A stretch of 64,000 bases of DNA, from assembly GCA_022072085.1 (NCBI GenBank), contig JAJVII010000015.1, forward strand, positions 186,001 to 250,000, in the 5' to 3' direction. Positions 1 through 64,000 of this stretch are shown piece after piece. Each line of letters begins with the position of its first letter. Position 1 is the stretch's first letter. Source of the DNA: Phycisphaerae bacterium. Lineage in GTDB: Bacteria > Planctomycetota > Phycisphaerae > JAJVII01. Both the position numbers and the translations under genes were made by a program. A model generated the notes under the pieces. It saw only the letters and a program-made list of their open reading frames with translations, had not been told where the DNA came from and ran no database searches.

Positions 1-1
1 C

Positions 2-1162
2 AACAACCCCGCGCTGACCGGCTACACCGCGCCCAAGGTGCTCTGGCTGCGCGAAGCCGAGCCGCGGGCCTACGATCGCCTGGCCACGATCCTGCTGCCC
101 AAGGACTACATTCGCCTTCGACTGACCGGCGAATACGCGACCGACGTGGCTGACGCGTCCGGCACGCTGCTGCTGGACGTGCGGCGGCGGCGATGGCATC
201 GCGGGCTGCTCGATCGGCTGGGCATCGACGCCGGCCTGCTGCCGCCGCTGGTCGAGTCGCCCGAGCCGACGGGCGGATTGACCGCGTCGGCGGCCCGCAC
301 GCTGGGCCTGACGCCGGGGACGATGGTCGTCGGCGGCGCGGGCGACCAGCCGGCCGGCGCCGTCGGCAACGGCATCGTGACCGCGGGGGTCGTCTCGGCG
401 ACGATGGGGACCAGCGGCGTGATCTTCGCCCACGCCGCCGGGCCCGTGGACAATCGCGAAGGCAACCTCCAGTCGTTCTGCCACGCCATGCCCGGCGCGT
501 GGTGCGTGTTCGGCTGCATGCTGTCGGCCGGCGGGTCGCTCCAGTGGCTGCGCGACACGCTGTGGGCCGACGAAACGCAGACGCTTCGCAAGGCCGGCCG
601 CGACCCCGGCGTGCTCTACGAGTCGATGATCGCCGAGGCGGCCAAGGCTCCGGCCGGCTGCGCGGGGCTGATCTTCCTGCCCTACCTGACCGGCGAGCGA
701 TGCCCCCACGCCGACCCGGAAGCCCGCGGCGCGTGGGTCGGGCTGACCGCGCGGCACACGCGCTGCCACCTGGTCCGGTCGGTCATCGAGGGCGTCACGA
801 TGGGCATGCGCGACCAGGTCGAGCTGATGCGCGGGCGCGGCATCGCAGTCCGACAGGTCCGCGCCGGCGGGGGCGGCGCCCGCAACGGATTCTGGCGGCA
901 GATGCAGGCCGACATGTATCACGCCCCGGTCGCGACGATCAGCACCAACGAGGGCGCGGCGCTGGGGGCGGCGCTGCTGGCCGGCGTGGGGACGGGCTGC
1001 TTCGCCGGCGTGCCCGAAGCCTGCCGGTCGGCCATCCGCGTCCGTCAGACGCTGCGACCGTCGGCCAGCGGGCGCAAGGTCTACGACGCCGCCTGGCCGG
1101 TCTTCACGCAACTCTATCGCGATCTGAAGAGTCGCTTCCGGGAGTTGGAAAACCTGAAATAG
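2..1162 (+). CDS. xylB: Xylulokinase, FGGY family (5' end outside window)
   Basis: Phosphorylates D-xylulose to xylulose 5-phosphate in the cytoplasm, feeding the pentose phosphate pathway. The frame is open to the left edge, so the start lies outside; 386 residues remain. The first visible residues (NPALTGYTAPK) match the substrate-side segment conserved in xylulokinases. Further in are the FGGY C-domain hallmarks: the nucleotide-site glycines GGAGDQPAGAVGNG, MGTSGVIF, and GGGARNGFWRQMQAD near the C-terminus. A GTG at 38 could be read as a start, but homology clearly continues upstream of it. Another FGGY sugar specificity cannot be excluded without the N-terminus. Confidence 0.88.
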   Translation, partial: NNPALTGYTAPKVLWLREAEPRAYDRLATILLPKDYIRLRLTGEYATDVADASGTLLLDVRRRRWHRGLLDRLGIDAGLLPPLVESPEPTGGLTASAARTLGLTPGTMVVGGAGDQPAGAVGNGIVTAGVVSATMGTSGVIFAHAAGPVDNREGNLQSFCHAMPGAWCVFGCMLSAGGSLQWLRDTLWADETQTLRKAGRDPGVLYESMIAEAAKAPAGCAGLIFLPYLTGERCPHADPEARGAWVGLTARHTRCHLVRSVIEGVTMGMRDQVELMRGRGIAVRQVRAGGGGARNGFWRQMQADMYHAPVATISTNEGAALGAALLAGVGTGCFAGVPEACRSAIRVRQTLRPSASGRKVYDAAWPVFTQLYRDLKSRFRELENLK

Positions 1163-1202
1163 CCTGATGCGTCGCCGCCAGCGCCGGGGGACTGCATCCG
1201 GA

Positions 1203-2792
1203 TCAGACGCCGGCCAAGCCGGGTTCGGCGTCGGGCTGGTCGGCTTCGCTGTAGGCGTGGGCAGCGCCGGGCTCACGACCGGCCAGCACCGTCCGGTTTC
1301 GGCCGGCATGCTTGGCCTCGTAGAGGGCCTGGTCGGCGCGATCGACCAGTTCGTCGCCGCTCTCGCAGGGGACCTGCGGGAAGCCGGCCACCCCGACGCT
1401 CACCGTGACGCCGATCGCGCCGTCGGGCAACGTGATGCTCCGGGCAGCCAGCGACTGGCGGATGCGTTCACCCAGGTGGGCGGCCTGGGCCACGGTCGTG
1501 TGGGGCAGGATGATGGCGAACTCCTCGCCGCCATAGCGTGCGGCCACGTCGGTCTTGCGACAGACAGCGCGGACGGTCTCGGCGACGGCGCGGAGGACCT
1601 CGTCGCCGGCCATGTGTCCGTGCTTGTCGTTGACCTGCTTGAAGTGATCGATGTCCATCATCAGGATCGCCATCGCATGCCGGTGGCGGTCGCTGAGCTG
1701 GAACTCGTGATTCAGAAGGATCTGGAACTGCCGGCGGTTGGTCAGGCCGGTCAGGGGGTCGGTCTCGCTGAGCAGGACGATGCGGTCGAGCACGCTGGCG
1801 AACTTGCGGGCGACGATGCCCGCCTCGGCGAAAAGCCCGCTGGGCAGGCGGTCGCGCTTGGCGGTGACTTCGTTGTCGCCCAGCCGCCGCACGAGGATCG
1901 CCAGCGGGCGGATGAACAGCAGCCAGACCGCCGCGAACGTCAGCAGCGCCGCGACGATCAGCCAGGAGAGCTGGGCAGTGTAGGCTGTGCGGATGCGGTC
2001 GGCTGACGACATTTCGTTGATGCCGCCGGTTACCTGCACACGTCCGATGGTCCGCCCGAGGGTGTCCTTTAGGTTCACCTGGGCCGACAGCGCACCGTGC
2101 CCGCTGGACCAGTGGTCGATCTTCTCCGACTCGTAGGGGTCGTCGGCGGCGCCCGGGCGGCTGGAGTCGGCGACGGCGACCTCGACGCCGGTGATGCGGG
2201 TCAGGTCCTGGAGCATCGGCCAGTCGATCGTGCGGAGGAAGATGGCATAGCCCGTGGGCGAGGCCGCCGGCCCGAGCGGCTCGCGGGCGAACAGTGCAAT
2301 GCGCCCGCCAGCCGCCACCAGCCCGGTCAGTTGCGGCGCATCCCAGTCGGCCGGGAACAGCGGCGACCGGTTCAGGGAATCACCGGGCGACCAGGCGGGC
2401 TTGGGTCTGGCCAGGCTGGTCTCATTCACCCATCCAAACGTCGAGACGACCTTCTCGTCGGGGCTGACGACCACGAGCCCCATTGACGTGCCTTCCTTGT
2501 CCTTGGCGAACTCGTCCACCACGCGGCCCGGTTCGCCCCGCAGCAGCGCGGCATCGTTGGCGGCCGCCAGCCAACTCCGCCCCCAGTCCGAAAGGACGCG
2601 CCGCTCGCGGGCCAATCCGCTGAGGGCCTGCTCGATCCAGCGCACCGCTACGTTGCCTTCCTCCCGGGCCATCTGATGCTGAATGGAGGGGACCAGCCAG
2701 AGGTGGTGGATCAGCGCCAGGCCGAGCACCCAGCAGGCCACAACCAGCAGCATGATCTGCGAGGAAAGCCAGCGAGTGCTGATCTTCATCAT
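1203..2792 (-). CDS. Membrane diguanylate cyclase, CHASE4-GGDEF
   Basis: Predicted to make cyclic di-GMP from two GTP in response to an extracytoplasmic signal. The 529-residue protein has a transmembrane helix at about 12-34, an extracytoplasmic CHASE4-like sensor at about 50-260, a second helix at about 275-296, then a GGDEF domain. The active-site loop is GGEEF (421-425), and the inhibitory I-site RxxD (RKTD, 412-415) lies exactly five residues before it, so product feedback is expected. The start is one of two adjacent ATGs (2792 or 2789); the frame stays open far upstream but that extension is not protein-like. It stands alone, divergent from the ornithine cyclodeaminase homologue. Confidence 0.9.
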   Translation of the reverse strand: MMKISTRWLSSQIMLLVVACWVLGLALIHHLWLVPSIQHQMAREEGNVAVRWIEQALSGLARERRVLSDWGRSWLAAANDAALLRGEPGRVVDEFAKDKEGTSMGLVVVSPDEKVVSTFGWVNETSLARPKPAWSPGDSLNRSPLFPADWDAPQLTGLVAAGGRIALFAREPLGPAASPTGYAIFLRTIDWPMLQDLTRITGVEVAVADSSRPGAADDPYESEKIDHWSSGHGALSAQVNLKDTLGRTIGRVQVTGGINEMSSADRIRTAYTAQLSWLIVAALLTFAAVWLLFIRPLAILVRRLGDNEVTAKRDRLPSGLFAEAGIVARKFASVLDRIVLLSETDPLTGLTNRRQFQILLNHEFQLSDRHRHAMAILMMDIDHFKQVNDKHGHMAGDEVLRAVAETVRAVCRKTDVAARYGGEEFAIILPHTTVAQAAHLGERIRQSLAARSITLPDGAIGVTVSVGVAGFPQVPCESGDELVDRADQALYEAKHAGRNRTVLAGREPGAAHAYSEADQPDAEPGLAGV

Positions 2793-3050
2793 GGCCGACC
2801 CGACCCATGAGAAGGCGGCTGCGACGATGCATCGTCGGCAGCGCGGTACAAACCGAGGCCCGTTAAGCGAATTATCGGCCCAGGTTATTGCCCCCTTTAG
2901 GTAACAATCCGCGGGTCGAATCGGCCGGCAGGCCGCCTGGCTTGTGGCGTGCAACCGACAGGGGAGCCGGTTATTATCGGCCACGGCCCCTCTGTCCGAC
3001 GCCCGGGGGCGCCGGCGGCGGGATCGCTCCTGCAAACCGTGGAGGATCCG

Positions 3051-4043
3051 ATGACACCGAAGCGCGGAAAGCAGATACTGTACCTGACGCAGAAGGACGT
3101 GGTGGCGGCCGGCCTCGGGCCACGGGACGTGCTCAAACTCGTCCGCACGGCCTTGACCCAGCACGGGCTCAAGAAGGTCGAGATGCCCGCCAAGATCGGC
3201 ATCCACCCCCTTCCCGACACACTGATGCACGCAATGCCCGCCTGGGCGCCGGGCGTCAAGGCCTGCGGCATCAAGTGGGCCGAGTGTTTCCCGGACAACT
3301 ACCGCTTCAAGCTGCCTCAGACCAGCGGGCTGATGGTGCTCAACGACCCCCAGACCGGCTGGCCGGTCTGCATCATGGACGCGATCTGGATCACAGCCAA
3401 GCGGACGCCGGCGGTCAGCGCCCTGGCCTGCCAGAAGCTCGCCCGCAGGGACACGACCGAGATCGGCATCGCCGGCGCCGGCGTGCAGGGGCGCGAGCAC
3501 GTGCAGGTCCTGCCGCTGGTGCTGCCCAAGCTCAAGAAGATCAAGATCACCGACCGCTTTCCGCAGGTCGCGCGCAAGCTGGTCGCCGACCTCCAGCCGA
3601 CGCTCCCGAAGGTCGAACTCGTCCCCTGCGAGAAGCCCGAGCAGATCGTCCGCGGCTCGCAGGTGGTCGTCACTGCGACGGCCATCCTCAACAAGCCCGA
3701 TCCGCAGGTGCGCGATCGGTGGATCGAGCCCGGGGCCCTGCTGCTGCCGGTCGACTTCGACAGCTACTGGGAGTGGAAGACTTTCAAGCGGGCGAGCAAG
3801 TTCCTGGTCGACAGCCTGGCCGAGATGCAGTATTTCATGACCGTCGGCTACCTTGCCCACGGTCTGCCGAAGCTGCACGCAGAGATCGGCGAAGTGATCG
3901 CCGGCGTCAAGCCCGGCCGCCAGCCGAAGGACGACCTGATCATCGACATGAACATCGGCATGGGCATCGAGGACGTGGTCGTCGGGCTGGAGGTCTACAG
4001 ACGCGCCTGCCGCAAGGGGCTGGGGCGGCTGCTGCCGCTGTGA
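3051..4043 (+). CDS. Ornithine cyclodeaminase / mu-crystallin family protein
   Basis: A 330-residue NAD(P)-dependent protein of the ornithine cyclodeaminase/mu-crystallin family, whose members deaminate or reduce amino and imino acids. The Rossmann nucleotide-binding loop GAGVQG is at 142-147, and the family lysine is in GIKWAEC near 75. The substrate cannot be told from sequence; alanine dehydrogenase and ketimine reductase are alternatives to proline formation. The ATG at 3051 is chosen because GGAGG sits seven bases upstream; the frame opens earlier, at 2949, without a comparable ribosome site. No obvious partner gene is nearby, and a bidirectional terminator follows. Confidence 0.85.
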   Translation: MTPKRGKQILYLTQKDVVAAGLGPRDVLKLVRTALTQHGLKKVEMPAKIGIHPLPDTLMHAMPAWAPGVKACGIKWAECFPDNYRFKLPQTSGLMVLNDPQTGWPVCIMDAIWITAKRTPAVSALACQKLARRDTTEIGIAGAGVQGREHVQVLPLVLPKLKKIKITDRFPQVARKLVADLQPTLPKVELVPCEKPEQIVRGSQVVVTATAILNKPDPQVRDRWIEPGALLLPVDFDSYWEWKTFKRASKFLVDSLAEMQYFMTVGYLAHGLPKLHAEIGEVIAGVKPGRQPKDDLIIDMNIGMGIEDVVVGLEVYRRACRKGLGRLLPL

Positions 4044-4076
4044 CGTCCCGACTTCCGCTGAAGAGATCGACGAAAA

Positions 4077-4112
4077 AGGCCCGCGGCCGAAACCCACGGG
4101 CCTCTTCTTTTT
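4077..4112. terminator. Bidirectional rho-independent terminator
   Basis: A 7-bp stem AGGCCCG/CGGGCCT (4077-4083 with 4097-4103) is followed by a T-rich tail on the plus strand and flanked by five A residues on the left, which give a T-run on the minus strand. It lies between the convergent ornithine cyclodeaminase homologue and alaS, so it can serve both. Confidence 0.8.
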
Positions 4113-4124
4113 CGCATTGCGGCG

Positions 4125-6806
4125 TCAGCTCTTGAGCATGCCGCGGAAGACGTCGCCGGCCTGGGCCAGGACCGCCGGCAGGCCGTCCGGGTCCTTGCCC
4201 CCGGCCTGGGCCATCTGCGGGCGGCCGCCGCCGCTGCCGCCGACGCCCCCGGCCAGCGCCTTCACCCAGTTGCCCGCGTGCCCGCCGCGCTTGACCAGAT
4301 CGTCGCTGACGCCGGCGACCAGCGTCACTTTTTCGCCGTCGGTCGTCGCCAGCAGGATGGCCGCCGACTTGCTCTTGTCCCGCAGCCAGTCCACACCGCC
4401 GCGCATCTGCTCCACCGACGCCGACGGCAGTTCCCCGACGCAAAGCAGCGCGCCGCCGTCGATCGGCTGGGCCGACGCCAGAACCTGCGCCAGCGCCGCA
4501 TCGACCGCGCCGGCTGCGTCGGCGCTCTTGCGCTTCTTGAGTTCCTTGATCTCCTCCTGGAGCGCCTCGACGCGCTGGGGCAACTGCTCGACCGACGCGC
4601 TGAACCGCCCGGCCAGTTCATCCAGCGTGCGGGCCATCCGCTGCACCTGCTCGACCGCGCTCATGCCGACGACGGCCGTGAGCCGACGCACGCCCTTGGC
4701 GACGGCCTCCTCGCCGACGATCTTGAACAGGCCGATCTGTCCGGTGCGGGCGACGTGCGTGCCGCCGCAGAACTCGCGGCTGAATCCATCGCCGACGGAG
4801 ACGACGCGGACGGTCTGGCCGTATTTCTCGCCGAAGAACGCTCGCACACCCGGCAGCTTGCGGGCGTCGTCGATGGGCATCTCATCGGTCGCAACCGGCT
4901 CGTCGGCGATGACGCGGGCGTTGACCAGCCGCTCGATCTCGGCCTGCTCGTCGCGCCCGACGGGCCGGGAGTGGTTGAAGTCGAACCGCAGCCGGTCCGG
5001 CGCGACCAGGCTGCCGGCCTGCTGCACGTCGTCGCCCAGGACATGCCGCAGCGCCCAGTGCATCAGGTGCGTCGCGGTGTGGTGGCGACGGATGTCGGTC
5101 CGCCGCGGATCGACAGCCAGCCGGGCCTGTTCGCCGACGCGGATTTCGCCTTCGGCCACCTGGCCGACGTGCACGACGGTCACGCCGATGCGGACCGTGT
5201 CGCTGACGTTCAGCAGGCCCGACAGCGTGCGGATCGTGCCGCGGTCGCCGACCTGTCCGCCCTGCTCGGCGTAGAAGCAGGTGCGGTCGAGCACGACGCC
5301 GACCTCGCCGTCAGCCGCCGTCGCCTTGCCCTGGCCGACGAACTTCTCGCCGCGGGCGAAGCCCAGCACCTTGGCCTCAGTCGAGTCGCCGGCGTACTTC
5401 GGCTTGTCGTCGGTCCCCGGGGCGTCGTGCAGTACGGCGATGCGGCCCTGGTCCCCGCGGCTGATCCGCACGTGCTCCTCGACCAGGCGGGCGTACTCGA
5501 CCATGTCCACCGACAGATCGCGCTCCTCGGCCATCAGTTGCGTCAGGTCGATCGGGAAGCCGAAGGTCGTGTCCAGGTCGAACGCGGCCTGCCCGGTGAC
5601 CACGCCGCCGGCCTGACGGGCCTGCTCCGCGGCGTCGTCGAACAGCTTGATGCCGCGGTCCAGCGTCCGCAGGAAGCCCTCCTCCTCCTGGCGGATGATC
5701 TCAGCGACGCGGCGTTCCTGCGAAACGATCTCGCCGAACGCTCCGCCGACGATGTCGCGCACGGTCGCGACCAGCCGATGGAGGAACGGCTCGCGCAGGT
5801 TCAGATACTGCCAGCCGAACCGCACGGCCCGCCGCAGGATCCGACGCTGGACGTAGCCGCGGTCCTTGTTGCTCGGCGTGCTGCCGTCGGCGATGGAGAA
5901 GCTGAGCATGCGGATGTGGTCGGCCACGACGCGGAAGGCGTTGTCGACGTCGGCGCCTTTGCCGAACTTGCCGGCGTATTTCAGGCCGCAAAGCTTTTCG
6001 GTCGCGGCGATGATCGGGGCGAACAGGTCGGTGTCGTAGTTGCTCCGCCTGCCCTGGAGCGCGGCGGTGATCCGCTCCAGGCCCATGCCGGTGTCAACGT
6101 GCTTGGCCGGCAGCAGAACCAGATCGGTCGCGCTGCGGCGTTCGTACTGGATGAAGACGAGGTTCCAGATTTCGACGAATCGGCCGCTGGCGGTCTTGCC
6201 CGTCGCGTCGGACTTGAACGCCGCCAGGGCGTCCGGTTCGCCCGGCCGCAGGTCCATGTGGATTTCGCTGCACGGCCCACAAGGACCGGTGTCGCCCATC
6301 TCCCAGAAGTTATCCTTCTTGCCCAGCCGCACGACGCGGGCCGGGTCGATGCCGGTCATCTCGGGCCAGAGCTTCTCGGCCTCGACGTCTGGCTCCAGGC
6401 CACCCGCGGCGTCGCCGCCGAAGACGGTGACGAACAGGCGGCCCTTCTCGATGCCGAACACGCCGGTCAGCAGCGTCCAGGCCCAGTCGATGGCCTCGCG
6501 CTTGAAGTAGTCGCCGAAGCTCCAGTTGCCCAGCATCTCGAAGAAGGTATGGTGCGTGCCGTCGCGTCCGACCTCCTCCAGGTCGTTGTGCTTGCCGCTG
6601 ACGCGGATGCACTTCTGGCTGTTGACGGCGCGGGTGTAGTCGCGCGTCGCGGCGCCCAGGAAGATGTCCTTGAACTGGTTCATCCCGGCGTTGGTGAACA
6701 TGAGCGTCGGGTCCTCGGCCGGTATCGTCGGCGCCGAGGGCACGAAGCGATGGCCGCGCTCGCTGAAGAAGTCGATGAACTGCTGGCGGATTTCGGCGCT
6801 GGTCAT
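4125..6806 (-). CDS. alaS: Alanyl-tRNA synthetase
   Basis: Charges tRNA-Ala with alanine and edits mischarged Ser/Gly. At 893 residues it has full length for the family: a class II catalytic core (FTNAGMNQFKD near 40), the editing domain with zinc ligands in HHTATHL and CGGTHV, and the C-terminal C-Ala domain ending in a glycine-rich tail. The ATG at 6806 overlaps the stop of the upstream HtrA-type gene by four bases (ATGA), so the two are probably translationally coupled. The frame extends beyond this start but has no synthetase homology there. Confidence 0.97.
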   Translation of the reverse strand: MTSAEIRQQFIDFFSERGHRFVPSAPTIPAEDPTLMFTNAGMNQFKDIFLGAATRDYTRAVNSQKCIRVSGKHNDLEEVGRDGTHHTFFEMLGNWSFGDYFKREAIDWAWTLLTGVFGIEKGRLFVTVFGGDAAGGLEPDVEAEKLWPEMTGIDPARVVRLGKKDNFWEMGDTGPCGPCSEIHMDLRPGEPDALAAFKSDATGKTASGRFVEIWNLVFIQYERRSATDLVLLPAKHVDTGMGLERITAALQGRRSNYDTDLFAPIIAATEKLCGLKYAGKFGKGADVDNAFRVVADHIRMLSFSIADGSTPSNKDRGYVQRRILRRAVRFGWQYLNLREPFLHRLVATVRDIVGGAFGEIVSQERRVAEIIRQEEEGFLRTLDRGIKLFDDAAEQARQAGGVVTGQAAFDLDTTFGFPIDLTQLMAEERDLSVDMVEYARLVEEHVRISRGDQGRIAVLHDAPGTDDKPKYAGDSTEAKVLGFARGEKFVGQGKATAADGEVGVVLDRTCFYAEQGGQVGDRGTIRTLSGLLNVSDTVRIGVTVVHVGQVAEGEIRVGEQARLAVDPRRTDIRRHHTATHLMHWALRHVLGDDVQQAGSLVAPDRLRFDFNHSRPVGRDEQAEIERLVNARVIADEPVATDEMPIDDARKLPGVRAFFGEKYGQTVRVVSVGDGFSREFCGGTHVARTGQIGLFKIVGEEAVAKGVRRLTAVVGMSAVEQVQRMARTLDELAGRFSASVEQLPQRVEALQEEIKELKKRKSADAAGAVDAALAQVLASAQPIDGGALLCVGELPSASVEQMRGGVDWLRDKSKSAAILLATTDGEKVTLVAGVSDDLVKRGGHAGNWVKALAGGVGGSGGGRPQMAQAGGKDPDGLPAVLAQAGDVFRGMLKS

Positions 6807-8293
6807 GGCTGCTGCTTCTTGCCTTTCACCAGTTTGAGTTTCGGCTCCCCGTTGACGATGCGGGCCTGCACGTCGGCGGCGGCGTCCAGAGACTCGCTGA
6901 CCTGCTGGAACTGCGACAGCGAACCGACGGCCTGCTTGTCGAGCTGGTCGATGACCTCGCCGGGACGCAGGCCGGCGGCCTGGGCGGCGGAGCCGTCCTC
7001 GACGCTGACCACGGCCACGCCCCTGGCGTCGGCGGCCAGGCCCAGGGTCTCGCGCCGCTGGGCGCTCAGATCCACGACGCGGGCGCCGCGCCAGTCGCAC
7101 CAGATGGGATCCTCCGGTCGGCGGGCCATCACCTCGTCGCGCTTGGCCAGCGTCACCTTGATCGTCGCCTGCTTGCCCCCGCGCCACAGGGCGACCTCGA
7201 TCGGCCGATCGATCGGCGAGCCGCCGATTGCGCGGACCAGGTGGCTGTAGTCCTCGATGGTCTGGCCGTCGATGCGGACGATGATGTCGCCCTCCTGCAC
7301 GCCGCCGCGGGCGGCCGGCGTGTCGGGCTCGACCGCGACCACCAGCGCGCCGACGTAGGCCGGGGCGCCGACACGGGCCGATTCAGCCGGTCCGGGCGAG
7401 CGGACCGACACGCCCAGGAAGCCGTACTCGACCTTGCGACCCTGACGCAGCAGGGCGATGATCGCCCGTGTCCGCCCGGTGATCGGGATCGCGAAGCCCA
7501 CGCCCTCGCTGAAACCGGTGCGCGAGCTGATGGCCGTGTTCACGCCGATGACCTGGCCGCGGATGTTCAGCAGCGGGCCGCCGCTGTTGCCAGGGTTGAT
7601 GTCGGCTGACGTCTGGATCATGTTGCCATAGTAGCGGTCGCCCGTGTCGGGCATCGCAGGCAGCGATCGGCCGATCGCGGAGATCACGCCGACGGTCATC
7701 GCGGGTCGGCCCTCGTTGGCCAGCCCGAACGCGTTGCCCATCGCGATGGCCCAGTGGCCCTGGCGGACGTTGGACAGGTCGCCGAATGTCGCGGGCTCAA
7801 ACTCCGGATGATCGCCGCCGTTGACGATCTGGATCACCGCCAGGTCGCTGCGCGGATCGCTGGCCAGCACCTTGGCGTTGTAGCGGTGGCGGTTGGAAAG
7901 CACGACCGTCACGTCCTGGAGCGAATCGACGACGTGGTCGTTGGTCAGCACCAGGCCGGACGCGTCGATGATGATGCCAGAACCGACGGCCGGCACAAGG
8001 CGGTCGCCGTGCTTCTCTGCCATCTCCTTCTGCTCGGGCGTCAGCCCTTTGATCGCCGAGAGCCGGCGGTTGCCCTGCACGGCGACGACCGACGGGGCGA
8101 TGCGCTCGGCGATGTCGGCAAAAGCGTTCTGGAGGTCCTCCAACTCGGCCATGCCGGCGCCTGCGGAGGCCGCCGGCGGCGGCGCGACAGCCGGGCCTGC
8201 GGCGTCGGGCGCGGTGGTCGGGCCGGCCGCCGCCAGCGCAGGCGACAGGGCCAGCAGCAGGACGATCGTCAGCATGGAACTGCATCGACACAC
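6803..8293 (-). CDS. HtrA/Deg-type periplasmic serine protease with two PDZ domains
   Basis: A 496-residue trypsin-like protease of the HtrA/DegP family, expected to act on misfolded envelope proteins. It has an N-terminal signal peptide, a low-complexity Ala/Pro segment with TTAPD, and a protease domain with an intact triad: H120 (TNDHVV), D150 (SDPRSDLAVI) and S237 (GNSGGP). Two PDZ domains follow at about 280-380 and 400-480. The chosen GTG start at 8293 has GGAG seven bases upstream; an internal ATG at 8275 would give a tighter signal peptide but has no ribosome site. It lies between recA and alaS and overlaps alaS by four bases. Confidence 0.92.
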   Translation of the reverse strand: MCRCSSMLTIVLLLALSPALAAAGPTTAPDAAGPAVAPPPAASAGAGMAELEDLQNAFADIAERIAPSVVAVQGNRRLSAIKGLTPEQKEMAEKHGDRLVPAVGSGIIIDASGLVLTNDHVVDSLQDVTVVLSNRHRYNAKVLASDPRSDLAVIQIVNGGDHPEFEPATFGDLSNVRQGHWAIAMGNAFGLANEGRPAMTVGVISAIGRSLPAMPDTGDRYYGNMIQTSADINPGNSGGPLLNIRGQVIGVNTAISSRTGFSEGVGFAIPITGRTRAIIALLRQGRKVEYGFLGVSVRSPGPAESARVGAPAYVGALVVAVEPDTPAARGGVQEGDIIVRIDGQTIEDYSHLVRAIGGSPIDRPIEVALWRGGKQATIKVTLAKRDEVMARRPEDPIWCDWRGARVVDLSAQRRETLGLAADARGVAVVSVEDGSAAQAAGLRPGEVIDQLDKQAVGSLSQFQQVSESLDAAADVQARIVNGEPKLKLVKGKKQQP

Positions 8294-8400
8294 GGCAGTT
8301 CTCCGTCATCGGGGAGGAGTCGCCCGGCCGCGGGCCGCCAGGCAACGGCCTTGTGCCCGCGGGCGGGTTCCAAGACCGGATAGTATAGTAAAATCCGGCA

Positions 8401-8440
8401 AAGAAATCGCGGGCGATCGCCCCGTCGGCCATCGCCCGCG
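8401..8440 (-). terminator. Terminator downstream of recA
   Basis: A perfect 10-bp stem (CGCGGGCGAT at 8408-8417 with its complement at 8431-8440), a 13-base loop, then on the minus strand a T-rich ATTTCTT. It lies 25 bases past the recA stop and before the HtrA-type gene, so the two are probably separate transcripts. Confidence 0.65.
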
Positions 8441-8465
8441 TAGATTGCCTGACCGGACGACCCCG

Positions 8466-9578
8466 CTACTTGCGGCTCTTGCCGGAAGACTTGGCCGCGG
8501 AGGCTCCTTCCCCGTCGTCGCCGTCGCCGGCGCTGCCGTCGTCGTCGCCGGCCACGGAGGCCTCGCCGCCCTTGCGGATCGGCGCGAGGCCCTTCTTGGC
8601 GCGGACGGCCTTGCGGATTTCTTCAGCCAGGTCGGCGTTGTCGACGAGGAACTGCTTGACGTTCTCGCGGCCCTGGCCGAGACGGACCTCGCCGTAGCTG
8701 AACCACGCGCCGCTCTTGCTGATGATCTCCTCCTCGGTCGCCAGGTCCACCAGGTCGCCCTCCCGGCTGACGCCGGAGTCGAACATGATATCGAATTCGG
8801 TCTGCTGGAACGGCGGCGCCACCTTATTCTTCACCACACGGGCGCGGACGCGGCTGCCGGTGGTGCGCTCGCCTTCCTTGATCGCGCCGACGCGGCGGAC
8901 GTCGATGCGGACGGAGCTGTAGAATTTCAGGGCCCGTCCGCCGGGGGTCGTCTCGGGGTTGCCGAACATGACGCCGATCTTCTCGCGGATCTGGTTGATG
9001 AAGATCACCGTGCAGCGGCTCTTGCTGATGATCGCGGTGAGCTTGCGCATCGCCTGGCTCATCAGCCTGGCCTGGAGACCCGGCAGCGAGTCGCCCATCT
9101 CGCCCTCGATTTCGGCCCGGGGGATCAGCGCCGCGACCGAGTCGATGACGATCACATCGACCGCGTTGGACCGTACGAGATACTCGCAGATTTCCAGCGC
9201 CTGCTCGCCGGTGTCGGGCTGGCTGACCAGGAGTTGTTCGAGGTTCACGCCCAGCCGCTTGCTCCAGACCGGGTCCAGGGCGTGCTCGGCGTCGATGAAG
9301 GCGCAGACGCCGCCTGACTTCTGGGCCTGGGCGACGATGTTGAGGGCCAGTGTCGTCTTGCCGCTGCTCTCGGGACCGAACATCTCAACCGTCCGGCCGC
9401 GCGGCACGCCCGACCCGCCCAGCGCCAGGTCCAGCGACAGCACGCCGGTGCTGATGCCGTCCACGGTCGCCCCGTGCGCCTCGTCGAGCTTCATGATCGA
9501 GCCCTTGCCGAAGTTCTTCTCGATCTGGGCCAACGCACGCTTGAGCGCCTGGTCGCGCGGGCTCTCGGTCTCAGCCAT
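8466..9578 (-). CDS. recA: Recombinase RecA
   Basis: ATP-dependent strand-exchange protein for homologous recombination and SOS signalling. The 370 residues are typical. The N-terminal helix segment [15 protein letters not shown], the Walker A box GPESSGKTT, and the acidic Asp/Gly/Ser-rich C-terminal tail are all present. A good ribosome site (GGAG) precedes the ATG at 9578. It has its own sigma-70-type promoter (9665-9692) and is followed by a terminator. I saw no canonical LexA box in its upstream region. Confidence 0.98.
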
Positions 9579-9664
9579 CGCTGTCTCCTGTGGCTACGGG
9601 TTCACGCCGACACGGCACGCGTCGCGCCGCAATCGACCTGTTCGGGCACCCCTTACAGATAGCT

Positions 9665-9692
9665 AACATACAACCCTGCCCCCGCCGGTCAA
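9665..9692 (-). promoter_or_regulatory. Sigma-70-type promoter of recA
   Basis: On the minus strand, TTGACC (9687-9692) and TATGTT (9665-9670) are 16 bases apart, about 90 bases upstream of the recA start. Both hexamers are near consensus in a very GC-rich region. Confidence 0.6.
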
Positions 9693-9797
9693 GTGCAAAA
9701 TGACCCGCCCGGGCGATGCCATTATAGCGGCGGCGGCGCGATCCGCACGCGGCGAGGGCTCCGCCCCGGCTGCACGCCTGATTGATTGTGAGGGGAA

Positions 9798-9886
9798 TGT
9801 CGGTCGTGGAGATCGAACCCACTCGGCTCAAGGCCTCAGCCCCGCAGACTGAACCGGCGCTCACCGGAAGACTGCTGCTAACCGAC
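9798..9886 (-). ncRNA. tRNA-like RNA candidate, 89 nt, class II shape
   Basis: The two ends pair over seven bases (GTCGGTT with GACCGAC, one G-U), extendable to eight. A tRNA-type T arm is present: GTGGG, a seven-base TTCGATC loop, TCCAC. A four-bp GGCT/AGCC variable-arm-like hairpin precedes it, and an unpaired A sits in the discriminator position with no encoded CCA. The D and anticodon regions do not fold canonically. One fold gives a five-bp stem with loop CTGCGGG; another places TCA in a seven-base loop after TCCGGTGAG, which resembles the D arm of selenocysteine tRNA. It may be an unusual tRNA, a decayed tRNA gene or a tRNA-like RNA. It fills the 414-base gap between thpR and recA. Confidence 0.42.
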
Positions 9887-9992
9887 AAGGGTCGCAATCC
9901 TAACAGGGCCCGCCGCTGTGTCAAGGCCCTGGTTGGGCTGCATTACCCGGCATCGGCCAATCCCGGAGGCCACTTTACTTGCCCGCCGCCGG

Positions 9993-10559
9993 TCAGCCCG
10001 TCAGTTTCGCCCGGGCCAGCGGGGTGTAGATCGGCCCGCGGTCGCCCTGCTCGCTGCTGAACAGGACCAACTCAGTCGCCGACTGCTCGGCGCCGCGGAA
10101 GTCGACCGGCCGGGCCAACTCCTTTTCGTAGTCCACGTCGCGTTCAGCCTGTCTCACTCGGCCGAGCGTGACGTGCGGGTGGAACTCGCGGTCCTCGCCC
10201 GGGAATCCGGCGGCGGTCAACTCTTTCGCCAGCCGATCCTGCAACCGAGCCAGCACGCCCGCCGACTCCTCGACGCCGATCCAGATGACGCGGGGCCGGC
10301 CCGCATCGGGGAACGCCCCGAGGCCGGCCAGCGAGAACTCAAACGGGCCGATCCCGGCAGCCGCCCGCTCCATCGCCGCCGCGACCTGCGGCGCCTGCTC
10401 GGCCGACGTCTGGCCCAGGAACGCGAGCGTCAGGTGCATCTGATCCAGCGACACCCAACGGATGCGCCCGGGAATCCGCCGCAACCGCTCGACGGTCTTG
10501 CCCAGCAGCCGCCGGGCGGCGTGGTCCAGCTCGATCGCGATGAACAGCCGATAATCCAT
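9993..10559 (-). CDS. thpR: RNA 2',3'-cyclic phosphodiesterase (2H family)
   Basis: Member of the LigT/ThpR 2H phosphoesterase family, which opens 2',3'-cyclic phosphates at RNA ends. The 188 residues are of normal length. Both catalytic HxT motifs are present: HLTL at 42-45 and HVTL near residue 130. The start MDYRLFIAIEL is typical of the family. It is the last gene of a minus-strand group with the PfkB kinase, separated from it by a 120-base spacer of direct repeats and a pyrimidine tract. Confidence 0.9.
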   Translation of the reverse strand: MDYRLFIAIELDHAARRLLGKTVERLRRIPGRIRWVSLDQMHLTLAFLGQTSAEQAPQVAAAMERAAAGIGPFEFSLAGLGAFPDAGRPRVIWIGVEESAGVLARLQDRLAKELTAAGFPGEDREFHPHVTLGRVRQAERDVDYEKELARPVDFRGAEQSATELVLFSSEQGDRGPIYTPLARAKLTG

Positions 10560-10564
10560 AGAGA

Positions 10565-10610
10565 AGTGCTGAGTCCTGAGTGCTGAGTGCCAAGCCCCGA
10601 GCTGAGTACC
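10565..10610. repeat. Short direct-repeat cluster (GTGCTGAGT words)
   Basis: Between thpR and the PfkB kinase the sequence repeats the words GTGCTGAGT, CCTGAGT and GCTGAGTACC several times in 45 bases, followed by an unbroken C/T-rich tract to about 10680. It has no coding potential and belongs to the family of word-like intergenic repeats seen throughout this window. Confidence 0.6.
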
Positions 10611-10679
10611 GAGGGGACGGCGTCCGCGCCATCCCCTCCCCTCCTTCTCTCCTGTCTCCTCTCGCCTGCCTCCTCCCCC

Positions 10680-11600
10680 TCAGAAACACACGATGTCGCG
10701 GAACTGCGCGACTCGGCGGTCCACGTCGTCGCGGGTCACGCGGGCCAGTCGGCCCAGCGCGAAGTCCTCGATCGTGAAGCTGGCCAGCACTGTCCCAACG
10801 ACCAGCGACTGCTTGAGCAGCCCGAGGTCCAACCGGTCGCGGTCGATTCGCCCGGCCGACAGCGCCAGCGTGCCCATCATGCCGCCAGCGAAGGTGTCGC
10901 CCGCGCCGGTGGGGTCAGCCACGGTGTCGGAGGGGAACGCCGGCAGGCTGGCCATGCCCTGGCCGGTCAGCAGCAGGCAGCCGTGCTCGCCCTTCTTGAT
11001 GACCACGAACCGCGGGCCCCAGCCCAGCACGCGTCGGCCGGCCAGCACGAGGTTGTCCTCGCCGGTGAGCATGCGGACCTCGCCGTCGTTGAGCACAAAG
11101 CCGTCCACGCGGGCCAGCAACTTGAGCAGCGCGTCGCGCTCGTTGCTGATCCACAGGTTCATCGTGTCGGCAACGACCAGCCTGGGAGCAGCCAACTGGC
11201 CCAGCAGCTCCACCTGGAGCGCCGGATGGGTGTTGGCCAGGAAGACGAGCTCGCTGTCGCGGAAGCCGGCGGGGATCTTCGGGCCGGCCTCAGCCAACAC
11301 GTTCAGATCGACCGCGAGGGTCGTCGCCTCGTTCATCGCGCCCTGGTAGCTGCCCTTCCAGCGGAAGGTCTGCGAGCCCTTGCGGACTTCCAGGCCGGTC
11401 AGGTCGATCTGCCGCCCCTTGAACTGGTCGAGGAAGGCCTGCGGGTAGTCCTCGCCGACCACGCCGACCAGCCGCGTGGGAACCAGCACGCTGGAGGCGA
11501 AGCTGAAGTAGACCGCCGACCCGCCGGGCCCGTCGTCGAGCTGCCCGTGCGGCGTTTTGACCGAGTCAATCGCGATCGAACCGGTGACCAGCAGGCTCAT
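10680..11600 (-). CDS. PfkB-family sugar/nucleoside kinase
   Basis: A 306-residue kinase of the ribokinase/PfkB superfamily; it phosphorylates a sugar or nucleoside hydroxyl with ATP. The N-terminal glycine pair motif DDGPGGSAVYFS and the C-terminal anion-hole signature DPTGAGDTFAGG with the catalytic Asp are intact. Substrate is not determinable; adenosine, ribose and fructose kinases are all in this superfamily. The ATG at 11600 has GAGGA upstream. It lies 27 bases below the BolA-like gene on the same strand and may be co-transcribed with it. Confidence 0.88.
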   Translation of the reverse strand: MSLLVTGSIAIDSVKTPHGQLDDGPGGSAVYFSFASSVLVPTRLVGVVGEDYPQAFLDQFKGRQIDLTGLEVRKGSQTFRWKGSYQGAMNEATTLAVDLNVLAEAGPKIPAGFRDSELVFLANTHPALQVELLGQLAAPRLVVADTMNLWISNERDALLKLLARVDGFVLNDGEVRMLTGEDNLVLAGRRVLGWGPRFVVIKKGEHGCLLLTGQGMASLPAFPSDTVADPTGAGDTFAGGMMGTLALSAGRIDRDRLDLGLLKQSLVVGTVLASFTIEDFALGRLARVTRDDVDRRVAQFRDIVCF

Positions 11601-11627
11601 GCGTGTCCTCGCTGAAAGCGAAGTGAA

Positions 11628-11918
11628 TCAGAGACGGGAGGGCGAAGGATGCTCGAATTCGACGTTCATCATCGACTTGCCCTCCTCGCCGGGGGCAAGC
11701 GTAAGAAGAATCGTGATGTCTCCCTGGATGTCCTCGGGAAGTTGATCGATTAACGGCAGCACCATCTTCTCCCGAGCCACCAGGGACTTGCCCTTGAAGC
11801 GAGAGTCGATAATTCTCACGCGGATGGAGATCGAATTGTACTGGTATGCGTCGACCACAGAGAACTTGGCGCGCAAGGCCTGTTCAATCGCCTTGGTTCT
11901 TGCATTCTTCCTTCGCAT
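11628..11918 (-). CDS. Small BolA-like-fold protein, partner of HEPN gene
   Basis: A 96-residue basic-to-mixed protein. Its middle (SRFKGKSLVAREKMV, then ILLTLAPGE) resembles the BolA signature FxGKSLxxRHRxVY followed by a final strand, but the metal-ligand His region is changed to REK. I infer a BolA-like fold, not BolA function. The ATG at 11918 shares its A with the stop of the HEPN gene (TGATG) and has AAGGAAGG nine bases upstream; an alternative GTG start at 11942 would overlap more. The one-base coupling suggests the two proteins work together, as in a toxin-antitoxin-style pair. Confidence 0.7.
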   Translation of the reverse strand: MRRKNARTKAIEQALRAKFSVVDAYQYNSISIRVRIIDSRFKGKSLVAREKMVLPLIDQLPEDIQGDITILLTLAPGEEGKSMMNVEFEHPSPSRL

Positions 11919-12322
11919 CACGGCAACCTTCCTTTCACCCAAACAAGTATCGCCATCGCCGACTTGCAGAAGGTCTCTGCCTCTTCCGCAGTTCTCCGGG
12001 AGGTTTCATATCTCAACTCATTGCTCCACGTATGAACCCGCCGAAACTCCCGCATGATATTAGACGGCAGGTCGATCCTTCGCCGGTGAAGTTCCTCGCG
12101 CAACCTCGCGTAATTGTGCCATCCAGCTCCTTGAAACGTGACGCCGCGACGCTTCGGGAACGGATAAGTCGAAAGCAACAGGGCCTTCAAAGCGCATTCG
12201 ACGGCATAGCCGGCCAAGTAGATCGAGTCCGCATTCATCCCGTTCTTCCGCAGGAGTTCGGCCGAGTCAAGCCGAAGTCCCGCGGCACGAACGAATTGCG
12301 GGATGTCAATCCACCCAGCCAT
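11918..12322 (-). CDS. HEPN-domain protein
   Basis: A 134-residue all-helical HEPN protein. HEPN proteins are often RNases or their relatives in toxin-antitoxin and defence systems. Visible family features are AELLRKNGMNADSIYLAGYA followed by the A/C-E-x-ALKALLL helix, the GWHNYARL turn, and the WSNELRYET segment before the last helix. REFRRVH matches the RX4-6H RNase motif in spacing, but whether it occupies the active position is uncertain. It is followed without a gap by a small BolA-like gene and preceded by gltX on the same strand. Confidence 0.8.
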   Translation of the reverse strand: MAGWIDIPQFVRAAGLRLDSAELLRKNGMNADSIYLAGYAVECALKALLLSTYPFPKRRGVTFQGAGWHNYARLREELHRRRIDLPSNIMREFRRVHTWSNELRYETSRRTAEEAETFCKSAMAILVWVKGRLP

Positions 12323-12377
12323 TCTAGTCTATCCCCGTGCCTCAAGAACTGCCATCGGGCATTGTCTGACCGACTCT

Positions 12378-13919
12378 CTACGGTCCAACGTCTCCCGGCG
12401 CGTTCTGCGGGAGCGATGCATCCTTCGCAGCCGGCGCGTCGTTCCAGTGCGTCGCCTTTTCGATGGCGGCGTCGATGCGGGCCAGGGACTTCTCGCGGCC
12501 GATCGCCACGAGGGTGTCGAAGATCGGCGGGCTGACCGTGCCGCCGCTGATGGCGACGCGGATCGGCTGGGCGACCTTGCCGAGCTTGAGGCCCAGCGAC
12601 TCGCAGTGGGCCTTAAAAGCCTCCTCCATCGGGACGGCCTCGAAGGGGTCGGCGGACGCGATTAGGTCGCGGACGCGTTTCAGCTCCGCCAGCCCCGCAC
12701 CGTCGTCGGCCAGCAGGACTTTCTCCACGGCCTTGGGGTCCAGTTCGACCGCGTCGGCGAAGAAGAAGCCGGAGGTCTCGGCGAACTCAGCCAGCGTGCG
12801 TGCCCGCTGGCGGTAGAGCGGCGCCAAGGCCGCGAGTTGGGCGTCGTCGGCGCGGGCGGCGGCGTAGTCTGTGCCGGCCAGGAACTCCCGCAGCCGCCGC
12901 ACCAGCACGTCGGGCGGGCTGCCCTGGATGTACTGCTGGTTCATCCAGTCGAGTTTTTCCAGGTTGAAGCGGGCGTTTGACTGCACGATGCGATCGGGGC
13001 CGAACGCGGCGATCAGCTCGTCGCGGGTCATCAGCTCGCGGCCGTCGCCGGGGTTCCAGCCGAGCAGGGCCAGGAAGTTGACCAGCGCCTCGGGCAGGTA
13101 GCCGCGCCGCTGGTAGTCGCCCACGCGGACGGGAGGAAAACCCTTGCTCCACATCTCGGGGTTGTCCTGCCGCTTGCTGATCTTGCTGCCGTCGGGGTTG
13201 AGCAGGATCGGCAGGTGGGCGTAAGTCGGCCGCGACAGGCCCAGCGCGTCCTGGAGGGCGATGTGCTTGGGCGTGTTGCCCAGGTGCTCCTGGCCGCGGA
13301 TGACGTGCGTGACGCCCATCAGCGCGTCGTCGATGACGACGGCCATGTGATACGTCGGGAAGCCGTCGCTCTTGCGGATGACGAAGTCCTCGAGCTGCTC
13401 GGCGGCCGTGGTCACCTGGCCGAACACCCGGTCATCCACGGTGATCGCCTGCTCGGGCATGGCCAGCCGCAGGACCGGCTGGCGGCCCTCGTCGATGAAC
13501 TTCTGCCGCTGGGCGTCGGTGATCCGGGCCCACTCGCGTTTGTAGATGAAGTCGCGCTTCTGCTCGCGGGCCTGGGCCCGGTAGGCCTCCAGCTCCGCGG
13601 GCGTGACGAAGCACTCATAGGCCCGGCCGGCGTCGATGAGCTTGCGGAAGTATTCGTTGTAGATGTCCAGCCGCTGGGACTGGTAGACCGGCTCGGCGTC
13701 CCAGCCGAGGTCGAGCCAGCGGAGCCCCTCGAAGATGGCGGCGGCGGCCTCCTCGGTGTTGCGCTTCTGGTCGGTGTCCTCGATGCGGAGCAGGAAGCGG
13801 CCGCCCTGCTTGCGGGCGAACAGCCAGCTATACAGCGCGGTGCGGGCCCCGCCGACGTGGAGATAGCCGGTGGGGCTGGGTGCGAAACGGGTAACGACGG
13901 CCGAGCCTGACGAATCCAT
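12378..13919 (-). CDS. gltX: Glutamyl-tRNA synthetase
   Basis: Class I synthetase that charges tRNA-Glu, 513 residues. The HIGH-type motif is in PSPTGYLHVGGAR near the N-terminus and the KMSKS-type loop is DGSKISKRQ. The C-terminal anticodon-binding domain is complete. The ATG at 13919 has AAGGAA upstream; the frame opens nine codons earlier without support. Whether it is discriminating or also charges tRNA-Gln cannot be told here. A TTGACG/TAACCT promoter lies 50-75 bases upstream. Confidence 0.95.
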   Translation of the reverse strand: MDSSGSAVVTRFAPSPTGYLHVGGARTALYSWLFARKQGGRFLLRIEDTDQKRNTEEAAAAIFEGLRWLDLGWDAEPVYQSQRLDIYNEYFRKLIDAGRAYECFVTPAELEAYRAQAREQKRDFIYKREWARITDAQRQKFIDEGRQPVLRLAMPEQAITVDDRVFGQVTTAAEQLEDFVIRKSDGFPTYHMAVVIDDALMGVTHVIRGQEHLGNTPKHIALQDALGLSRPTYAHLPILLNPDGSKISKRQDNPEMWSKGFPPVRVGDYQRRGYLPEALVNFLALLGWNPGDGRELMTRDELIAAFGPDRIVQSNARFNLEKLDWMNQQYIQGSPPDVLVRRLREFLAGTDYAAARADDAQLAALAPLYRQRARTLAEFAETSGFFFADAVELDPKAVEKVLLADDGAGLAELKRVRDLIASADPFEAVPMEEAFKAHCESLGLKLGKVAQPIRVAISGGTVSPPIFDTLVAIGREKSLARIDAAIEKATHWNDAPAAKDASLPQNAPGDVGP

Positions 13920-13967
13920 GCAGTTTCCTTGACGTTCCGGGTCCATCCGTGATTGTCCAATCCGGCA

Positions 13968-13996
13968 AGGTTAGGCGATAAGCCCGCGGGCGTCAA
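13968..13996 (-). promoter_or_regulatory. Sigma-70-type promoter of gltX
   Basis: Minus strand: TTGACG (13991-13996) and TAACCT (13968-13973) with a 17-base spacer, about 50 bases upstream of the gltX start. Confidence 0.55.
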
Positions 13997-14120
13997 GCCG
14001 GGCCGGCGGGCGGGCCCTCGCGAAACCGCGGGCGGCCGGCTGTCGCGGCGCAATTGACACCCAAGCCGGCGGGCGGGAGAATCGCAGCCGGCATGCCTTG
14101 CAGAGGAAGGAGCTGAAGCC

Positions 14121-15086
14121 ATGTGGAGGACTCTGGGCGGCCTCGCCAATCGACGCCTGATCGTTCTTGTCTTTTGCCTGGCTGGGGCGGGCGGCCCCGC
14201 CCTGTGCGGATGCGAGGGAACTGCAAGCGAACTGGAGCTTGTTCAGTACAGTTCGAATTCCAAGTGCATCCTGATCCAGGGGTCTCCTTACGTATGCATC
14301 TTCCATGACGTGGCCACCGGCCAATCGACGGAGGTGGAAGGGACGATCGAGACCGAGAGCCCGGGCGGCGACCAATGGCTCGTCAAGCCAATGATGGAAG
14401 GGGCCACGCCATGGACTCTGGTGCAGCGTCGGGATGATGGTGCCATCCGAACCCGCAAACTGCCGACGGTTCCAGGCGCCGAGAATGCCAGAACAAGTTT
14501 CCCGGCTGAACTTGTCATGCTCTTCGGGCCGGGCGAGGGCCAGATCTCGGCCGCCATCGGCGATCCGTGGGGCAAGACGGCGCCCGCCTTCTTCGCCTGG
14601 CGGGCGGGGCAGGCCGAGTGGGCGCCTGCCGATCCGCCTTCGGTGATGCGGGCCGACCTGATCAGGACGCTGAATCCGCAGAGCGGGCCCCACATGCCCA
14701 CCAACTCGACGGCTTACCGCGACGACCCGTATCATCTCCAGGCTCGCCCCGTTGGTGCGGACCCGCTTGCCGGCGCCAACGTGCATCTGACTGCCAGGGC
14801 GGACAGCAATTCGGCAGTCGCCGGGGAGGTCCACATTGACCCGCCCGACGGGCGCAGCCACCTGAAGATCAGTCTGCAAAAGACGGCCAGAGACCGTATC
14901 GGACCGCCCTCGGGGAAGAGGTGGAGCTACACCACCTGCCGTATCGATCTGACCGACGCGGCCACGGGCAAGTCGCGGCCTGTCTGGCAGCGCGACCCGG
15001 GGCTGGGCTTCCAGGAGCAGGTTCTTGAGCCGATGCTGGACCTGCTGTTCGCCCCATTCTCCTGGATGTTCTACACCGACGCCTGA
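14121..15086 (+). CDS. Putative lipoprotein of unknown function
   Basis: A 321-residue exported protein that I do not recognise. The N-terminus has arginines, a hydrophobic core and the segment GPALCGC, which can act as a lipobox with Cys at about position 31. The remainder is mixed, with no catalytic motif I can name. A strong ribosome site, GGAAGGAG, precedes the ATG. The gene is divergent from gltX and is followed by a short palindromic repeat rather than a clear terminator. Confidence 0.75.
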   Translation: MWRTLGGLANRRLIVLVFCLAGAGGPALCGCEGTASELELVQYSSNSKCILIQGSPYVCIFHDVATGQSTEVEGTIETESPGGDQWLVKPMMEGATPWTLVQRRDDGAIRTRKLPTVPGAENARTSFPAELVMLFGPGEGQISAAIGDPWGKTAPAFFAWRAGQAEWAPADPPSVMRADLIRTLNPQSGPHMPTNSTAYRDDPYHLQARPVGADPLAGANVHLTARADSNSAVAGEVHIDPPDGRSHLKISLQKTARDRIGPPSGKRWSYTTCRIDLTDAATGKSRPVWQRDPGLGFQEQVLEPMLDLLFAPFSWMFYTDA

Positions 15087-15152
15087 CCGCCGGCCGTTCT
15101 CGAGACAGGCCAGTCGCCGCCGCGAAATCCCACCGGCCGACCATCCGCCATG

Positions 15153-15215
15153 AAAGGGTGTCAGACGCCTCTTTCGGGGGAAATTTGACCGGGGGGGTAC
15201 TGTATCCGACACTTG
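15153..15215. repeat. Small palindromic element, possible REP/MITE relic
   Basis: About 60 bases bounded by inverted words: AAAGGGTGTCAGAC at the left and GTATCCGACACTT at the right, whose complements share GTGTC-x-GA. The centre has two G runs and AAATTTGACC. It lies between two genes, carries no frame, and looks like a small transposase-mobilised element. This is an inference from shape only; copies elsewhere in the genome are not visible here. Confidence 0.35.
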
Positions 15216-15275
15216 GAGTTGGCAAGCTGGGCAGCCTGGCGGAACCACACTACCCGCCGATTGGAGGGTCTGGCG

Positions 15276-15704
15276 ATGAAGCGGGCTCGACTGCATCACA
15301 GGCTGGTCAGCCTTATCGGGCTGGCCATGTTCCTGGTAACGATCTACCTGTCCGTCGTCGTGCTCTGCCTGGTGCGGATCAACGCGGCCGACCCGGCCCA
15401 GCCGGCGGAGGACTCGCCGGCCTGGCGGGTGTTGTCGACGATCTCGCCGATCTCGCACGTCCAGAAGTGCGGCAAGTGGGTCGGGGCGATCGATCGCAAC
15501 TCCGAGAACTACCTGCGGTCCCGTTGCCGCATCTGGCCTTGGGAGCAACTGGCCGTCGAGCAGGAGGACACCACGCTGACGATCAACGTCGTGGCGACGA
15601 CCGAGTCGCGGGCCCAGCGGATCGCCCGCCAGGTCCGCGAGGAACTGGACAAGGGCGCGGGACAACTGGGCCAGGGCGGCAACCCGGCCCTGCTCCCGCG
15701 CTGA
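15276..15704 (+). CDS. Single-span membrane protein of unknown function
   Basis: A 142-residue protein with a basic N-terminus and one transmembrane helix (LVSLIGLAMFLVTIYLSVVV, about 10-32), then a soluble domain of unknown type. GGAGGG seven to ten bases upstream of 15276 selects this ATG over an earlier in-frame codon at 15213. It ends 12 bases from the convergent antiporter gene. No homology was recognised. Confidence 0.7.
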   Translation: MKRARLHHRLVSLIGLAMFLVTIYLSVVVLCLVRINAADPAQPAEDSPAWRVLSTISPISHVQKCGKWVGAIDRNSENYLRSRCRIWPWEQLAVEQEDTTLTINVVATTESRAQRIARQVREELDKGAGQLGQGGNPALLPR

Positions 15705-15715
15705 CTGATACGTCG

Positions 15716-17539
15716 CTATGGCCCCTGCCCCGGCGCAGCGTCCGCGGGCGGGGGGGACTGGGGGGATTCATCCTTCTTGCGGGCCTGCTCGGCGGCGCTG
15801 TGCGCCAGGATGTAGCGCAGCAGCGTCTGTTGCTCGATCAGCCCGACCAGCGCGCGGCGGGTCGGGTCCCGCTCGGCCGGCCGGATGACCGGCAGGTAGG
15901 ACGTGTTGCTGCGGTTGAAGCGGTCGGCCACGTCGTCCGGCTGGTCCTGGCCGAGCACCATCTCCGCGCCCGTGCTCATCATGTCGCCGGCGATGATCAG
16001 GCTGCTGAACGAGGGGTCGTAGGCGAAGTTCCTGATCTGGTAGTAGCTGATGTAACCGAGGTAGTAGCCCTCGGCGTCGACGACCGGGACGCAGTCGAAC
16101 TTGCTGTGGCCGACGAAGCCCAGCACCTTGTTGTAGCCCTGGTCGACGCCGATGGCGTGCACGTCGCGGACGATGATCTGCTCCATGTTCGCCTGGGCAA
16201 GGTCGATCGGCACGCTGCGGGCCCGCACGCCCAGCGATTCGCCCAGGCGATGCAGCACCTGCTTCCACGCCCCGATATCGGCGATGCCCTGGCCGCGCAT
16301 CGTGCCGTGGGCCACGCTCACCTCGCCGCTGACCGTCAGGGCGATCTTGAGCAGGACCGGGGCGGCCAGCTCGTAGACCGCCACCGCCGCCAGCACGACC
16401 GTCTGCAACTGCTGAAACGCGCTGTTCTCGCCGGGGAAAGTCTGATAGAGCAGGCCGACCAGGGCGATCGCGATGGCCGAGTGGCTCAGCAGCGACGCCG
16501 GAAGCCAGCGGACGATCCGCGGTTCGAGCGATCGGCCCCGGGCACCGAGGTAGCAGCCGGCCAGCCGCCCGACGACCCGCGTCAGGATGTACCCGCCGGC
16601 CAGCAGCGCCGTCGTGCTCTCCAGCAGGTAATCCAGGTGCAGCGACGCGCCGGCCAGCACGAAGAAGATCACGTAGAACGGCGTGTCGATGCGCTCGATC
16701 AGCTGGCGGACCTGCTCGGCTTTGGCTGACGCGTTGCCCACGACGATGCCCGCGGTCAGCGAGGCGATCAGGAACGGCTGGAAGTCCAGGAGCTGGCTAA
16801 GCCCGACCGTCAGCAGGATGCCGCCCAGCAGCAGGAGCAGCCGCTCGGCGTCGGAGTGATACTTCTGCTCGGCCACCGTGATCGCCAGGCCGATGATCGT
16901 GCCCAGGGCGATCGATCCGACGATGACCGCCGGCCCGTGCAGCAGCATCGTCCACGCGCCGCCGTGGTAGGCGATCCGCAGCACAGGCCAGGTCAACGAG
17001 AACAACGCGATCACGAAGATGTTATTGACGACGACGGCGTTGAGGATCAGCCGCGTCATCGTGCCCGAACTGGCCGTCTCACGCAGCACGAGGAACGTGG
17101 CCGCCGGGGCGATCTCCAGGGCGATGATCGCCGTCAGGATCGCCGTCTCGACGCTGCCGGTCATGCCCCACATCGACAGCCCGACGACGGCTGCGACGCC
17201 CAGCGTGTCCCACGCGCCCAGCCGCAGCAGCCACGGCCGCAGGTGGCGGAAGACGGATATCTCGAACTGCGTGCCGATAGTAAACAGGACGACGGCCAGG
17301 GCGATGTCGCGCAGGGGCGTCAGATCGCGGACGACCTGCTCGCTGGGGATCATGCCCAGGGCGTGCGGGCCTATGAGGATGCCCGCCAGGATGTAGGCGG
17401 TCACCATCGGCAGGAAGCGGACGTAGCGGGCCAGCAGCATCGTCGCCACGGCCATGACCAGCGCCAGCGCGACGACCAGCGTCGTCGGCGGCGTGACGGC
17501 CAGCGTCGTCGGATTCGCGATGCACGGAATCGGCGACAT
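15716..17539 (-). CDS. CPA2-type cation:proton antiporter with C-terminal CBS pair
   Basis: A 607-residue membrane transporter of the monovalent cation:proton antiporter-2 family (KefB/NapA type). About twelve transmembrane helices occupy roughly residues 15-390, with typical segments MVTAYILAGILIGPHALGM and ALAVVLFTIGTQFE. The C-terminal part lacks a TrkA-N domain and instead has two CBS-like repeats (VIGVDQGYNKVLGFV; DMMSTGAEMV...), suggesting gating by nucleotides or ionic strength. The ATG at 17539 begins directly before the first helix; longer versions lack support. The ion is not determinable. Confidence 0.87.
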   Translation of the reverse strand: MSPIPCIANPTTLAVTPPTTLVVALALVMAVATMLLARYVRFLPMVTAYILAGILIGPHALGMIPSEQVVRDLTPLRDIALAVVLFTIGTQFEISVFRHLRPWLLRLGAWDTLGVAAVVGLSMWGMTGSVETAILTAIIALEIAPAATFLVLRETASSGTMTRLILNAVVVNNIFVIALFSLTWPVLRIAYHGGAWTMLLHGPAVIVGSIALGTIIGLAITVAEQKYHSDAERLLLLLGGILLTVGLSQLLDFQPFLIASLTAGIVVGNASAKAEQVRQLIERIDTPFYVIFFVLAGASLHLDYLLESTTALLAGGYILTRVVGRLAGCYLGARGRSLEPRIVRWLPASLLSHSAIAIALVGLLYQTFPGENSAFQQLQTVVLAAVAVYELAAPVLLKIALTVSGEVSVAHGTMRGQGIADIGAWKQVLHRLGESLGVRARSVPIDLAQANMEQIIVRDVHAIGVDQGYNKVLGFVGHSKFDCVPVVDAEGYYLGYISYYQIRNFAYDPSFSSLIIAGDMMSTGAEMVLGQDQPDDVADRFNRSNTSYLPVIRPAERDPTRRALVGLIEQQTLLRYILAHSAAEQARKKDESPQSPPPADAAPGQGP

Positions 17540-17664
17540 GCAATTTCCCTGTTCCTGGTCCCCCGCCCGCGTGATGAGGATCATACCGTACCGAACAGCC
17601 GTTGTGAGCAGGAGAAGGAAACCGAATTGTCCGCGATGCCCGTGCGGAGGAGAATCGCCCCGCG

Positions 17665-18939
17665 CTACTCCGGCTCGACCGTCAGCGCCCGCCACAGCAG
17701 GCTGAGCGCCGTCCGGGCGGCCCGCGTCCGCACGGTCTCGCGGTCGCCGGGAAAAACGTATCGGCGGGCCGAGGCGCCGCCGGGCCCCGCCAGCCCGATG
17801 AAGACCAGTCCGACGGGCTTGTCGGCCGACCCGCCGTCGGGCCCGGCGATGCCGGTGATCGACAGCGCCCAGTCGGCCCCGGTCCGGGCGTGGGCGTTGC
17901 GGGCCATCGCCTCAGCCACCGGCTCGCTGACCGCGCCGTGCTCAGCCAGCAGCGATTCCTCCACGCCCAGCAGCGCGACCTTCGCGGCGTTGGCGTAAGC
18001 CGTCAGGCCCGCGACGAAATAATCGCTGCTGCCGGGGACAGCCGTGATCATCTCGCCCAGCAGGCCGCCGGTGCAGCTCTCAGCCAGCGCGAGCGTCTGG
18101 CCTCGCCGTCTCAGCAGCTCGCCGACGACCGACTCCAGCGTCTGGTCATCACAGCCGAAACAGAACTCGCCCACGCCATCGCGGACGCGGCGCTCGGCGT
18201 CGTCGAGCATCCGCCGGGCCTGCTCGCGCGTGTCGCCCAGGGCGTAGATGCGGACCGAGACCGAGCCGCCGCCGGCCGTCGTGCCCACCTGCGGGTTGGT
18301 CCCGCGGGCCAGCAGGTCGCCCAGCCGCTCGGCCAGGTCGCTCTCGCCGATGCCGAAGGTGTGGACCGTGCGCGTGAGGCGGCAGCGCCCGTCGCCGATG
18401 CCCGCGGCGATGACGCCCGCGACCGTATCGTCGAACATCATCCGCATCTCGCGCGGCACGCCGGGCAGGCAGAAGCACTCGGCGCCGCCGACGCTGAACC
18501 GCAGCCCCGGCGCCGTGCCGATCGGGTTGACCAGCACGCCCGCCGACGCGGGGAACAACGCCTGCACGCGGTTGATATCGGCCATGCGGCGGTTGAGGCG
18601 GCGGAAGCGTTCCTGAATCTGCTCCAGGGCATCGGGGCGTTCCTGGAGCGGCTGGCCGAGCAGGTCGGCAGCCGCCTGGCGGGTCAGGTCGTCGGGCGTC
18701 GGGCCCAGCCCGCCGGTGACGACGACCCAGCCGGCCGACCGGGCGGCGGCAGCGATGGCGTCGGCGGTCGCCTTCGCGTCGTCGGCGACGACCCAGTGGC
18801 CGGTGACAGCGGCGCCCAGTTCCTCCAGCCGCCGCGACAGCCAGGCCGAGTTGGTGTCGACGGTCTGCCCGCTGACCAGTTCATCCCCGATGGCCACGAC
18901 AGCCGCCCGGCGCATCCTGTCCACGCCGATTGCTTCCAT
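17665..18939 (-). CDS. cinA: CinA-family protein (MoCF-like domain plus NMN deamidase domain)
   Basis: A 424-residue two-domain CinA. The N-terminal MoCF-like pyrophosphatase domain (AIGDELVSGQTVDTNSAWLS; VVTGGLGPTPDD) is followed by a C-terminal PncC-type nicotinamide mononucleotide deamidase domain (LALAESCTGGLLGEMIT; SITGIAGPDGGS). It is thought to recycle pyridine nucleotide by-products. GAGG seven bases before the ATG at 18939 supports this start. The antiporter gene follows 125 bases downstream on the same strand. Confidence 0.93.
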   Translation of the reverse strand: MEAIGVDRMRRAAVVAIGDELVSGQTVDTNSAWLSRRLEELGAAVTGHWVVADDAKATADAIAAAARSAGWVVVTGGLGPTPDDLTRQAAADLLGQPLQERPDALEQIQERFRRLNRRMADINRVQALFPASAGVLVNPIGTAPGLRFSVGGAECFCLPGVPREMRMMFDDTVAGVIAAGIGDGRCRLTRTVHTFGIGESDLAERLGDLLARGTNPQVGTTAGGGSVSVRIYALGDTREQARRMLDDAERRVRDGVGEFCFGCDDQTLESVVGELLRRRGQTLALAESCTGGLLGEMITAVPGSSDYFVAGLTAYANAAKVALLGVEESLLAEHGAVSEPVAEAMARNAHARTGADWALSITGIAGPDGGSADKPVGLVFIGLAGPGGASARRYVFPGDRETVRTRAARTALSLLWRALTVEPE

Positions 18940-18961
18940 GAACGACCTCGTGAGAGAAACG

Positions 18962-19109
18962 ACCGCAAAGACGCAAAGGACGCAGAGAAGAGGGAGGAGT
19001 GAGTTCAGGAGAGAGGCAAGGCCGGGAGAACAACAGGATATCGGAAATCGTTCCTGCGTCTCAGGGAATCCTCTCTCCTTCTTCTTCGCGTCCTTCGCGT
19101 CTCTGCGGT
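18962..19109. repeat. Long imperfect inverted repeat with CGCAAAGGACGC words
   Basis: The left arm (18962-18990) and right arm (19081-19109) are complementary at about 25 of 29 positions and are separated by 90 bases. Each arm repeats ACGC-AAAGG-ACGC-type words. It lies between the YchF-like gene and cinA and could fold as a large hairpin in the transcript. Confidence 0.7.
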
Positions 19110-19118
19110 GAAATCTTC

Positions 19119-20189
19119 CTAGACGTTGAATCGGATGGTGATCAGGTCGCCGTCCTGGACGACGTAGGTCTTGCCTTCCAGGCGGAACTTGCCGGCCTCG
19201 CGGGCGAACTTCATGTCGCCCAGCTCGGCGAAGTCGGACCAGTGGACGACCTCAGCCCGGATGAAGCCGCGGGCCAGGTCGGAGTGAATCTCGCCGGCGG
19301 CATCGACCGCGTGCGTGCCGGCGGCGATCGGCCAGGCGCGGCACTCGTCCTCGCCATACGTGAAAAAGACGATCTGGCTGCACGCGGTGAAGCAGGCCCG
19401 CGTCAGCCGATTCACCGCCGGCTCCTCGATGCCCAGTTCCTTGCAGAACTCCGCCTCGGCCTCGGCGTCCAGCTCTGCCAGCTCGGCTTCCAGCGTGGCC
19501 GCCAGGTCCAGCGTCGCAGCGGCGTCCTGGGTAATCTGGGCCGGCCAGGGCGGCGGGGCGTCCATCTGCCCCTCGCCCAGGTTGCGGACGACGACCACCG
19601 GCTTGGTGGTCAGCAGCGCGAAGCTGCGGAGCATCTTCTGCTCCTCGGGGTCGTGGACGATCTCCGAGAGCGGCCGCTCGTTTTCCAGGGCCTCGGCGCA
19701 TCGCTTCTGAAGCTCCAGCTCGCGGGCCATTTCCTTCGTGCGGCTGGGCTTCTTGAGCTGGGCCTCCAGCTTGTCGATGCGGTTGGTCACGGTCTGAAGG
19801 TCGGTCAGCAGGAAGTCGCTGTTGATCTCGCGCCAATCGGCTTCGGGGTCGACGCGGTCGCGATAGGCGAACACGCCGGGGTCCTCGAACGCCCGCAGCA
19901 CGACGACCAGGGCGTCGGTCTGCCGCAGCGTGGCGATGTGCCGCTGGGCGTCGGCGCGTCCGGCATCGGTGGAGAAATCCAGCCCCGGCACGTCGAGGAA
20001 CTCGATCGCGGCGTTGGTCTTCTTCTTGGGCTTGTACATGTCGGCCAGGCGGTTCAGCCGCGGGTCGGCCACCTTGACCATGGCCAGGTGCTCAGCGGCG
20101 CCTGCGGCGTCGGCCTGCTTGCCGGCGGTCAGCGAGTGAAACAGCGTCGACTTGCCGGAGAACGGCAGTCCAGTCAGTGCGATCTTCAA
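19119..20189 (-). CDS. YchF-like P-loop GTPase/ATPase with C-terminal TGS (DUF933) domain
   Basis: A 356-residue relative of YchF/OLA1, a ribosome-associated nucleotide hydrolase. The Walker A loop is GLPFSGKST rather than the usual GLPNVGKST, Walker B is in FLDVPGL, and the usual base-recognition motif is represented by NLGE. A coiled-coil helical insert follows, then a typical YchF C-terminus (FFTYGEDECRAWPI; GEIHSDLARGFI; VQDGDLITIRFNV). Divergence at the P-loop suggests a paralogue of canonical YchF. It is flanked on both sides by long palindromic spacers. Confidence 0.85.
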   Translation of the reverse strand: MKIALTGLPFSGKSTLFHSLTAGKQADAAGAAEHLAMVKVADPRLNRLADMYKPKKKTNAAIEFLDVPGLDFSTDAGRADAQRHIATLRQTDALVVVLRAFEDPGVFAYRDRVDPEADWREINSDFLLTDLQTVTNRIDKLEAQLKKPSRTKEMARELELQKRCAEALENERPLSEIVHDPEEQKMLRSFALLTTKPVVVVRNLGEGQMDAPPPWPAQITQDAAATLDLAATLEAELAELDAEAEAEFCKELGIEEPAVNRLTRACFTACSQIVFFTYGEDECRAWPIAAGTHAVDAAGEIHSDLARGFIRAEVVHWSDFAELGDMKFAREAGKFRLEGKTYVVQDGDLITIRFNV

Positions 20190-20260
20190 GTTCAGCCTCC
20201 GGGAGAGATCAGGATTCCGGCGGAGATTGTAAGTCAGGAGCCCGGCGGAAAGAAGAGGAT

Positions 20261-20430
20261 CGCTCGCAGATTACGCAGACGGCGCAGATGGGGAAGAGAA
20301 GATCGCCCACGAAGGGCCACGAAGTCTTGAACCAGAGACCATCAGGATACTGATTTCGGTCGCCCCCTTCGTGGGAACCCCGTCCTATCTGGGGTCTGCG
20401 ACCCCTGCGCCATCTGCGAGCGATCTGCGG
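20261..20430. repeat. Nested palindromic spacer (two word families)
   Basis: An outer inverted pair of CGCAGAT-type words (20261-20291 with 20407-20430) encloses an inner pair of CCCACGAAGG words (about 20309-20326 with 20364-20374). The spacer lies between the MarR stop and the YchF-like start and has no coding potential. Confidence 0.6.
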
Positions 20431-20907
20431 CTATTCTTCCGGGCGGACCGAGGCGGCCATCGTCTGGCGAATCTTGCGCATCAGCGACATGAACTGCTCG
20501 ATGTCGGACTCTTCCAGTTCCGACAGCACCTTGACCGACTGGCTGAGACGGCCCTGGCGGAATTCCTCGCGGGCGCGCCGGCCGGTGTCCGACAGCGACA
20601 CGTCCACTTTGCGTTTGTCGTGCGGGTTGATGCTGCACTGGATCAGCGGATGGTCGAACTTGCTCTCCAGGGCCCGGACGATCCGCGACATCTGCGCCGG
20701 CAGCACGCCGATCTGACGCTGAAGCTGCCCCACATTCATCGTGCCCTGCCGAGACAGCAGGTCCAGCGCCAGATACTCGGTCTCGCTCAGGTCCCAGCCG
20801 CCGGTGGACCGCTGCTGCTGACGCATCTGCCAGCCGATGAGGGAAATGTTAAAAATCTCCTCGGCCATCTTGACCAGGGCCGACTCATCCTTGGCATGTG
20901 GCGGCAT
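20431..20907 (-). CDS. MarR-family transcriptional regulator
   Basis: A 158-residue winged-helix regulator. The DNA-binding segment is LSETEYLALDLLSRQGTMNV followed by recognition helix residues QMSRIVRALE, and the wing contains NPHDKRKVDVSLSDTG, the D-x-R-hinge of the family. The ATG at 20907 is preferred to a TTG at 20961. A promoter with TATGAT and a 14-bp palindrome over the -35 lies upstream, suggesting autorepression. Target genes and ligand are unknown; it is not divergent from an obvious efflux gene. Confidence 0.87.
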   Translation of the reverse strand: MPPHAKDESALVKMAEEIFNISLIGWQMRQQQRSTGGWDLSETEYLALDLLSRQGTMNVGQLQRQIGVLPAQMSRIVRALESKFDHPLIQCSINPHDKRKVDVSLSDTGRRAREEFRQGRLSQSVKVLSELEESDIEQFMSLMRKIRQTMAASVRPEE

Positions 20908-20960
20908 CGCAGTGGGTCCCTGCCAGTTGAGATTGCCTGTCGGGGCGTGACTCTCCGCCA

Positions 20961-20988
20961 ATCATATCAGTCTGCAAAAAGTTCGCAA
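20961..20988 (-). promoter_or_regulatory. Promoter of the MarR-type regulator
   Basis: Minus strand: TTGCGA (20983-20988) and TATGAT (20961-20966) separated by 16 bases, about 55 bases upstream of the MarR start. Confidence 0.55.
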
Positions 20989-20995
20989 TTGTGAA
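20982..20995. promoter_or_regulatory. Candidate MarR operator, 14-bp palindrome
   Basis: TTCGCAATTGTGAA is symmetric except for the fourth base from each end (TTC-n-CAATTG-n-GAA). It overlaps the -35 hexamer of the MarR promoter, the expected position for an autorepressor site. Confidence 0.5.
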
Positions 20996-21018
20996 ATGAA
21001 TCGCCGAAGCGGGCCATC

Positions 21019-21660
21019 TCAGCCGCCCTGCCCGCCCGGGGACGAGGGGGCCGCGCCGGCGGCGCGGATGATGAACAGCGCCTCGGGGGCCATCAGGTTG
21101 GGCAGGCCGAGGGTCCGCACCGGCGCGCCTTTGCGGAGATACTCGGCGTGCTCGATGACCCCGCCCAGCTTGCGGCAGAGTCGGCGGAAGTCGCGGAGGG
21201 TCAGCACGCGGATGTTGGGCGTCTCGTACCACGGGAACGGCAGCGCCCGGGTGACGGGCATGCGGCCGCGGAAAACGATCTGCCAGCGCAGCCGCCAGTA
21301 GCCGAAGTTGGGCACGGTGACGATGCCCCGCCGCCCGACGCGGAGCACCTCGCGCAGGACCAGGTCGGTGCGGTGGGTGACCTGGAGGGTCTCGTTGAGC
21401 AGGACCACGTCGTAGCTGCCGTCGGGAAACCCGGCGATGCCCTGGTCCAGGTCGGCCTGCACGACGTCCACGCCGCTCTCGACGCAGCGGGCGATGGCGT
21501 CCGGGTCGATCTCGATGCCCAGGCCCCGGACGCCGCGTTCCTCGGCCAGCCGCCGCAGCAGCACGCCGTCGCCGCAGCCGAGATCCAGTACGCGCGAGCC
21601 CGGCTCGACCAGTTCGCAGATGCGGTCGTAGTGGTGCGGGGCGCTGAGGCGTGCGCTCAT
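21019..21660 (-). CDS. metW: Methionine biosynthesis protein MetW
   Basis: A 213-residue SAM-methyltransferase-fold protein found with MetX in acetylation- or succinylation-type methionine synthesis. The SAM loop is VLDLGCGDGVLL, and the MetW-specific tail (VTVPNFGYWRLR; PFPWYETPNIRVLT) is present. The ATG at 21660 overlaps the metX stop by four bases (ATGA), so translation is coupled; an earlier in-frame codon at 21672 lies within metX. Confidence 0.94.
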   Translation of the reverse strand: MSARLSAPHHYDRICELVEPGSRVLDLGCGDGVLLRRLAEERGVRGLGIEIDPDAIARCVESGVDVVQADLDQGIAGFPDGSYDVVLLNETLQVTHRTDLVLREVLRVGRRGIVTVPNFGYWRLRWQIVFRGRMPVTRALPFPWYETPNIRVLTLRDFRRLCRKLGGVIEHAEYLRKGAPVRTLGLPNLMAPEALFIIRAAGAAPSSPGGQGG

Positions 21661-22856
21661 CGTACTCGACATTGCTTGGCGGACTCGTCCAGGAAACCGC
21701 GCACGATGCGGTGGAGTTCCGGAAACTCCAGCAGAAACGCGTCGTGCCCGTGGTCGGTCTTCAGGTTCGCGTAGGTCGCCCGCTTGCCGGTGCGGATCAG
21801 GGCGTTGACGATCTCGCGGCTCTGGTAGGCCGGGAACAGCCAGTCGGTCGTGAAGCTGACGACCAGGAACCGCGACGAGGCCCGGGCCATGGCCGCATCG
21901 AGCGTGCCGTGCTGGGCCACCAGGTCGAAGTAGTCCATCGCCTTGGTGAAGTAGAGATAGCTGTTGGCGTCGAACCGCTCGACGAAGCGATTGCCCTGGT
22001 GATCGAGATACGTCTCGACTTCAAACTCGCTCGAAAAGTCGTAGGCCGGGCCCGCGGCGTTGCGGAGCTGTCGGCCGAACTTCCAGCGCATCTTCTCTTC
22101 GCTGAGGTAGGTGATGTGCCCGATCATCCGGGCGATCGCCAGCCCGCGCCGCGGCAGCGGCCCGCCGTAGAACTGGCCGCCGTTGAAGTCGGGATCGGAG
22201 ACGATGGCGTTCCTGCCGATCGCGTTCCAGGCAATGGCCTGCGGGCTCAGCCGGGCGGCTGCGGCGATGACCATCGTCGTCGCGACGCGGTCGGGATAGA
22301 GGATCGGCCAGGCCAGCGCCTGCTGCCCGCCGAGCGAGCCGCCGGTGACGCAGAGCAGCTTCTCGATGCCGAGATGGTCGATCAGCAGCCGCTGGACGTG
22401 GACCATGTCCTCGACGGTGATGATCGGGAAGTCCAGTCCCCAGGGCCTGCCGGTGGCCGGGTTGGGGTCAGCCGGTCCGGTCGTGCCCGAGCAGCCGCCC
22501 AAACAGTTGGAGCAGATGACGAAATACTTGTCGGTGTCGATCGGCTTGCCGGGCCCGACCATGATGTCCCACCAGCCGGTCTTGGCGTCGCCGGCGGCGT
22601 GCAGGCCCGCGACGTGGGCGTCGCCGGTGAGGGCGTGGATGATGAGGACCGCGTTGTCGCGGGCCTCGTTGAGCGTACCGAGGGTCTCGTAGCGGACGCG
22701 GATGGGCCCGAGCCTTCGGCCGCAACTGAGGGTCAACTCGTCGGGCGGCCCCGCGAGGGTCACGTCTCGCGGCTGCACAATGCCGGCGCTGGCCGACCCG
22801 GGGGTGTAGTCGGCTTCGAATTTCGCAGCCTCGGTCTGTCGGTCGGTCTCAGCCAA
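21657..22856 (-). CDS. metX: Homoserine O-acyltransferase MetX
   Basis: Activates homoserine for methionine synthesis by O-acylation, usually with acetyl-CoA. The 399-residue alpha/beta hydrolase has the nucleophile Ser in GGSLGGQQAL, the Asp in TTDWLFPAYQS and the His in HGHDAFLLE. Early motifs DAHVAG and TGWWD are typical. The start is a TTG at 22856 with GAGGA six bases upstream; no ATG precedes the conserved region. Acetyl versus succinyl specificity is not settled by sequence alone. It forms an operon with metW. Confidence 0.94.
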   Translation of the reverse strand: MAETDRQTEAAKFEADYTPGSASAGIVQPRDVTLAGPPDELTLSCGRRLGPIRVRYETLGTLNEARDNAVLIIHALTGDAHVAGLHAAGDAKTGWWDIMVGPGKPIDTDKYFVICSNCLGGCSGTTGPADPNPATGRPWGLDFPIITVEDMVHVQRLLIDHLGIEKLLCVTGGSLGGQQALAWPILYPDRVATTMVIAAAARLSPQAIAWNAIGRNAIVSDPDFNGGQFYGGPLPRRGLAIARMIGHITYLSEEKMRWKFGRQLRNAAGPAYDFSSEFEVETYLDHQGNRFVERFDANSYLYFTKAMDYFDLVAQHGTLDAAMARASSRFLVVSFTTDWLFPAYQSREIVNALIRTGKRATYANLKTDHGHDAFLLEFPELHRIVRGFLDESAKQCRVR

Positions 22857-22928
22857 CGCGCGTCCTCTGCTGGAATTTCGTCCAGTATAGCGGAATCGCG
22901 ATTGAAGTGAAGTAGCCGGTGCGGCGAA

Positions 22929-22979
22929 GGGGTCGGGGGTCGGGGGCTAGGGGGCGGTCTGACTGACCCCTGACCCCGG
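22929..22979. repeat. Palindromic spacer of GGGGTCGG words
   Basis: The left GGGGTCGGGGGTCGGGGG and right TGACCCCTGACCCC words form an imperfect hairpin about 13 bases past the accD stop, between accD and metX. It may act as a terminator without a T-run. Confidence 0.55.
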
Positions 22980-22991
22980 ATCCCTGCCCTC

Positions 22992-23885
22992 TCACTTGCC
23001 AGCGTAGTCGATGATGCGGGCGATTTCGCTGCGCATGTCCTTGCGATCGACGATGAAATCGACGAAGCCCTTCTCCTGGAGGAACTCGGCCCGCTGGAAG
23101 CCCTCGGGCAGCTCGACGCGGATCGTCTGGAAGATCGTCCGCGGGCCGGCGAAGCCGACCAGCGCCTTGGGCTCAGCCAGGATCAGGTCGCCCAGCATCG
23201 CGAAGCTCGCGGTCACGCCGCCGGTCGTCGGGTCGCAGAGCACGGAGATGAACAGGCCGCCGGCGTCGTCCAATCGGGCCAGCGCCGCCGAGGTCTTGGC
23301 CATCTGGGCCAGAGAGATCGCCCCCTCCTGCATGCGGGCGCCGCCGGAGGTTGAGAAGACCACCAGCGGCAGATCCTCCTCGGTCGCCCGCTCGATGGCC
23401 CGGGTCAGCTTTTCGCCGACGACGCTGCCCATCGAGCCCATCATGAACGTCGGGTCGAGCACCGCGAGGATCACCGCCCTGCCCTTGATGAAACTCTTGC
23501 CCACGACGATCGCGTCGAGTTGGCCGGTCTTCTTCTGCTCCGCCGTCAGACGCTCGGCGTAGCCCTTGCGGTCGGTGAACTGGAGCGGGTCGGTCGGGGC
23601 GACCTCCTGTGCGAACTCCTCGAAGCTGTCGGGGTCGCAGGTGATCTCGATCCGGCGGCGGGCGCTGACACGGTAGTGCTGGCCGCACTCGGGGCAGCAG
23701 TTGAGCTGCTCCTCGACGATCTTGCGGTAGACCATCGACTCGCAGCCGGGGCAGCGCATCCAGAGGCCCTCGGGCACGTCGGCCTTCTTGCTGGGGGCGA
23801 ACCCCTCCCAGGCGATGTTGCGCAGGGCCGGCGGGCGGGCCGCCTCCTTGCCGTTGCCGCGGTTCTGTTCGCTGCTGTTTTCCAT
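22992..23885 (-). CDS. accD: Acetyl-CoA carboxylase carboxyltransferase subunit beta
   Basis: Beta subunit of the carboxyltransferase that makes malonyl-CoA for fatty acid synthesis. The 297 residues include an N-terminal four-Cys zinc ribbon (CPGC and CPEC, about 44-66) and the crotonase-like core with GGARMQEG and GGVTASFAMLGD. The start at 23885 is the last ATG before the conserved region; its ribosome site is weak. The partner accA is not in the window. Confidence 0.95.
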   Translation of the reverse strand: MENSSEQNRGNGKEAARPPALRNIAWEGFAPSKKADVPEGLWMRCPGCESMVYRKIVEEQLNCCPECGQHYRVSARRRIEITCDPDSFEEFAQEVAPTDPLQFTDRKGYAERLTAEQKKTGQLDAIVVGKSFIKGRAVILAVLDPTFMMGSMGSVVGEKLTRAIERATEEDLPLVVFSTSGGARMQEGAISLAQMAKTSAALARLDDAGGLFISVLCDPTTGGVTASFAMLGDLILAEPKALVGFAGPRTIFQTIRVELPEGFQRAEFLQEKGFVDFIVDRKDMRSEIARIIDYAGK

Positions 23886-23929
23886 CGTGGATTGCACCCG
23901 GGAGAATGGATCGTCTCGTTGCCTTACCG

Positions 23930-24517
23930 CTATCTCTGGTCCACCGGCTCGACCTCGAACCGCTGGGGGCCGTCGGGCGACGCCTGGACCATCGACCAGA
24001 CCTGCGAAATTTCGCCCCGGCCGAGGTAGCACCGCACCAGGGCCGCCGCCATCGGCGGGGCCACCACCGCCACGTTCACCGCCCCGCTGGGCTCGTGATG
24101 CCGCGCCAGGATCGCATCGACCGCCTCAGCCACACGCCCGTAGGCGGCCTCGAACGACTCGCCCTCGGGCGGGGTGACGGCGGCGGGCTCCTCCAGCCAG
24201 CGGCGGTAGACTCGCGGCTGGCGGTGTTCGATCTGGGCGGGGGTGGAGCCCTGCCAAAGCCCCAGGTCCAGTTCGGACAATCCCTTAGCGACGCGGACCT
24301 TCATCCGCCGCCCCTTGGCGACCGCCTTGGCCGTCGCCGTCGAGGCCTCGTCATCGGGGGCGTAGATGGCCGTCAGCTCCACCTCGGCCATCTGTCGGCG
24401 GGCCGACTCGCTCTGCTCCTGCCCGACAGCCGACAGGGGCATGGACAGCCGCCCCTGGAGGCGGCCCTCGCCCTGGTAGTCGGTCTGGCCGGACTGGATC
24501 AGATAGATCGTCATCAT
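23930..24517 (-). CDS. Histidine-phosphatase-fold protein lacking catalytic residues
   Basis: A 195-residue phosphoglycerate-mutase-like protein. The fold signature is clear (GQTDYQGEGRLQGRL near the N-terminus, then the acid-bearing GLSELDLGLWQG), but the invariant RHG is replaced by QSG (LIQSGQT), and the second catalytic His motif (VxHG) by VVAPPM. Without either histidine no phosphohistidine intermediate can form, so a binding or regulatory role is likely. The start is one of two adjacent ATGs. It lies between accD and rpe on the same strand. Confidence 0.85.
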   Translation of the reverse strand: MMTIYLIQSGQTDYQGEGRLQGRLSMPLSAVGQEQSESARRQMAEVELTAIYAPDDEASTATAKAVAKGRRMKVRVAKGLSELDLGLWQGSTPAQIEHRQPRVYRRWLEEPAAVTPPEGESFEAAYGRVAEAVDAILARHHEPSGAVNVAVVAPPMAAALVRCYLGRGEISQVWSMVQASPDGPQRFEVEPVDQR

Positions 24518-24572
24518 CTCACGCTGCCGCCCCCGGGACCGGACGCCGGGCCCGGACCATGGATCGGATGCA

Positions 24573-25313
24573 TTATTGTTGCCGAGTCGAGGCCGACCTG
24601 CAAGCGGAGACTGCCGAGGAAATCGCCCGGACGGCGGCGGCCGGATCGGGTCGGCCGAATATGGAACTGCCTGCCACCAATACGTTTGCGCCTGCCGAGA
24701 CGGCCCGCGGGGCGGTCCGCTCGTCGATGCCCCCGTCGATTTCCAGGTATTGCCCGGGCCCCAGGCGTCGGCGGATCTGCTCGCACTTGGGCAGGACCGA
24801 CTCCATGAACCGCTGCCCGCCAAAGCCCGGGAACACGCTCATCACCAGCACGAGATCCACCCCGCCGTCAGCCGGGGCGACCTCCAGCAGCGGGGCGATG
24901 GCGTCAGCCGGCGTGTCGGGGTTCAGCGTCACCCCCACCCGCAGGCCGAGCTGGCGGATGCGGGCCGCCGCCTCCAGCGGGCGGGCGACGGCCTCGATCT
25001 GGAAGTTGACCAGGTCGCAGCCGGCCGCCGCGAAGGCCGGGGCATACTTGAGCGGGTCGGTCACCATCAGGTGGGCGTCCAGGACGTGGATCCAGCCCTT
25101 GCGGACCGACTCAGCCACCGGCGGGCCCATGCTGAGGTTCTCGACGAAGTGGCCGTCCATGACGTCCAGGTGCAGCCAGCGGACGCCGGCCCCCTCGATG
25201 GCCGCCAGTTGCTCGCCCATGCGAAGGAAGTCGCACGCCAGCAGCGACGGAGCAATGACCACCCCGTCAGCCGACGGGAATTCGCGGGCCGGTTTGCCGC
25301 TGGTTGCGTTCAT
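24573..25313 (-). CDS. rpe: Ribulose-phosphate 3-epimerase
   Basis: Interconverts ribulose 5-phosphate and xylulose 5-phosphate. The 246-residue TIM barrel has all metal and acid-base residues visible: Ser in APSLLACDF, His and Asp in WLHLDVMDGHFV, His in DAHLMV and Asp in EIDGGI; MSVFPGFGGQRF is the phosphate loop. It sits in a minus-strand run with pgk and gap and connects to the xylulokinase reaction at the other end of the window. Confidence 0.96.
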   Translation of the reverse strand: MNATSGKPAREFPSADGVVIAPSLLACDFLRMGEQLAAIEGAGVRWLHLDVMDGHFVENLSMGPPVAESVRKGWIHVLDAHLMVTDPLKYAPAFAAAGCDLVNFQIEAVARPLEAAARIRQLGLRVGVTLNPDTPADAIAPLLEVAPADGGVDLVLVMSVFPGFGGQRFMESVLPKCEQIRRRLGPGQYLEIDGGIDERTAPRAVSAGANVLVAGSSIFGRPDPAAAVRAISSAVSACRSASTRQQ

Positions 25314-25330
25314 CGGAGTCCCGAAAGAAG

Positions 25331-25408
25331 CTGGAGGCTAGAGACGAGAGGCTAGCAAGAGAATGCACTCTCTTCACTAGCCTCTGGCCTCTAGCCCCTG
25401 GCCTCCAG
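25331..25408. repeat. Long hairpin-forming spacer of GGCTAGAG words
   Basis: The left arm starts CTGGAGGCTAGAG and the right arm ends in CCTGGCCTCCAG. The arms are complementary apart from an eight-base insertion, with the loop around 25364-25372. It fills the gap between rpe and pgk and ends four bases before the pgk stop. Confidence 0.7.
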
Positions 25409-25412
25409 TTCC

Positions 25413-26678
<1,266 letters not shown>

Positions 26679-26701
26679 GGTGTTTCTCCTGCTCGGGTGC
26701 A

Positions 26702-26821
26702 ACACGAAGGACCACTGAGATGAAGAAAGGGCCACGAAGGGGAGGAGAAAGTGTGGAAGGAAGCGTCTTCTCTTCAACCCTTCTGTCGCCTTCGTGGCCC
26801 TTCGCGTCGAACTTCGTGTCC
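26702..26821. repeat. Palindromic spacer of CACGAAGG words
   Basis: The left arm carries ACACGAAGGACC and GGGCCACGAAGG. The right arm carries CCTTCGTGGCCC and CTTCGTGTCC in mirror order. The intervening 50 bases are purine-rich. It separates pgk from gap. Confidence 0.65.
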
Positions 26822-26835
26822 TTCGCGTGGGTGTC

Positions 26836-27971
<1,136 letters not shown>

Positions 27972-28098
27972 GTGCCAGGCGGTCTGGCCGACGAGCCGGA
28001 AGCTGAGGGGCTCCGGGTCCGAATGGTCCAGGCTGGGCGCGGCCGTCGCGAGACTGTATACATGGAGCGTCCCAGCTACCCACCGGAGGCGTACGATA

Positions 28099-29589
28099 AT
28101 GCCCGGCAGACCCAACATCCTGGTACTCTGTGCCGACCAGATTCGTTCTGACGCCCTGGGCTGCTATGGCAACCCCGTCTGCCGCACGCCGCACCTGGAC
28201 GCGCTGGCCGCCGACGGCGTCCTCTGCGCCAACGCCTACACGCCCAACCCGATCTGCGTCCCGGCCCGCGCCAGTATGACCACCGGCAACTACTCCCACA
28301 AGGCCACCGGGCAGAAGGACAACGACGGGCCCATCCGCGACGGCCAGGTCAAGCTGGCCGAGCACTTCGCCGCCGCCGGCTACGCCACCTACGCCTGCGG
28401 CAAACTACACTACGTGCCCTACAGCGCGCCCGGCCAGCCGAGGCTGGTTCATGGGTTTGCAGGCTGGGACTCGGCTGAGAGCGGCCGCATCATCGGACAG
28501 TACGACCCGCAGGGCCGGCTGACCGGCGTGGAGGACTACTTTGACTACCTAGCCTCGGTCGGCTGGCCGGGCTATTCGCGGGCCCACGGCATCGGAAACA
28601 ACGACGTGCGGCCGTGCCCTTCGCCGCTGCCGCCGGAGCATCATGTCGACGCCTGGGTCGCGACGCGGACGATCGAGCGTCTGGCCGACCATCGCCGCCA
28701 CCGCGCCAACCAGCCGTTCCTGCTGTGGTGCAGTTTCCCCAAGCCGCACTCGCCCTACGACCCGCCATTCGAATACGCCAATCTCTACGACCCGAGGCTG
28801 GTCTCCCCGCCCGCGGGCGACGAATCGCTGCTGGGCGACCGCAATCCGGATATGGAACGCGAGCGGGCGACGCGGGCAATGGTCAGCCTCAGCCCGGCTG
28901 CCCGGCAGGTCATCAAGGCCTACTACTACGGGCTGATCACCTTCCAGGACGCCCAGGTTGGGCGGGTCATGCGGGCCCTGTCCGACTCCGGACAACTGGA
29001 CAACACCATCGTCGTCTACCTGGCCGACCACGGCGACCTGATGGGCGACTTCGGCACGTATTTCAAGTGCAACTGGCTGGAAGGCTCGTCGCACGTGCCG
29101 ATGATCTGGCGTCTGCCCGGCGGCCCGAAGGGCGTGAGGCGGGAGCAACTCGTCGGGCTCCAGGACCTGCTGCCGACACTGGCAGGCCTGACCGGCTGCC
29201 CGCTGCCGTCGTCCGTGGATGGCATCGACATCGGCCGACTGCTGGCCCAGGGCGGGCCGGGCGTGCGCGAGGTCTTCTACGGGCAATGCGACGACGCCCC
29301 CACACAGTCGGCGATGGTTTTCGACGGGCGGTGGAAGTACTGCTACGCCCAGGAAGGCCCGACGGAGGAACTCTACGACCTGGCCAACGATCCGCAGGAG
29401 CTGGTCAACATGGCCTCGACGGCTGACGGACGCAAGCTGCTGCCGCAGTGGCGCAGGCGGCTGATCGATGAGGCCCGCCGCTGGGGCGACACCGCCCTGC
29501 TGGACGGCGACGGCCTGGCGACCTCCCCACTGGACCGCGAAGCCATCCGCGCCCTGCCCATCCGCGGCATGGGCTGGCGGTGGTTCTAG
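28099..29589 (+). CDS. Sulfatase, formylglycine type, without signal peptide
   Basis: A 496-residue alkaline-phosphatase-superfamily sulfatase, expected to remove sulfate esters from polysaccharides or small molecules. The metal-site start NILVLCADQ is immediate, and the formylglycine motif C-x-P-x-R is CVPAR at 53-57, so the Cys needs a maturase. SFPKPHSPYDPP and YLADHGDLMG are further active-site segments. GGAGG nine bases upstream fixes the ATG at 28099, so the protein begins right at the first strand and has no export signal. Most planctomycete sulfatases are exported, which makes this unusual. No maturase is in the window. Confidence 0.92.
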   Translation: MPGRPNILVLCADQIRSDALGCYGNPVCRTPHLDALAADGVLCANAYTPNPICVPARASMTTGNYSHKATGQKDNDGPIRDGQVKLAEHFAAAGYATYACGKLHYVPYSAPGQPRLVHGFAGWDSAESGRIIGQYDPQGRLTGVEDYFDYLASVGWPGYSRAHGIGNNDVRPCPSPLPPEHHVDAWVATRTIERLADHRRHRANQPFLLWCSFPKPHSPYDPPFEYANLYDPRLVSPPAGDESLLGDRNPDMERERATRAMVSLSPAARQVIKAYYYGLITFQDAQVGRVMRALSDSGQLDNTIVVYLADHGDLMGDFGTYFKCNWLEGSSHVPMIWRLPGGPKGVRREQLVGLQDLLPTLAGLTGCPLPSSVDGIDIGRLLAQGGPGVREVFYGQCDDAPTQSAMVFDGRWKYCYAQEGPTEELYDLANDPQELVNMASTADGRKLLPQWRRRLIDEARRWGDTALLDGDGLATSPLDREAIRALPIRGMGWRWF

Positions 29590-29653
29590 AGGAAATCTCG
29601 ACTTCCACGTCACAGGCACAGATGTCGAGTGGCCCGCCGCGGCGGACGCCGCA

Positions 29654-30040
29654 TCACATCTGCGCCCACTGCATGGTCATGATCGTCGCGCCCTGGGGAT
29701 CCTGGAGCACGGCGAATCGGCCGACGGTCGGGATTTCCTGCGGGCCGAACAGCACCTTGCCGCCCAGCGACTTCGCCTTCTGGCAGGTCTCATCGACGGT
29801 GGCCACCGTCACATAGTTGCCCCAACTCGGCGGCGTGCCGGGGGGCGTGCCGTCGGGCATGGCCATCATGCCGCCGACCATCTGGCCGTTCAGCTTGATG
29901 ATCCGGTAGTCGTGGAACCCCTTGGCCTGCTCGACCGACCAGCCGAAGAGCGGGCCGTAGAACTTCCTGGCCGCCTCGGGATCGGTGGTCATCAACTCGA
30001 CCCAACTGAACGCCCCCGGCGTGGACATCGGATTGGACAT
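29654..30040 (-). CDS. VOC (glyoxalase/bleomycin resistance-like) domain protein
   Basis: A 128-residue vicinal-oxygen-chelate protein with two beta-alpha-beta modules (FSWVELMTTDPEAARKFY; GNYVTVATVDETCQKAKSLG) and the C-terminal FAVLQDPQGATI. Members include dioxygenases, epimerases and resistance proteins; the substrate cannot be assigned. GGAGG precedes the ATG at 30040. It is convergent with the sulfatase. Confidence 0.88.
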   Translation of the reverse strand: MSNPMSTPGAFSWVELMTTDPEAARKFYGPLFGWSVEQAKGFHDYRIIKLNGQMVGGMMAMPDGTPPGTPPSWGNYVTVATVDETCQKAKSLGGKVLFGPQEIPTVGRFAVLQDPQGATIMTMQWAQM

Positions 30041-30156
30041 GAGCGCCTCCTCGGCGGTTGGTTGTCGCGTCGGAAGTATCTTACTGTCGCCAGGCGGCGC
30101 AGACAAACGCCCCAGCCGATCGGCGGGGCCCTGCGAGATTCGCGGATCGCGAAGCC

Positions 30157-32553
30157 CTACTTCGGCAGTTTCACGCCCTTCGCGGCCGCCTCGTGCAGGT
30201 AGCCCATCGCCCACGGCGTCGAGCGGAACCCCTGGCCGAAAATCTTGGCCTGGTCGGTCGGGCCGGTCAGCAGGAGCAGGTCGTTCATCTTCTTGAGGTA
30301 GCGCACGTCGTTGGTCTGCTGCCAGCAGAACCCCAGCGCCATCGCCATGTTCACCGAGTAGCCCTTGAGCTTCTGCTCGATCGCGAAGTCGCAGGCCGAC
30401 CGGATCGCCTGGAGGTTCTCCGGCGTCGGCTGATCCCAGTATTGCTCGATCATGCCCTCCAGCGCGATGCCGATCATGAACCGCTGCCGTGCACGGCGGG
30501 CCGGGTCCTCCTGCACGTCGAACTCCGGATGCTTCTGCACGTGTGCGACGCCGAGTTGGATCAGCTCAGCCGCCCGCTGTTGGTACTTCTTCTGCCCGGT
30601 GAACTGGTAGGCCAGCCAAAGGATGCGCAGCCGGTGCCCGTTGCCGCGGGCCTGCCGCCAGCCAGCCTCGTCGGCGTCCGGCAGCATCAGCGCGTTGCCG
30701 AACGCCTCCTCGGCCGCCTGCCTCGCCCACCAGTCGCCCAGCCACTGCCAGCGGGCCAGCACCGATGCGACCTTGGCGTGGTTGGTCTCGTGGCTGACGT
30801 AGGGCGTGCCGTCATCCAGCGCCGCCTGGTAGCGCGGCGGACAGTAGTGGCATGCCCCGACCAGCGCCGGCTCGGGGAAGTAGTGCGTGATGAACACGTC
30901 GGCCGTGTACGCCCCAGCCAGCAGCCCCGTCTCCAGGAACCGCCTATCGCCGGTCCGCATGAACTGGCAGAGCATCGCGAAGCCGTAGTCGTAGTAGTTG
31001 CCGTTCCAGCTCAGGTTCTTCTCCGGCTGCGGCAGCATCGGTCCCTCGACGGCCTTGCGGAAGAAGGTATCGCCCCAGTCCATCCAGCCGTAGCTGTCGC
31101 GGGTCACGTCCTTGTCGGTCCGACCCTCGTGCGCCTGCCGCAGGATCGACGCCATCGACTGGCCGACGACATCGTCGTAGTGCCGGGCCACGTCGCGGAA
31201 CCGACCGTAGTCCGCCCCGGACGAAGCGATCGGCCCGTAGACCTTAGTCCCCTCGCAGTACCAGGCCGGGTCGCACAGCACGCGCAATGGGCGATTGGCG
31301 GCCATCATCTCCCGCGCCAGCACCGAGGGGTCGCTCACCGCCCCGTGCAGCCGGAAGGTCAAGTGGTGCGTGCGGGCCTGGCCGATATAAATCTCCTGCC
31401 GGCCGCCCGACTCCTGCGGATAGAGCCCGACGCGCAGCGACGCGCCGAGTGTCTGGTCGATCCGGGCATCAATCTGGTGCGGCCAACTCTGCCAGAAGTC
31501 GCGCAGCCCAACCGCGATGCCGCGCCCACCGGCCGACAGGTCCATCCACCCCGTCGTCAGCGGCTGGACGCTCTTGCCCGGCCCCTCCTCGATCGCCCGG
31601 CCGTTCATGCGGATGCCGTAGTGGTCGGCGCTGTCCTGAAGGATCGACGCCGTGTTGTCCAACGTGATCCGCCGAACGTCGCGGGCCCCGCCGATGAGCA
31701 CCTGCGGACGCGGCAGCGGCACAGCCAGCCGCAGCGACAGGTCCTCCATGTCGATCTTGTCGGCGGCCTTGGCGCCGGTCCGGTTGATGACGGTGTAGTC
31801 CATCTGGATGACCGGGCTGAAGGCGTAGGCCGTCACGCGGGCCTCCCACGACAGGCTCGGCGGCACGTCCGGCGCCAGCCCGCCGAACTGCCCGCTCACC
31901 AGCGCCACCACGCGCATCGACGACTGTTCCAGGATCGTCGCCCGCCCGCTGCCCGGCTGAACGGTGATGTACCGCTTGCCGTCGGCCTGAACGCTGGCGC
32001 CGATGGGGCTGCCCCCGAGCACCTGACTGGCCGGCGCGAACGCCCCGCCGGGGTCGTAGCTGGCCGACTCGATCACGTTGGGCGTGTCGCCCGACAGGAT
32101 CACCCTTGCCGGTCCAGTGACGATGGTGATTTCGTTCCCGCTGACAGTCGCGTTCAGCGGCGTGCCGCGGGCGTCGCCGGGAATGGCCGGCGGCTGGTTG
32201 TAGCCGACCGACGGCGGCACGTCGGTGAGCACGAGCGTGCGCGACCGGCCGCCCGTCGCCGACAGCAGCGTGTGGACGTGCAGCCAGCGGATCGAGCCGC
32301 TCAGCCAGCGCTGGGCGACGGTGAACGACGCGGGCAGCGCCTTGCCGTCGGCGTCCAGCAGCCACAGCGATTGCGGATCGGCGACCTTGCCCTCGGGCAG
32401 GGGAACGCCGAAGGTGACCGGCTCGGCGGCGCGGTCGACGCCGGCGGTCTCGGCGACGGTCAGTTGGAGGCGAAGCCTGTCGGGCGGCGTCGCGCAACCG
32501 GCAGCAGCGGCGAGAGCGGCCAGGGCCCCGGCAAGGACCAATAGTCTGAGCAT
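30157..32553 (-). CDS. Lipoprotein resembling exo-rhamnogalacturonan lyase (PcRGLX/YetA-like)
   Basis: A 798-residue secreted lipoprotein (signal peptide with lipobox AAAAGC, Cys at about 19). The N-terminal half has the beta-rich segment VPLPEGKVADPQSLWLLDAD and WLSGSIRWLHV, typical of RIFT-barrel domains in the PcRGLX/YetA family; the C-terminal half is helical and aromatic, like an alpha/alpha toroid. I infer a role in pectin-type polysaccharide breakdown; activity is not proven by visible catalytic residues. AGGAAA lies eight bases before the ATG. The gene is divergent from the corrinoid protein. Confidence 0.75.
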   Translation of the reverse strand: MLRLLVLAGALAALAAAAGCATPPDRLRLQLTVAETAGVDRAAEPVTFGVPLPEGKVADPQSLWLLDADGKALPASFTVAQRWLSGSIRWLHVHTLLSATGGRSRTLVLTDVPPSVGYNQPPAIPGDARGTPLNATVSGNEITIVTGPARVILSGDTPNVIESASYDPGGAFAPASQVLGGSPIGASVQADGKRYITVQPGSGRATILEQSSMRVVALVSGQFGGLAPDVPPSLSWEARVTAYAFSPVIQMDYTVINRTGAKAADKIDMEDLSLRLAVPLPRPQVLIGGARDVRRITLDNTASILQDSADHYGIRMNGRAIEEGPGKSVQPLTTGWMDLSAGGRGIAVGLRDFWQSWPHQIDARIDQTLGASLRVGLYPQESGGRQEIYIGQARTHHLTFRLHGAVSDPSVLAREMMAANRPLRVLCDPAWYCEGTKVYGPIASSGADYGRFRDVARHYDDVVGQSMASILRQAHEGRTDKDVTRDSYGWMDWGDTFFRKAVEGPMLPQPEKNLSWNGNYYDYGFAMLCQFMRTGDRRFLETGLLAGAYTADVFITHYFPEPALVGACHYCPPRYQAALDDGTPYVSHETNHAKVASVLARWQWLGDWWARQAAEEAFGNALMLPDADEAGWRQARGNGHRLRILWLAYQFTGQKKYQQRAAELIQLGVAHVQKHPEFDVQEDPARRARQRFMIGIALEGMIEQYWDQPTPENLQAIRSACDFAIEQKLKGYSVNMAMALGFCWQQTNDVRYLKKMNDLLLLTGPTDQAKIFGQGFRSTPWAMGYLHEAAAKGVKLPK

Positions 32554-32585
32554 GGATTTTTCCTTTTTTTCCCACAGGCAGTCAG

Positions 32586-32613
32586 TTGCACGCGCGTCAG
32601 ACGGAGTTATACT
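32586..32613 (+). promoter_or_regulatory. Promoter of the corrinoid protein gene
   Basis: TTGCAC (32586-32591) and TATACT (32608-32613) with a 16-base spacer. Transcription would start near 32620, giving a leader of about 100 bases. Confidence 0.55.
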
Positions 32614-32643
32614 TTACGCCTGTACCGTGTCAATCGGCGAGAG

Positions 32644-32698
32644 TAACCTGCCCATTTCCGGGGCAGGTTATGGCTGAAACTGGATCCCTGCAACCTGC
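32644..32698 (+). promoter_or_regulatory. Leader with two mutually exclusive hairpins
   Basis: A perfect 10-bp hairpin (32644-32653 with 32661-32670, seven-base loop) sequesters GCAGGTT. The same GCAGGTT (32663-32669) can pair instead with a second AACCTGC at 32692-32698, just before the ribosome site AAGGAAG. The two folds cannot coexist, as in riboswitches and attenuators. It does not contain a cobalamin-riboswitch B12 box. Confidence 0.45.
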
Positions 32699-32722
32699 TC
32701 TATGTCGAAAGGAAGCGCTGAC

Positions 32723-33355
32723 ATGGCCGATCTCAAGGCACTGGCCGATGCCGTCATTTCCGGCAATCACACCAAGGCGGTCGAGTTGACCAAGCAGGCC
32801 CTGGGTGAGAAGACGGCGCCCGAGGACGTGCTCCAGAAGGGCCTGGTCGCCGGAATGGACGAGGTGGGTCGCCGGTTCAAGGCCAACGAGTTCTACGTCC
32901 CTGAGGTGCTCATCGCCGCCCGCGCGATGAAGATGGCCATGGAGCAGCTCCAGCCCGTGCTGACCGCCTCCGGCGTCAAGCCGCTGGCCACCGCGGTCAT
33001 CGGAACGGTCAAGGGCGACCTACACGACATCGGCAAGAACCTGGTCAGCATGATGCTCCGCGGCGCCGGTTTCAACGTGGTCGACCTGGGCGTCGACGTC
33101 GAGCCGGCCAAGTTCATCGGGGCCGCCAAGGAAAACAACGCCCAACTGGTCGGTCTCTCGGCCCTGCTGACTACCACGATGCCGATGATGGAGTCGGTCA
33201 TCAAGGAAGTGCGGTCCAGCAGCATGAGCGGGCTGAAGATCATGATCGGCGGCGCGCCGGTCACCAAGGAATACGCCGACAAGATCGGCGCCGACGGCTA
33301 CGCCCCCGACGCCGCCTCCGCGGTCGATATCGCCCGCGCCCTGGTCAAGGCGTAA
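32723..33355 (+). CDS. Corrinoid (cobalamin-binding) protein of a methyltransferase system
   Basis: A 210-residue methyl-carrier with an N-terminal helical cap (about 1-85) and a C-terminal B12-binding Rossmann domain. The cobalt ligand motif DxHxxG is DLHDIG at 99-104, followed by the GL and GG turns (LVGLSALLTTTM; IMIGGAPVT). Such proteins shuttle methyl groups between a substrate-specific methyltransferase (for methanol, methylamines or methoxyaromatics) and a second enzyme. The ATG at 32723 has AAGGAAG upstream. No methyltransferase is adjacent; a UroD/MtaA-like gene lies 4 kb away. Confidence 0.92.
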   Translation: MADLKALADAVISGNHTKAVELTKQALGEKTAPEDVLQKGLVAGMDEVGRRFKANEFYVPEVLIAARAMKMAMEQLQPVLTASGVKPLATAVIGTVKGDLHDIGKNLVSMMLRGAGFNVVDLGVDVEPAKFIGAAKENNAQLVGLSALLTTTMPMMESVIKEVRSSSMSGLKIMIGGAPVTKEYADKIGADGYAPDAASAVDIARALVKA

Positions 33356-33381
33356 CCCCGCCCGATCCGCATGCAATTGTC

Positions 33382-33418
33382 CAGGCCCGGGGAGGCCTTC
33401 CCCGGGCCTGTTCATTTT
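33382..33418. terminator. Terminator between convergent genes
   Basis: A perfect 12-bp stem (CAGGCCCGGGGA at 33382-33393 with 33399-33410), five-base loop, then TTCATTTT. The T-run overlaps the stop codon of the convergent SDR gene. Confidence 0.85.
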
Positions 33419-34932
33419 CCCGCAGGTTCCGATTCGGGCGCTCCGGACGCACCCTCGCCGGCCAGGGCGCGAGCCGCGATCCGTCGCAGCATCCCGCGGA
33501 ACATCATCGCATGGATCGGATAGAGAAGGTACCAATAGAGCAGCCCCCACAGTCCCACGGGATCGAAGATCGCTGTCTGACGGATCGTCGCGCCCCCGCC
33601 GCCCGGCTCGACCTCGAACTGAAGCCACGCCCGTCCGGGCACCTTCATTTCCGCCGACAGCCGGAGCATCCGGTCCGGCTCGAACGCCTCCACACGCCAG
33701 AAATCGAGCGTTTCGCCCACCTGGAGCATCCACGGGCTCCGCCGCCCGCGGCGCATTCCCACGCCGCCGACCAGCAGGTCGGCCAAGCCTCGCAGCCGCC
33801 ACAGCCAGTTGCCGTAATACCACCCCGTCGTCCCGCCGATGCAGCGGATCGGCGCGAATGCTCGGGCCGGCGAGATGTCCAGATGGACGCTGCGCGAGTC
33901 GACCAGGCGGGAGCCGAATTTCACTCCCGACCAGCCGCGCCGGCTGTCCGTCGAACTCCTCGCGTCCGACCAGCGCGTCTGGGCGAACCGCTCGTCCTCG
34001 TTGGCCAGCGCTTCGGCAATCGCCTCGCGGATGCCCTGGGGCCGGATGTCGAAAACCTTCAGCGCCGCGTCGTCGCGGACCAGCGCCGGGTGGCGGACCA
34101 GGTCGATCAGTTTCCGGCCGGCGCGCAGGTGCAGCGGCGTAACCAGCGACAGCCACAGGGTGGACAGCTCCGGCGTATTCACCGGCAGCGGAACGATCGC
34201 ACGCCTGAGACCGCGCTGCCGCGCATACTCCCGCAGAATCCCGGCATAGGCGATCCGGTCGCGCCCGCCGATCTCGAAAATCCGGCTTTCCCCCGGCGGC
34301 AGGTCCAGGGCGGCGACCAGGTAGCGGATCAGATCGGTGATCGAGATCGGCTGGGCCGGGATCGACACCCATCGCGGCGCGAACATGACCGGGACGCGCT
34401 CGACCATGTAGCGGACCATCTCGAACGAAAGGCTGCCCGACCCGATCAGGATCGACGCGCGGAATTCGATCACCTCGACGCCCGAAAGGCGGAGCGCCCG
34501 GCCGACCTCCTGGCGGCTGTGCAGGTGCGGCGAGAGCTTCTGGTCCGGATCGCCCAGCCCGCTGAGGTAGACGATGCGCCGAACGCCGGCATCGCAGGCA
34601 GCCGACGCAAAGTTCAGGGCGGCAGCGCGATCGTTCCGGGCCAGTTGCTGCTCCGAGCCCAGGGAGTGGATGAGGTAGTAGGCCGTGTGCACGCCCGCCA
34701 GCGCCGCCGCCAGCGACTCCGGACGCAGGACCTCCCCTTCAACGACGCCCGTTTGCGGCGAAGCCCGGCCGGCCAGTCGGCCCGCGCCCCTGACCATGCA
34801 GCGGACCCGCCGTCCGTCGGCCTCCAGGGCGCGGAGCAGTCGCCCGCCCACGTAGCCGGTTGCCCCGGTCAGCAGGATGAGCGGCCGCGTGTCTTCGTCC
34901 GAGGAGCCCGTCATGGTGTGATTATCCGCCAT
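33412..34932 (-). CDS. SDR-type NAD(P)-binding protein with C-terminal DUF2867 domain
   Basis: A 506-residue fusion of an atypical short-chain dehydrogenase (ILLTGATGYVGGRLL; later IVYLSGLGDP) and a DUF2867 region (FWRVEAFEPDRMLRLSAEMK; MMFRGMLRRIA). These proteins are presumed oxidoreductases or isomerases of unknown substrate. The start is uncertain: ATGs at 34932 and 34914 are both near the first strand. It is the third gene in line after the flavin reductase and cNMP-binding genes, 55 bases below the latter, and may act on the same pathway. Confidence 0.85.
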   Translation of the reverse strand: MADNHTMTGSSDEDTRPLILLTGATGYVGGRLLRALEADGRRVRCMVRGAGRLAGRASPQTGVVEGEVLRPESLAAALAGVHTAYYLIHSLGSEQQLARNDRAAALNFASAACDAGVRRIVYLSGLGDPDQKLSPHLHSRQEVGRALRLSGVEVIEFRASILIGSGSLSFEMVRYMVERVPVMFAPRWVSIPAQPISITDLIRYLVAALDLPPGESRIFEIGGRDRIAYAGILREYARQRGLRRAIVPLPVNTPELSTLWLSLVTPLHLRAGRKLIDLVRHPALVRDDAALKVFDIRPQGIREAIAEALANEDERFAQTRWSDARSSTDSRRGWSGVKFGSRLVDSRSVHLDISPARAFAPIRCIGGTTGWYYGNWLWRLRGLADLLVGGVGMRRGRRSPWMLQVGETLDFWRVEAFEPDRMLRLSAEMKVPGRAWLQFEVEPGGGGATIRQTAIFDPVGLWGLLYWYLLYPIHAMMFRGMLRRIAARALAGEGASGAPESEPAGK

Positions 34933-34987
34933 TCTTCCTGCATCACAATCGCCCAAATGCCTCGCCCAGACCGGCCGGGGCGGGGAA

Positions 34988-35365
34988 TCAGCCGCCACTC
35001 CCCTGCTTCAGCCGCGACAGTTCCGCGTCGAGGTGGCGGATCCGCTCGGACATCTTCTGGAGGATGCCGAACGCGAACGACGGGTCCTCGTGAACTCGCT
35101 TGAGAAACAGTCGCTTGTCCAGCGTCAACACGCGCGCCGCCCCGCAGGCCCGCACGGTCGCCGACCGTGGACGCTTGTCGAAAATCGCCATCTCGCCGAA
35201 GACCTCGCCGGCTTCCACGCGGCCCAGCACAACTTCACGCCCCTCCCGCTCGGAGACGGCCTGGGCGCAACCGTCCAGGACGACGTACATGCACTGGCCG
35301 ACCTCGCCCTGGCGGCAGATGATCTCGCCGTCGCCGTACTGCTTGCCCAGCATGCCCTCGTTCAT
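34988..35365 (-). CDS. Stand-alone cyclic-nucleotide-binding domain protein
   Basis: A 125-residue protein made of one cNMP-binding domain and no helix-turn-helix. The phosphate-binding cassette is FGEMAIFDKRPRSATV, with the E and R that contact cAMP or cGMP. It lies one base from the stop of the flavin reductase gene (TGA-C-ATG), sharing its GGAGG, so the two are translationally coupled. I infer that it modulates the neighbouring enzymes or a partner, not transcription directly. Confidence 0.88.
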   Translation of the reverse strand: MNEGMLGKQYGDGEIICRQGEVGQCMYVVLDGCAQAVSEREGREVVLGRVEAGEVFGEMAIFDKRPRSATVRACGAARVLTLDKRLFLKRVHEDPSFAFGILQKMSERIRHLDAELSRLKQGSGG

Positions 35366-35366
35366 G

Positions 35367-36704
35367 TCATGCCTCCTCTGGCGGACGCGGTCGCCGGGCC
35401 CGCAGGTTCCTGGCCGTCTCCCACATGAACCGCGCCCAGAACCTCGGGTCCAGCGTCTTGAAGAACACATCCCGATACGGCGCACTGCCCGTGAACATAT
35501 CCCACATGACCACGCTCATCCGCCGCGCCGACTCGGGCTGCGACTGCTCCTTGGCCGTCATGCTCAGCGCCCCGCGAGCCAGGGGCTCGAGTTTCTTGAT
35601 GAGGTCCACGATCATGAAGATCGCCCAGCCGTACCGGTTGTCGCGGATGATCGACCGGTAGACCGGCCGATAGTGCCGGGCAAAAGCCGCGTGCGACACC
35701 CCCGAGAAGACCGCCGTCGTTGCAGCCGCCTTGGCTGTCCGGTAGGCCGCCCCGATCCCGTCCTTGTAAAGCCGCGTCGCCCCGCAGTCGCCCACCAGTA
35801 CCGCACGTCCGAGGCAGGGAAAGTCGGCCGGTCTGATGTTGATCTTCGGGAAGCACCGGCAGGAGCCCGCCTGCCCGTCCCAGGTCGGGGGAAAGCAGGC
35901 CCGCACCGCCGGGTTGTCGCAGAACGCCTGGATCAACTCCTGGTTGATGCCCTCGCCCAGCAGACAGATGGTCACGAATTCGCCCTTGGGGATGATCGCC
36001 GCCATGTCCAGCCCGGGCATGTTGTCGAAGAAGATGTGAACGGCATTGCCGAAGTGGCTGCCGATCTGCTCGGCCCCCAGGCGGATCTCGGTGATGTAGG
36101 TCCGGGCCGTCCGGGGCGAGCGGCATCGGAAGCCCAGGTTCTCGTAAAGCGACCAGTCGCCGGGATTCACGCCGCTGGCGCCGACCACCAGGTCGTAGGT
36201 CTGCCGCTCCTTGCCCGTCCCCAGCCAGGGACGCCCGTCCTCCCCGCGGCCGGACTGGCGGACTTTGGCCGCGATCACCCGGGCGCCCCGATCGCGTGCC
36301 AGACCCAGCAGGTAGCCGTCCAGTCCGCCATATTGCATCTCGCGGAAACCCCGCGGCCCGCCGCCGCGGTGCAGGGCGGCGATTCGCTTCTCGCTCAGCG
36401 GCGTCGCGATGTTCACGGTCTCGCTGCCACGGTGCAGCACATAGGAATCGATGCCCCGCTGCACCACGCTGGGCGGCAGGCGGATGCCTTCGACCGCCAG
36501 CGTCTGCACCAGCGGCTCGGAGACGATGCCCCCGCACATGTTGCACCCGGCCGGTCCGGGCTCGAGGAAGTCGCGCGGCTCGTAGACGTCCACGGCCAGT
36601 TTCAGGTCGGCCCGCTGCGCGAACGTGAGCAGGAAGAAGGCCGTCATCGAGCCGGCGGGCCCTCCGCCGATGATTCCCACGCGGGCGCCGTCTTCCAGGA
36701 ACAT
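35367..36704 (-). CDS. FAD-dependent oxidoreductase, geranylgeranyl reductase family
   Basis: A 445-residue flavoprotein related to geranylgeranyl reductases and FixC. The N-terminal FAD loop is VGIIGGGPAGS; GCNMCGGIVSE carries a Cys pair; the second FAD motif is GRAVLVGDCGATRLYKDGIG. Family members reduce isoprenoid double bonds in lipids, quinones or pigments. The ATG at 36704 has GAGG eight bases upstream; a longer open frame lacks homology. It heads a three-gene minus-strand group with the cNMP-binding protein and the SDR protein, divergent from the UroD-like gene. Confidence 0.87.
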   Translation of the reverse strand: MFLEDGARVGIIGGGPAGSMTAFFLLTFAQRADLKLAVDVYEPRDFLEPGPAGCNMCGGIVSEPLVQTLAVEGIRLPPSVVQRGIDSYVLHRGSETVNIATPLSEKRIAALHRGGGPRGFREMQYGGLDGYLLGLARDRGARVIAAKVRQSGRGEDGRPWLGTGKERQTYDLVVGASGVNPGDWSLYENLGFRCRSPRTARTYITEIRLGAEQIGSHFGNAVHIFFDNMPGLDMAAIIPKGEFVTICLLGEGINQELIQAFCDNPAVRACFPPTWDGQAGSCRCFPKINIRPADFPCLGRAVLVGDCGATRLYKDGIGAAYRTAKAAATTAVFSGVSHAAFARHYRPVYRSIIRDNRYGWAIFMIVDLIKKLEPLARGALSMTAKEQSQPESARRMSVVMWDMFTGSAPYRDVFFKTLDPRFWARFMWETARNLRARRPRPPEEA

Positions 36705-37026
36705 GGCCGCCACCTCTTTCCCCGCGAGTGAGGCGTTGGAGAATGGCACTCGCCCGCGCGCCGGAATCCGGCGACGGAAAGGCCGAACGAATTGAAAGTG
36801 GCAGGCGTGCTCCGGCCAAGACCTCGGGCGACAGAGTTGCAGCCGCCGAATGCACCGCCTGAGGCTCAACCATTTCATTATACAATTCCGCCGCGCAGAA
36901 CCCATACATTTCGCAAGGGGGTTGACGCGACCCCCTCTCCTGAGCGACGATGGCCCGCCTTGATGGACGGCGCCGCCGCGTCGGATTGGCCGCGCGGGGC
37001 TCGTCCCCTGAAGCAGGAAACAGGCA
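36705..37026. promoter_or_regulatory. Divergent intergenic region with TATAAT
   Basis: A 322-base gap between the divergent flavin reductase and UroD-like genes. On the minus strand there is a perfect TATAAT at 36877-36882, about 175 bases before the reductase start, without a convincing -35. I see no ORF, RNA or repeat in it. Confidence 0.35.
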
Positions 37027-38145
37027 ATGAACGACCGCCGGCGATTCCTCGAAGTGATGCACTACGGCAGCCCCGACCGGGCCTTCTTCACGGACTTCAG
37101 CTACACCGAAGACACGCTGGACAACTGGTATGGCCAGGGCCTGCCGCGCGGCACCGACATGGACGCCTACTTCGGCCTGGACAGTTTTTGGACCGCGGCG
37201 GGCCTGAACATCTCCCTGAGCCCCGGCTTTCCCCGGCAGGTCATCGAGGAGACCGAGAACCGCATCGTCGAGCGGCAGTCCGACGGCGTCACCGTCCTGC
37301 GGCAGAAGAAAGGCCGCACCATCCCCCACGAGATCGACCACCTGCTCAAGGACCGGGCAAGCTGGGAGGAGCATTACAAGCCGCGCCTGGTCCCTAACAC
37401 CGCCGCCCGCTACCCCAAGGACTGGGCCGACCGCGTCCAGCGATGGAAGGAACGCGACTACCCCGTTGTCATCAACGGCGGCAGCCTCTACGGCTGGATC
37501 CGCGACTGGATGGGCATGGAGGCCGTCAGCTACGTCATCTATGACGACGCGGCCCTGTTCGAGGAGATGGTCGAGACCGTCGCCGACTGCATCCTGGGCA
37601 CGGTCGAGCGGGCGCTGAACGAGGTGCAGTTCGACGCCGTGAGCATGTGGGAGGACATGTGCTACCGCGCCGGTCCGCTGGTCAGCCCGGCCACCTTCAA
37701 GCGCGTCATGGTCCCGCACTACAAGCGGCTGACCGAGCGGTTCCGCAAGGCCGGCATCGACGTGATCTACCTCGACTGCGACGGCGACCCGCGGCTGCTC
37801 GTCCCGCACTGGCTGGACGCCGGGGTCAACTGCATGTTCCCGATCGAGGTCGGCACGTGGGGCCTGGACGTCGTCGAGCTGCGCAAGCAGTACGGCCGCG
37901 ACCTGCTCATGATGGGCGGCTTCTCCAAGCGGATCCTCGCTCACAGCCGCGAGGCCATCAGCGCCGAGATCGACCGCCTCGCCCCGCTGATCGAGCAGGG
38001 CGGCTACGTCAGCTTCTGCGACCACCGCGTCAGCCCCGACGTGCCGCTGGCCTACTACGACTACTACATCGACACCGTCCGCGAGCGCTGGTGCAAGGGC
38101 CTCAACCTCCGCCCGCGCCAGACGCCCGTCTCGGCGAAGGCCTGA
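37027..38145 (+). CDS. Uroporphyrinogen-decarboxylase-like protein (MtaA/CmuA type)
   Basis: A 372-residue UroD-fold protein. In this family the catalytic-looking branch is divided between haem synthesis (HemE) and cobalamin-dependent methyltransferases (MtaA, CmuA). The lack of HemE N-terminal arginine motifs and the segments IYLDCDGDPRLLVPHW and CMFPIEVG, typical of the methyltransferase-like set, favour the second group. It may transfer methyl groups to or from the corrinoid protein encoded at 32723, but that is inference. AGGAAACAGG precedes the ATG. Confidence 0.85.
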   Translation: MNDRRRFLEVMHYGSPDRAFFTDFSYTEDTLDNWYGQGLPRGTDMDAYFGLDSFWTAAGLNISLSPGFPRQVIEETENRIVERQSDGVTVLRQKKGRTIPHEIDHLLKDRASWEEHYKPRLVPNTAARYPKDWADRVQRWKERDYPVVINGGSLYGWIRDWMGMEAVSYVIYDDAALFEEMVETVADCILGTVERALNEVQFDAVSMWEDMCYRAGPLVSPATFKRVMVPHYKRLTERFRKAGIDVIYLDCDGDPRLLVPHWLDAGVNCMFPIEVGTWGLDVVELRKQYGRDLLMMGGFSKRILAHSREAISAEIDRLAPLIEQGGYVSFCDHRVSPDVPLAYYDYYIDTVRERWCKGLNLRPRQTPVSAKA

Positions 38146-38149
38146 GCCA

Positions 38150-38305
38150 CCACGAAGACGCGGAGAGGAATTGCCACGGATTACGCGGACAGAATGAAGA
38201 CCACATAAAACGACGCCCGATTCCCCCCGGAATCGGGCGTCGTCTTCTTGTCTTATCCGTGTAATCCGTGAAATCCGTGGCCAATCTCCTCCGCGTCTTC
38301 GCGGC
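38150..38305. repeat. Triply nested palindromic spacer
   Basis: Three concentric inverted repeats from different word families. Outermost are CCACGAAGACGCGGAG and CTCCGCGTCTTCGCGG; inside them GCCACGGATTACGCGGAC and the mirror GTGTAATCCGTG/CCGTGGC; at the core the perfect 15-bp terminator stem. The spacer sits between convergent genes. Confidence 0.75.
38210..38243. terminator. Strong bidirectional terminator, 15-bp stem
   Basis: ACGACGCCCGATTCC (38210-38224) pairs perfectly with 38229-38243 around a CCCC loop. CTTCTTGTCTT follows on the plus strand. It separates the convergent UroD-like and vWA genes. Confidence 0.85.
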
Positions 38306-38310
38306 TGATC

Positions 38311-40590
38311 TCACTTCCCGCTGAGTTTCTTGGCCTGCTTGGCCAGGTCGATGAACTCAGCCCGGCGGCCGCGGGCGTCGTCGCCCTTGCCCTCGCCAGC
38401 CAGTTCGATCACCGTGTCCCAGTTGGCGGTTCCGGCGTACTGGGAATCCCGCAGCAGCATGCCGAAGGCCGCGACGCTGGCGGCGAACTTGAAGTCGCGC
38501 GACGCCTCGCCGTACTTCTTCCCGCCGTCCCTGGCCGGGAACTGCGTCAGCTTGCTCACCTCGCCGTCGGGCTCCTTGGCCCGCAGCTTGAGCGTCAGCA
38601 TCTCGTCGCTGTCGGCGGCGTCGGCCAGGCTGGCCGGCTTCTGATACTTCAGCGGGTCCACGTCGGCCATCACGGGCTTGGCGACCTGGTCCGCGACCGG
38701 CACGATTTCATAGAGCGCCGTCACCGTGTGCCCGGCCCCGATCTCGCCCGCGTCCTTGGTGTCGTCGTTGAAGTCCTCAGCCCGCAGCATGCGGTTCTCG
38801 TAACCGATCAGCCGATAGGCCACCACGCGCTTCGGGTTGAACTCCACCTGGATCTTCACGTCCTTGGCGATCGTGACCAGCGTGCCGGACAGTTCCTCGA
38901 CGAACAGCTTCTCGGCCTCCTTCTCGTTGTCGATGTAGCCGTAGTTGCCGTTGCCCTTGTCCGCGAGTTGCTCCAGCGTCGCATCCTTCACGTTGCCCAT
39001 GCCGAACCCGAGCACCGTCAGGAACACGCCGCTCTTGGCGTTGCTCTCGATCATCCGCAGCAGTTCGCTGCGGTCGGTGACGCCCACGTTGAAGTCGCCG
39101 TCGGTGCAGAGGATCACGCGGTTGACCCCGCCCTTGATGAAGTTGTCGACGGCCGTCTTGTAGGCCAGTTGGATGCCCGCCCCGCCCGCGGTCGAGCCGC
39201 CGGCGTGCAGGCCGTCCAGCGCCTTGACGATCAGTTCCTGGTGGTCGCAGGTGGTGCTGGGCAGCACCTGGCCCGCGGCCCCGGCGTAGACGACGATCGC
39301 GACGCGGTCGTTCTCGCCCAGCCCGCCCACCAGCTTCTTCATCGACTTGATGACCAGCGGCAGCTTGTTGTACTGGTCCATCGACCCACTGACGTCCAGC
39401 AGGAAGACCAGGCTGGTCGCCGGCCGCTTGTCCGCGGGGATCACGCGGCCCTTGATGCCGATCCGCGCCAGCCGATGCTTGAGGTCCCACGGGCAGCCGG
39501 CGATCTCGATGCTGGCGGCGAACGGTTCGCCGTCGTCCGGCGGCGGGTAGTCGTAGTGGAAGTAGTTGATCAGTTCCTCGATGCGGACCGCCCCGTGCGG
39601 CGGGAGTTGGCCGCCGGTCAGGTAGCGGCGGACGTTCGAGTAGCTGGCCGTGTCCACGTCGATGCTGAAGGTGCTCAGCGGGTTGCCCATCGAGTCGAGG
39701 AACGGGTTGTCCACGATGCGGTCATACTCCTCGGCGTTCAGCCCCCGGTAGTCCTTGGGCGACTCGCGGCCCTGCGCATCGAGCTTCTTGCCATCCTTCC
39801 CCTTTTCTAGGCCCTCATCAGGAGTCAGGGCCTCGCTAAAATGCAGCAACGGCGATCGCCTATCCCTGTCGTCGCGCCGAGCCCACTTCGAGTCCTTCTC
39901 AGACGAGAACGCAAGGACCACTTCCTCGTTCGTGGGCCGCGATGGGGAAGCCGCCGGGGGGGTGACAGGACTGGGAACATCGCCGTAGCCTGTCACACCC
40001 ACATCGGGCGGGGCCGATTGGGGGGTTCCTGTCGGCGCCGGGCCCGGTGTCGGCGCCCCCTCAGTTACCACGGCGCCGCTCTTGCCGGCGTCATCCCGCG
40101 GATCCTTCTTATCCCCCTCGAACGCCAGCCGCGTGCGGGGTTCCTTGTCGAGTACGTCGTCGTAAGAATACTGGCCGCGCCGCTCCGCCATATCGCTCGC
40201 GTTGGGCGAGTTAGCCGCGACCCGGTCCGTATCCGCCTGGCCTCGGCCCCACCAGGCGACGGCCGCCGAACTGAGCATCAGGCAGGCGGCCGCAGCCGCG
40301 ACGGCCAACCACCGCAGCGCCCGGACGTGCGGCGGCGGCGGGACGCTCTCCGGCCACGGCCGCGTGGACGCCGCCAGTTCGATCAGCGCCCGCTGGGCGT
40401 CGGTCAGCTTCAGCGGCGGCTCCCCGGCCAGCCCCTCGCGGAGCAGGTCGGCGGTGGCGCAGATGTCGGCCAGCGCCGCCCGGCAGGCCTCGCAGTCAGC
40501 CAGGTGGGCCTGCACCTTCCGCCGCTGGGCGTCGGGCAATTCCTCCAGGGCGAACGCGGTCAGTTTCTCTTCGGTCTGCTGACAGTTCAT
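38311..40590 (-). CDS. Anti-sigma factor fused to a von Willebrand A (YfbK-like) domain
   Basis: A 759-residue membrane protein. Residues 1-80 hold a zinc-type anti-sigma domain (H29, C33, C36 in HLADCEAC). A transmembrane helix lies at about 92-113, then a disordered Pro/Asp-rich linker. After it come a YfbK N-terminal region (YDRIVDNPFLDSMGNPLSTF), a vWA domain with an intact MIDAS (D399, S401, S403 in LDVSGSMD) and a DUF3520-like tail. I infer that the extracytoplasmic vWA domain senses a ligand and controls release of the ECF sigma factor encoded 61 bases upstream on the same strand. Confidence 0.88.
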   Translation of the reverse strand: MNCQQTEEKLTAFALEELPDAQRRKVQAHLADCEACRAALADICATADLLREGLAGEPPLKLTDAQRALIELAASTRPWPESVPPPPHVRALRWLAVAAAAACLMLSSAAVAWWGRGQADTDRVAANSPNASDMAERRGQYSYDDVLDKEPRTRLAFEGDKKDPRDDAGKSGAVVTEGAPTPGPAPTGTPQSAPPDVGVTGYGDVPSPVTPPAASPSRPTNEEVVLAFSSEKDSKWARRDDRDRRSPLLHFSEALTPDEGLEKGKDGKKLDAQGRESPKDYRGLNAEEYDRIVDNPFLDSMGNPLSTFSIDVDTASYSNVRRYLTGGQLPPHGAVRIEELINYFHYDYPPPDDGEPFAASIEIAGCPWDLKHRLARIGIKGRVIPADKRPATSLVFLLDVSGSMDQYNKLPLVIKSMKKLVGGLGENDRVAIVVYAGAAGQVLPSTTCDHQELIVKALDGLHAGGSTAGGAGIQLAYKTAVDNFIKGGVNRVILCTDGDFNVGVTDRSELLRMIESNAKSGVFLTVLGFGMGNVKDATLEQLADKGNGNYGYIDNEKEAEKLFVEELSGTLVTIAKDVKIQVEFNPKRVVAYRLIGYENRMLRAEDFNDDTKDAGEIGAGHTVTALYEIVPVADQVAKPVMADVDPLKYQKPASLADAADSDEMLTLKLRAKEPDGEVSKLTQFPARDGGKKYGEASRDFKFAASVAAFGMLLRDSQYAGTANWDTVIELAGEGKGDDARGRRAEFIDLAKQAKKLSGK

Positions 40591-40651
40591 GGTCGTTTCT
40601 CCATCTCCCGCCTCTCCCTCCCGGGGAGAGGGCCGGGGTGAGGGTTTCCTC

Positions 40652-41170
40652 TCAGTTCACTTTCAGTCTCGCCCGCAGCGTCTTGAGGCCCGCGTGGATC
40701 AGGAACCCGACGTTGCCGGCGCTGGTGCCCAGCACATGGGCGATCTGGCGATAGCTGAAGCCGGCCTGGAATTTCAGACGGATGGCCTCGGCCTGGTTGG
40801 CCGGCAGGTCGTCCAGCATCGTCAGGGCCCGGGCGGCCGACTCGTTGCTCTCAGCGGCCGCGGGCGGCGGCGGGGCGGCGTCGGCCTGCGTCGCCAATAC
40901 GGTCTCGCTTGCCCTGCCCATGCGTTTCTCCTTGCGTTGCACGTCCAAGGCCCGGTTGCGGCAGACGGTGTAAAGCCAGGCCCCCAGATGTCCGTTCACC
41001 TGCTCGACCCGCTGGCGGCAGAGACGCACGAAGGTCTCCTGCACCACGTCGCGGGCGCTCTCCGGGTCGCCGGTCAGCCGACACGCGTAGCGCGTCAGTT
41101 CGTCGCCGTAGCGATCGACCGCCTCAGCCACCCACCGCCGCCGTTCACCGATCGATTCGTCGTCGTTCAT
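40652..41170 (-). CDS. ECF RNA polymerase sigma factor
   Basis: A 172-residue group 4 sigma factor. Region 2 is TRYACRLTGDPESARDVVQE followed by WLYTVCRNRALDVQRK; region 4 (LPANQAEAIRLKFQAGFSY; QIAHVLGTSAGNV) binds -35 sequences. A low-complexity Ala/Pro linker separates them. The ATG at 41170 precedes the conserved helix; earlier in-frame codons lie in the palindromic spacer. The gene precedes its presumed anti-sigma partner. Confidence 0.9.
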   Translation of the reverse strand: MNDDESIGERRRWVAEAVDRYGDELTRYACRLTGDPESARDVVQETFVRLCRQRVEQVNGHLGAWLYTVCRNRALDVQRKEKRMGRASETVLATQADAAPPPPAAAESNESAARALTMLDDLPANQAEAIRLKFQAGFSYRQIAHVLGTSAGNVGFLIHAGLKTLRARLKVN

Positions 41171-41473
41171 CGAGGCCCCCGAGGCATGTGCCGCATGCGT
41201 CGCACATCCACCTTGAAGACGTGCCGGCTGATAGTTTCTTAGATGAATTCCGGGGAGAAGAGTTCTCCCACGAAGCGAAGAAGTACCGCCAAGACGCCAA
41301 GGGAAGACGCCAAGGGCGCCAAGAGAAGAGGGAATGAGAGAGAGGGGGAAAGACTCTCTTGTCCGACTCAAGATCCCTTTCTCTTCTTGGCGTTCTTGGC
41401 GCTCCCCCCTTGGCGACTTGGCGGTTCCCCTTTTCCCTCTTCTTCGTGGTCCTTCGTGGCCCTTCGTGGGAGG
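41171..41473. repeat. Large palindromic spacer of CGCCAAG and CGTGG words
   Basis: The left half repeats CCGCCAAGACGCCAAGGG-type words (about 41285-41325), preceded by CCCACGAAG. The right half carries their mirror images (CTTGGCG repeated between 41388 and 41430, then CGTGGTCCTTCGTGG to 41471). The 303 bases contain no gene I can support. The promoter of the ECF gene should lie in this segment but no hexamers stand out. Confidence 0.65.
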
Positions 41474-42184
41474 CTATTCTCTTCGCATCATGCAATCGGT
41501 CTTGCCGCAGCGCTGGCAGGGGGTGCCGATGTCGTCGACGGCCAGCCGTTCGCCGATGCCGATCAGGCCGCTCACCGACTTGATCGGGCTCATCAGGCAG
41601 ACCTCGCTGACGCTCACGCCGACAGCGGCGGCGTCGATCGCGCCGAACAGCGTCCGCTGCTGCGTCAGGTGCATGCCGCAGTAGCCCGGGCTGTAGCGCG
41701 GCGTCGTCGCGAACTGGGGCCCGATGGCCGTCGCGTCGGCGGCCACCGTGGCGCTGACTGCTTCAGCCGCCCGCTCCGCGCCGTCGCTGCCCACCGCGTC
41801 CAGAACCGCCCCCTCCAGCAGGTTGCCGTCGCGCATCTGCCGCTGGCTCTCGGCCTCGATCTCCGGTCCCACCGTCGCCACGAACAGCGCAACGTGCGAC
41901 GCCGGCCCGATGTACTGACCGATCGCCCCGCGGAAGCGTGCCCCGCCCTCCAGCTCGACGTGGCCTGCGTCCACCGACGCCACCGGCCAGATGCGGTAGA
42001 TCGCCCGCGGCCGGGCCAACTCCGTCCCGCGTGCGATCAGCGACTCGATCAGGCCGGCGGTTCCCGCGTCCGGGCGGCCGCCGCTGCGGCCGTAGCCGAG
42101 ACTGCGATAGACGTCCTCGCGGCTGATGCGGATGGGGATGTCGTTCAGAATCGTCGCGCCGAAATGGGAGCCGGGCTGAATCAT
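41474..42184 (-). CDS. Stand-alone MetH-activation-domain-like protein
   Basis: A 236-residue protein resembling the SAM-binding reactivation domain of B12-dependent methionine synthase (RYSPGYCGMHLTQQ in place of the RxxPGY turn; LMSPIKSVSGLIGIG). It ends in a Cys cluster, CQRCGKTDCM, that could hold a metal or be redox active. It lacks the methyltransferase modules of MetH. I infer a role in reactivating or maturing a corrinoid protein. The HEAT-like gene lies upstream on the same strand with a 14-base gap. Confidence 0.82.
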   Translation of the reverse strand: MIQPGSHFGATILNDIPIRISREDVYRSLGYGRSGGRPDAGTAGLIESLIARGTELARPRAIYRIWPVASVDAGHVELEGGARFRGAIGQYIGPASHVALFVATVGPEIEAESQRQMRDGNLLEGAVLDAVGSDGAERAAEAVSATVAADATAIGPQFATTPRYSPGYCGMHLTQQRTLFGAIDAAAVGVSVSEVCLMSPIKSVSGLIGIGERLAVDDIGTPCQRCGKTDCMMRRE

Positions 42185-42198
42185 GCGGCCCTCGCGAC

Positions 42199-43236
42199 TC
42201 ACGCGCCTTCGCGGGAAAGGTACTGCTTCCAACGTCGGATCGCCGCCTCGCGATCGGCCTCGGGGGCGTGGGCGTCGAAACCGAACTCCCGCCCGGTTAC
42301 GCGGCGGAGCACCTTCACCGCGTAGTCGGCGACGGTGGGCCTCCGCCCCAGCGCGTCGGGCTGCGTGGTCGGCCCGGCCGACGGGTCTTCCAGTTCCACG
42401 CCTTCGCCCAGGGCCCGGCCGATCATCTGCTGGACAGCCGGGTTCATCGCGAGCATCTCCGACTCCGGCCGAACGAGCACCGGCCGAACGTCGTGCAGGA
42501 CGTCGGCGAGCTTCGTCAGCTCGCCGGGGGTCAGGTCGAACCAGACGCTGTCGATCGCCTGCACGCGGACGTCGGGGTTCTTCGCCTCGACGAGAATGCG
42601 CTTGAGCATTGGCAGGATCTTGTCATGCGGGCCGATCTGCGCCAGCCTTGCCGTCGCTCGCTGGCCGAGCAGCGAGCCGACGGGGACCTCGTCGCCGGCG
42701 ATCTCCGCAGGCGTCGCGGCGTCAACGGTGAGGGCGATCTCGGCCAGCTTGTCCACGCTGGCTGTGTCGCGCACGTCGCCGACGCCCTCGACGGCCCAGA
42801 TGCGGACCTCGCCGTCGGAATCGTCCAGCAGGTCGCGGAAGCGGCCGGTGACGGTCGGCCAGGAATCGTGTCCCTCGCGGGCGTCCTCGTAGTGCTTGCG
42901 TGCAACGGTGACCAGCACCTTGACCGCCTCGGCGCGGACGGCCGCCCGGTCGTCGCGGCTCAGCCGGATCGCCGGGGACAGGGCAGCCAGGTCCTGGGCG
43001 ACCATGTAGTCGGCCCAGCGGTCGCGGTCGGCGAGGGTGGACGCGTGAGCCAGCCGCCACGCGCCATAGTTGGCTCGCACCTCGCGGCGGTAGTAGAGCC
43101 CGACCGCCCACAGCAGGATCATCGCCGCGATGATGATGACGGTCAGCCGATTCCAGAACCGCTCGCGCCGGGCGGCCTGGGCCTCGGCTGCGGCGGTGTC
43201 GGGCGCGGGAATTGTCGTATCAGGCGTGCGGCTCAC
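42199..43236 (-). CDS. Membrane-anchored HEAT-repeat-like protein
   Basis: A 345-residue protein with an N-terminal transmembrane helix (about 28-48, RLTVIIIAAMILLWAVGLYY) and a helical repeat region resembling HEAT repeats (AVRAEAVKVLVTVARK; DGEVRIWAVEGVGDV; DVRVQAIDSVWF). A GPTTQPD motif lies in the linker near the C-terminus. The GTG at 43236 overlaps the preceding stop by four bases (GTGA). It is probably a scaffold; no enzymatic motif is visible. Confidence 0.78.
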   Translation of the reverse strand: MSRTPDTTIPAPDTAAAEAQAARRERFWNRLTVIIIAAMILLWAVGLYYRREVRANYGAWRLAHASTLADRDRWADYMVAQDLAALSPAIRLSRDDRAAVRAEAVKVLVTVARKHYEDAREGHDSWPTVTGRFRDLLDDSDGEVRIWAVEGVGDVRDTASVDKLAEIALTVDAATPAEIAGDEVPVGSLLGQRATARLAQIGPHDKILPMLKRILVEAKNPDVRVQAIDSVWFDLTPGELTKLADVLHDVRPVLVRPESEMLAMNPAVQQMIGRALGEGVELEDPSAGPTTQPDALGRRPTVADYAVKVLRRVTGREFGFDAHAPEADREAAIRRWKQYLSREGA

Positions 43237-44051
43237 GGTTGATCCCCCGATGGCGTCTTGGATTGGCCGGTGGCGTCGTCGGGCTGCGAGGTCGCCGCCG
43301 CCGGGTAGCCGGGCAGGTTCACCTCCAGCGGCGGGCTTCGTCCGTCGTCGCCGACGAGGATGCCGCCCAGTTGCTGCACGAAGATTTCGGTGCGGATCAA
43401 CTGCTCGATCTGCGCCGCCGGGGCCCGCTCGCGCGAGAGCACCCGCTCGGCGTTGGGAACCTTGGCCCAGCCGCCGTACTGGAACTTGAAGTACCAAAGT
43501 TCGACGCGGCGGATCTGCTCGCCCGCCCGCCCGCTGTGAAAGGGCGTCGTGCGGCGCAGCTCCACCAGCGCCGTCGCCCGGCTGTGATCACCCGCCAGTT
43601 CCATGATCCGCTTGGCATTCTCGAAGCTCTCGATCTTCGTCACAACGTCGTCGATCTCGCCGCGGTCCTTTTCGGTCAGCGGGCCGGGCGGCTCCTCGGG
43701 GGCGTCACCCCGCTGCTTTCGGACCAGCCGAAGCAGCGGGTCCTCCTCGAACGAGAGGTCCACGCCGCGGAAGGTCTTGCCGTCGGAAGTGCGAACCGTC
43801 AGGTCGTATCGCCGCCCCGGAGCGACAGCCGGCACGGTGAACCGCCCGGCCTTGGCGTCCCACTCGACGCGATAAGGCAGGTTGAACTCGCGGTCGATGC
43901 ACTCGACGCCCTTGACCGCGTCAGCCGGCGTAAGCCGACCGGTGATCGTCCCCAGCACGCGGCCGTCCGGCTGAGACGCGGGAACGGCATCATCCGCCGT
44001 CGCAGCCAGCACCGGCGCCAGGGCCATCAGCATGAAGGCGAGCCGTCGCAT
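43233..44051 (-). CDS. Secreted protein of unknown function
   Basis: A 272-residue exported protein with a Sec signal peptide (MRRLAFMLMALAPVLAATAD). An N-terminal beta-rich region (about 30-105) resembles carboxypeptidase-regulatory-like or Ig folds (GTITGRLTP; FTVPAVAPGRRYDLTV). The C-terminal half is helical. Two Ser/Thr-Gln-Pro-Asp motifs (PASQPD, TSQPDD) flank the domains. It overlaps the HEAT-like gene by four bases, so they are likely partners. Confidence 0.75.
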   Translation of the reverse strand: MRRLAFMLMALAPVLAATADDAVPASQPDGRVLGTITGRLTPADAVKGVECIDREFNLPYRVEWDAKAGRFTVPAVAPGRRYDLTVRTSDGKTFRGVDLSFEEDPLLRLVRKQRGDAPEEPPGPLTEKDRGEIDDVVTKIESFENAKRIMELAGDHSRATALVELRRTTPFHSGRAGEQIRRVELWYFKFQYGGWAKVPNAERVLSRERAPAAQIEQLIRTEIFVQQLGGILVGDDGRSPPLEVNLPGYPAAATSQPDDATGQSKTPSGDQP

Positions 44052-44060
44052 CTTCGTTTG

Positions 44061-44090
44061 ATTGTACCGCAGTCCGGCGCGGCGACACAA
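44061..44090 (-). promoter_or_regulatory. Candidate promoter of the secreted protein gene
   Basis: Minus strand: TTGTGT (44085-44090) and TACAAT (44061-44066), spacer 18. The -10 is only about ten bases before the start codon, so the leader would be very short. Confidence 0.4.
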
Positions 44091-44150
44091 GTGCAGGCCT
44101 GCCGGAGAGAAGATATCTGCCACGAAGGGCCATCTTCTCTTCTCGGCGGC

Positions 44151-46148
44151 TCAGCGGCGCCAGGCTTCCTTCTTCGCCAGGTCGTAGCCGAGCGTCGCGC
44201 GCGTCGAACCGACCGTCACCGTCAATTCAACGCGGTCGCCGCCGGCAACGCCCTGCCCGGGCGAGATGGCGACCTCGGGCGGCTTGCCCTGGTGCGGGAT
44301 GAGCACCGAGACCAGCCTCACGGCTGCGGTCAGAACATCCTTGGCGCATCCGATGGCCACCGCCGGCCGCGGCTCGCGGCTGCCGTAGTGGAACGAGACC
44401 TCGCCCTTCTCCTGAGCGAGCGTGAATCCCTCGCCTGCGGCGCGGATCAGCAGGTTGGTCCCGCCTTCCAGGTCGGTGCGCGCGGACAGGCCAGGCGCGT
44501 CGATGACGGCCTTGCCCGGGGCCAGCGTGAAGTGAACATCGACGCGGCCGGCTGCCTCGCCGATCGCGTCGTCGACGATGACGAAAAAGCGGCGGTCGAC
44601 GAAGAGCACCGCGCGGCGGTGCGTCAGCCGCTTGTAGGAGGCGTTCTGCACGACCAGCGCGTCCAGCGTCCGGCCGGGCTCAAAGAGCAGGAGTTTGGGG
44701 GCGTAGGCCGAGTCCGCGCCGTTCAGCGTGAGGGTCTGGTGCGCGGCCGTTCGGCGGAACCAGGCCCGGCCGGCGTCGTCGCCGCTGTAGATGTAGGTCC
44801 CGCTGTCGGGGGTCAACCGACGCCCGCCGGCGAAGAGTTCGAACGAGCCGTTGTCGGGCTGGCAGTGCCAGCCGCCGTCAGGCCCGCACTTGAGCACCAG
44901 GCAGGTCGCGTCAGGCCCCCAGTCCGACCGCAGCGAATAGAAGCCGCTGGCAGCCAGCGCGACGGCGGAGTCAGCCGGCGGCTGGCCGATCTTGCCGGCC
45001 GACGCGAAGAAGCGGAAGTCGTCGCGGTCGAAGAAGTCGGCCCAGGGCTTGACGGCGTCGCGAACGTTTACCGGGCTGGAGGTGTCGCCGAACTGGGCGG
45101 TCGTGCCGTCGGGGAAACTCATCACCGCCAGGGCGGCGACCATCGACTCGATCCGCTTGAAGTAGTCGGGCCCAAACTCGTGCTCGCAGCCGTTGGCCCG
45201 GGCGAGCTGCGCTGTTCGGGCGAGCCAGGAAATGCAGCCTTTGTGGTAGTTGAAGCACTGCTCGTAGTGCATGCCGTCGGGCCGGACCTGCCGGGCGATC
45301 TGGGCGTTGAGCACGCCGAACGCCCGCTTGCGCCAGGCGGCGGCATCCTTGAACTGCGGGAAGCAGATCGCGACGAACGCAAGCCCCTCGGCCTCCATCA
45401 GCCGCCAGTTGTTGCCCTCCGGCCGTTTGCCCAGGGCGTCGTGCAGGAAGACGGCGTGATCGCGACAGGAGTTCATGAACGCGACCAGCACCGCGGGCCT
45501 GAAGGCGTCGGCGTCCAGGAAGTGCTGGAACAGGCCGATGAAGCGATAGCCGCGGATGCCCGCCTCGATGGTCCGCCAGGCGTAGTCGTGCTTCCCGTCG
45601 TTGGGGTTGCGGGCGACCCAGTCGGCAAACTGGCGGGTGAACGCGCCGACGTACTTCTCGTCGCCGCTGTGCCAGTAGGCGTCAGCCAGGCGGTCCCAAC
45701 TGCTGTGGCGGTGAAGCTGCCAGAGCCACTCGTTGTCGCGCGTCGGGTTGTGGGCCCAGTCGATGCGGTCGCCGAAGTCGCGCGGCGGGTAGCTGGCGCC
45801 GGTGATCAGGATATTGCGGCAGGCCTCGTCAGCCAGCTTAATCGAAGCAGGCGAGGCGTAGTGGCCGAGGACCTTCGTGCGCCGGGCGCGATCGACGGGG
45901 TGGCGGAACCCCGCGCCGTCACGGGCGCGGTAGAACGCCAGCAGCGCCGCAGCCGCCGCCTCGGGCGTCGCGGCGGCCCTTACCTTGGCCAGTTCCGGCC
46001 GATCCAGGTCAAGGTGCAGGAGCAGCCGGCGAACCGATTCGGCGTCCGGCGAGCCATCTGCGCCGACCGGCAGGCCCGGGGCGCACGTCAGCATGCAGAG
46101 GAGGATAGACATGAGGCGAAATGGTAACGCGGCGGCCGGCCGGTGCAC
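44151..46148 (-). CDS. Heparinase II/III-like polysaccharide lyase
   Basis: A 665-residue secreted protein with an N-terminal signal peptide, an alpha/alpha-barrel domain (about 60-380, e.g. GNNWRLMEAEGLAF, the N/H substrate loop MHYEQCFNYHKG) and a C-terminal beta-sandwich heparinase domain (SGFYSLRSDWG; CQPDNGSFELFAGGRRL). Such enzymes cleave uronate-containing glycans (heparin, alginate, ulvan). The start is uncertain: the GTG at 46148 gives a positively charged n-region, while the ATG at 46112 does not, and neither has a good ribosome site. Confidence 0.87.
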   Translation of the reverse strand: MHRPAAALPFRLMSILLCMLTCAPGLPVGADGSPDAESVRRLLLHLDLDRPELAKVRAAATPEAAAAALLAFYRARDGAGFRHPVDRARRTKVLGHYASPASIKLADEACRNILITGASYPPRDFGDRIDWAHNPTRDNEWLWQLHRHSSWDRLADAYWHSGDEKYVGAFTRQFADWVARNPNDGKHDYAWRTIEAGIRGYRFIGLFQHFLDADAFRPAVLVAFMNSCRDHAVFLHDALGKRPEGNNWRLMEAEGLAFVAICFPQFKDAAAWRKRAFGVLNAQIARQVRPDGMHYEQCFNYHKGCISWLARTAQLARANGCEHEFGPDYFKRIESMVAALAVMSFPDGTTAQFGDTSSPVNVRDAVKPWADFFDRDDFRFFASAGKIGQPPADSAVALAASGFYSLRSDWGPDATCLVLKCGPDGGWHCQPDNGSFELFAGGRRLTPDSGTYIYSGDDAGRAWFRRTAAHQTLTLNGADSAYAPKLLLFEPGRTLDALVVQNASYKRLTHRRAVLFVDRRFFVIVDDAIGEAAGRVDVHFTLAPGKAVIDAPGLSARTDLEGGTNLLIRAAGEGFTLAQEKGEVSFHYGSREPRPAVAIGCAKDVLTAAVRLVSVLIPHQGKPPEVAISPGQGVAGGDRVELTVTVGSTRATLGYDLAKKEAWRR

Positions 46149-46187
46149 AAGCGCGGACCCGTCAGGCAGGTCGGAGGAACGCGGATT

Positions 46188-47330
46188 TCACGGGGCGTCG
46201 ATGAGGGAGAGCAGTTCGGCCAGGGCCTCGGCCACGTCGTCGGGCGGGCGGGTCGCGCCGGGGGTGCGGGCCTCGACCAGTTCGACCGAGAGCCTGTGGC
46301 CGTCGGCGTCGGTGATCTGCACGCGGCCGTGCCAGGTCCCGCTGACGCTGGGCGGACGGGGGACGATCCACAGGGCGTTCGCGGCAGCGGCCTTGGCCAG
46401 ACGCTCGCGGACCAGTTGCACGGCGTCGCACTGGAAGGCGTTCAGCGGAATCTCGTGGACCGCTCGCCCGCGCTGCTCCCATCGCCAGACGGGGTCATCG
46501 ACGCTCTCGGCCAGCCCGCTGATGCGGCAGCGCTGGGTAAAGCTGGTCGGCCGGACCCAGAGCGTGCAGGCGGTGGCGGCCCGCTGCCGGACGCCGCGCG
46601 CGGCGTCGACGGGGCGAAGCGGGGCGTACCAGACCAGCTCCAGCCGAAGGATCGGCAGCATGTTCCGGGCCAGCGAGACGTCGTTCCACCAGCCGTCCCA
46701 GGTCTTGCGGAGTTCCAGGAGCTGGGCCTGCTGCGCGGCGTCGGAAGCCGGCTGCTCGTCGGCGGCGCCGGGCGGAGTCGGTTCGGGCAGCGGCCAGTGT
46801 CCGGTGATCTGCCGCAGGGCCAGGTCCGCCTGCCGCCAGGGCAGACGGTCGGACGGACTGCGGGCCAGGAGCGCCAGCTTCACGGGCGCGGAGGCCGGCT
46901 CGTTCTTGAGCGTGTCGATCAGGACGGGAATGGAGTCCCACTGCGGCCATTCCGAGAGGATCTGGCAGCAGGAGGCGATGACGGCTGCGTCGCCGCCGCC
47001 GGGCTTGAGCATCTCGCGGGCCAGCAGTTCCTGCACGCCGGAGACGACGGCCAAGTCGCCGTAGTCGTCGCGGATCAGCGCCAGGCAGGTCGCCCGCACC
47101 TGCGGGTCCTGGTGGCTGAGCAGGGCAGCGAGCTTGGCCGGCAGGTCCGGCTCGGCCTTCATCCGCAGGCGGACCTCGCTCTGCTGCTCGGGCGGCAGGT
47201 CGAACAGGTGGCCGAGATAGTCGAGCATCCAGGCCGCCTGGTCGGGCTGCGTGGTTGGCGCAGAGTCATTTGCGGTCGCCGCCAATGGCGTGAGCGTGAG
47301 CAACAGAATGGCCAGGGCAGTGGGTCGCAT
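46188..47330 (-). CDS. Secreted HEAT-like protein of unknown function
   Basis: A 380-residue exported protein: signal peptide MRPTALAILLLTLTPLAATA, then APTTQPD at the mature N-terminus, a helical repeat region (about 50-190, e.g. QVRATCLALIRDD; PQWDSIPVLIDTL) and an unrecognised Trp-rich C-terminal domain. It precedes the heparinase-like gene on the same strand with a 39-base gap, so they may be co-expressed. No catalytic motif is visible. Confidence 0.72.
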   Translation of the reverse strand: MRPTALAILLLTLTPLAATANDSAPTTQPDQAAWMLDYLGHLFDLPPEQQSEVRLRMKAEPDLPAKLAALLSHQDPQVRATCLALIRDDYGDLAVVSGVQELLAREMLKPGGGDAAVIASCCQILSEWPQWDSIPVLIDTLKNEPASAPVKLALLARSPSDRLPWRQADLALRQITGHWPLPEPTPPGAADEQPASDAAQQAQLLELRKTWDGWWNDVSLARNMLPILRLELVWYAPLRPVDAARGVRQRAATACTLWVRPTSFTQRCRISGLAESVDDPVWRWEQRGRAVHEIPLNAFQCDAVQLVRERLAKAAAANALWIVPRPPSVSGTWHGRVQITDADGHRLSVELVEARTPGATRPPDDVAEALAELLSLIDAP

Positions 47331-47570
47331 GGCTCCCGTCGGCGTAAGTCGGTCGCACGCGAAGACGGACGGACAGGCAGCTTAGACCTTGGATTCTAGC
47401 CGGGGTTCCCGCCGACGAGCAAGGAATTTCCATGCCGGCGGCCCGGGCCGATAACCGTCTGGGCCCGGCAGGACCAGACGCAGGTTCCTGGGGCGGACCG
47501 ATTTGCCCGCAGGCCGCCCATATCCTACGCTTCCCACAACGCCGGCGCCGTTCAGATCGCCGCAGCCGGC

Positions 47571-48110
47571 ATGGGAATACACTCTGTCGTGAACCAGCAG
47601 CCTCCGACTCCCGATGTTGGCGCTGCGCCCGGTCCGCCCGGCAACGACGCCCCACCGCCCGACTGCGGCGACGCCGCGGACGGGTCCTTCAGCCCGATCC
47701 TGTTCGACCCGCCCGTACGCGAGCCGCGGGGTCGGGGCTTCTACCTGTTCGTCGGCTGCATGGTGCTCGGCGTGCTGGGCCTGGTGGTATGGGTCGTCAA
47801 GCCGGCCGCCGGCAACGCCAAGGACGAAGCCCCCGAGTTGTCGCCGGCCCAGGCTCAGAAGATGACCGCCCGCGAGTTGGTCGAAGACGGCGGGCCGATG
47901 GCCGCCCATGAGCTGGCGGTGCGGATGATTCAGGGCGAGCCCGCCGACAAGGCCGAGGCGACCGACGCCGTGCGGCAGTGGGGCAGCCCCAGGCTGGTCC
48001 GCAACCTGGCTCAGCAGTTGGCGCTCCAGCAGCAGAAGCGGCAGAAGGAGATCATGCACCAGATGGCCGACGAGCAGGAGTCGGCCGGCGTCGAGGCCGA
48101 CGCGCCCTGA
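47571..48110 (+). CDS. Single-span membrane protein of unknown function
   Basis: A 179-residue protein with a Pro/Asp-rich N-terminus, one transmembrane helix at about 57-76 (FYLFVGCMVLGVLGLVVWVV), and a Gln/Lys-rich helical tail that may form a coiled coil. Both the ATG (47571) and an in-frame GTG (47589) lack a clear ribosome site. Function unknown. Confidence 0.65.
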   Translation: MGIHSVVNQQPPTPDVGAAPGPPGNDAPPPDCGDAADGSFSPILFDPPVREPRGRGFYLFVGCMVLGVLGLVVWVVKPAAGNAKDEAPELSPAQAQKMTARELVEDGGPMAAHELAVRMIQGEPADKAEATDAVRQWGSPRLVRNLAQQLALQQQKRQKEIMHQMADEQESAGVEADAP

Positions 48111-48218
48111 GCAGCCCCGGCCGCCGGACCGAACGCGCACTTGGCCTGGCCGGACGGGGGCGTATAATGGCGGCAGCGGCGGACGAGCCCCGCTTCCGGG
48201 GCGACGCCGACGGAGCCC

Positions 48219-48470
48219 ATGATCCCTGTCGCCGACAACATCCACGACGCCAGCCGGCAGCGGATGATCGAGGAAACCTCCCGGTTCATCGAGTGGGGGC
48301 TGCGCCATCCGGAGTTGGTCGTGCGCATCCCGGCCAAACCGGAGGGCGAAGGCGGCTGGCCCGAGGGCGTGGGGCGGTTCTTCTGGACGACGGTCCTGCG
48401 TCCGCGGGACATCCGCCAGGCGGGCACGCGAATTTTCCGTCGGCTGGCGTCGCGATTGCGCGGGAACTGA
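48219..48470 (+). CDS. Small hypothetical protein
   Basis: An 83-residue polar protein (TSRFIEWGLRHPELVV near the centre; basic C-terminus RRLASRLRGN). The ATG has only GGAG four bases upstream. Codon usage looks coding and it fills the gap before gpsA, but I do not recognise it. Confidence 0.55.
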   Translation: MIPVADNIHDASRQRMIEETSRFIEWGLRHPELVVRIPAKPEGEGGWPEGVGRFFWTTVLRPRDIRQAGTRIFRRLASRLRGN

Positions 48471-48527
48471 AGCACCGGATCACCGAGGCAACCCGTCCCC
48501 CCCTGCCCCCCGATCCTCCCCTTCACT

Positions 48528-49526
48528 CTAGATTGCCTCGGGCTTGAGCGAGCGGCTCATCAACTGGGTGACCGCCTCGATGACATCCTTGTCCTCGAAG
48601 AGAATCTGGTAGATGCCGCGGGTGATGGGCATCTCCACGTCGTGCCGGTCAGCCAGTTGGATCACGCTCTTGGTGGTGGGCACGCCCTCGACGACCGACT
48701 CGATGCTGTCCAGCACGTCCTTCACCTTCATGCCCTTGCCGATGCGCTCGCCGGCGGTGCGGTTGCGGCCGTGCGGGCTGATGCAGGTGGTGACCAGGTC
48801 GCCCAGGCCGGCCAAGCCGAAGAAGGTCTCGCGCTCCGCGCCCAGGGCCACGCCCAGGCGGGTAATCTCGACCAGCCCGCGGGCCAGCAGGGCGCTCTTG
48901 GCGTTGTCGCCGGCGCCCAGGCCGTCCACCATGCCCGCAGCCAGGGCGATCACGTTCTTGGTCGCCCCAGCCAACTCGACGCCGACCAGGTCGGTGTTGG
49001 TGTAGACGCGGAACCACTGAGTCGTGAAGACCTGCTGGACGGTCCTGGCAAACTCGGAGTCAGCCGAGCTGGCGACGACGGTGGCTGGCAGGCACTTGGC
49101 CAACTCGGTCGCGATGCTCGGCCCGCTCAGCGCGGCCACCGGGCGATCGCCCAGGACGTCGGTGAGAATCTGCGTCGGCCGAAGCAGCGTGTCGTTCTCG
49201 ATGCCCTTGGCGACGCTGACGACCGGGACGCCGGGCGGGACGTGCTCAGCCAACTGCCGCCAGACGCCGCGCATGAACTGGCAGGGGACAGCCGACACGA
49301 TCAGGTCCGCGCCATCGAAGGCCGAGGCGGCGTTGGTCGTCAGCTTGAGCTGCGACGACAGCCGCACGCCGGGCAGGAAGCGGCGGTTCTCCTGGTCCTG
49401 CACCATCTCCTGGATGTGCTCGGGGAAGAAGCCCCAGAGGGTGACGCGGCAGCCCTTGCTGACCAGCAGGTTCGAACTGACCGTGGCCATGGCCCCGTCG
49501 CCGATCATCGCGATGCGCTGGATCAT
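48528..49526 (-). CDS. gpsA: Glycerol-3-phosphate dehydrogenase (NAD(P)+)
   Basis: Makes sn-glycerol 3-phosphate for phospholipids. The 332 residues are typical. The N-terminal nucleotide loop is GDGAMA in place of the usual GxGSWGT, the middle signature is VAKGIEN and ALSGPS, and the catalytic Lys is in GATKNVIALAAG. GGGAGGAG precedes the ATG. The altered first loop is unusual but keeps the glycines. It is divergent from purB. Confidence 0.95.
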   Translation of the reverse strand: MIQRIAMIGDGAMATVSSNLLVSKGCRVTLWGFFPEHIQEMVQDQENRRFLPGVRLSSQLKLTTNAASAFDGADLIVSAVPCQFMRGVWRQLAEHVPPGVPVVSVAKGIENDTLLRPTQILTDVLGDRPVAALSGPSIATELAKCLPATVVASSADSEFARTVQQVFTTQWFRVYTNTDLVGVELAGATKNVIALAAGMVDGLGAGDNAKSALLARGLVEITRLGVALGAERETFFGLAGLGDLVTTCISPHGRNRTAGERIGKGMKVKDVLDSIESVVEGVPTTKSVIQLADRHDVEMPITRGIYQILFEDKDVIEAVTQLMSRSLKPEAI

Positions 49527-49601
49527 GTCTCCTCCCGTGCTCAGGGTCGTTCACTTTACCACTCTGCCGGCGTGACGCCAGAGTGAACCTGCCTTGCGGG
49601 A

Positions 49602-49630
49602 TTGTCTTGACGCTCGTTTCCAATTACACT
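49602..49630 (+). promoter_or_regulatory. Sigma-70-type promoter of purB
   Basis: TTGTCT (49602-49607) and TACACT (49625-49630) with a 17-base spacer, 26 bases before the GTG start of purB. Confidence 0.5.
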
Positions 49631-49655
49631 GCCACCCGGTTCAAGGAGGCGACCC

Positions 49656-51101
49656 GTGAGCAAGAGCCGTCCCGAAACGCGCCACGACATCTACACCTCG
49701 CCCCTGGTCGAGCGCAACGCCTCCGACGAGATGGCCGCCCTGTTCAGCCCGCAGTTCAAGCACTCCACCTGGCGGCGGCTCTGGCTGGCACTCGCGGAGA
49801 GCGAACAGCAGCTCGGCCTGGACATCCCCGACGAGGCCGTCACCCAGCTTCGCGCCCACCTGGACGACATCGACTTCGCCCGGGCGGCTGAGCACGAGCG
49901 GGCCCTGCGCCACGACGTGATGGCCCACATCCACACGCTGGGCGAAGCCGCGCCGGCGGCCAAGCCCTTCATCCACCTGGGCGCGACCTCGTGCTACGTG
50001 ACCGACAACACCGAACTGATCCAGCTTCGCGACGGCCTCAAGCTGCTGGCGCCCAAGCTGGCAGCCGTCATCGGCCAACTCGGCGACTTCGCCGCGAAAT
50101 ACCGCGCCCTGCCGACGCTCGGGTTCACGCACTATCAGCCGGCCCAGCTCGTCACCGTCGGCAAGCGGGCGACGCTCTGGGCCCAGGACTTCGCGACCGA
50201 CCTGCTGGAACTGGAGCGGCGGCTGGGCGACCTGCGGGCCCGCGGTGTCAAGGGAACCACCGGCACGCAGGCCAGCTTCCTGGCGCTGTTCGACGGCGAC
50301 CACGGCAAGGTCGAGCAACTCGATCGCGTGGTCTGCCGCAAGATCGGCTTTGAACGCAGCTACGCCGTGACCGGACAGACCTACCCGCGCAAGGTGGACG
50401 CCCAGGTGGCCGACGCCCTGGCCGGCGTCGCAATCTCCGCGCACAAATTCGCCAACGACATGCGGCTGCTCGCCAACCTCCGCCAAGTCGATGAGCCTTT
50501 CGAGGACAAGCAGGTGGGCTCCTCCGCGATGGCCTACAAGCGCAACCCGATGCGCTGCGAGCGGATCACCGCTCTGGCCCGGCTGGTGATGAGCCTGGCC
50601 GACTCGCCGCGGCAGACCGCCGCCGAGCAGTGGTTCGAGCGGACCCTGGACGACAGCGCCAACCGCCGCGTCGCGATCGCCGAGCTGTTCCTGGCGGTCG
50701 ACGGTATCCTGCGGATCCTGCTCAACGTCACCGCGGGCATGGTGGTCAACGAGGCGGTCATCGCCCGGGCCGTCGCCGACGAGCTGCCGTTCATGGCCAC
50801 CGAGAACATCCTGATGGCCGCCGTCGCCGCCGGCGGGGACCGCCAGGACCTGCACGAGCGGATTCGCACGCACAGCCTGGCCGCCGTCGCCGAGATCAAG
50901 GCCGGCCGATCCAACGACCTGCTGGCTCGCCTCGGCGCCGACAGGGCCTTCGCGAAGGTGGACATCGGGGCCCTGCTGGACCCGGCCCGTTTCGTAGGTC
51001 GATCGCCGCAGCAGGTCGACGCGTTCCTGGCCGAGGTGGTCGCCCCTATCCGCCGCCGCTACGGCGACGCCGCCGCCGGCGCCGGGCAACTGCGCGTTTA
51101 G
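49656..51101 (+). CDS. purB: Adenylosuccinate lyase
   Basis: Catalyses two fumarate eliminations in purine synthesis. The 481-residue fumarase/aspartase-superfamily protein has the signature [11 protein letters not shown] with the catalytic Ser loop, and the early His in [11 protein letters not shown] and [11 protein letters not shown]. The start is a GTG at 49656 with GGAGG upstream. Confidence 0.95.
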
Positions 51102-51113
51102 CCGCGACCCGCA

Positions 51114-51129
51114 GGGGAGCGCGCTCCCC
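51114..51129 (+). terminator. Weak hairpin after purB
   Basis: GGGGAGC-GC-GCTCCCC is a perfect palindrome 12 bases past the purB stop, but the T-rich AAATTTTCTT begins only about 20 bases later, so termination is uncertain. Confidence 0.3.
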
Positions 51130-51197
51130 GCGATGAGTCATGAAATTTTCTTAAGAACTGTGCGGGTCACAGGGGAGACCTCGATCCGGAGCCGGCC

Positions 51198-52028
51198 ATG
51201 AGCCAGAACGACCAGCCCAGACCGTCAGGTTTCGACCCTGAGCCGCAGCCGCCGCGTCAGCCGCCGAGCCCGCCGCCAGTTCCCTCGCCGGGTTCGCAGA
51301 GCTACGGCCCGCCCCAGCCGCCGCCGGGGCAGCCGGTGCAGCCGACCTATGGGCCCCCTGCCCAGCCGACCGGCGGGTATGCCCAACCGAGCTACGCCCC
51401 GGGCGGATACGCACCGGCCTACACGCCTCAGCCCCAGACCTCGATGGACGGGCTGGCCCTCGCGTCGTTCATCCTCTCGCTGATCATCTGCGTGCCAGGC
51501 CTCGGACTGCTCGGGCTCCTGCTGGGAATTCCGGCACTGTTCACCTCGGGCAAGCCGGGCAAGCGTGGCCGCGGGTTGGCCATCGCGGGCGTCATCCTCG
51601 GCACGCTGATCTCTCTCGGATGGGCGGGCATCGCGGGGATCACCTACTACACACTGCGCGGCGGGCTGTCCAAGGCCGACGCCGCCATCGCCCGGTTCGT
51701 CGAGGACTACAACTCCGGCGATTACGACCGGATGTATCAGCGGATGAAGCAGGCTGAGCCGTCGATCACCGAGACGCCGGAAGACTTCCGCCGCATCATG
51801 ACCCGCCAGCATGACGAATGGGGCGACGCCGTGCGGATCCGCGGCTTCTGGCCCATGATGTCGCGCGGCGGGCTGCACGTGAACACCGTCAACGACATGC
51901 TGGAAATCCGCCTGCCGTTCGAGTTCAAGAAGGCCGGCGACCGGATGGTCAGGCTGACCTTCCGCATCAAGGATGGCCGCCTCGAACTGATCGGGTTCAA
52001 GTTCAATGCCACCAGCGACGGGGACTGA
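51198..52028 (+). CDS. DUF4190-like membrane protein with Pro-rich N-terminus
   Basis: A 276-residue protein: a disordered Pro/Gln/Tyr-rich N-terminus (about 1-85), two transmembrane helices (about 90-112 and 127-150) separated by a Gly/Lys loop as in DUF4190 proteins, and a C-terminal soluble domain (about 155-276) with YNSGDYDRMYQRMKQAEP, resembling DUF3887-type folds. A GGAG ribosome site precedes the ATG. It lies 17 bases before pyrE and may share its transcript; role unknown. Confidence 0.75.
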   Translation: MSQNDQPRPSGFDPEPQPPRQPPSPPPVPSPGSQSYGPPQPPPGQPVQPTYGPPAQPTGGYAQPSYAPGGYAPAYTPQPQTSMDGLALASFILSLIICVPGLGLLGLLLGIPALFTSGKPGKRGRGLAIAGVILGTLISLGWAGIAGITYYTLRGGLSKADAAIARFVEDYNSGDYDRMYQRMKQAEPSITETPEDFRRIMTRQHDEWGDAVRIRGFWPMMSRGGLHVNTVNDMLEIRLPFEFKKAGDRMVRLTFRIKDGRLELIGFKFNATSDGD

Positions 52029-52045
52029 CCCCGCAAGGAAACGAC

Positions 52046-52567
52046 ATGACCAAGTCCGAACTGGCGCGGCGGGTGAAAGAGACGGCCTACCTCGAAGGCG
52101 AGTTCACGCTGCGCTCCGGCCGAAAGAGCAACTACTACCTCGACAAGTACCTGTTCGAGACGGTCCCCGACGTGCTGGCCGGTCTGGGCAAGGCCTTCGC
52201 CGGGCACTGCGGCCCGAACGTCACGCGGATCGCCGGCGCGGAGTTGGGCGGGGTCGCGCTGGCCGCCGCGACCAGTTTGGCCACCGGCAAGCCCTTCGTC
52301 ATCGTGCGCAACCGCAAGAAGGACTACGGCACCTCCAAGCAGTTCGAGGGCAAGCTGGAAGCCGGCGACGTGGTGCTGCTGGTCGAGGACATCGCGACGA
52401 CCGGCGGCCAGGTGCTGGAGGCCGCCAAGGACATCGCCGCCGCCGGCGCAACGGTCGATCGCATCGTCGCGGTGATCGACCGCCAGGAAGGCGCCCGCGA
52501 GAACATCGAAGGGGCCGGCTTCCGCTTCGAGTCCCTGCTGACCAAGGCCGACCTGGGCATCAAGTAG
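52046..52567 (+). CDS. pyrE: Orotate phosphoribosyltransferase
   Basis: Adds PRPP to orotate in pyrimidine synthesis. The 173 residues include the PRPP-binding motif VLLVEDIATTGG and the segment LRSGRKSNYYLDKY. AAGGAA precedes the ATG at 52046. It may form a transcript with the DUF4190-like gene. Confidence 0.95.
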   Translation: MTKSELARRVKETAYLEGEFTLRSGRKSNYYLDKYLFETVPDVLAGLGKAFAGHCGPNVTRIAGAELGGVALAAATSLATGKPFVIVRNRKKDYGTSKQFEGKLEAGDVVLLVEDIATTGGQVLEAAKDIAAAGATVDRIVAVIDRQEGARENIEGAGFRFESLLTKADLGIK

Positions 52568-52576
52568 GAGGCGGAC

Positions 52577-52655
52577 CGTTCGACGTTCGAAGTTCGAAGC
52601 CGGAACGGAAGAACTCCGACTTCGAACGTCGAACTTCGAACTTTGAACTCCAAAC
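52577..52655. repeat. Palindromic spacer of TTCGAAC/GTTCGAA words
   Basis: CGTTCGACGTTCGAAGTTCGAAG (words GTTCGA-CGTTCGA-AGTTCGAAG) and its mirror (CTTCGAACGTCGAACTTCGAAC) face each other across 20 bases, with the order of the words permuted. It lies between the convergent pyrE and the small gene at 52661. Confidence 0.7.
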
Positions 52656-52660
52656 GTCTT

Positions 52661-52933
52661 CTACTCTTCCAGCCCCAACAGATCGCGGATGGCCGGCTTG
52701 ACGTAGATCGTCTCCATTTCGCCTGCCAGCCGCGACAGGCCGTCGGCGGACTTCTCCAACTGCTGCTCGATGCGGGCGTCGGTGTCGATGAACAGCACCC
52801 GCCGCCCGCGCAGGATCGCCAGCCCGCCCCCCTCGCCGCCCATCGCCTGGCGGCGGACCTCGACGCCGAGCGGGTCGGCCAGTTCCAGCAGGTCTTCCAG
52901 CAACCGGACATTGTCGGCGTGCTCCTGGTTCAT
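52661..52933 (-). CDS. Small conserved-looking hypothetical protein
   Basis: A 90-residue acidic protein (NVRLLEDLLELADPLGVEV; ILRGRRVLFIDTDARIEQQL). It resembles small planctomycete proteins of unknown function. The ATG has GGGAGG upstream; a much longer open frame before it is a shadow of the neighbouring histidine kinase. Function unknown. Confidence 0.65.
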   Translation of the reverse strand: MNQEHADNVRLLEDLLELADPLGVEVRRQAMGGEGGGLAILRGRRVLFIDTDARIEQQLEKSADGLSRLAGEMETIYVKPAIRDLLGLEE

Positions 52934-53077
52934 GCCCCGCCTCCCGCGGCGATCCATTTGCCACTGAAGTTTGCACCCGGACGGGGCCGATAAACAGGGT
53001 GAAGCCGGCGTCCCTGCATCCGCGTGCCGGCTGCCGGCTGGAGGCCGCGTCCCGACTTCCCGTAGTTGCCGTTTGCC

Positions 53078-53875
53078 ATGAATACGATTTCCACCACTGC
53101 GTCCGATCCTGCGTCCGCCGGAGCGTCCCCGCTGGACGATCCGCGGTCCTGGACGGGCGAGTTCGCCGAGCAGATTCTCCAGACTCAGAAGCTGGCCGCC
53201 ATGGGCACGATGGCCGCCATGCTCGCCCACGAGTTCAACAACATCCTCACGCGCGTCATCAACTACGCCGAGAATTCGCTGGGCAGCCCCGACGACCGCG
53301 AACTGGCCGACCGGAGCATGCAGCGGATCCTGGATAACGCGAACAAGGCCGCAGAAATCTGCCAGTCCATTTTCGACTTCTCAGGCCGCGGCGACGAACG
53401 CCGCCGCCCGGTCGTGATCGCCGACATCGTCCGCGAAGCCGTCAACTGCCTCGGCCGCGATCCCGCGAAGGACAACATCGCGGTGCGCAGCCGCGTCGCG
53501 CCGGACATCACGGTGATGGGCAACGCCACGCTGCTCCAGCAGGTGGTCTTCAACCTGCTGCTGAACGCCCGCCAGGCGATCCTCGCGACCAGCCGCCGCG
53601 GGGGGCAACTCACGCTCGCCGGCGAACGCACGCCGGACGGCGGCGTCGAGCTGCGCGTCAGCGACACCGGCTGCGGCATCGCCGCCGAGCACCTGGAGAA
53701 GATCTGGACGCCCTTCTTCTCCACCAAGAACAGCGAGGAGCGCACCGACCGCAAGGGCATCGGCCTGGGCCTGCCCATCTGCCGCTCCATCGTTCAGGAC
53801 CACGGCGGCACGATCACCGTCGCCAGCGAACCCGGCGTCGGCACAACTTTCACCATCCGCCTGCCGGGCAACTGA
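53078..53875 (+). CDS. Soluble sensor histidine kinase (orphan)
   Basis: A 265-residue cytoplasmic kinase with no sensor domain beyond 35 residues. H box AHEFNNILT (His51), then N box LLLNARQAI, G1 DTGCGI, F box FFSTK and G2 GIGLGLPIC. No response regulator is adjacent. The ATG at 53078 is preferred to a TTG at 53066. Its partner must be elsewhere. Confidence 0.9.
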   Translation: MNTISTTASDPASAGASPLDDPRSWTGEFAEQILQTQKLAAMGTMAAMLAHEFNNILTRVINYAENSLGSPDDRELADRSMQRILDNANKAAEICQSIFDFSGRGDERRRPVVIADIVREAVNCLGRDPAKDNIAVRSRVAPDITVMGNATLLQQVVFNLLLNARQAILATSRRGGQLTLAGERTPDGGVELRVSDTGCGIAAEHLEKIWTPFFSTKNSEERTDRKGIGLGLPICRSIVQDHGGTITVASEPGVGTTFTIRLPGN

Positions 53876-53900
53876 ACTCTCCCGTCTTTCTCTTCTCTTC

Positions 53901-53931
53901 CGAGCCGCGAGCGGAAGCTCGCGGATGGTCG
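53901..53931. repeat. Left REP inverted end
   Basis: 31 bases containing a perfect 8-bp hairpin with a GGAA loop and a GGTCG foot. It is the mirror of the right end with one mismatch. Confidence 0.8.
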
Positions 53932-53959
53932 GCTTCCTTCCCTCTCCGCCGGCAACCAT

Positions 53960-54451
53960 CTACTCTCTCATTCTCGGCGGCGGGAACTTCTGATTACGCA
54001 CGTAATTCATCACTGCGTGCAGATGCCACCGGTCGCGGACAACTTCGACCTTGCCTCCGTCGCTCCACCAGTGTCTGCGGACGCCGAACGCATTGTTCAA
54101 CGCCGCGCTGCCCCGCGACTTCAGTTTCCGCCGCGCCTCCACGCCGCGTGACTCGTCGGCGATGATGACGATGTGCACGTGGTCGGGCTGCACGTTCAGT
54201 TCGCAGCAGTCCCACTTGCGGAACCGGCACGCCTCTCGCAGCGCCTCGACGGCGACGATCCGCATCGGGTCGTCGAGCCAGACCGGCGGCTCGGTCATGC
54301 GGTTGGCGCTGGCGGCGCGGAATTGCGGATTGCCCGGGCTGTAGTTCGTGCCCGGCACATTGTGCTCATCGTCCACATACCCACGATCGTCGCCCTGGAG
54401 CCATTGCCCGTAGCAGGTCCAGATCAGGTGGTAGATCATGGGGTCAGTCAT
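53960..54451 (-). CDS. REP-associated tyrosine transposase (Y1/HUH, IS200-like)
   Basis: A 163-residue single-domain HUH transposase. The HUH motif is HVH at 91-93 (QPDHVHIVII) and a candidate catalytic Tyr is Y150 (MNYVRNQ). The ATG at 54451 fits GGAAAG upstream. Such enzymes move or process REP hairpins and are often domesticated at one locus. It lies between two REP inverted ends. Confidence 0.88.
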   Translation of the reverse strand: MTDPMIYHLIWTCYGQWLQGDDRGYVDDEHNVPGTNYSPGNPQFRAASANRMTEPPVWLDDPMRIVAVEALREACRFRKWDCCELNVQPDHVHIVIIADESRGVEARRKLKSRGSAALNNAFGVRRHWWSDGGKVEVVRDRWHLHAVMNYVRNQKFPPPRMRE

Positions 54452-54469
54452 TCCGCTTTCCATTCCTTG

Positions 54470-54500
54470 CGACCATCCGCGAACTTCCGCTCGCGGCTCG
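54470..54500. repeat. Right REP inverted end
   Basis: 31 bases, mirror of the left end with one base changed; the internal hairpin here has one A/C mismatch and a TTCC loop. Confidence 0.8.
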
Positions 54501-54521
54501 TCGGAGAGCAGAACACCCGAT

Positions 54522-57500
54522 TCAAAAGCGCATGATGAGCGAGTCAGCCGGGTAGCGGTGCTCGGGCCAGAGGGGCTCGGGCTGGGTGGTCGGCGATTCG
54601 GGCTGGGTCGTCGGCGACGGGGGCGGCGCTGCCAGCCAGGCCCGCCAGTTGCGGGCGAGGAAGTCGTGGAACCTCGCCAGCGAGCCGGCCTGCCGATAAC
54701 CCGACCGCTCGTACCACCCCATCGCGGCGTCGTCGCGGCCCTGCTCTGCCAGCAGGAACGTCGCCAGCACCGCCGCCGCACGCTCGGCGCCTGGGCGGTG
54801 CGAGCGATCGACCTCATCCAGGGCCTCCAACGCCCCGCGCAAGTGGCCCATCGCCTCGTCCGCAGGCCCGCCGGCCTGCTGCCAGGCGAGTTGGGCCAAC
54901 TCCAGGTGCAGGATCACGCGTTGCAGCGCGAACCGCCGCCCGTCCCGATCGTACATCGCCACCGCCCGCGCCAGCCAGCCGCGTGCCTCGGCCAGGTAGT
55001 CCGTCTGGCCAGGCAGCCCCACCAGGCCCTGCCGGCCGAGCACGAGGTGTGCCAGCAGCGCCCGCTCCGCGAGCAGCCGGAACATCTGCGGCGCCCGCCG
55101 CGCCTGCGGGTCTTCGACCAGCAGGTCGGCGGACCCGGCCGCCAGCCGGGCCTCGGCCTGTATCGCCCGATCGGCCACCTGCCGCCAGTCCTGCGACGAC
55201 ATCTCGTGCTCCAGCCGCGCCAGCGCGTCGTAGAACTGCGCCGGCATCATCAGCGCCGGCAGCGATCCGGCCGAGCGGCCCTGCGAACGCCCGGCGTCGG
55301 ACAGCCGGGTCCACTCCAGCCCCGCGTCGCGGATGCCGTCAGCCAGCAGAACCAGACGCTGCGGCGTGGGAATCGCAACACCGGCGTAACGCACGAAGCG
55401 CGTCGCATCGAACACCTGTCCGACATCGCCCAGATACTTTACAGCGAGTTCCATCGGATCGCCGATAGCGCAGCGCATCAGCACCCCTTCCAGATCGTTC
55501 GGCCGATCGGCCAGGTGCTCGTCCAGCAGGGCGGCTGCGCTCTTGAGCGATTCCCGCATCTCGCTGGCGATCACCTGGGCGTGCCACCCCGTCAGCGCCC
55601 GGCCTTGGAACGCCATCAGCCGCAGCCGGGCCATCGCGACCGCGGCGTCGTCGGGCGCCTGCGGATGCACGCGGCGGATCGTGGCATGCAGGACGCGGGC
55701 TTTCTCGATCTCGTCGACCCACAGCCCGCTCGTGTGCACGTCCACGGCGCCCGCGCGCCCGCCGTTGAGGCGTATCGCCCACTGCTGCCGCGCCGCCCGC
55801 TCGATGCTCCAACTCACCGGATCGACGATGGCCGCCGCCTGCAATCGCAGCGCCGCAAGGCGCAGCGGCGTAGACATCGTCCACCGCGCAGCCATCGCGG
55901 CCCGCTCCTGCCGCCGCACGATCGCATCCTGGAACCGACGGGCCAGCGGCTCGGCCTGCTCGCGGAGATCGGCCCGGTCATCTTGCTGCGACGTCGGCGA
56001 AGGGCGGGGGGCCAGTTCCTGCAACTCCCCTGCCAGCGCGCTGATCTCCGTCGGATCGTCAACCGTCGCCCGGTAGTAGTTCCGCGCCGCCCGCCAGTCC
56101 TGCGCCACGATCGTTCCCACAGCCACGAGCACCATGAGCGCCCCAGCCAGGAAGCTCAGCCCGCCGTGGTAGAAGCCCCAGCGGTATTCGTCGTCGCCGC
56201 GGCCGCGCTCCTCGCGCCCCGACCACCGCACCGCCGCCACGACCAGTCCCGCCCAGCCGGCCGCCACCGCCGGGAACACCCATTGCGCCATCGACGACGC
56301 GAAGAATTCCTGCACGCCCATCGCCGCCAGTCCGCCGGCCAGCCCGGCCAGCAGCCAGCGGTGCTCACCTCGCCGGCACGCAACGGCCGCCCGCGTCAGG
56401 GCCGACCACAGCAGCGCCGCGACGACGGCCAGCAGCGCAATCCCCACAGCCCCGAAGTCGGTCAACTGCTCCAGCCACAGGCTGCCCGCGTCGGCCACCG
56501 GCCGATCCGCCCAACGCGGGTCCGACTCGGCCCGCTCAGCCGCCACGCCGTCGGCCAGCAGCCGGAACCCCTCGCCGCCGTGACCGACGACCGCCCTGGC
56601 GGCGAACAGCCGGGCCGCCATCTCCCACTGTGCCGACTCCACCAGCGGCTCGTCCGGCTGGTAGTGCCGTGCCGTCAGGCGGCCGTCGGTCGCCGGCGAG
56701 GGCGTCACGCGCGTCCGCCCGTCGCCGATCGCCAGCAGCAGGCCCACGCTGACCGCCGCGCCGGCCGCGAGCATCGCCCATCGCTTCTTCCCGTCGACCA
56801 GCAACGCCGCAAACACGCCCAGCCCGACCGGCAGGGCGATCGCCGTCGCCAGCATCGCCCCGGTCGAGCAGAGCCTCACCGTCCCGCCCATCAGCCCGCC
56901 CAACGCCAGCAGCAATGCCAGCCCCGCCGCCGTCCGCGCTGACCGGTCGTCTTCGCACCGGGGCAGGATCAGACGGTCGATCCGCCGCACGACGCCGCCC
57001 AGCGCGATCACCAGCGCCGGAAGCAGCACGCCGGCCAGTTCCTTTGAGTCGCCCATGAAAAGCTGGAGCGGCCGCCACGGCCCCCGCTCGTGCCGATACC
57101 AGAGTTCCAGCACGCAGCAGACCGACGCCAGCGCCACCCACCCGCCGGCCGCCACGCGCGTCAGCGTCCGGTTCAGCGACAGGCCGACCGCGGTGGCCAG
57201 CGCCGCAAGGAACCCCGCCCGGGCCACCCACACGACCGACTCCCGCGGCGCGTGCGACCAGAACGCGGCCAGCCCCGTCCAGGCGAAGTAACCCGCCAGC
57301 GCGATCAGCACCCAGGCCGACGGCGTCGGATGTCGCCAGGGGATCGCATGGCCGACCGCCCCGGCATCGGCGGGCGGCTCGGCGTCAGCGGCGCGGAGCA
57401 GTTCGTCGCGCTCGGCGAACGAGACGCCGGGCGATCGGCCGACGCGGCCGTTGGCGCCGCCCGCGTCGTCGCCGACATCGCGCCCCCGCGCGGGCCGGCG

Positions 57501-57776
57501 GCGCAGGCTGAGCCCCCAGGCCACCAGCGCGAACACCGCGATCATCGTCGCGCCGCCGCGGAAGATGAGCCCCTTGACGTCGTTGCCGCCGAAGGTGGGC
57601 CAGGCGTAGTCGAGATTGAGCGTCTTGAGCAGCGAGTTGAGGACCGAGCCGTCGGCCCAGGCGATGCGGTCGGGGTGGTCAGACTTGCCCGGGGCCGGCG
57701 AGTTGCCGACCAGCAGCGCCCCCGCCCACAGCAGCAGCAACAGGACCAGGATGACCTTGCGTGCGCTGTGAACCAT
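54522..57776 (-). CDS. Large polytopic membrane protein, O-antigen-ligase-like N-terminus with helical-repeat C-terminus
   Basis: A 1084-residue protein. Roughly residues 1-560 hold about a dozen transmembrane helices with an O-antigen ligase/polymerase-like layout (PSAWVLIALAGYFAWTGLAAF; WLEQLTDFGAVGIALLAVVA). About 600-1060 is a soluble helical region reminiscent of TPR repeats. It ends in SPTTQPESPTTQPE. I infer a surface polysaccharide role, but no gene cluster supports it and the substrate is unknown. The ribosome site is weak. Confidence 0.7.
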   Translation of the reverse strand: MVHSARKVILVLLLLLWAGALLVGNSPAPGKSDHPDRIAWADGSVLNSLLKTLNLDYAWPTFGGNDVKGLIFRGGATMIAVFALVAWGLSLRRRPARGRDVGDDAGGANGRVGRSPGVSFAERDELLRAADAEPPADAGAVGHAIPWRHPTPSAWVLIALAGYFAWTGLAAFWSHAPRESVVWVARAGFLAALATAVGLSLNRTLTRVAAGGWVALASVCCVLELWYRHERGPWRPLQLFMGDSKELAGVLLPALVIALGGVVRRIDRLILPRCEDDRSARTAAGLALLLALGGLMGGTVRLCSTGAMLATAIALPVGLGVFAALLVDGKKRWAMLAAGAAVSVGLLLAIGDGRTRVTPSPATDGRLTARHYQPDEPLVESAQWEMAARLFAARAVVGHGGEGFRLLADGVAAERAESDPRWADRPVADAGSLWLEQLTDFGAVGIALLAVVAALLWSALTRAAVACRRGEHRWLLAGLAGGLAAMGVQEFFASSMAQWVFPAVAAGWAGLVVAAVRWSGREERGRGDDEYRWGFYHGGLSFLAGALMVLVAVGTIVAQDWRAARNYYRATVDDPTEISALAGELQELAPRPSPTSQQDDRADLREQAEPLARRFQDAIVRRQERAAMAARWTMSTPLRLAALRLQAAAIVDPVSWSIERAARQQWAIRLNGGRAGAVDVHTSGLWVDEIEKARVLHATIRRVHPQAPDDAAVAMARLRLMAFQGRALTGWHAQVIASEMRESLKSAAALLDEHLADRPNDLEGVLMRCAIGDPMELAVKYLGDVGQVFDATRFVRYAGVAIPTPQRLVLLADGIRDAGLEWTRLSDAGRSQGRSAGSLPALMMPAQFYDALARLEHEMSSQDWRQVADRAIQAEARLAAGSADLLVEDPQARRAPQMFRLLAERALLAHLVLGRQGLVGLPGQTDYLAEARGWLARAVAMYDRDGRRFALQRVILHLELAQLAWQQAGGPADEAMGHLRGALEALDEVDRSHRPGAERAAAVLATFLLAEQGRDDAAMGWYERSGYRQAGSLARFHDFLARNWRAWLAAPPPSPTTQPESPTTQPEPLWPEHRYPADSLIMRF

Positions 57777-57956
57777 GCCGCCGTTTTACCCCCCTGTCCG
57801 GCCACCGTCCACGGGAAACAGAGGCCGGGGGAAATGTCGAATGTCGAGTGCCCAATGGCGAATGAAAGAACGGAACCGCTGGAACGATCCGGGGGATTGG
57901 GCCGGTCTTCGGCGTCACCTTCGCGACGGGCGCGGACACGGCCATGCCGCCGCCGG

Positions 57957-59060
57957 TCAGCCCTCAGCGGGGGCGTGGGTGAGGGATCGGCCGGCCCGCA
58001 GGAACGGAATCACTCGGACGTGCACCACCGCCGATCGGTCGGCATAAGCGAGCAGCGTGTCCACGGCCATTCGGCCCATCGCCTTGCCGTCGCCGCTGAG
58101 CCGGGCAACCGACGGCGGGGCCGAGGAGTAGCTGGCCCCGCCGATCATCACCACGCTCAACCGGCTGGGGATGCGCAGCCCGACCATCCGAGCGCCCCGC
58201 CGGATGGCATCGTACGACGCCATCTTGCTCACCAGCGCCGTCGGCGGCGGATTGACGTCCAACAGGTCGGCCACCTGCTCGGCCGTCAGCAGGTGGCTCT
58301 CGTCAGTGAGAGTCTGCGGGCATCGCTCCAGGGCGATGTCCAGTTGCTCAAGTCCCAGCCGCACGCCCTCCAGGCTCTGCGAGTTGACGTTGTCGCCCGA
58401 GCCGGCAGCCGCAAGCACCAGCCCGATCCGCCGATGGCCCAGCCGCCCCAGACGCTGCATCAGTTCGATCATCCCGCTGCGCCAGTCGAACGTGATCGTG
58501 TGGTGCAGGCCGTTGGCCGACAGGTCGTCGGCGAAGACCGCGTGGATGTCGCGGCGGCGCAGCGCCCGCAAACCGGCCGCATCGACCGTCGAACCCAGGA
58601 AGACGGCCCACGTGCCCGGCGGCATCGACTCGATAACGCGGCGGGTGAATCGCGGGTGCGGCGGCACGCCCAGCGGCGTCTCGCTGCCGCGGATGTCCGC
58701 CGGCACATGATGGCGGCGGCAGGCCTGCCGCACGCCGGAGATGAACTGCGTCTGGAACGGGCTGTCCGGCCGATTACGCGACTGGTAGCTGTTGATCAGC
58801 GTAATGGATGTCGGCCGTCGGCCTGGCCCTGCCGACGTGGCGGCCGATGATTGCGAGACGTAGGTCCGCCGCGGGTTGGGGCGATAGAGCACGCCTTCGC
58901 CGACCAGCAGGTCCATCGCCCGCCAGGCGGTCTTGGGATCGACGCCGAGTTCCTTAGCCAGCCGCTGCACGCCGGGCATCGCGCCGGTGTATCGCCCGCC
59001 GCTGATGCGGCGTTGTAGTTCCTTGGCCAACTCGATGTATTTGACGGGCCGACCGGGCAT
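57957..59060 (-). CDS. GntR-type HTH regulator with LacI-like ligand-binding domain
   Basis: A 367-residue regulator: a GntR-type winged helix (about 1-70, PGVQRLAKELGVDPKTAWRA) followed by a periplasmic-binding-type domain (about 80-360, VDAAGLRALRRRDIHAVFAD; RRIGLVLAAAGSGDN), the architecture of AraR-type sugar repressors. The promoter region holds a 15-base palindrome (59139-59153) that could be its operator. It is divergent from the PEP-CTERM genes and may regulate them or a distant sugar operon. Confidence 0.85.
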   Translation of the reverse strand: MPGRPVKYIELAKELQRRISGGRYTGAMPGVQRLAKELGVDPKTAWRAMDLLVGEGVLYRPNPRRTYVSQSSAATSAGPGRRPTSITLINSYQSRNRPDSPFQTQFISGVRQACRRHHVPADIRGSETPLGVPPHPRFTRRVIESMPPGTWAVFLGSTVDAAGLRALRRRDIHAVFADDLSANGLHHTITFDWRSGMIELMQRLGRLGHRRIGLVLAAAGSGDNVNSQSLEGVRLGLEQLDIALERCPQTLTDESHLLTAEQVADLLDVNPPPTALVSKMASYDAIRRGARMVGLRIPSRLSVVMIGGASYSSAPPSVARLSGDGKAMGRMAVDTLLAYADRSAVVHVRVIPFLRAGRSLTHAPAEG

Positions 59061-59138
59061 GGGGCGGGCTCCAATGGGCGATCGGACTTCGTGGCCGGGC
59101 GGTCCGGCGCGGCGGGAAGTCCTGCAATCCGACTTTCA

Positions 59139-59153
59139 TTTATACCATACAAA
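59139..59153. promoter_or_regulatory. Candidate operator palindrome
   Basis: TTTATA-CCA-TACAAA is symmetric apart from one base pair, and sits 80 bases before the regulator start on the minus strand. Confidence 0.4.
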
Positions 59154-59332
59154 CAGGCCCCATGTGTTGCTTTCCGTCAACATGAATGGGGGGCGTGTTG
59201 AGGTTCCGCAACAAGCCGGTCGGCAAGCGACGGAAATCACCGTCGGACCGACTCCCGGTAACGCTATGTAAGTGTAGTATCTATAATGCTTTGAAGTACA
59301 TAATCACATCGGTTCCATTTTTTTGCCTGAGC

Positions 59333-59348
59333 TGGCACGCGGTTTGCA
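59333..59348 (+). promoter_or_regulatory. Sigma-54 promoter of the PEP-CTERM genes
   Basis: TGGCAC at 59333-59338 and TTTGCA at 59343-59348 match the -24/-12 consensus, with exactly ten bases between GG (59334-59335) and GC (59346-59347). The ribosome site and the first PEP-CTERM start lie about 100 bases downstream. Confidence 0.8.
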
Positions 59349-59456
59349 CTGGAGTTGTGTGCGCACGGGGCCTTGCCAGAGGACCCGCATGGGATGAGTG
59401 ACAGAACGCTTCCCGAAGAGAGCTCCGGCGGAGGAGCGACCGAAAGGAGAACAGAC

Positions 59457-60671
59457 ATGAGGAAAACAGACACGAGGCTAGCCGCCAAGATCGTCCTGAG
59501 CACGCTGCTGCTGTCGGTTTCGCAGGCGACGGCGGCGCTGGACTACTTCGTCGTCTCCTCCCAGACCAATGACAAGGCCCACGTGTTCACCTACGACACG
59601 GTGACCAAGAGCCTGAGCTACGTGGCGGGCACGTCGCTGTTCGGGACGGCCAACACACCCACGCACGTCAGTTCGCTGCCGGGGTACGGGTTCATGGTCA
59701 GCCAGTCCGGGTCGGGTCAGCCGTGGGAGGGCATCGAGCGGTTTACCACTTCCGACCAGTCGACCTGGACCAGCGACATGAAACTGGGGCTCTTCGGCGA
59801 GACCGGCGCGGGCGAATTCTTCGACACCACCCAGCGCACCGGCACGGCCACGACCGACCCGGGCAGCCCCAGCGCCGCGGCCCTGCTCAATGGGGTCACC
59901 CTGGTGGCCGACGCCCGCGCGCAGAACTCCAACGCCCGCTACTTCGGCCTGCTGGACACCTCGTCGCTCTCGGGCGCGGTGACTGGTCCGTTCCTGGTCG
60001 AGGGCAACCTGTCCGACAGCGGCGGCGATGCCGGGAACAAGTTCGACGTGGTCGGCACGCAACTGGGCGCGACCAACCGGTTCATCATCACCTCCAGCAA
60101 GACCAACGATGACGTCATGGTCTACAACCAGGACGGCACGCTCAAGGGAACGCTGACGCCGCCGGCCACCGACGCCAGGCGCGGCGTGGGCAACTTCAAG
60201 CAATCGGCCCGCGGCGACCAGGTCCTCATGGTCGAGGGCAACCAGGCGCAGTATTCGACGCTCAAGATCTCCGCCCGCTCGGTCGCTGACGGCGACTTCA
60301 ACAGCCTGATGTTCGGTTTCAACTACTCCCCGAGCGGCAGTGCGCAGCAGTTCATCAGCACGATTCCCAACGACATCGACGGCACCGAGAGCGGGCTAAT
60401 CATGGTCATGGGCATGACCCGCGGCGCCGCCGGCGACAGGGTGGGCGTCCTGTTCTTCCAGACCACCGACGGCGGGACGACCTGGACCCCGACGACCAGC
60501 GGCCCGATGCTTCTCCAGAACGCCGCCGGCGCCCCGTCGGGCGTCACCGGCGACTCCATGGCGGCCCTGTTCGCCGCCCCCGTCACGGTCCCCGAACCGG
60601 CGACGATGAGCCTGCTGGCGCTGGGCGGACTGGGGCTGATCGGGGCGGGACTGCGGCGGCGCAGCAGGTAA
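59457..60671 (+). CDS. PEP-CTERM secreted protein of unknown function
   Basis: A 404-residue exported protein: a signal peptide (about 1-27, KIVLSTLLLSVSQATAA), a repetitive beta-rich domain resembling a propeller (TNDKAHVFTYDTVTKSLSYV), and a C-terminal PEP-CTERM sorting signal (VPEPATMSLLALGGLGLIG, then RRR) for exosortase processing. AAGGAG precedes the ATG at 59457. It follows a sigma-54 promoter and is probably co-transcribed with the next gene. Confidence 0.87.
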   Translation: MRKTDTRLAAKIVLSTLLLSVSQATAALDYFVVSSQTNDKAHVFTYDTVTKSLSYVAGTSLFGTANTPTHVSSLPGYGFMVSQSGSGQPWEGIERFTTSDQSTWTSDMKLGLFGETGAGEFFDTTQRTGTATTDPGSPSAAALLNGVTLVADARAQNSNARYFGLLDTSSLSGAVTGPFLVEGNLSDSGGDAGNKFDVVGTQLGATNRFIITSSKTNDDVMVYNQDGTLKGTLTPPATDARRGVGNFKQSARGDQVLMVEGNQAQYSTLKISARSVADGDFNSLMFGFNYSPSGSAQQFISTIPNDIDGTESGLIMVMGMTRGAAGDRVGVLFFQTTDGGTTWTPTTSGPMLLQNAAGAPSGVTGDSMAALFAAPVTVPEPATMSLLALGGLGLIGAGLRRRSR

Positions 60672-60780
60672 GACGGCAACCCGGCACGACAGACCGTCGA
60701 TGCCGGCATAGTGGCAGGTAATGGAGAGAGAAGACGCGTCCGGCCCTGGCCGGATCGACGAACAACGGAAAGGAAAGGCC

Positions 60781-61692
60781 ATGCGTATCGCCGCGTCGCT
60801 CAGCATTGTGCTCCTGACGCTCCTCAGCGGAACCGTCAGGGCGGCTCTGGTTCCCACGGCCCTGACCGGGAGCGAACCGGAGACCGTCGCCCTCTACAAC
60901 TTCAACGAATTCTCCGGTAACGACGTTGTCATCAGTGCTGGCGCCCTCCAGGATGCCTCAGCCAATAACCTCGACGGCACGCACGCCACGACCCGCGTTT
61001 ACACCAACTCGCTGAGCGGCTTCGGTGAGGAGATGCGGATCAGCACGAGCGACATCCGACTGCCAGGCGGCAGTCTGACTTCCTCCTTCTTCCAGGGTGA
61101 CTTCACGATCGAGGCCTGGATCAAGGTCGACGGCCTGACCAAGACGACCGGAAACGTCGGCCAGGTGATCACGACGACCCAGCGGTTCTTCAACAGCCGC
61201 TCCAGCAGCATCGGCTGGATCTTCCAACTGGCCACGGACGGGACCGCCAACAAGCTCCAGGTCCACAACGGCTCGGCGTTCTCCGACGCGATCACCGGCT
61301 TTACGCTGCCGACCAGCGGCTGGACGCACTGGGCGATGGTGTTCACCAACACCAACCCCGGCAGCACCGACTCGGCCTACTCTGTCCAGTTCTACGTGAC
61401 CGACCCGAGCGTGGACACCGAACCCAACCTCATCGGCACGTTCAATCTCAACCCGACAGCCAGCACGACCTCGCTGGCCGCCATCGCCCTGGCCTTCACC
61501 GGCGACGCCACCTTCTCTTTCGCCCCGAACATCGACTCGGTGCGGATTGACGACGTGCGCGTCAGCAACGTCGCCCTGACGACCTTCGCCGCCCTCGGAC
61601 AGACCACTTCCATCCCCGAGCCTGCGACACTGGGCCTGCTGGCCCTGGGCGGCCTGGGACTGGCCGGGGCGGCCCGGCGGCGGCGTCACTGA
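60781..61692 (+). CDS. PEP-CTERM LamG-like secreted protein
   Basis: A 303-residue exported protein: signal peptide (MRIAASLSIVLLTLLSGTVR), a concanavalin-A/LamG-like domain at about 40-260 (FTIEAWIKVDG; GWTHWAMVF; IDDVRVSNVAL) that binds glycans in other proteins, and a PEP-CTERM anchor (IPEPATLGLLALGGLGLAG, then RRRR). GGAAAGG precedes the ATG. It lies 109 bases after the first PEP-CTERM gene. Confidence 0.88.
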   Translation: MRIAASLSIVLLTLLSGTVRAALVPTALTGSEPETVALYNFNEFSGNDVVISAGALQDASANNLDGTHATTRVYTNSLSGFGEEMRISTSDIRLPGGSLTSSFFQGDFTIEAWIKVDGLTKTTGNVGQVITTTQRFFNSRSSSIGWIFQLATDGTANKLQVHNGSAFSDAITGFTLPTSGWTHWAMVFTNTNPGSTDSAYSVQFYVTDPSVDTEPNLIGTFNLNPTASTTSLAAIALAFTGDATFSFAPNIDSVRIDDVRVSNVALTTFAALGQTTSIPEPATLGLLALGGLGLAGAARRRRH

Positions 61693-61737
61693 ACTGCCGA
61701 ATTGCAGGATCACCTCCTCCGATCCGGCGGAAGCAAG

Positions 61738-61766
61738 AGGCCCGGCTCCCAAGGCCCGGGCCTTTT
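61738..61766 (+). terminator. Terminator after the PEP-CTERM genes
   Basis: AGGCCCG (61738-61744) pairs with CGGGCCT (61757-61763) around a 12-base loop, followed by TTTT. It lies 46 bases past the second PEP-CTERM stop. Confidence 0.7.
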
Positions 61767-61921
61767 CGTTGCGCTCGTCGCACGGTCCGGGCGTCACCCG
61801 CCCGCGCGGGCGCGGTTTAATCCTCCACGGGTTTCGTCCTGCGCCGCGACCTGCGCATTGATGCGCGGCCGGGGGGGCGGATATCATGGGGCTCCCTGTC
61901 CCACCCCGAAGGAGCCGCGAC

Positions 61922-64000
61922 ATGAGCCGACGACTGGCACTGACCGCGTTGACCCTCCTGTTGGCTGCCGCTTGTGCATTGGCCGGCGAGCCGCCGTCCG
62001 GACCGCTGCGATTCACTGAGCCGCCGACGGCCGTGCGCGACGGGGCCGGCCTGAAGATCGCCTTCCGGCTCGACCGCGAGACCGACGTGCAGGTGGACCT
62101 CATCGACGGCGGCGGCCACGTCGTGCGACACCTGGCCGCCGGTCTGCTGGGGCCCAACGCCCCTGCCCCGTTGACAAAGAACTCGGTGGCCCAGACGCTC
62201 ATCTGGAACGGAAAGGACGACGGCGGAAAGGCCGTCCTGAATTCCTCCCCGGCCCCTGCCTTCACCGTCCGCGTCCGTGCCGGCATCGGCGCGAAGCTGG
62301 ACCGCTTCATCGGCAGCCCTGCCGACGTCGCCGGCCCGCCGGTCACCGGCCTGGGCGTCGGTCCCGACGGCACGCTCTACGTGCTGAGCAACCGCGACAA
62401 GGCCGGCGGCGTCTTCCTGTTCGCCCTGGACAGCCGCGGCAAGTACCTCCGAACGCTGCTGCCGGCGCCCGCGGGCCTGCCCAATGACAAATTGAAAGGC
62501 CTGGAACGCATCACGCTTAACGGCGGCGCCGTCGTGCCGATCGTCTACCAGCCCTACACCGCCGACACCGCGCCGTTCCTCTCGGGCATCCGCAGCCAGC
62601 CACTGATGGTGACGGCTGACGGGCGGATTCTCTTCTGCTCCGGGGGCAACAACTGGACCGACCAGGATAACCCGCGTCACCTGCTGGCGATCACCACCGA
62701 CGGCGGGACGCCGCCGGACATGGGCTTTGTCGGACCCGAGTTGGGCCCGCACGGGCGATACTCCTCGGGCCTGCCGCAGCAGCAGGCCGTCGTCGCTTCC
62801 GACGGCAAGACGATCTACTTCGTCGGCATGGGCGTGCTGGGGCCCAAGGGCAAACCGGCCAAGGGGCTGCACGCGGTCGGCCGAATGACCTGGGACAGCA
62901 AGGCCCCCACGCCGTTCATCGGCGACCCGGACAACCCGGGCGACGATGGCACGCACCTGAACACGCCGGTCAGCATCGCCCTGGACGCCAACGGCAACCT
63001 CTGCGTCGCCGATCAGGGCAACAACCGCGTGGCCGTGTTCGACTCCGCCGGCAAGTTCCTGGGCCAGACCGAGGTGGATCGGCCTGGCCAGGTGATCGTC
63101 GCCGCCGACGGCGCGCTTTACGTGCTCACCGAACCCAAGGGCACGCGCTGGGAACCGCTGGCGGTCGTCAAGTACGACAAGGCCGTCGGCGGCAGGGAGG
63201 TCGCCCGCTACGCGTTCAACGGACGCAGCGCGGTGATGGCCCTGGACCCGTCCACCAAGCCGACCCGGCTGTGGCTGAGCTACGACAGCGGCTGGGGCAA
63301 GCCGTCGCCGCTGACGCCGATCGCCGACGGCGGCGACAAGCTGACGGCCGGCCCGGACGTGCTGGGCGGCCGGCCGGCGCCGTTCAAAGGACCGATGTTC
63401 ATCGCTTCCGACGCCGCACGCGGACGGCTCTACGTCGCCGACTTCTCGCAGGCCGTGCTGCGCGTGGACCTGGACGGCGACAAGGTGAGCCCGTTCCTCA
63501 AGGTCAGCGAAGCGGCCACCGACCGCGACGGGAACCTCTACGTGCTGCCCGGCTACAACACCGACACGCTGGAGCGGCTGACGCCCGACGGCAAGCCGCT
63601 GCCCTTCGCGGCGACCGGCAGCAGCAAGCTGAAGATCAAGTACCGCGCCGGCCTGCCCAACGTCGGCGTGCGCGGGCTGACCGTCGGCGCTGACGGGGCG
63701 ATCTACGCCTTCCAGGACAACAACGCCGGAACGCCGATGGATCTCTGGAAGTTCACCGCCGACGGCAAGGTCGCCAGCGAGAAGCTGATCGCCGGCATCC
63801 CGCCGGACTCGGCCAACGGCGTGGCCGTCGACCGCGACGGCAACATCTACATCGGCGTGAACGTGCAGGACCCCGCGCACCTCTACCCTGACGCCTTCGA
63901 GGGCGTCATCCCGCGCCTGGCCTGGTTCACGGTGTACACGACAAAGTCGAGCTGGTATGCAGTCGGCCCGATGCGCGGCCTGCCGGACGCGCCGTGGAAC
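61922..64000 (+). CDS. Secreted NHL-repeat/beta-propeller protein (3' end outside window)
   Basis: At least 693 codons, open at the right edge. A Sec signal peptide (LALTALTLLLAAACALAG) is followed by an Ig/FlgD-like stretch (about 25-125, IAFRLDRETDVQVDLID; LIWNGKDDGGKA) and then a series of NHL-type repeats (GVGPDGTLYVLSN; LDANGNLCVADQGNNRVAVF; DAARGRLYVADFS; VDRDGNIYIGVN), which form a beta-propeller. AAGGAG lies before the ATG at 61922. It is preceded by a terminator, so it has its own promoter. Substrate unknown. Confidence 0.85.
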   Translation, partial: MSRRLALTALTLLLAAACALAGEPPSGPLRFTEPPTAVRDGAGLKIAFRLDRETDVQVDLIDGGGHVVRHLAAGLLGPNAPAPLTKNSVAQTLIWNGKDDGGKAVLNSSPAPAFTVRVRAGIGAKLDRFIGSPADVAGPPVTGLGVGPDGTLYVLSNRDKAGGVFLFALDSRGKYLRTLLPAPAGLPNDKLKGLERITLNGGAVVPIVYQPYTADTAPFLSGIRSQPLMVTADGRILFCSGGNNWTDQDNPRHLLAITTDGGTPPDMGFVGPELGPHGRYSSGLPQQQAVVASDGKTIYFVGMGVLGPKGKPAKGLHAVGRMTWDSKAPTPFIGDPDNPGDDGTHLNTPVSIALDANGNLCVADQGNNRVAVFDSAGKFLGQTEVDRPGQVIVAADGALYVLTEPKGTRWEPLAVVKYDKAVGGREVARYAFNGRSAVMALDPSTKPTRLWLSYDSGWGKPSPLTPIADGGDKLTAGPDVLGGRPAPFKGPMFIASDAARGRLYVADFSQAVLRVDLDGDKVSPFLKVSEAATDRDGNLYVLPGYNTDTLERLTPDGKPLPFAATGSSKLKIKYRAGLPNVGVRGLTVGADGAIYAFQDNNAGTPMDLWKFTADGKVASEKLIAGIPPDSANGVAVDRDGNIYIGVNVQDPAHLYPDAFEGVIPRLAWFTVYTTKSSWYAVGPMRGLPDAPWN

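Follow-up and report, generated by a model that had tools for sequence, protein, structure and literature searches.

The control of PEP-CTERM surface-protein genes by sigma-54, in concert with the regulators PrsK and PrsR, was predicted for Proteobacteria (Haft et al. 2006, PMC1569441), an arrangement whose motifs and sigma-54-PrsR pairing were described in that phylum only, leaving open the regulation of PEP-CTERM genes in other phyla (PMC1569441). One question then is how such genes are transcribed in a planctomycete. The stretch of DNA explored here (hereafter the window, 64 kb in length) derives from a Phycisphaerae-type planctomycete, whose genome is a draft of 5.49 Mb in 72 contigs, and it contains a candidate sigma-54 promoter in front of two PEP-CTERM genes. 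We ask whether this element is a functional promoter, whether it belongs to a larger set and which activator is likely to act on it.

The promoter and its probable operon

The sequence TGGCACGCGGTTTGCA at 59333-59348 on the plus strand agrees at every position with the sigma-54 consensus TGGCACG-N4-TTGCW, comprising a -24 element TGGCACG and a -12 element TTGCA, with the GG at 59334-59335 and the GC at 59346-59347 separated by the correct spacing of N10. The site is intergenic, scores 25.3 bits and is the only exact match in the 64 kb. Matches with up to two mismatches are as frequent in the window (10) as in shuffled sequences (10.1), so that here only a match to the full consensus is informative. 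By the geometry of sigma-54 promoters transcription would start about 12 nt past the -12 GC, at 59359 (+), predicting a leader of ~98 nt up to the ATG at 59457, with a ribosome-binding site, AAGGAG, at 59444-59449 (+). The first gene (59457-60671, +) encodes a protein of 404 aa matching both TIGR02595 (23.2 bits, cut-off 16) and PF07589 (26.9 bits, cut-off 20.7), and the second (60781-61692, +) a protein of 303 aa with a lectin/laminin-G-like domain (PF13385, 36.7 bits) and a TIGR02595 score of 23.2 bits; both proteins exceed the cut-offs of the two PEP-CTERM profiles, that is, the sorting signal is present. The second gene has no sigma-54 site within its 400 bp upstream and probably forms an operon with the first. 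A possible terminator, recognised by eye at 61739-61766 (+), consists of GGCCCGG, a 10-nt loop and CCGGGCC followed by TTTT; it is omitted by the terminator scanner because the loop is longer than 8 nt.

The -24/-12 elements with their proper spacing, the ribosome site and the two PEP-CTERM genes downstream, all of which had been claimed in a preliminary description of this DNA, are indeed there, and on the evidence of its sequence 59333-59348 is a functional-looking sigma-54 promoter of a two-gene PEP-CTERM operon. On the minus strand a divergent gene at 57957-59060 encodes a GntR-type or periplasmic-binding-protein-like regulator (PF13377, 42.6 bits; PF00392, 26.8 bits with a cut-off of 27), which possibly exerts an additional local control on the operon.

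Sigma-54 promoters and PEP-CTERM genes across the genome

The gene for sigma-54 itself, rpoN, for which the preliminary description had proposed a search, is present in one copy (C12:73253-74731, 412.8 bits, cut-off 277.35; here and below the prefix denotes the contig). The genome also encodes about 95 proteins whose C-termini pass the curated PEP-CTERM cut-off, a single exosortase (C8:86626-87399, PF09721 190.9 bits) and 13 proteins with strong matches to PF00158, the sigma-54 activators. Exact sigma-54 consensus sites number 53 genome-wide, and sites with at most one mismatch 122, as against 45 for the reversed pattern.

The association with genes was assessed in about 1.82 Mb of the 5.49 Mb, selected to contain PEP-CTERM genes, sigma-54 sites and activator genes, with genes called by a simple codon model and a sigma-54 site model built on the same genome. 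Of the PEP-CTERM genes 57/90 have a strong site in the 400 bp before them, of the other genes 30/1255 (odds ratio 70, p 2e-54). The untrained textbook consensus yields the same picture, both as an exact match (26/91 PEP-CTERM versus 17/1293 other genes) and with at most one mismatch (49/91 versus 33/1293, p 9e-43), and the odds ratios amount to an enrichment of sigma-54 promoters at PEP-CTERM genes of about 40-70-fold. Because DNA with sites was deliberately selected, the count for non-PEP-CTERM genes is an overestimate, and the contrast errs on the cautious side. No site above 18 bits falls inside a gene. About a third of the PEP-CTERM genes lack a site of their own, many of these being later genes of tandem arrays, like 60781-61692.

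The genome search put forward in the preliminary description relied on the bare motif GG-N10-GC, which is almost ubiquitous in this GC-rich genome (found before 89/91 PEP-CTERM genes and 1238/1293 others) and was dropped as evidence; the enrichment at PEP-CTERM genes emerges with the fuller consensus. Together with the presence of rpoN, this enrichment backs the assignment of a sigma-54 promoter to PEP-CTERM genes, and 59333-59348 would belong to a regulon of about 60 near-identical PEP-CTERM sigma-54 promoters in this Phycisphaerae-type planctomycete.

Paired and helically phased dyads upstream of the promoters

The DNA preceding the PEP-CTERM sigma-54 promoters is rich in the words ATGTTG and GCAACA, which combine into an 18-bp dyad, TGTTG-N8-CAACA, of which the 1.82 Mb contain 49 exact copies, 39 of them upstream of PEP-CTERM promoters. 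Dyads of TGTTG and CAACA with spacers other than 8 are not enriched in the same DNA (0-3 in all). In the window, the distal dyad TGTTGCTTTCCGTCAACA (59165-59182, +; 25.2 bits), a predicted activator-binding site, begins 167 bp before the sigma-54 motif; the proximal dyad TGTTGAGGTTCCGCAACA (59196-59213, +; 20.6 bits) is re-found by the phylum-wide cassette pattern. The two are 31 bp, or about three helix turns, apart.

This arrangement is typical of the class. Using a position model, at least one dyad is detected at 53/63 PEP-CTERM sigma-54 promoters and two at 40/63, leaving 10/63 without a dyad; among other sigma-54 promoters the count is 12/37. The dyad pairs, located about 100-170 bp upstream of the promoter, have a usual spacing of 21-22 or 31-33 bp, with dyad centres clustering near -106, -127, -137 and -158, in phase with the helix (best period 10.35 bp, R 0.58; for proximal dyads alone p about 2e-7). 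Such phased pairs are expected from DNA-looping activators that must face the polymerase. Conversely, 66 of the 71 strong dyads in the 1.82 Mb are followed, after 60-300 bp, by a strong sigma-54 site; of the remaining five, three lie close to PEP-CTERM genes on C6 and two precede an operon for a kinase and an activator on C56. The models for the dyad and for the sigma-54 site were both trained on this genome; the untrained consensus, the spacer test and a second Phycisphaerae genome, STB_87 (see below), provide independent support. The promoter class thus appears to possess an upstream site for an AAA+ activator, in the form of paired, helically phased dyads, which we regard as predicted binding sites.

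The preliminary description had suggested that an AT-rich island could be an enhancer site. That candidate, the AT-rich stretch between the dyads and the promoter (about 59262-59326), yields a weak consensus only and was abandoned in favour of the two dyads, which are the enhancer-like elements of this region. Because a rise in AT content at -60 to -30, just upstream of the -24 element, is common also to the sigma-54 promoters of non-PEP-CTERM genes, the stretch is probably a generic DNA-bending region and not an enhancer.

Strong sigma-54 sites without dyads, at C33:77492, C9:110638, C23:9498, C9:62816 and C18:90563, precede genes that by reading encode Hsp20, GroEL, DnaK, FlgB and an ammonium transporter, implying that other activators share the sigma-54 regulon.

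The candidate activator

On a contig other than that of the window, profile domains identify an NtrC-type activator of the receiver-AAA+-Fis type (C56:18657-20033) and its operon partner, a PAS-HisKA-HATPase histidine kinase (C56:20023-21216). Apart from sigma-54 or PEP-CTERM regions, strong dyads occur in the 1.82 Mb examined at this operon only. An orthologue of the C56 activator occurs in every cassette-bearing planctomycete genome searched and is the top-scoring activator in each, with an identity of 85% in STB_87, 62-65% in G057, bin43 and GWF2_41_51, and 52-53% in G010, G098 and G080. In a tree that took in 6 of the 8 rows the orthologues form one supported clade (97/82), and an activator encoded on C18 falls outside it. 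Dyads upstream of the kinase-activator operon are likewise conserved in the genome under study, STB_87, G057, bin43, GWF2_41_51 and G098 (6/6 with upstream DNA), a count that leaves aside G010 and G080, in which this DNA is truncated or unclear. Of 392 genomes sampled across the phylum, 87 have the C56-type activator and five the exact cassette, all five with the activator; three of the five belong to one family and so do not represent five independent events.

The gene or intergenic region adjoining the operon in STB_87, bin43 and GWF2_41_51 has a dyad and sigma-54 pair. We tentatively assign the adjoining gene to the PilZ type; the PilZ profile was run on the copy of the genome under study, on C9, only, and gave 14.4 bits with a cut-off of 22.5. 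Taken as a whole, these patterns suggest that the C56 NtrC-type activator, acting with the PAS kinase, is the likely dyad binder; that it binds the dyads, that transcription depends on it and that a signal is relayed to it are what we infer.

Two further activators are encoded beside cassettes, a receiver-less PspF-like protein (C18:38576-39538) and a GAF-domain protein (C37:23442-24977). In the region C18:38381-39854 (L142) the C18 activator with its own cassette is followed by a strong sigma-54 site without a dyad before a gene for a CheY-like receiver protein, an organisation that possibly represents an activator cascade; a repeated CTTCTCTCTCTCACTGGCC unit lies downstream of the small gene after this activator (L142:3890-4470). 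Near the C37 activator, a small conserved protein of about 85-110 aa containing YMSFDLEATRRENEYLR is encoded behind a dyad-sigma-54 cassette (C37:25460-25763; L158). It has no Pfam match and is found behind a cassette also in the planctomycete-type MAG stretches L240, L252, L272 and L280. C18 and C37 may both be members or partners of the circuit, and are at the same time the main rivals as dyad binders.

Recurrence in other genomes

Among 84,980 species genomes, a scan with the exact cassette retrieved 78 stretches, many of them from planctomycetes. In the Phycisphaerae genome STB_87 cassette matches lie on several contigs and most of the downstream genes end in a PEP-CTERM signal. When the models of the first genome were applied to the 253 kb read of STB_87, a sigma-54 site was found at 22/39 testable PEP-CTERM genes, 19/22 with a dyad, among 30 such sigma-54 sites in all. 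STB_87 replicates the arrangement of PEP-CTERM gene, sigma-54 promoter and dyad. In two more planctomycete MAGs, L238 and (less directly) L256, the cassette likewise stands in front of PEP-CTERM-like genes, and in L244 in front of a PAPG-type variant.

In other phyla similar dyad-promoter pairs precede unrelated genes, which means that the dyad class is not exclusive to the C56-type activator. By reading of the encoded proteins, dyad and sigma-54 pairs lie before LpxC-like genes in L246, L263, L270, L274, L282 and L290, from Nitrospirae, Deltaproteobacteria and Acidobacteria MAGs, and the cassette lies before a thiamine-phosphate-synthase-like gene in three planctomycete MAGs (L225, L276 and L278).

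A proposed circuit and its alternatives

Sequence statistics bear out the promoter and its association with PEP-CTERM genes across the genome, the dyad with its spacing and phasing, and the replication in another species. We consider it quite probable that the whole can be explained by a sigma-54 operon promoter within a regulon of ~60 promoters, which a C56-type activator would control via the paired dyads. On this model, the C56 activator, the partner of the PAS kinase, would on phosphorylation bind the paired dyads on one face of the helix and loop the DNA via the AT-rich spacer, such that its AAA+ ATPase could open the sigma-54 polymerase complex at -24/-12. The surface proteins that the single exosortase processes would in this way be produced in concert.

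The possibility that 59333-59348 is a chance match in GC-rich DNA draws on the agreement of the two-mismatch count in the window with random expectation, yet the site is exact, its position and orientation are right, paired dyads lie at the standard distance, and about 60 more examples exist; the genome-wide statistics already contradict this possibility, which we regard as negligible. Local control could be envisaged as dominating the operon, with the sigma-54 site secondary, either through the GntR/LacI-type regulator, whose gene sits divergently at 57957-59060, or through a sigma-70 promoter in the AT-rich stretch, which could contain a weak -10-like sequence. However, a simple scan of 58900-59457 found no sigma-70 promoter, and the same type of cassette fronts about 60 PEP-CTERM promoters, making a dominant local control very unlikely. 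A less remote, though still unlikely, alternative accepts the same sigma-54 promoters and dyads and assigns their activation to C18 or C37. In its favour, the C18 gene is itself preceded by two dyads and a 27.5-bit sigma-54 site, a cassette lies downstream of the C37 activator gene, and several other Phycisphaerae-type MAGs have a cassette in front of a gene for a small protein resembling the C37 neighbour. But the C56-type activator is kept in every cassette genome searched and C18 lies outside its clade, no activator adjoins the small-protein cassette on the stretch examined in L240, L252, L272 and L280, and the cassette before C18 is equally well explained if C18 is a target in a cascade. 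Given that C18 and C37 lie beside cassettes, a cascade or another dyad binder is possible.

Finally, the operon might be regulated by the canonical PrsK/PrsR/PrsT system as in Proteobacteria. The two are alike in outline, PEP-CTERM genes being served by sigma-54 together with an NtrC-type activator (PMC1569441), and the C56 protein is the top match in the genome to the PrsR model (TIGR02915). Nevertheless, this best match reaches 418.3 bits where 502.6 are required, and the protein fits the AtoC model better (479.6 bits), though again short of the cut-off; the best score for PrsK (TIGR02916) is 107.2 bits with a cut-off of 300. The core of the PrsR box, TTTACA, is found at 3/63 PEP-CTERM promoters where 2.7 are expected, and is thus not enriched, and the full palindrome TGTAAA-N5-TTTACA, an inferred form of the box, is absent from the PEP-CTERM promoters even when one mismatch is allowed. 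The dyad centres lie 100-160 bp upstream, unlike the 17-nt box about 63 nt upstream. Canonical Prs regulation is accordingly highly improbable, and the PrsK/PrsR-type control suggested in the preliminary description is not upheld. A plasmid search detected generic NtrC-type activators only, with less than 50% identity.

Comparison with known systems

Like Prs, the circuit proposed here, centred on the C56-type activator and the paired dyads, has sigma-54 promoters in front of numerous PEP-CTERM genes, a kinase paired with an NtrC-type activator, a site for the activator upstream that is in places repeated, and an exosortase-associated cargo. It differs in phylum, in having an activator and a kinase below the Prs cut-offs and in a partner kinase with PAS as the sole recognised sensor domain. 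The enhancers also differ, a TTTACA-ended 17-nt box at ~63 nt in Prs being replaced by TGTTG-N8-CAACA, mostly paired and phased, at 100-170 bp upstream. By the tests made, the planctomycete circuit would resemble Prs in its working without being a member of it. In domain order (receiver-AAA+-Fis HTH) the C56 activator is similar to the response regulators of AtoS/AtoC and ZraS/ZraR, and the top NCBIfam matches of the pair are AtoC (479.6 bits) and AtoS (216.5 bits), yet these scores are far below the equivalog cut-offs (714 and 646) and the targets are different.

Among Proteobacteria, sigma-54 is an established regulator of PEP-CTERM genes, a role backed for Desulfovibrio vulgaris DVUA0057 by DAP-chip (PMC3333781; also PMC4641369) and for the RpoN-dependent pepA of Aquincola by start mapping and an rpoN mutant (PMC9850573). 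DVUA0057 has 6 operons, whereas here about 60 promoters are implicated, an unusually large number for one activator when compared with D. vulgaris, in which most sigma-54 activators control one to four operons (PMC4641369). As in the sigma-54 regulons that a motif scan predicted for Planctomycetota (PMC12316311), sigma-54 promoters are found here at chaperone, flagellar and regulator genes; the text of that 2025 survey, which includes planctomycetes, contains neither PEP-CTERM nor exosortase and assigns no activator to such a group.

We lean, with some reserve, towards the view that Planctomycetota recruited sigma-54 for PEP-CTERM genes independently of Prs, and that a dyad-preceded NtrC-type pair, often beside a PilZ-like (c-di-GMP) gene equipped with the same enhancer and promoter, grew in one Phycisphaerae lineage into a regulon of ~60 PEP-CTERM promoters under a single activator, with C18, a second activator, as a cascade target. 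The PilZ-like gene hints at a possible tie of c-di-GMP signalling to surface-protein expression. The pair of regulator and site is concrete enough to be tested, and a list of about 60 co-regulated surface-gene promoters is ready for this purpose. Whatever the history of its parts, this planctomycete displays a Prs-like logic with a different regulator and a different enhancer.
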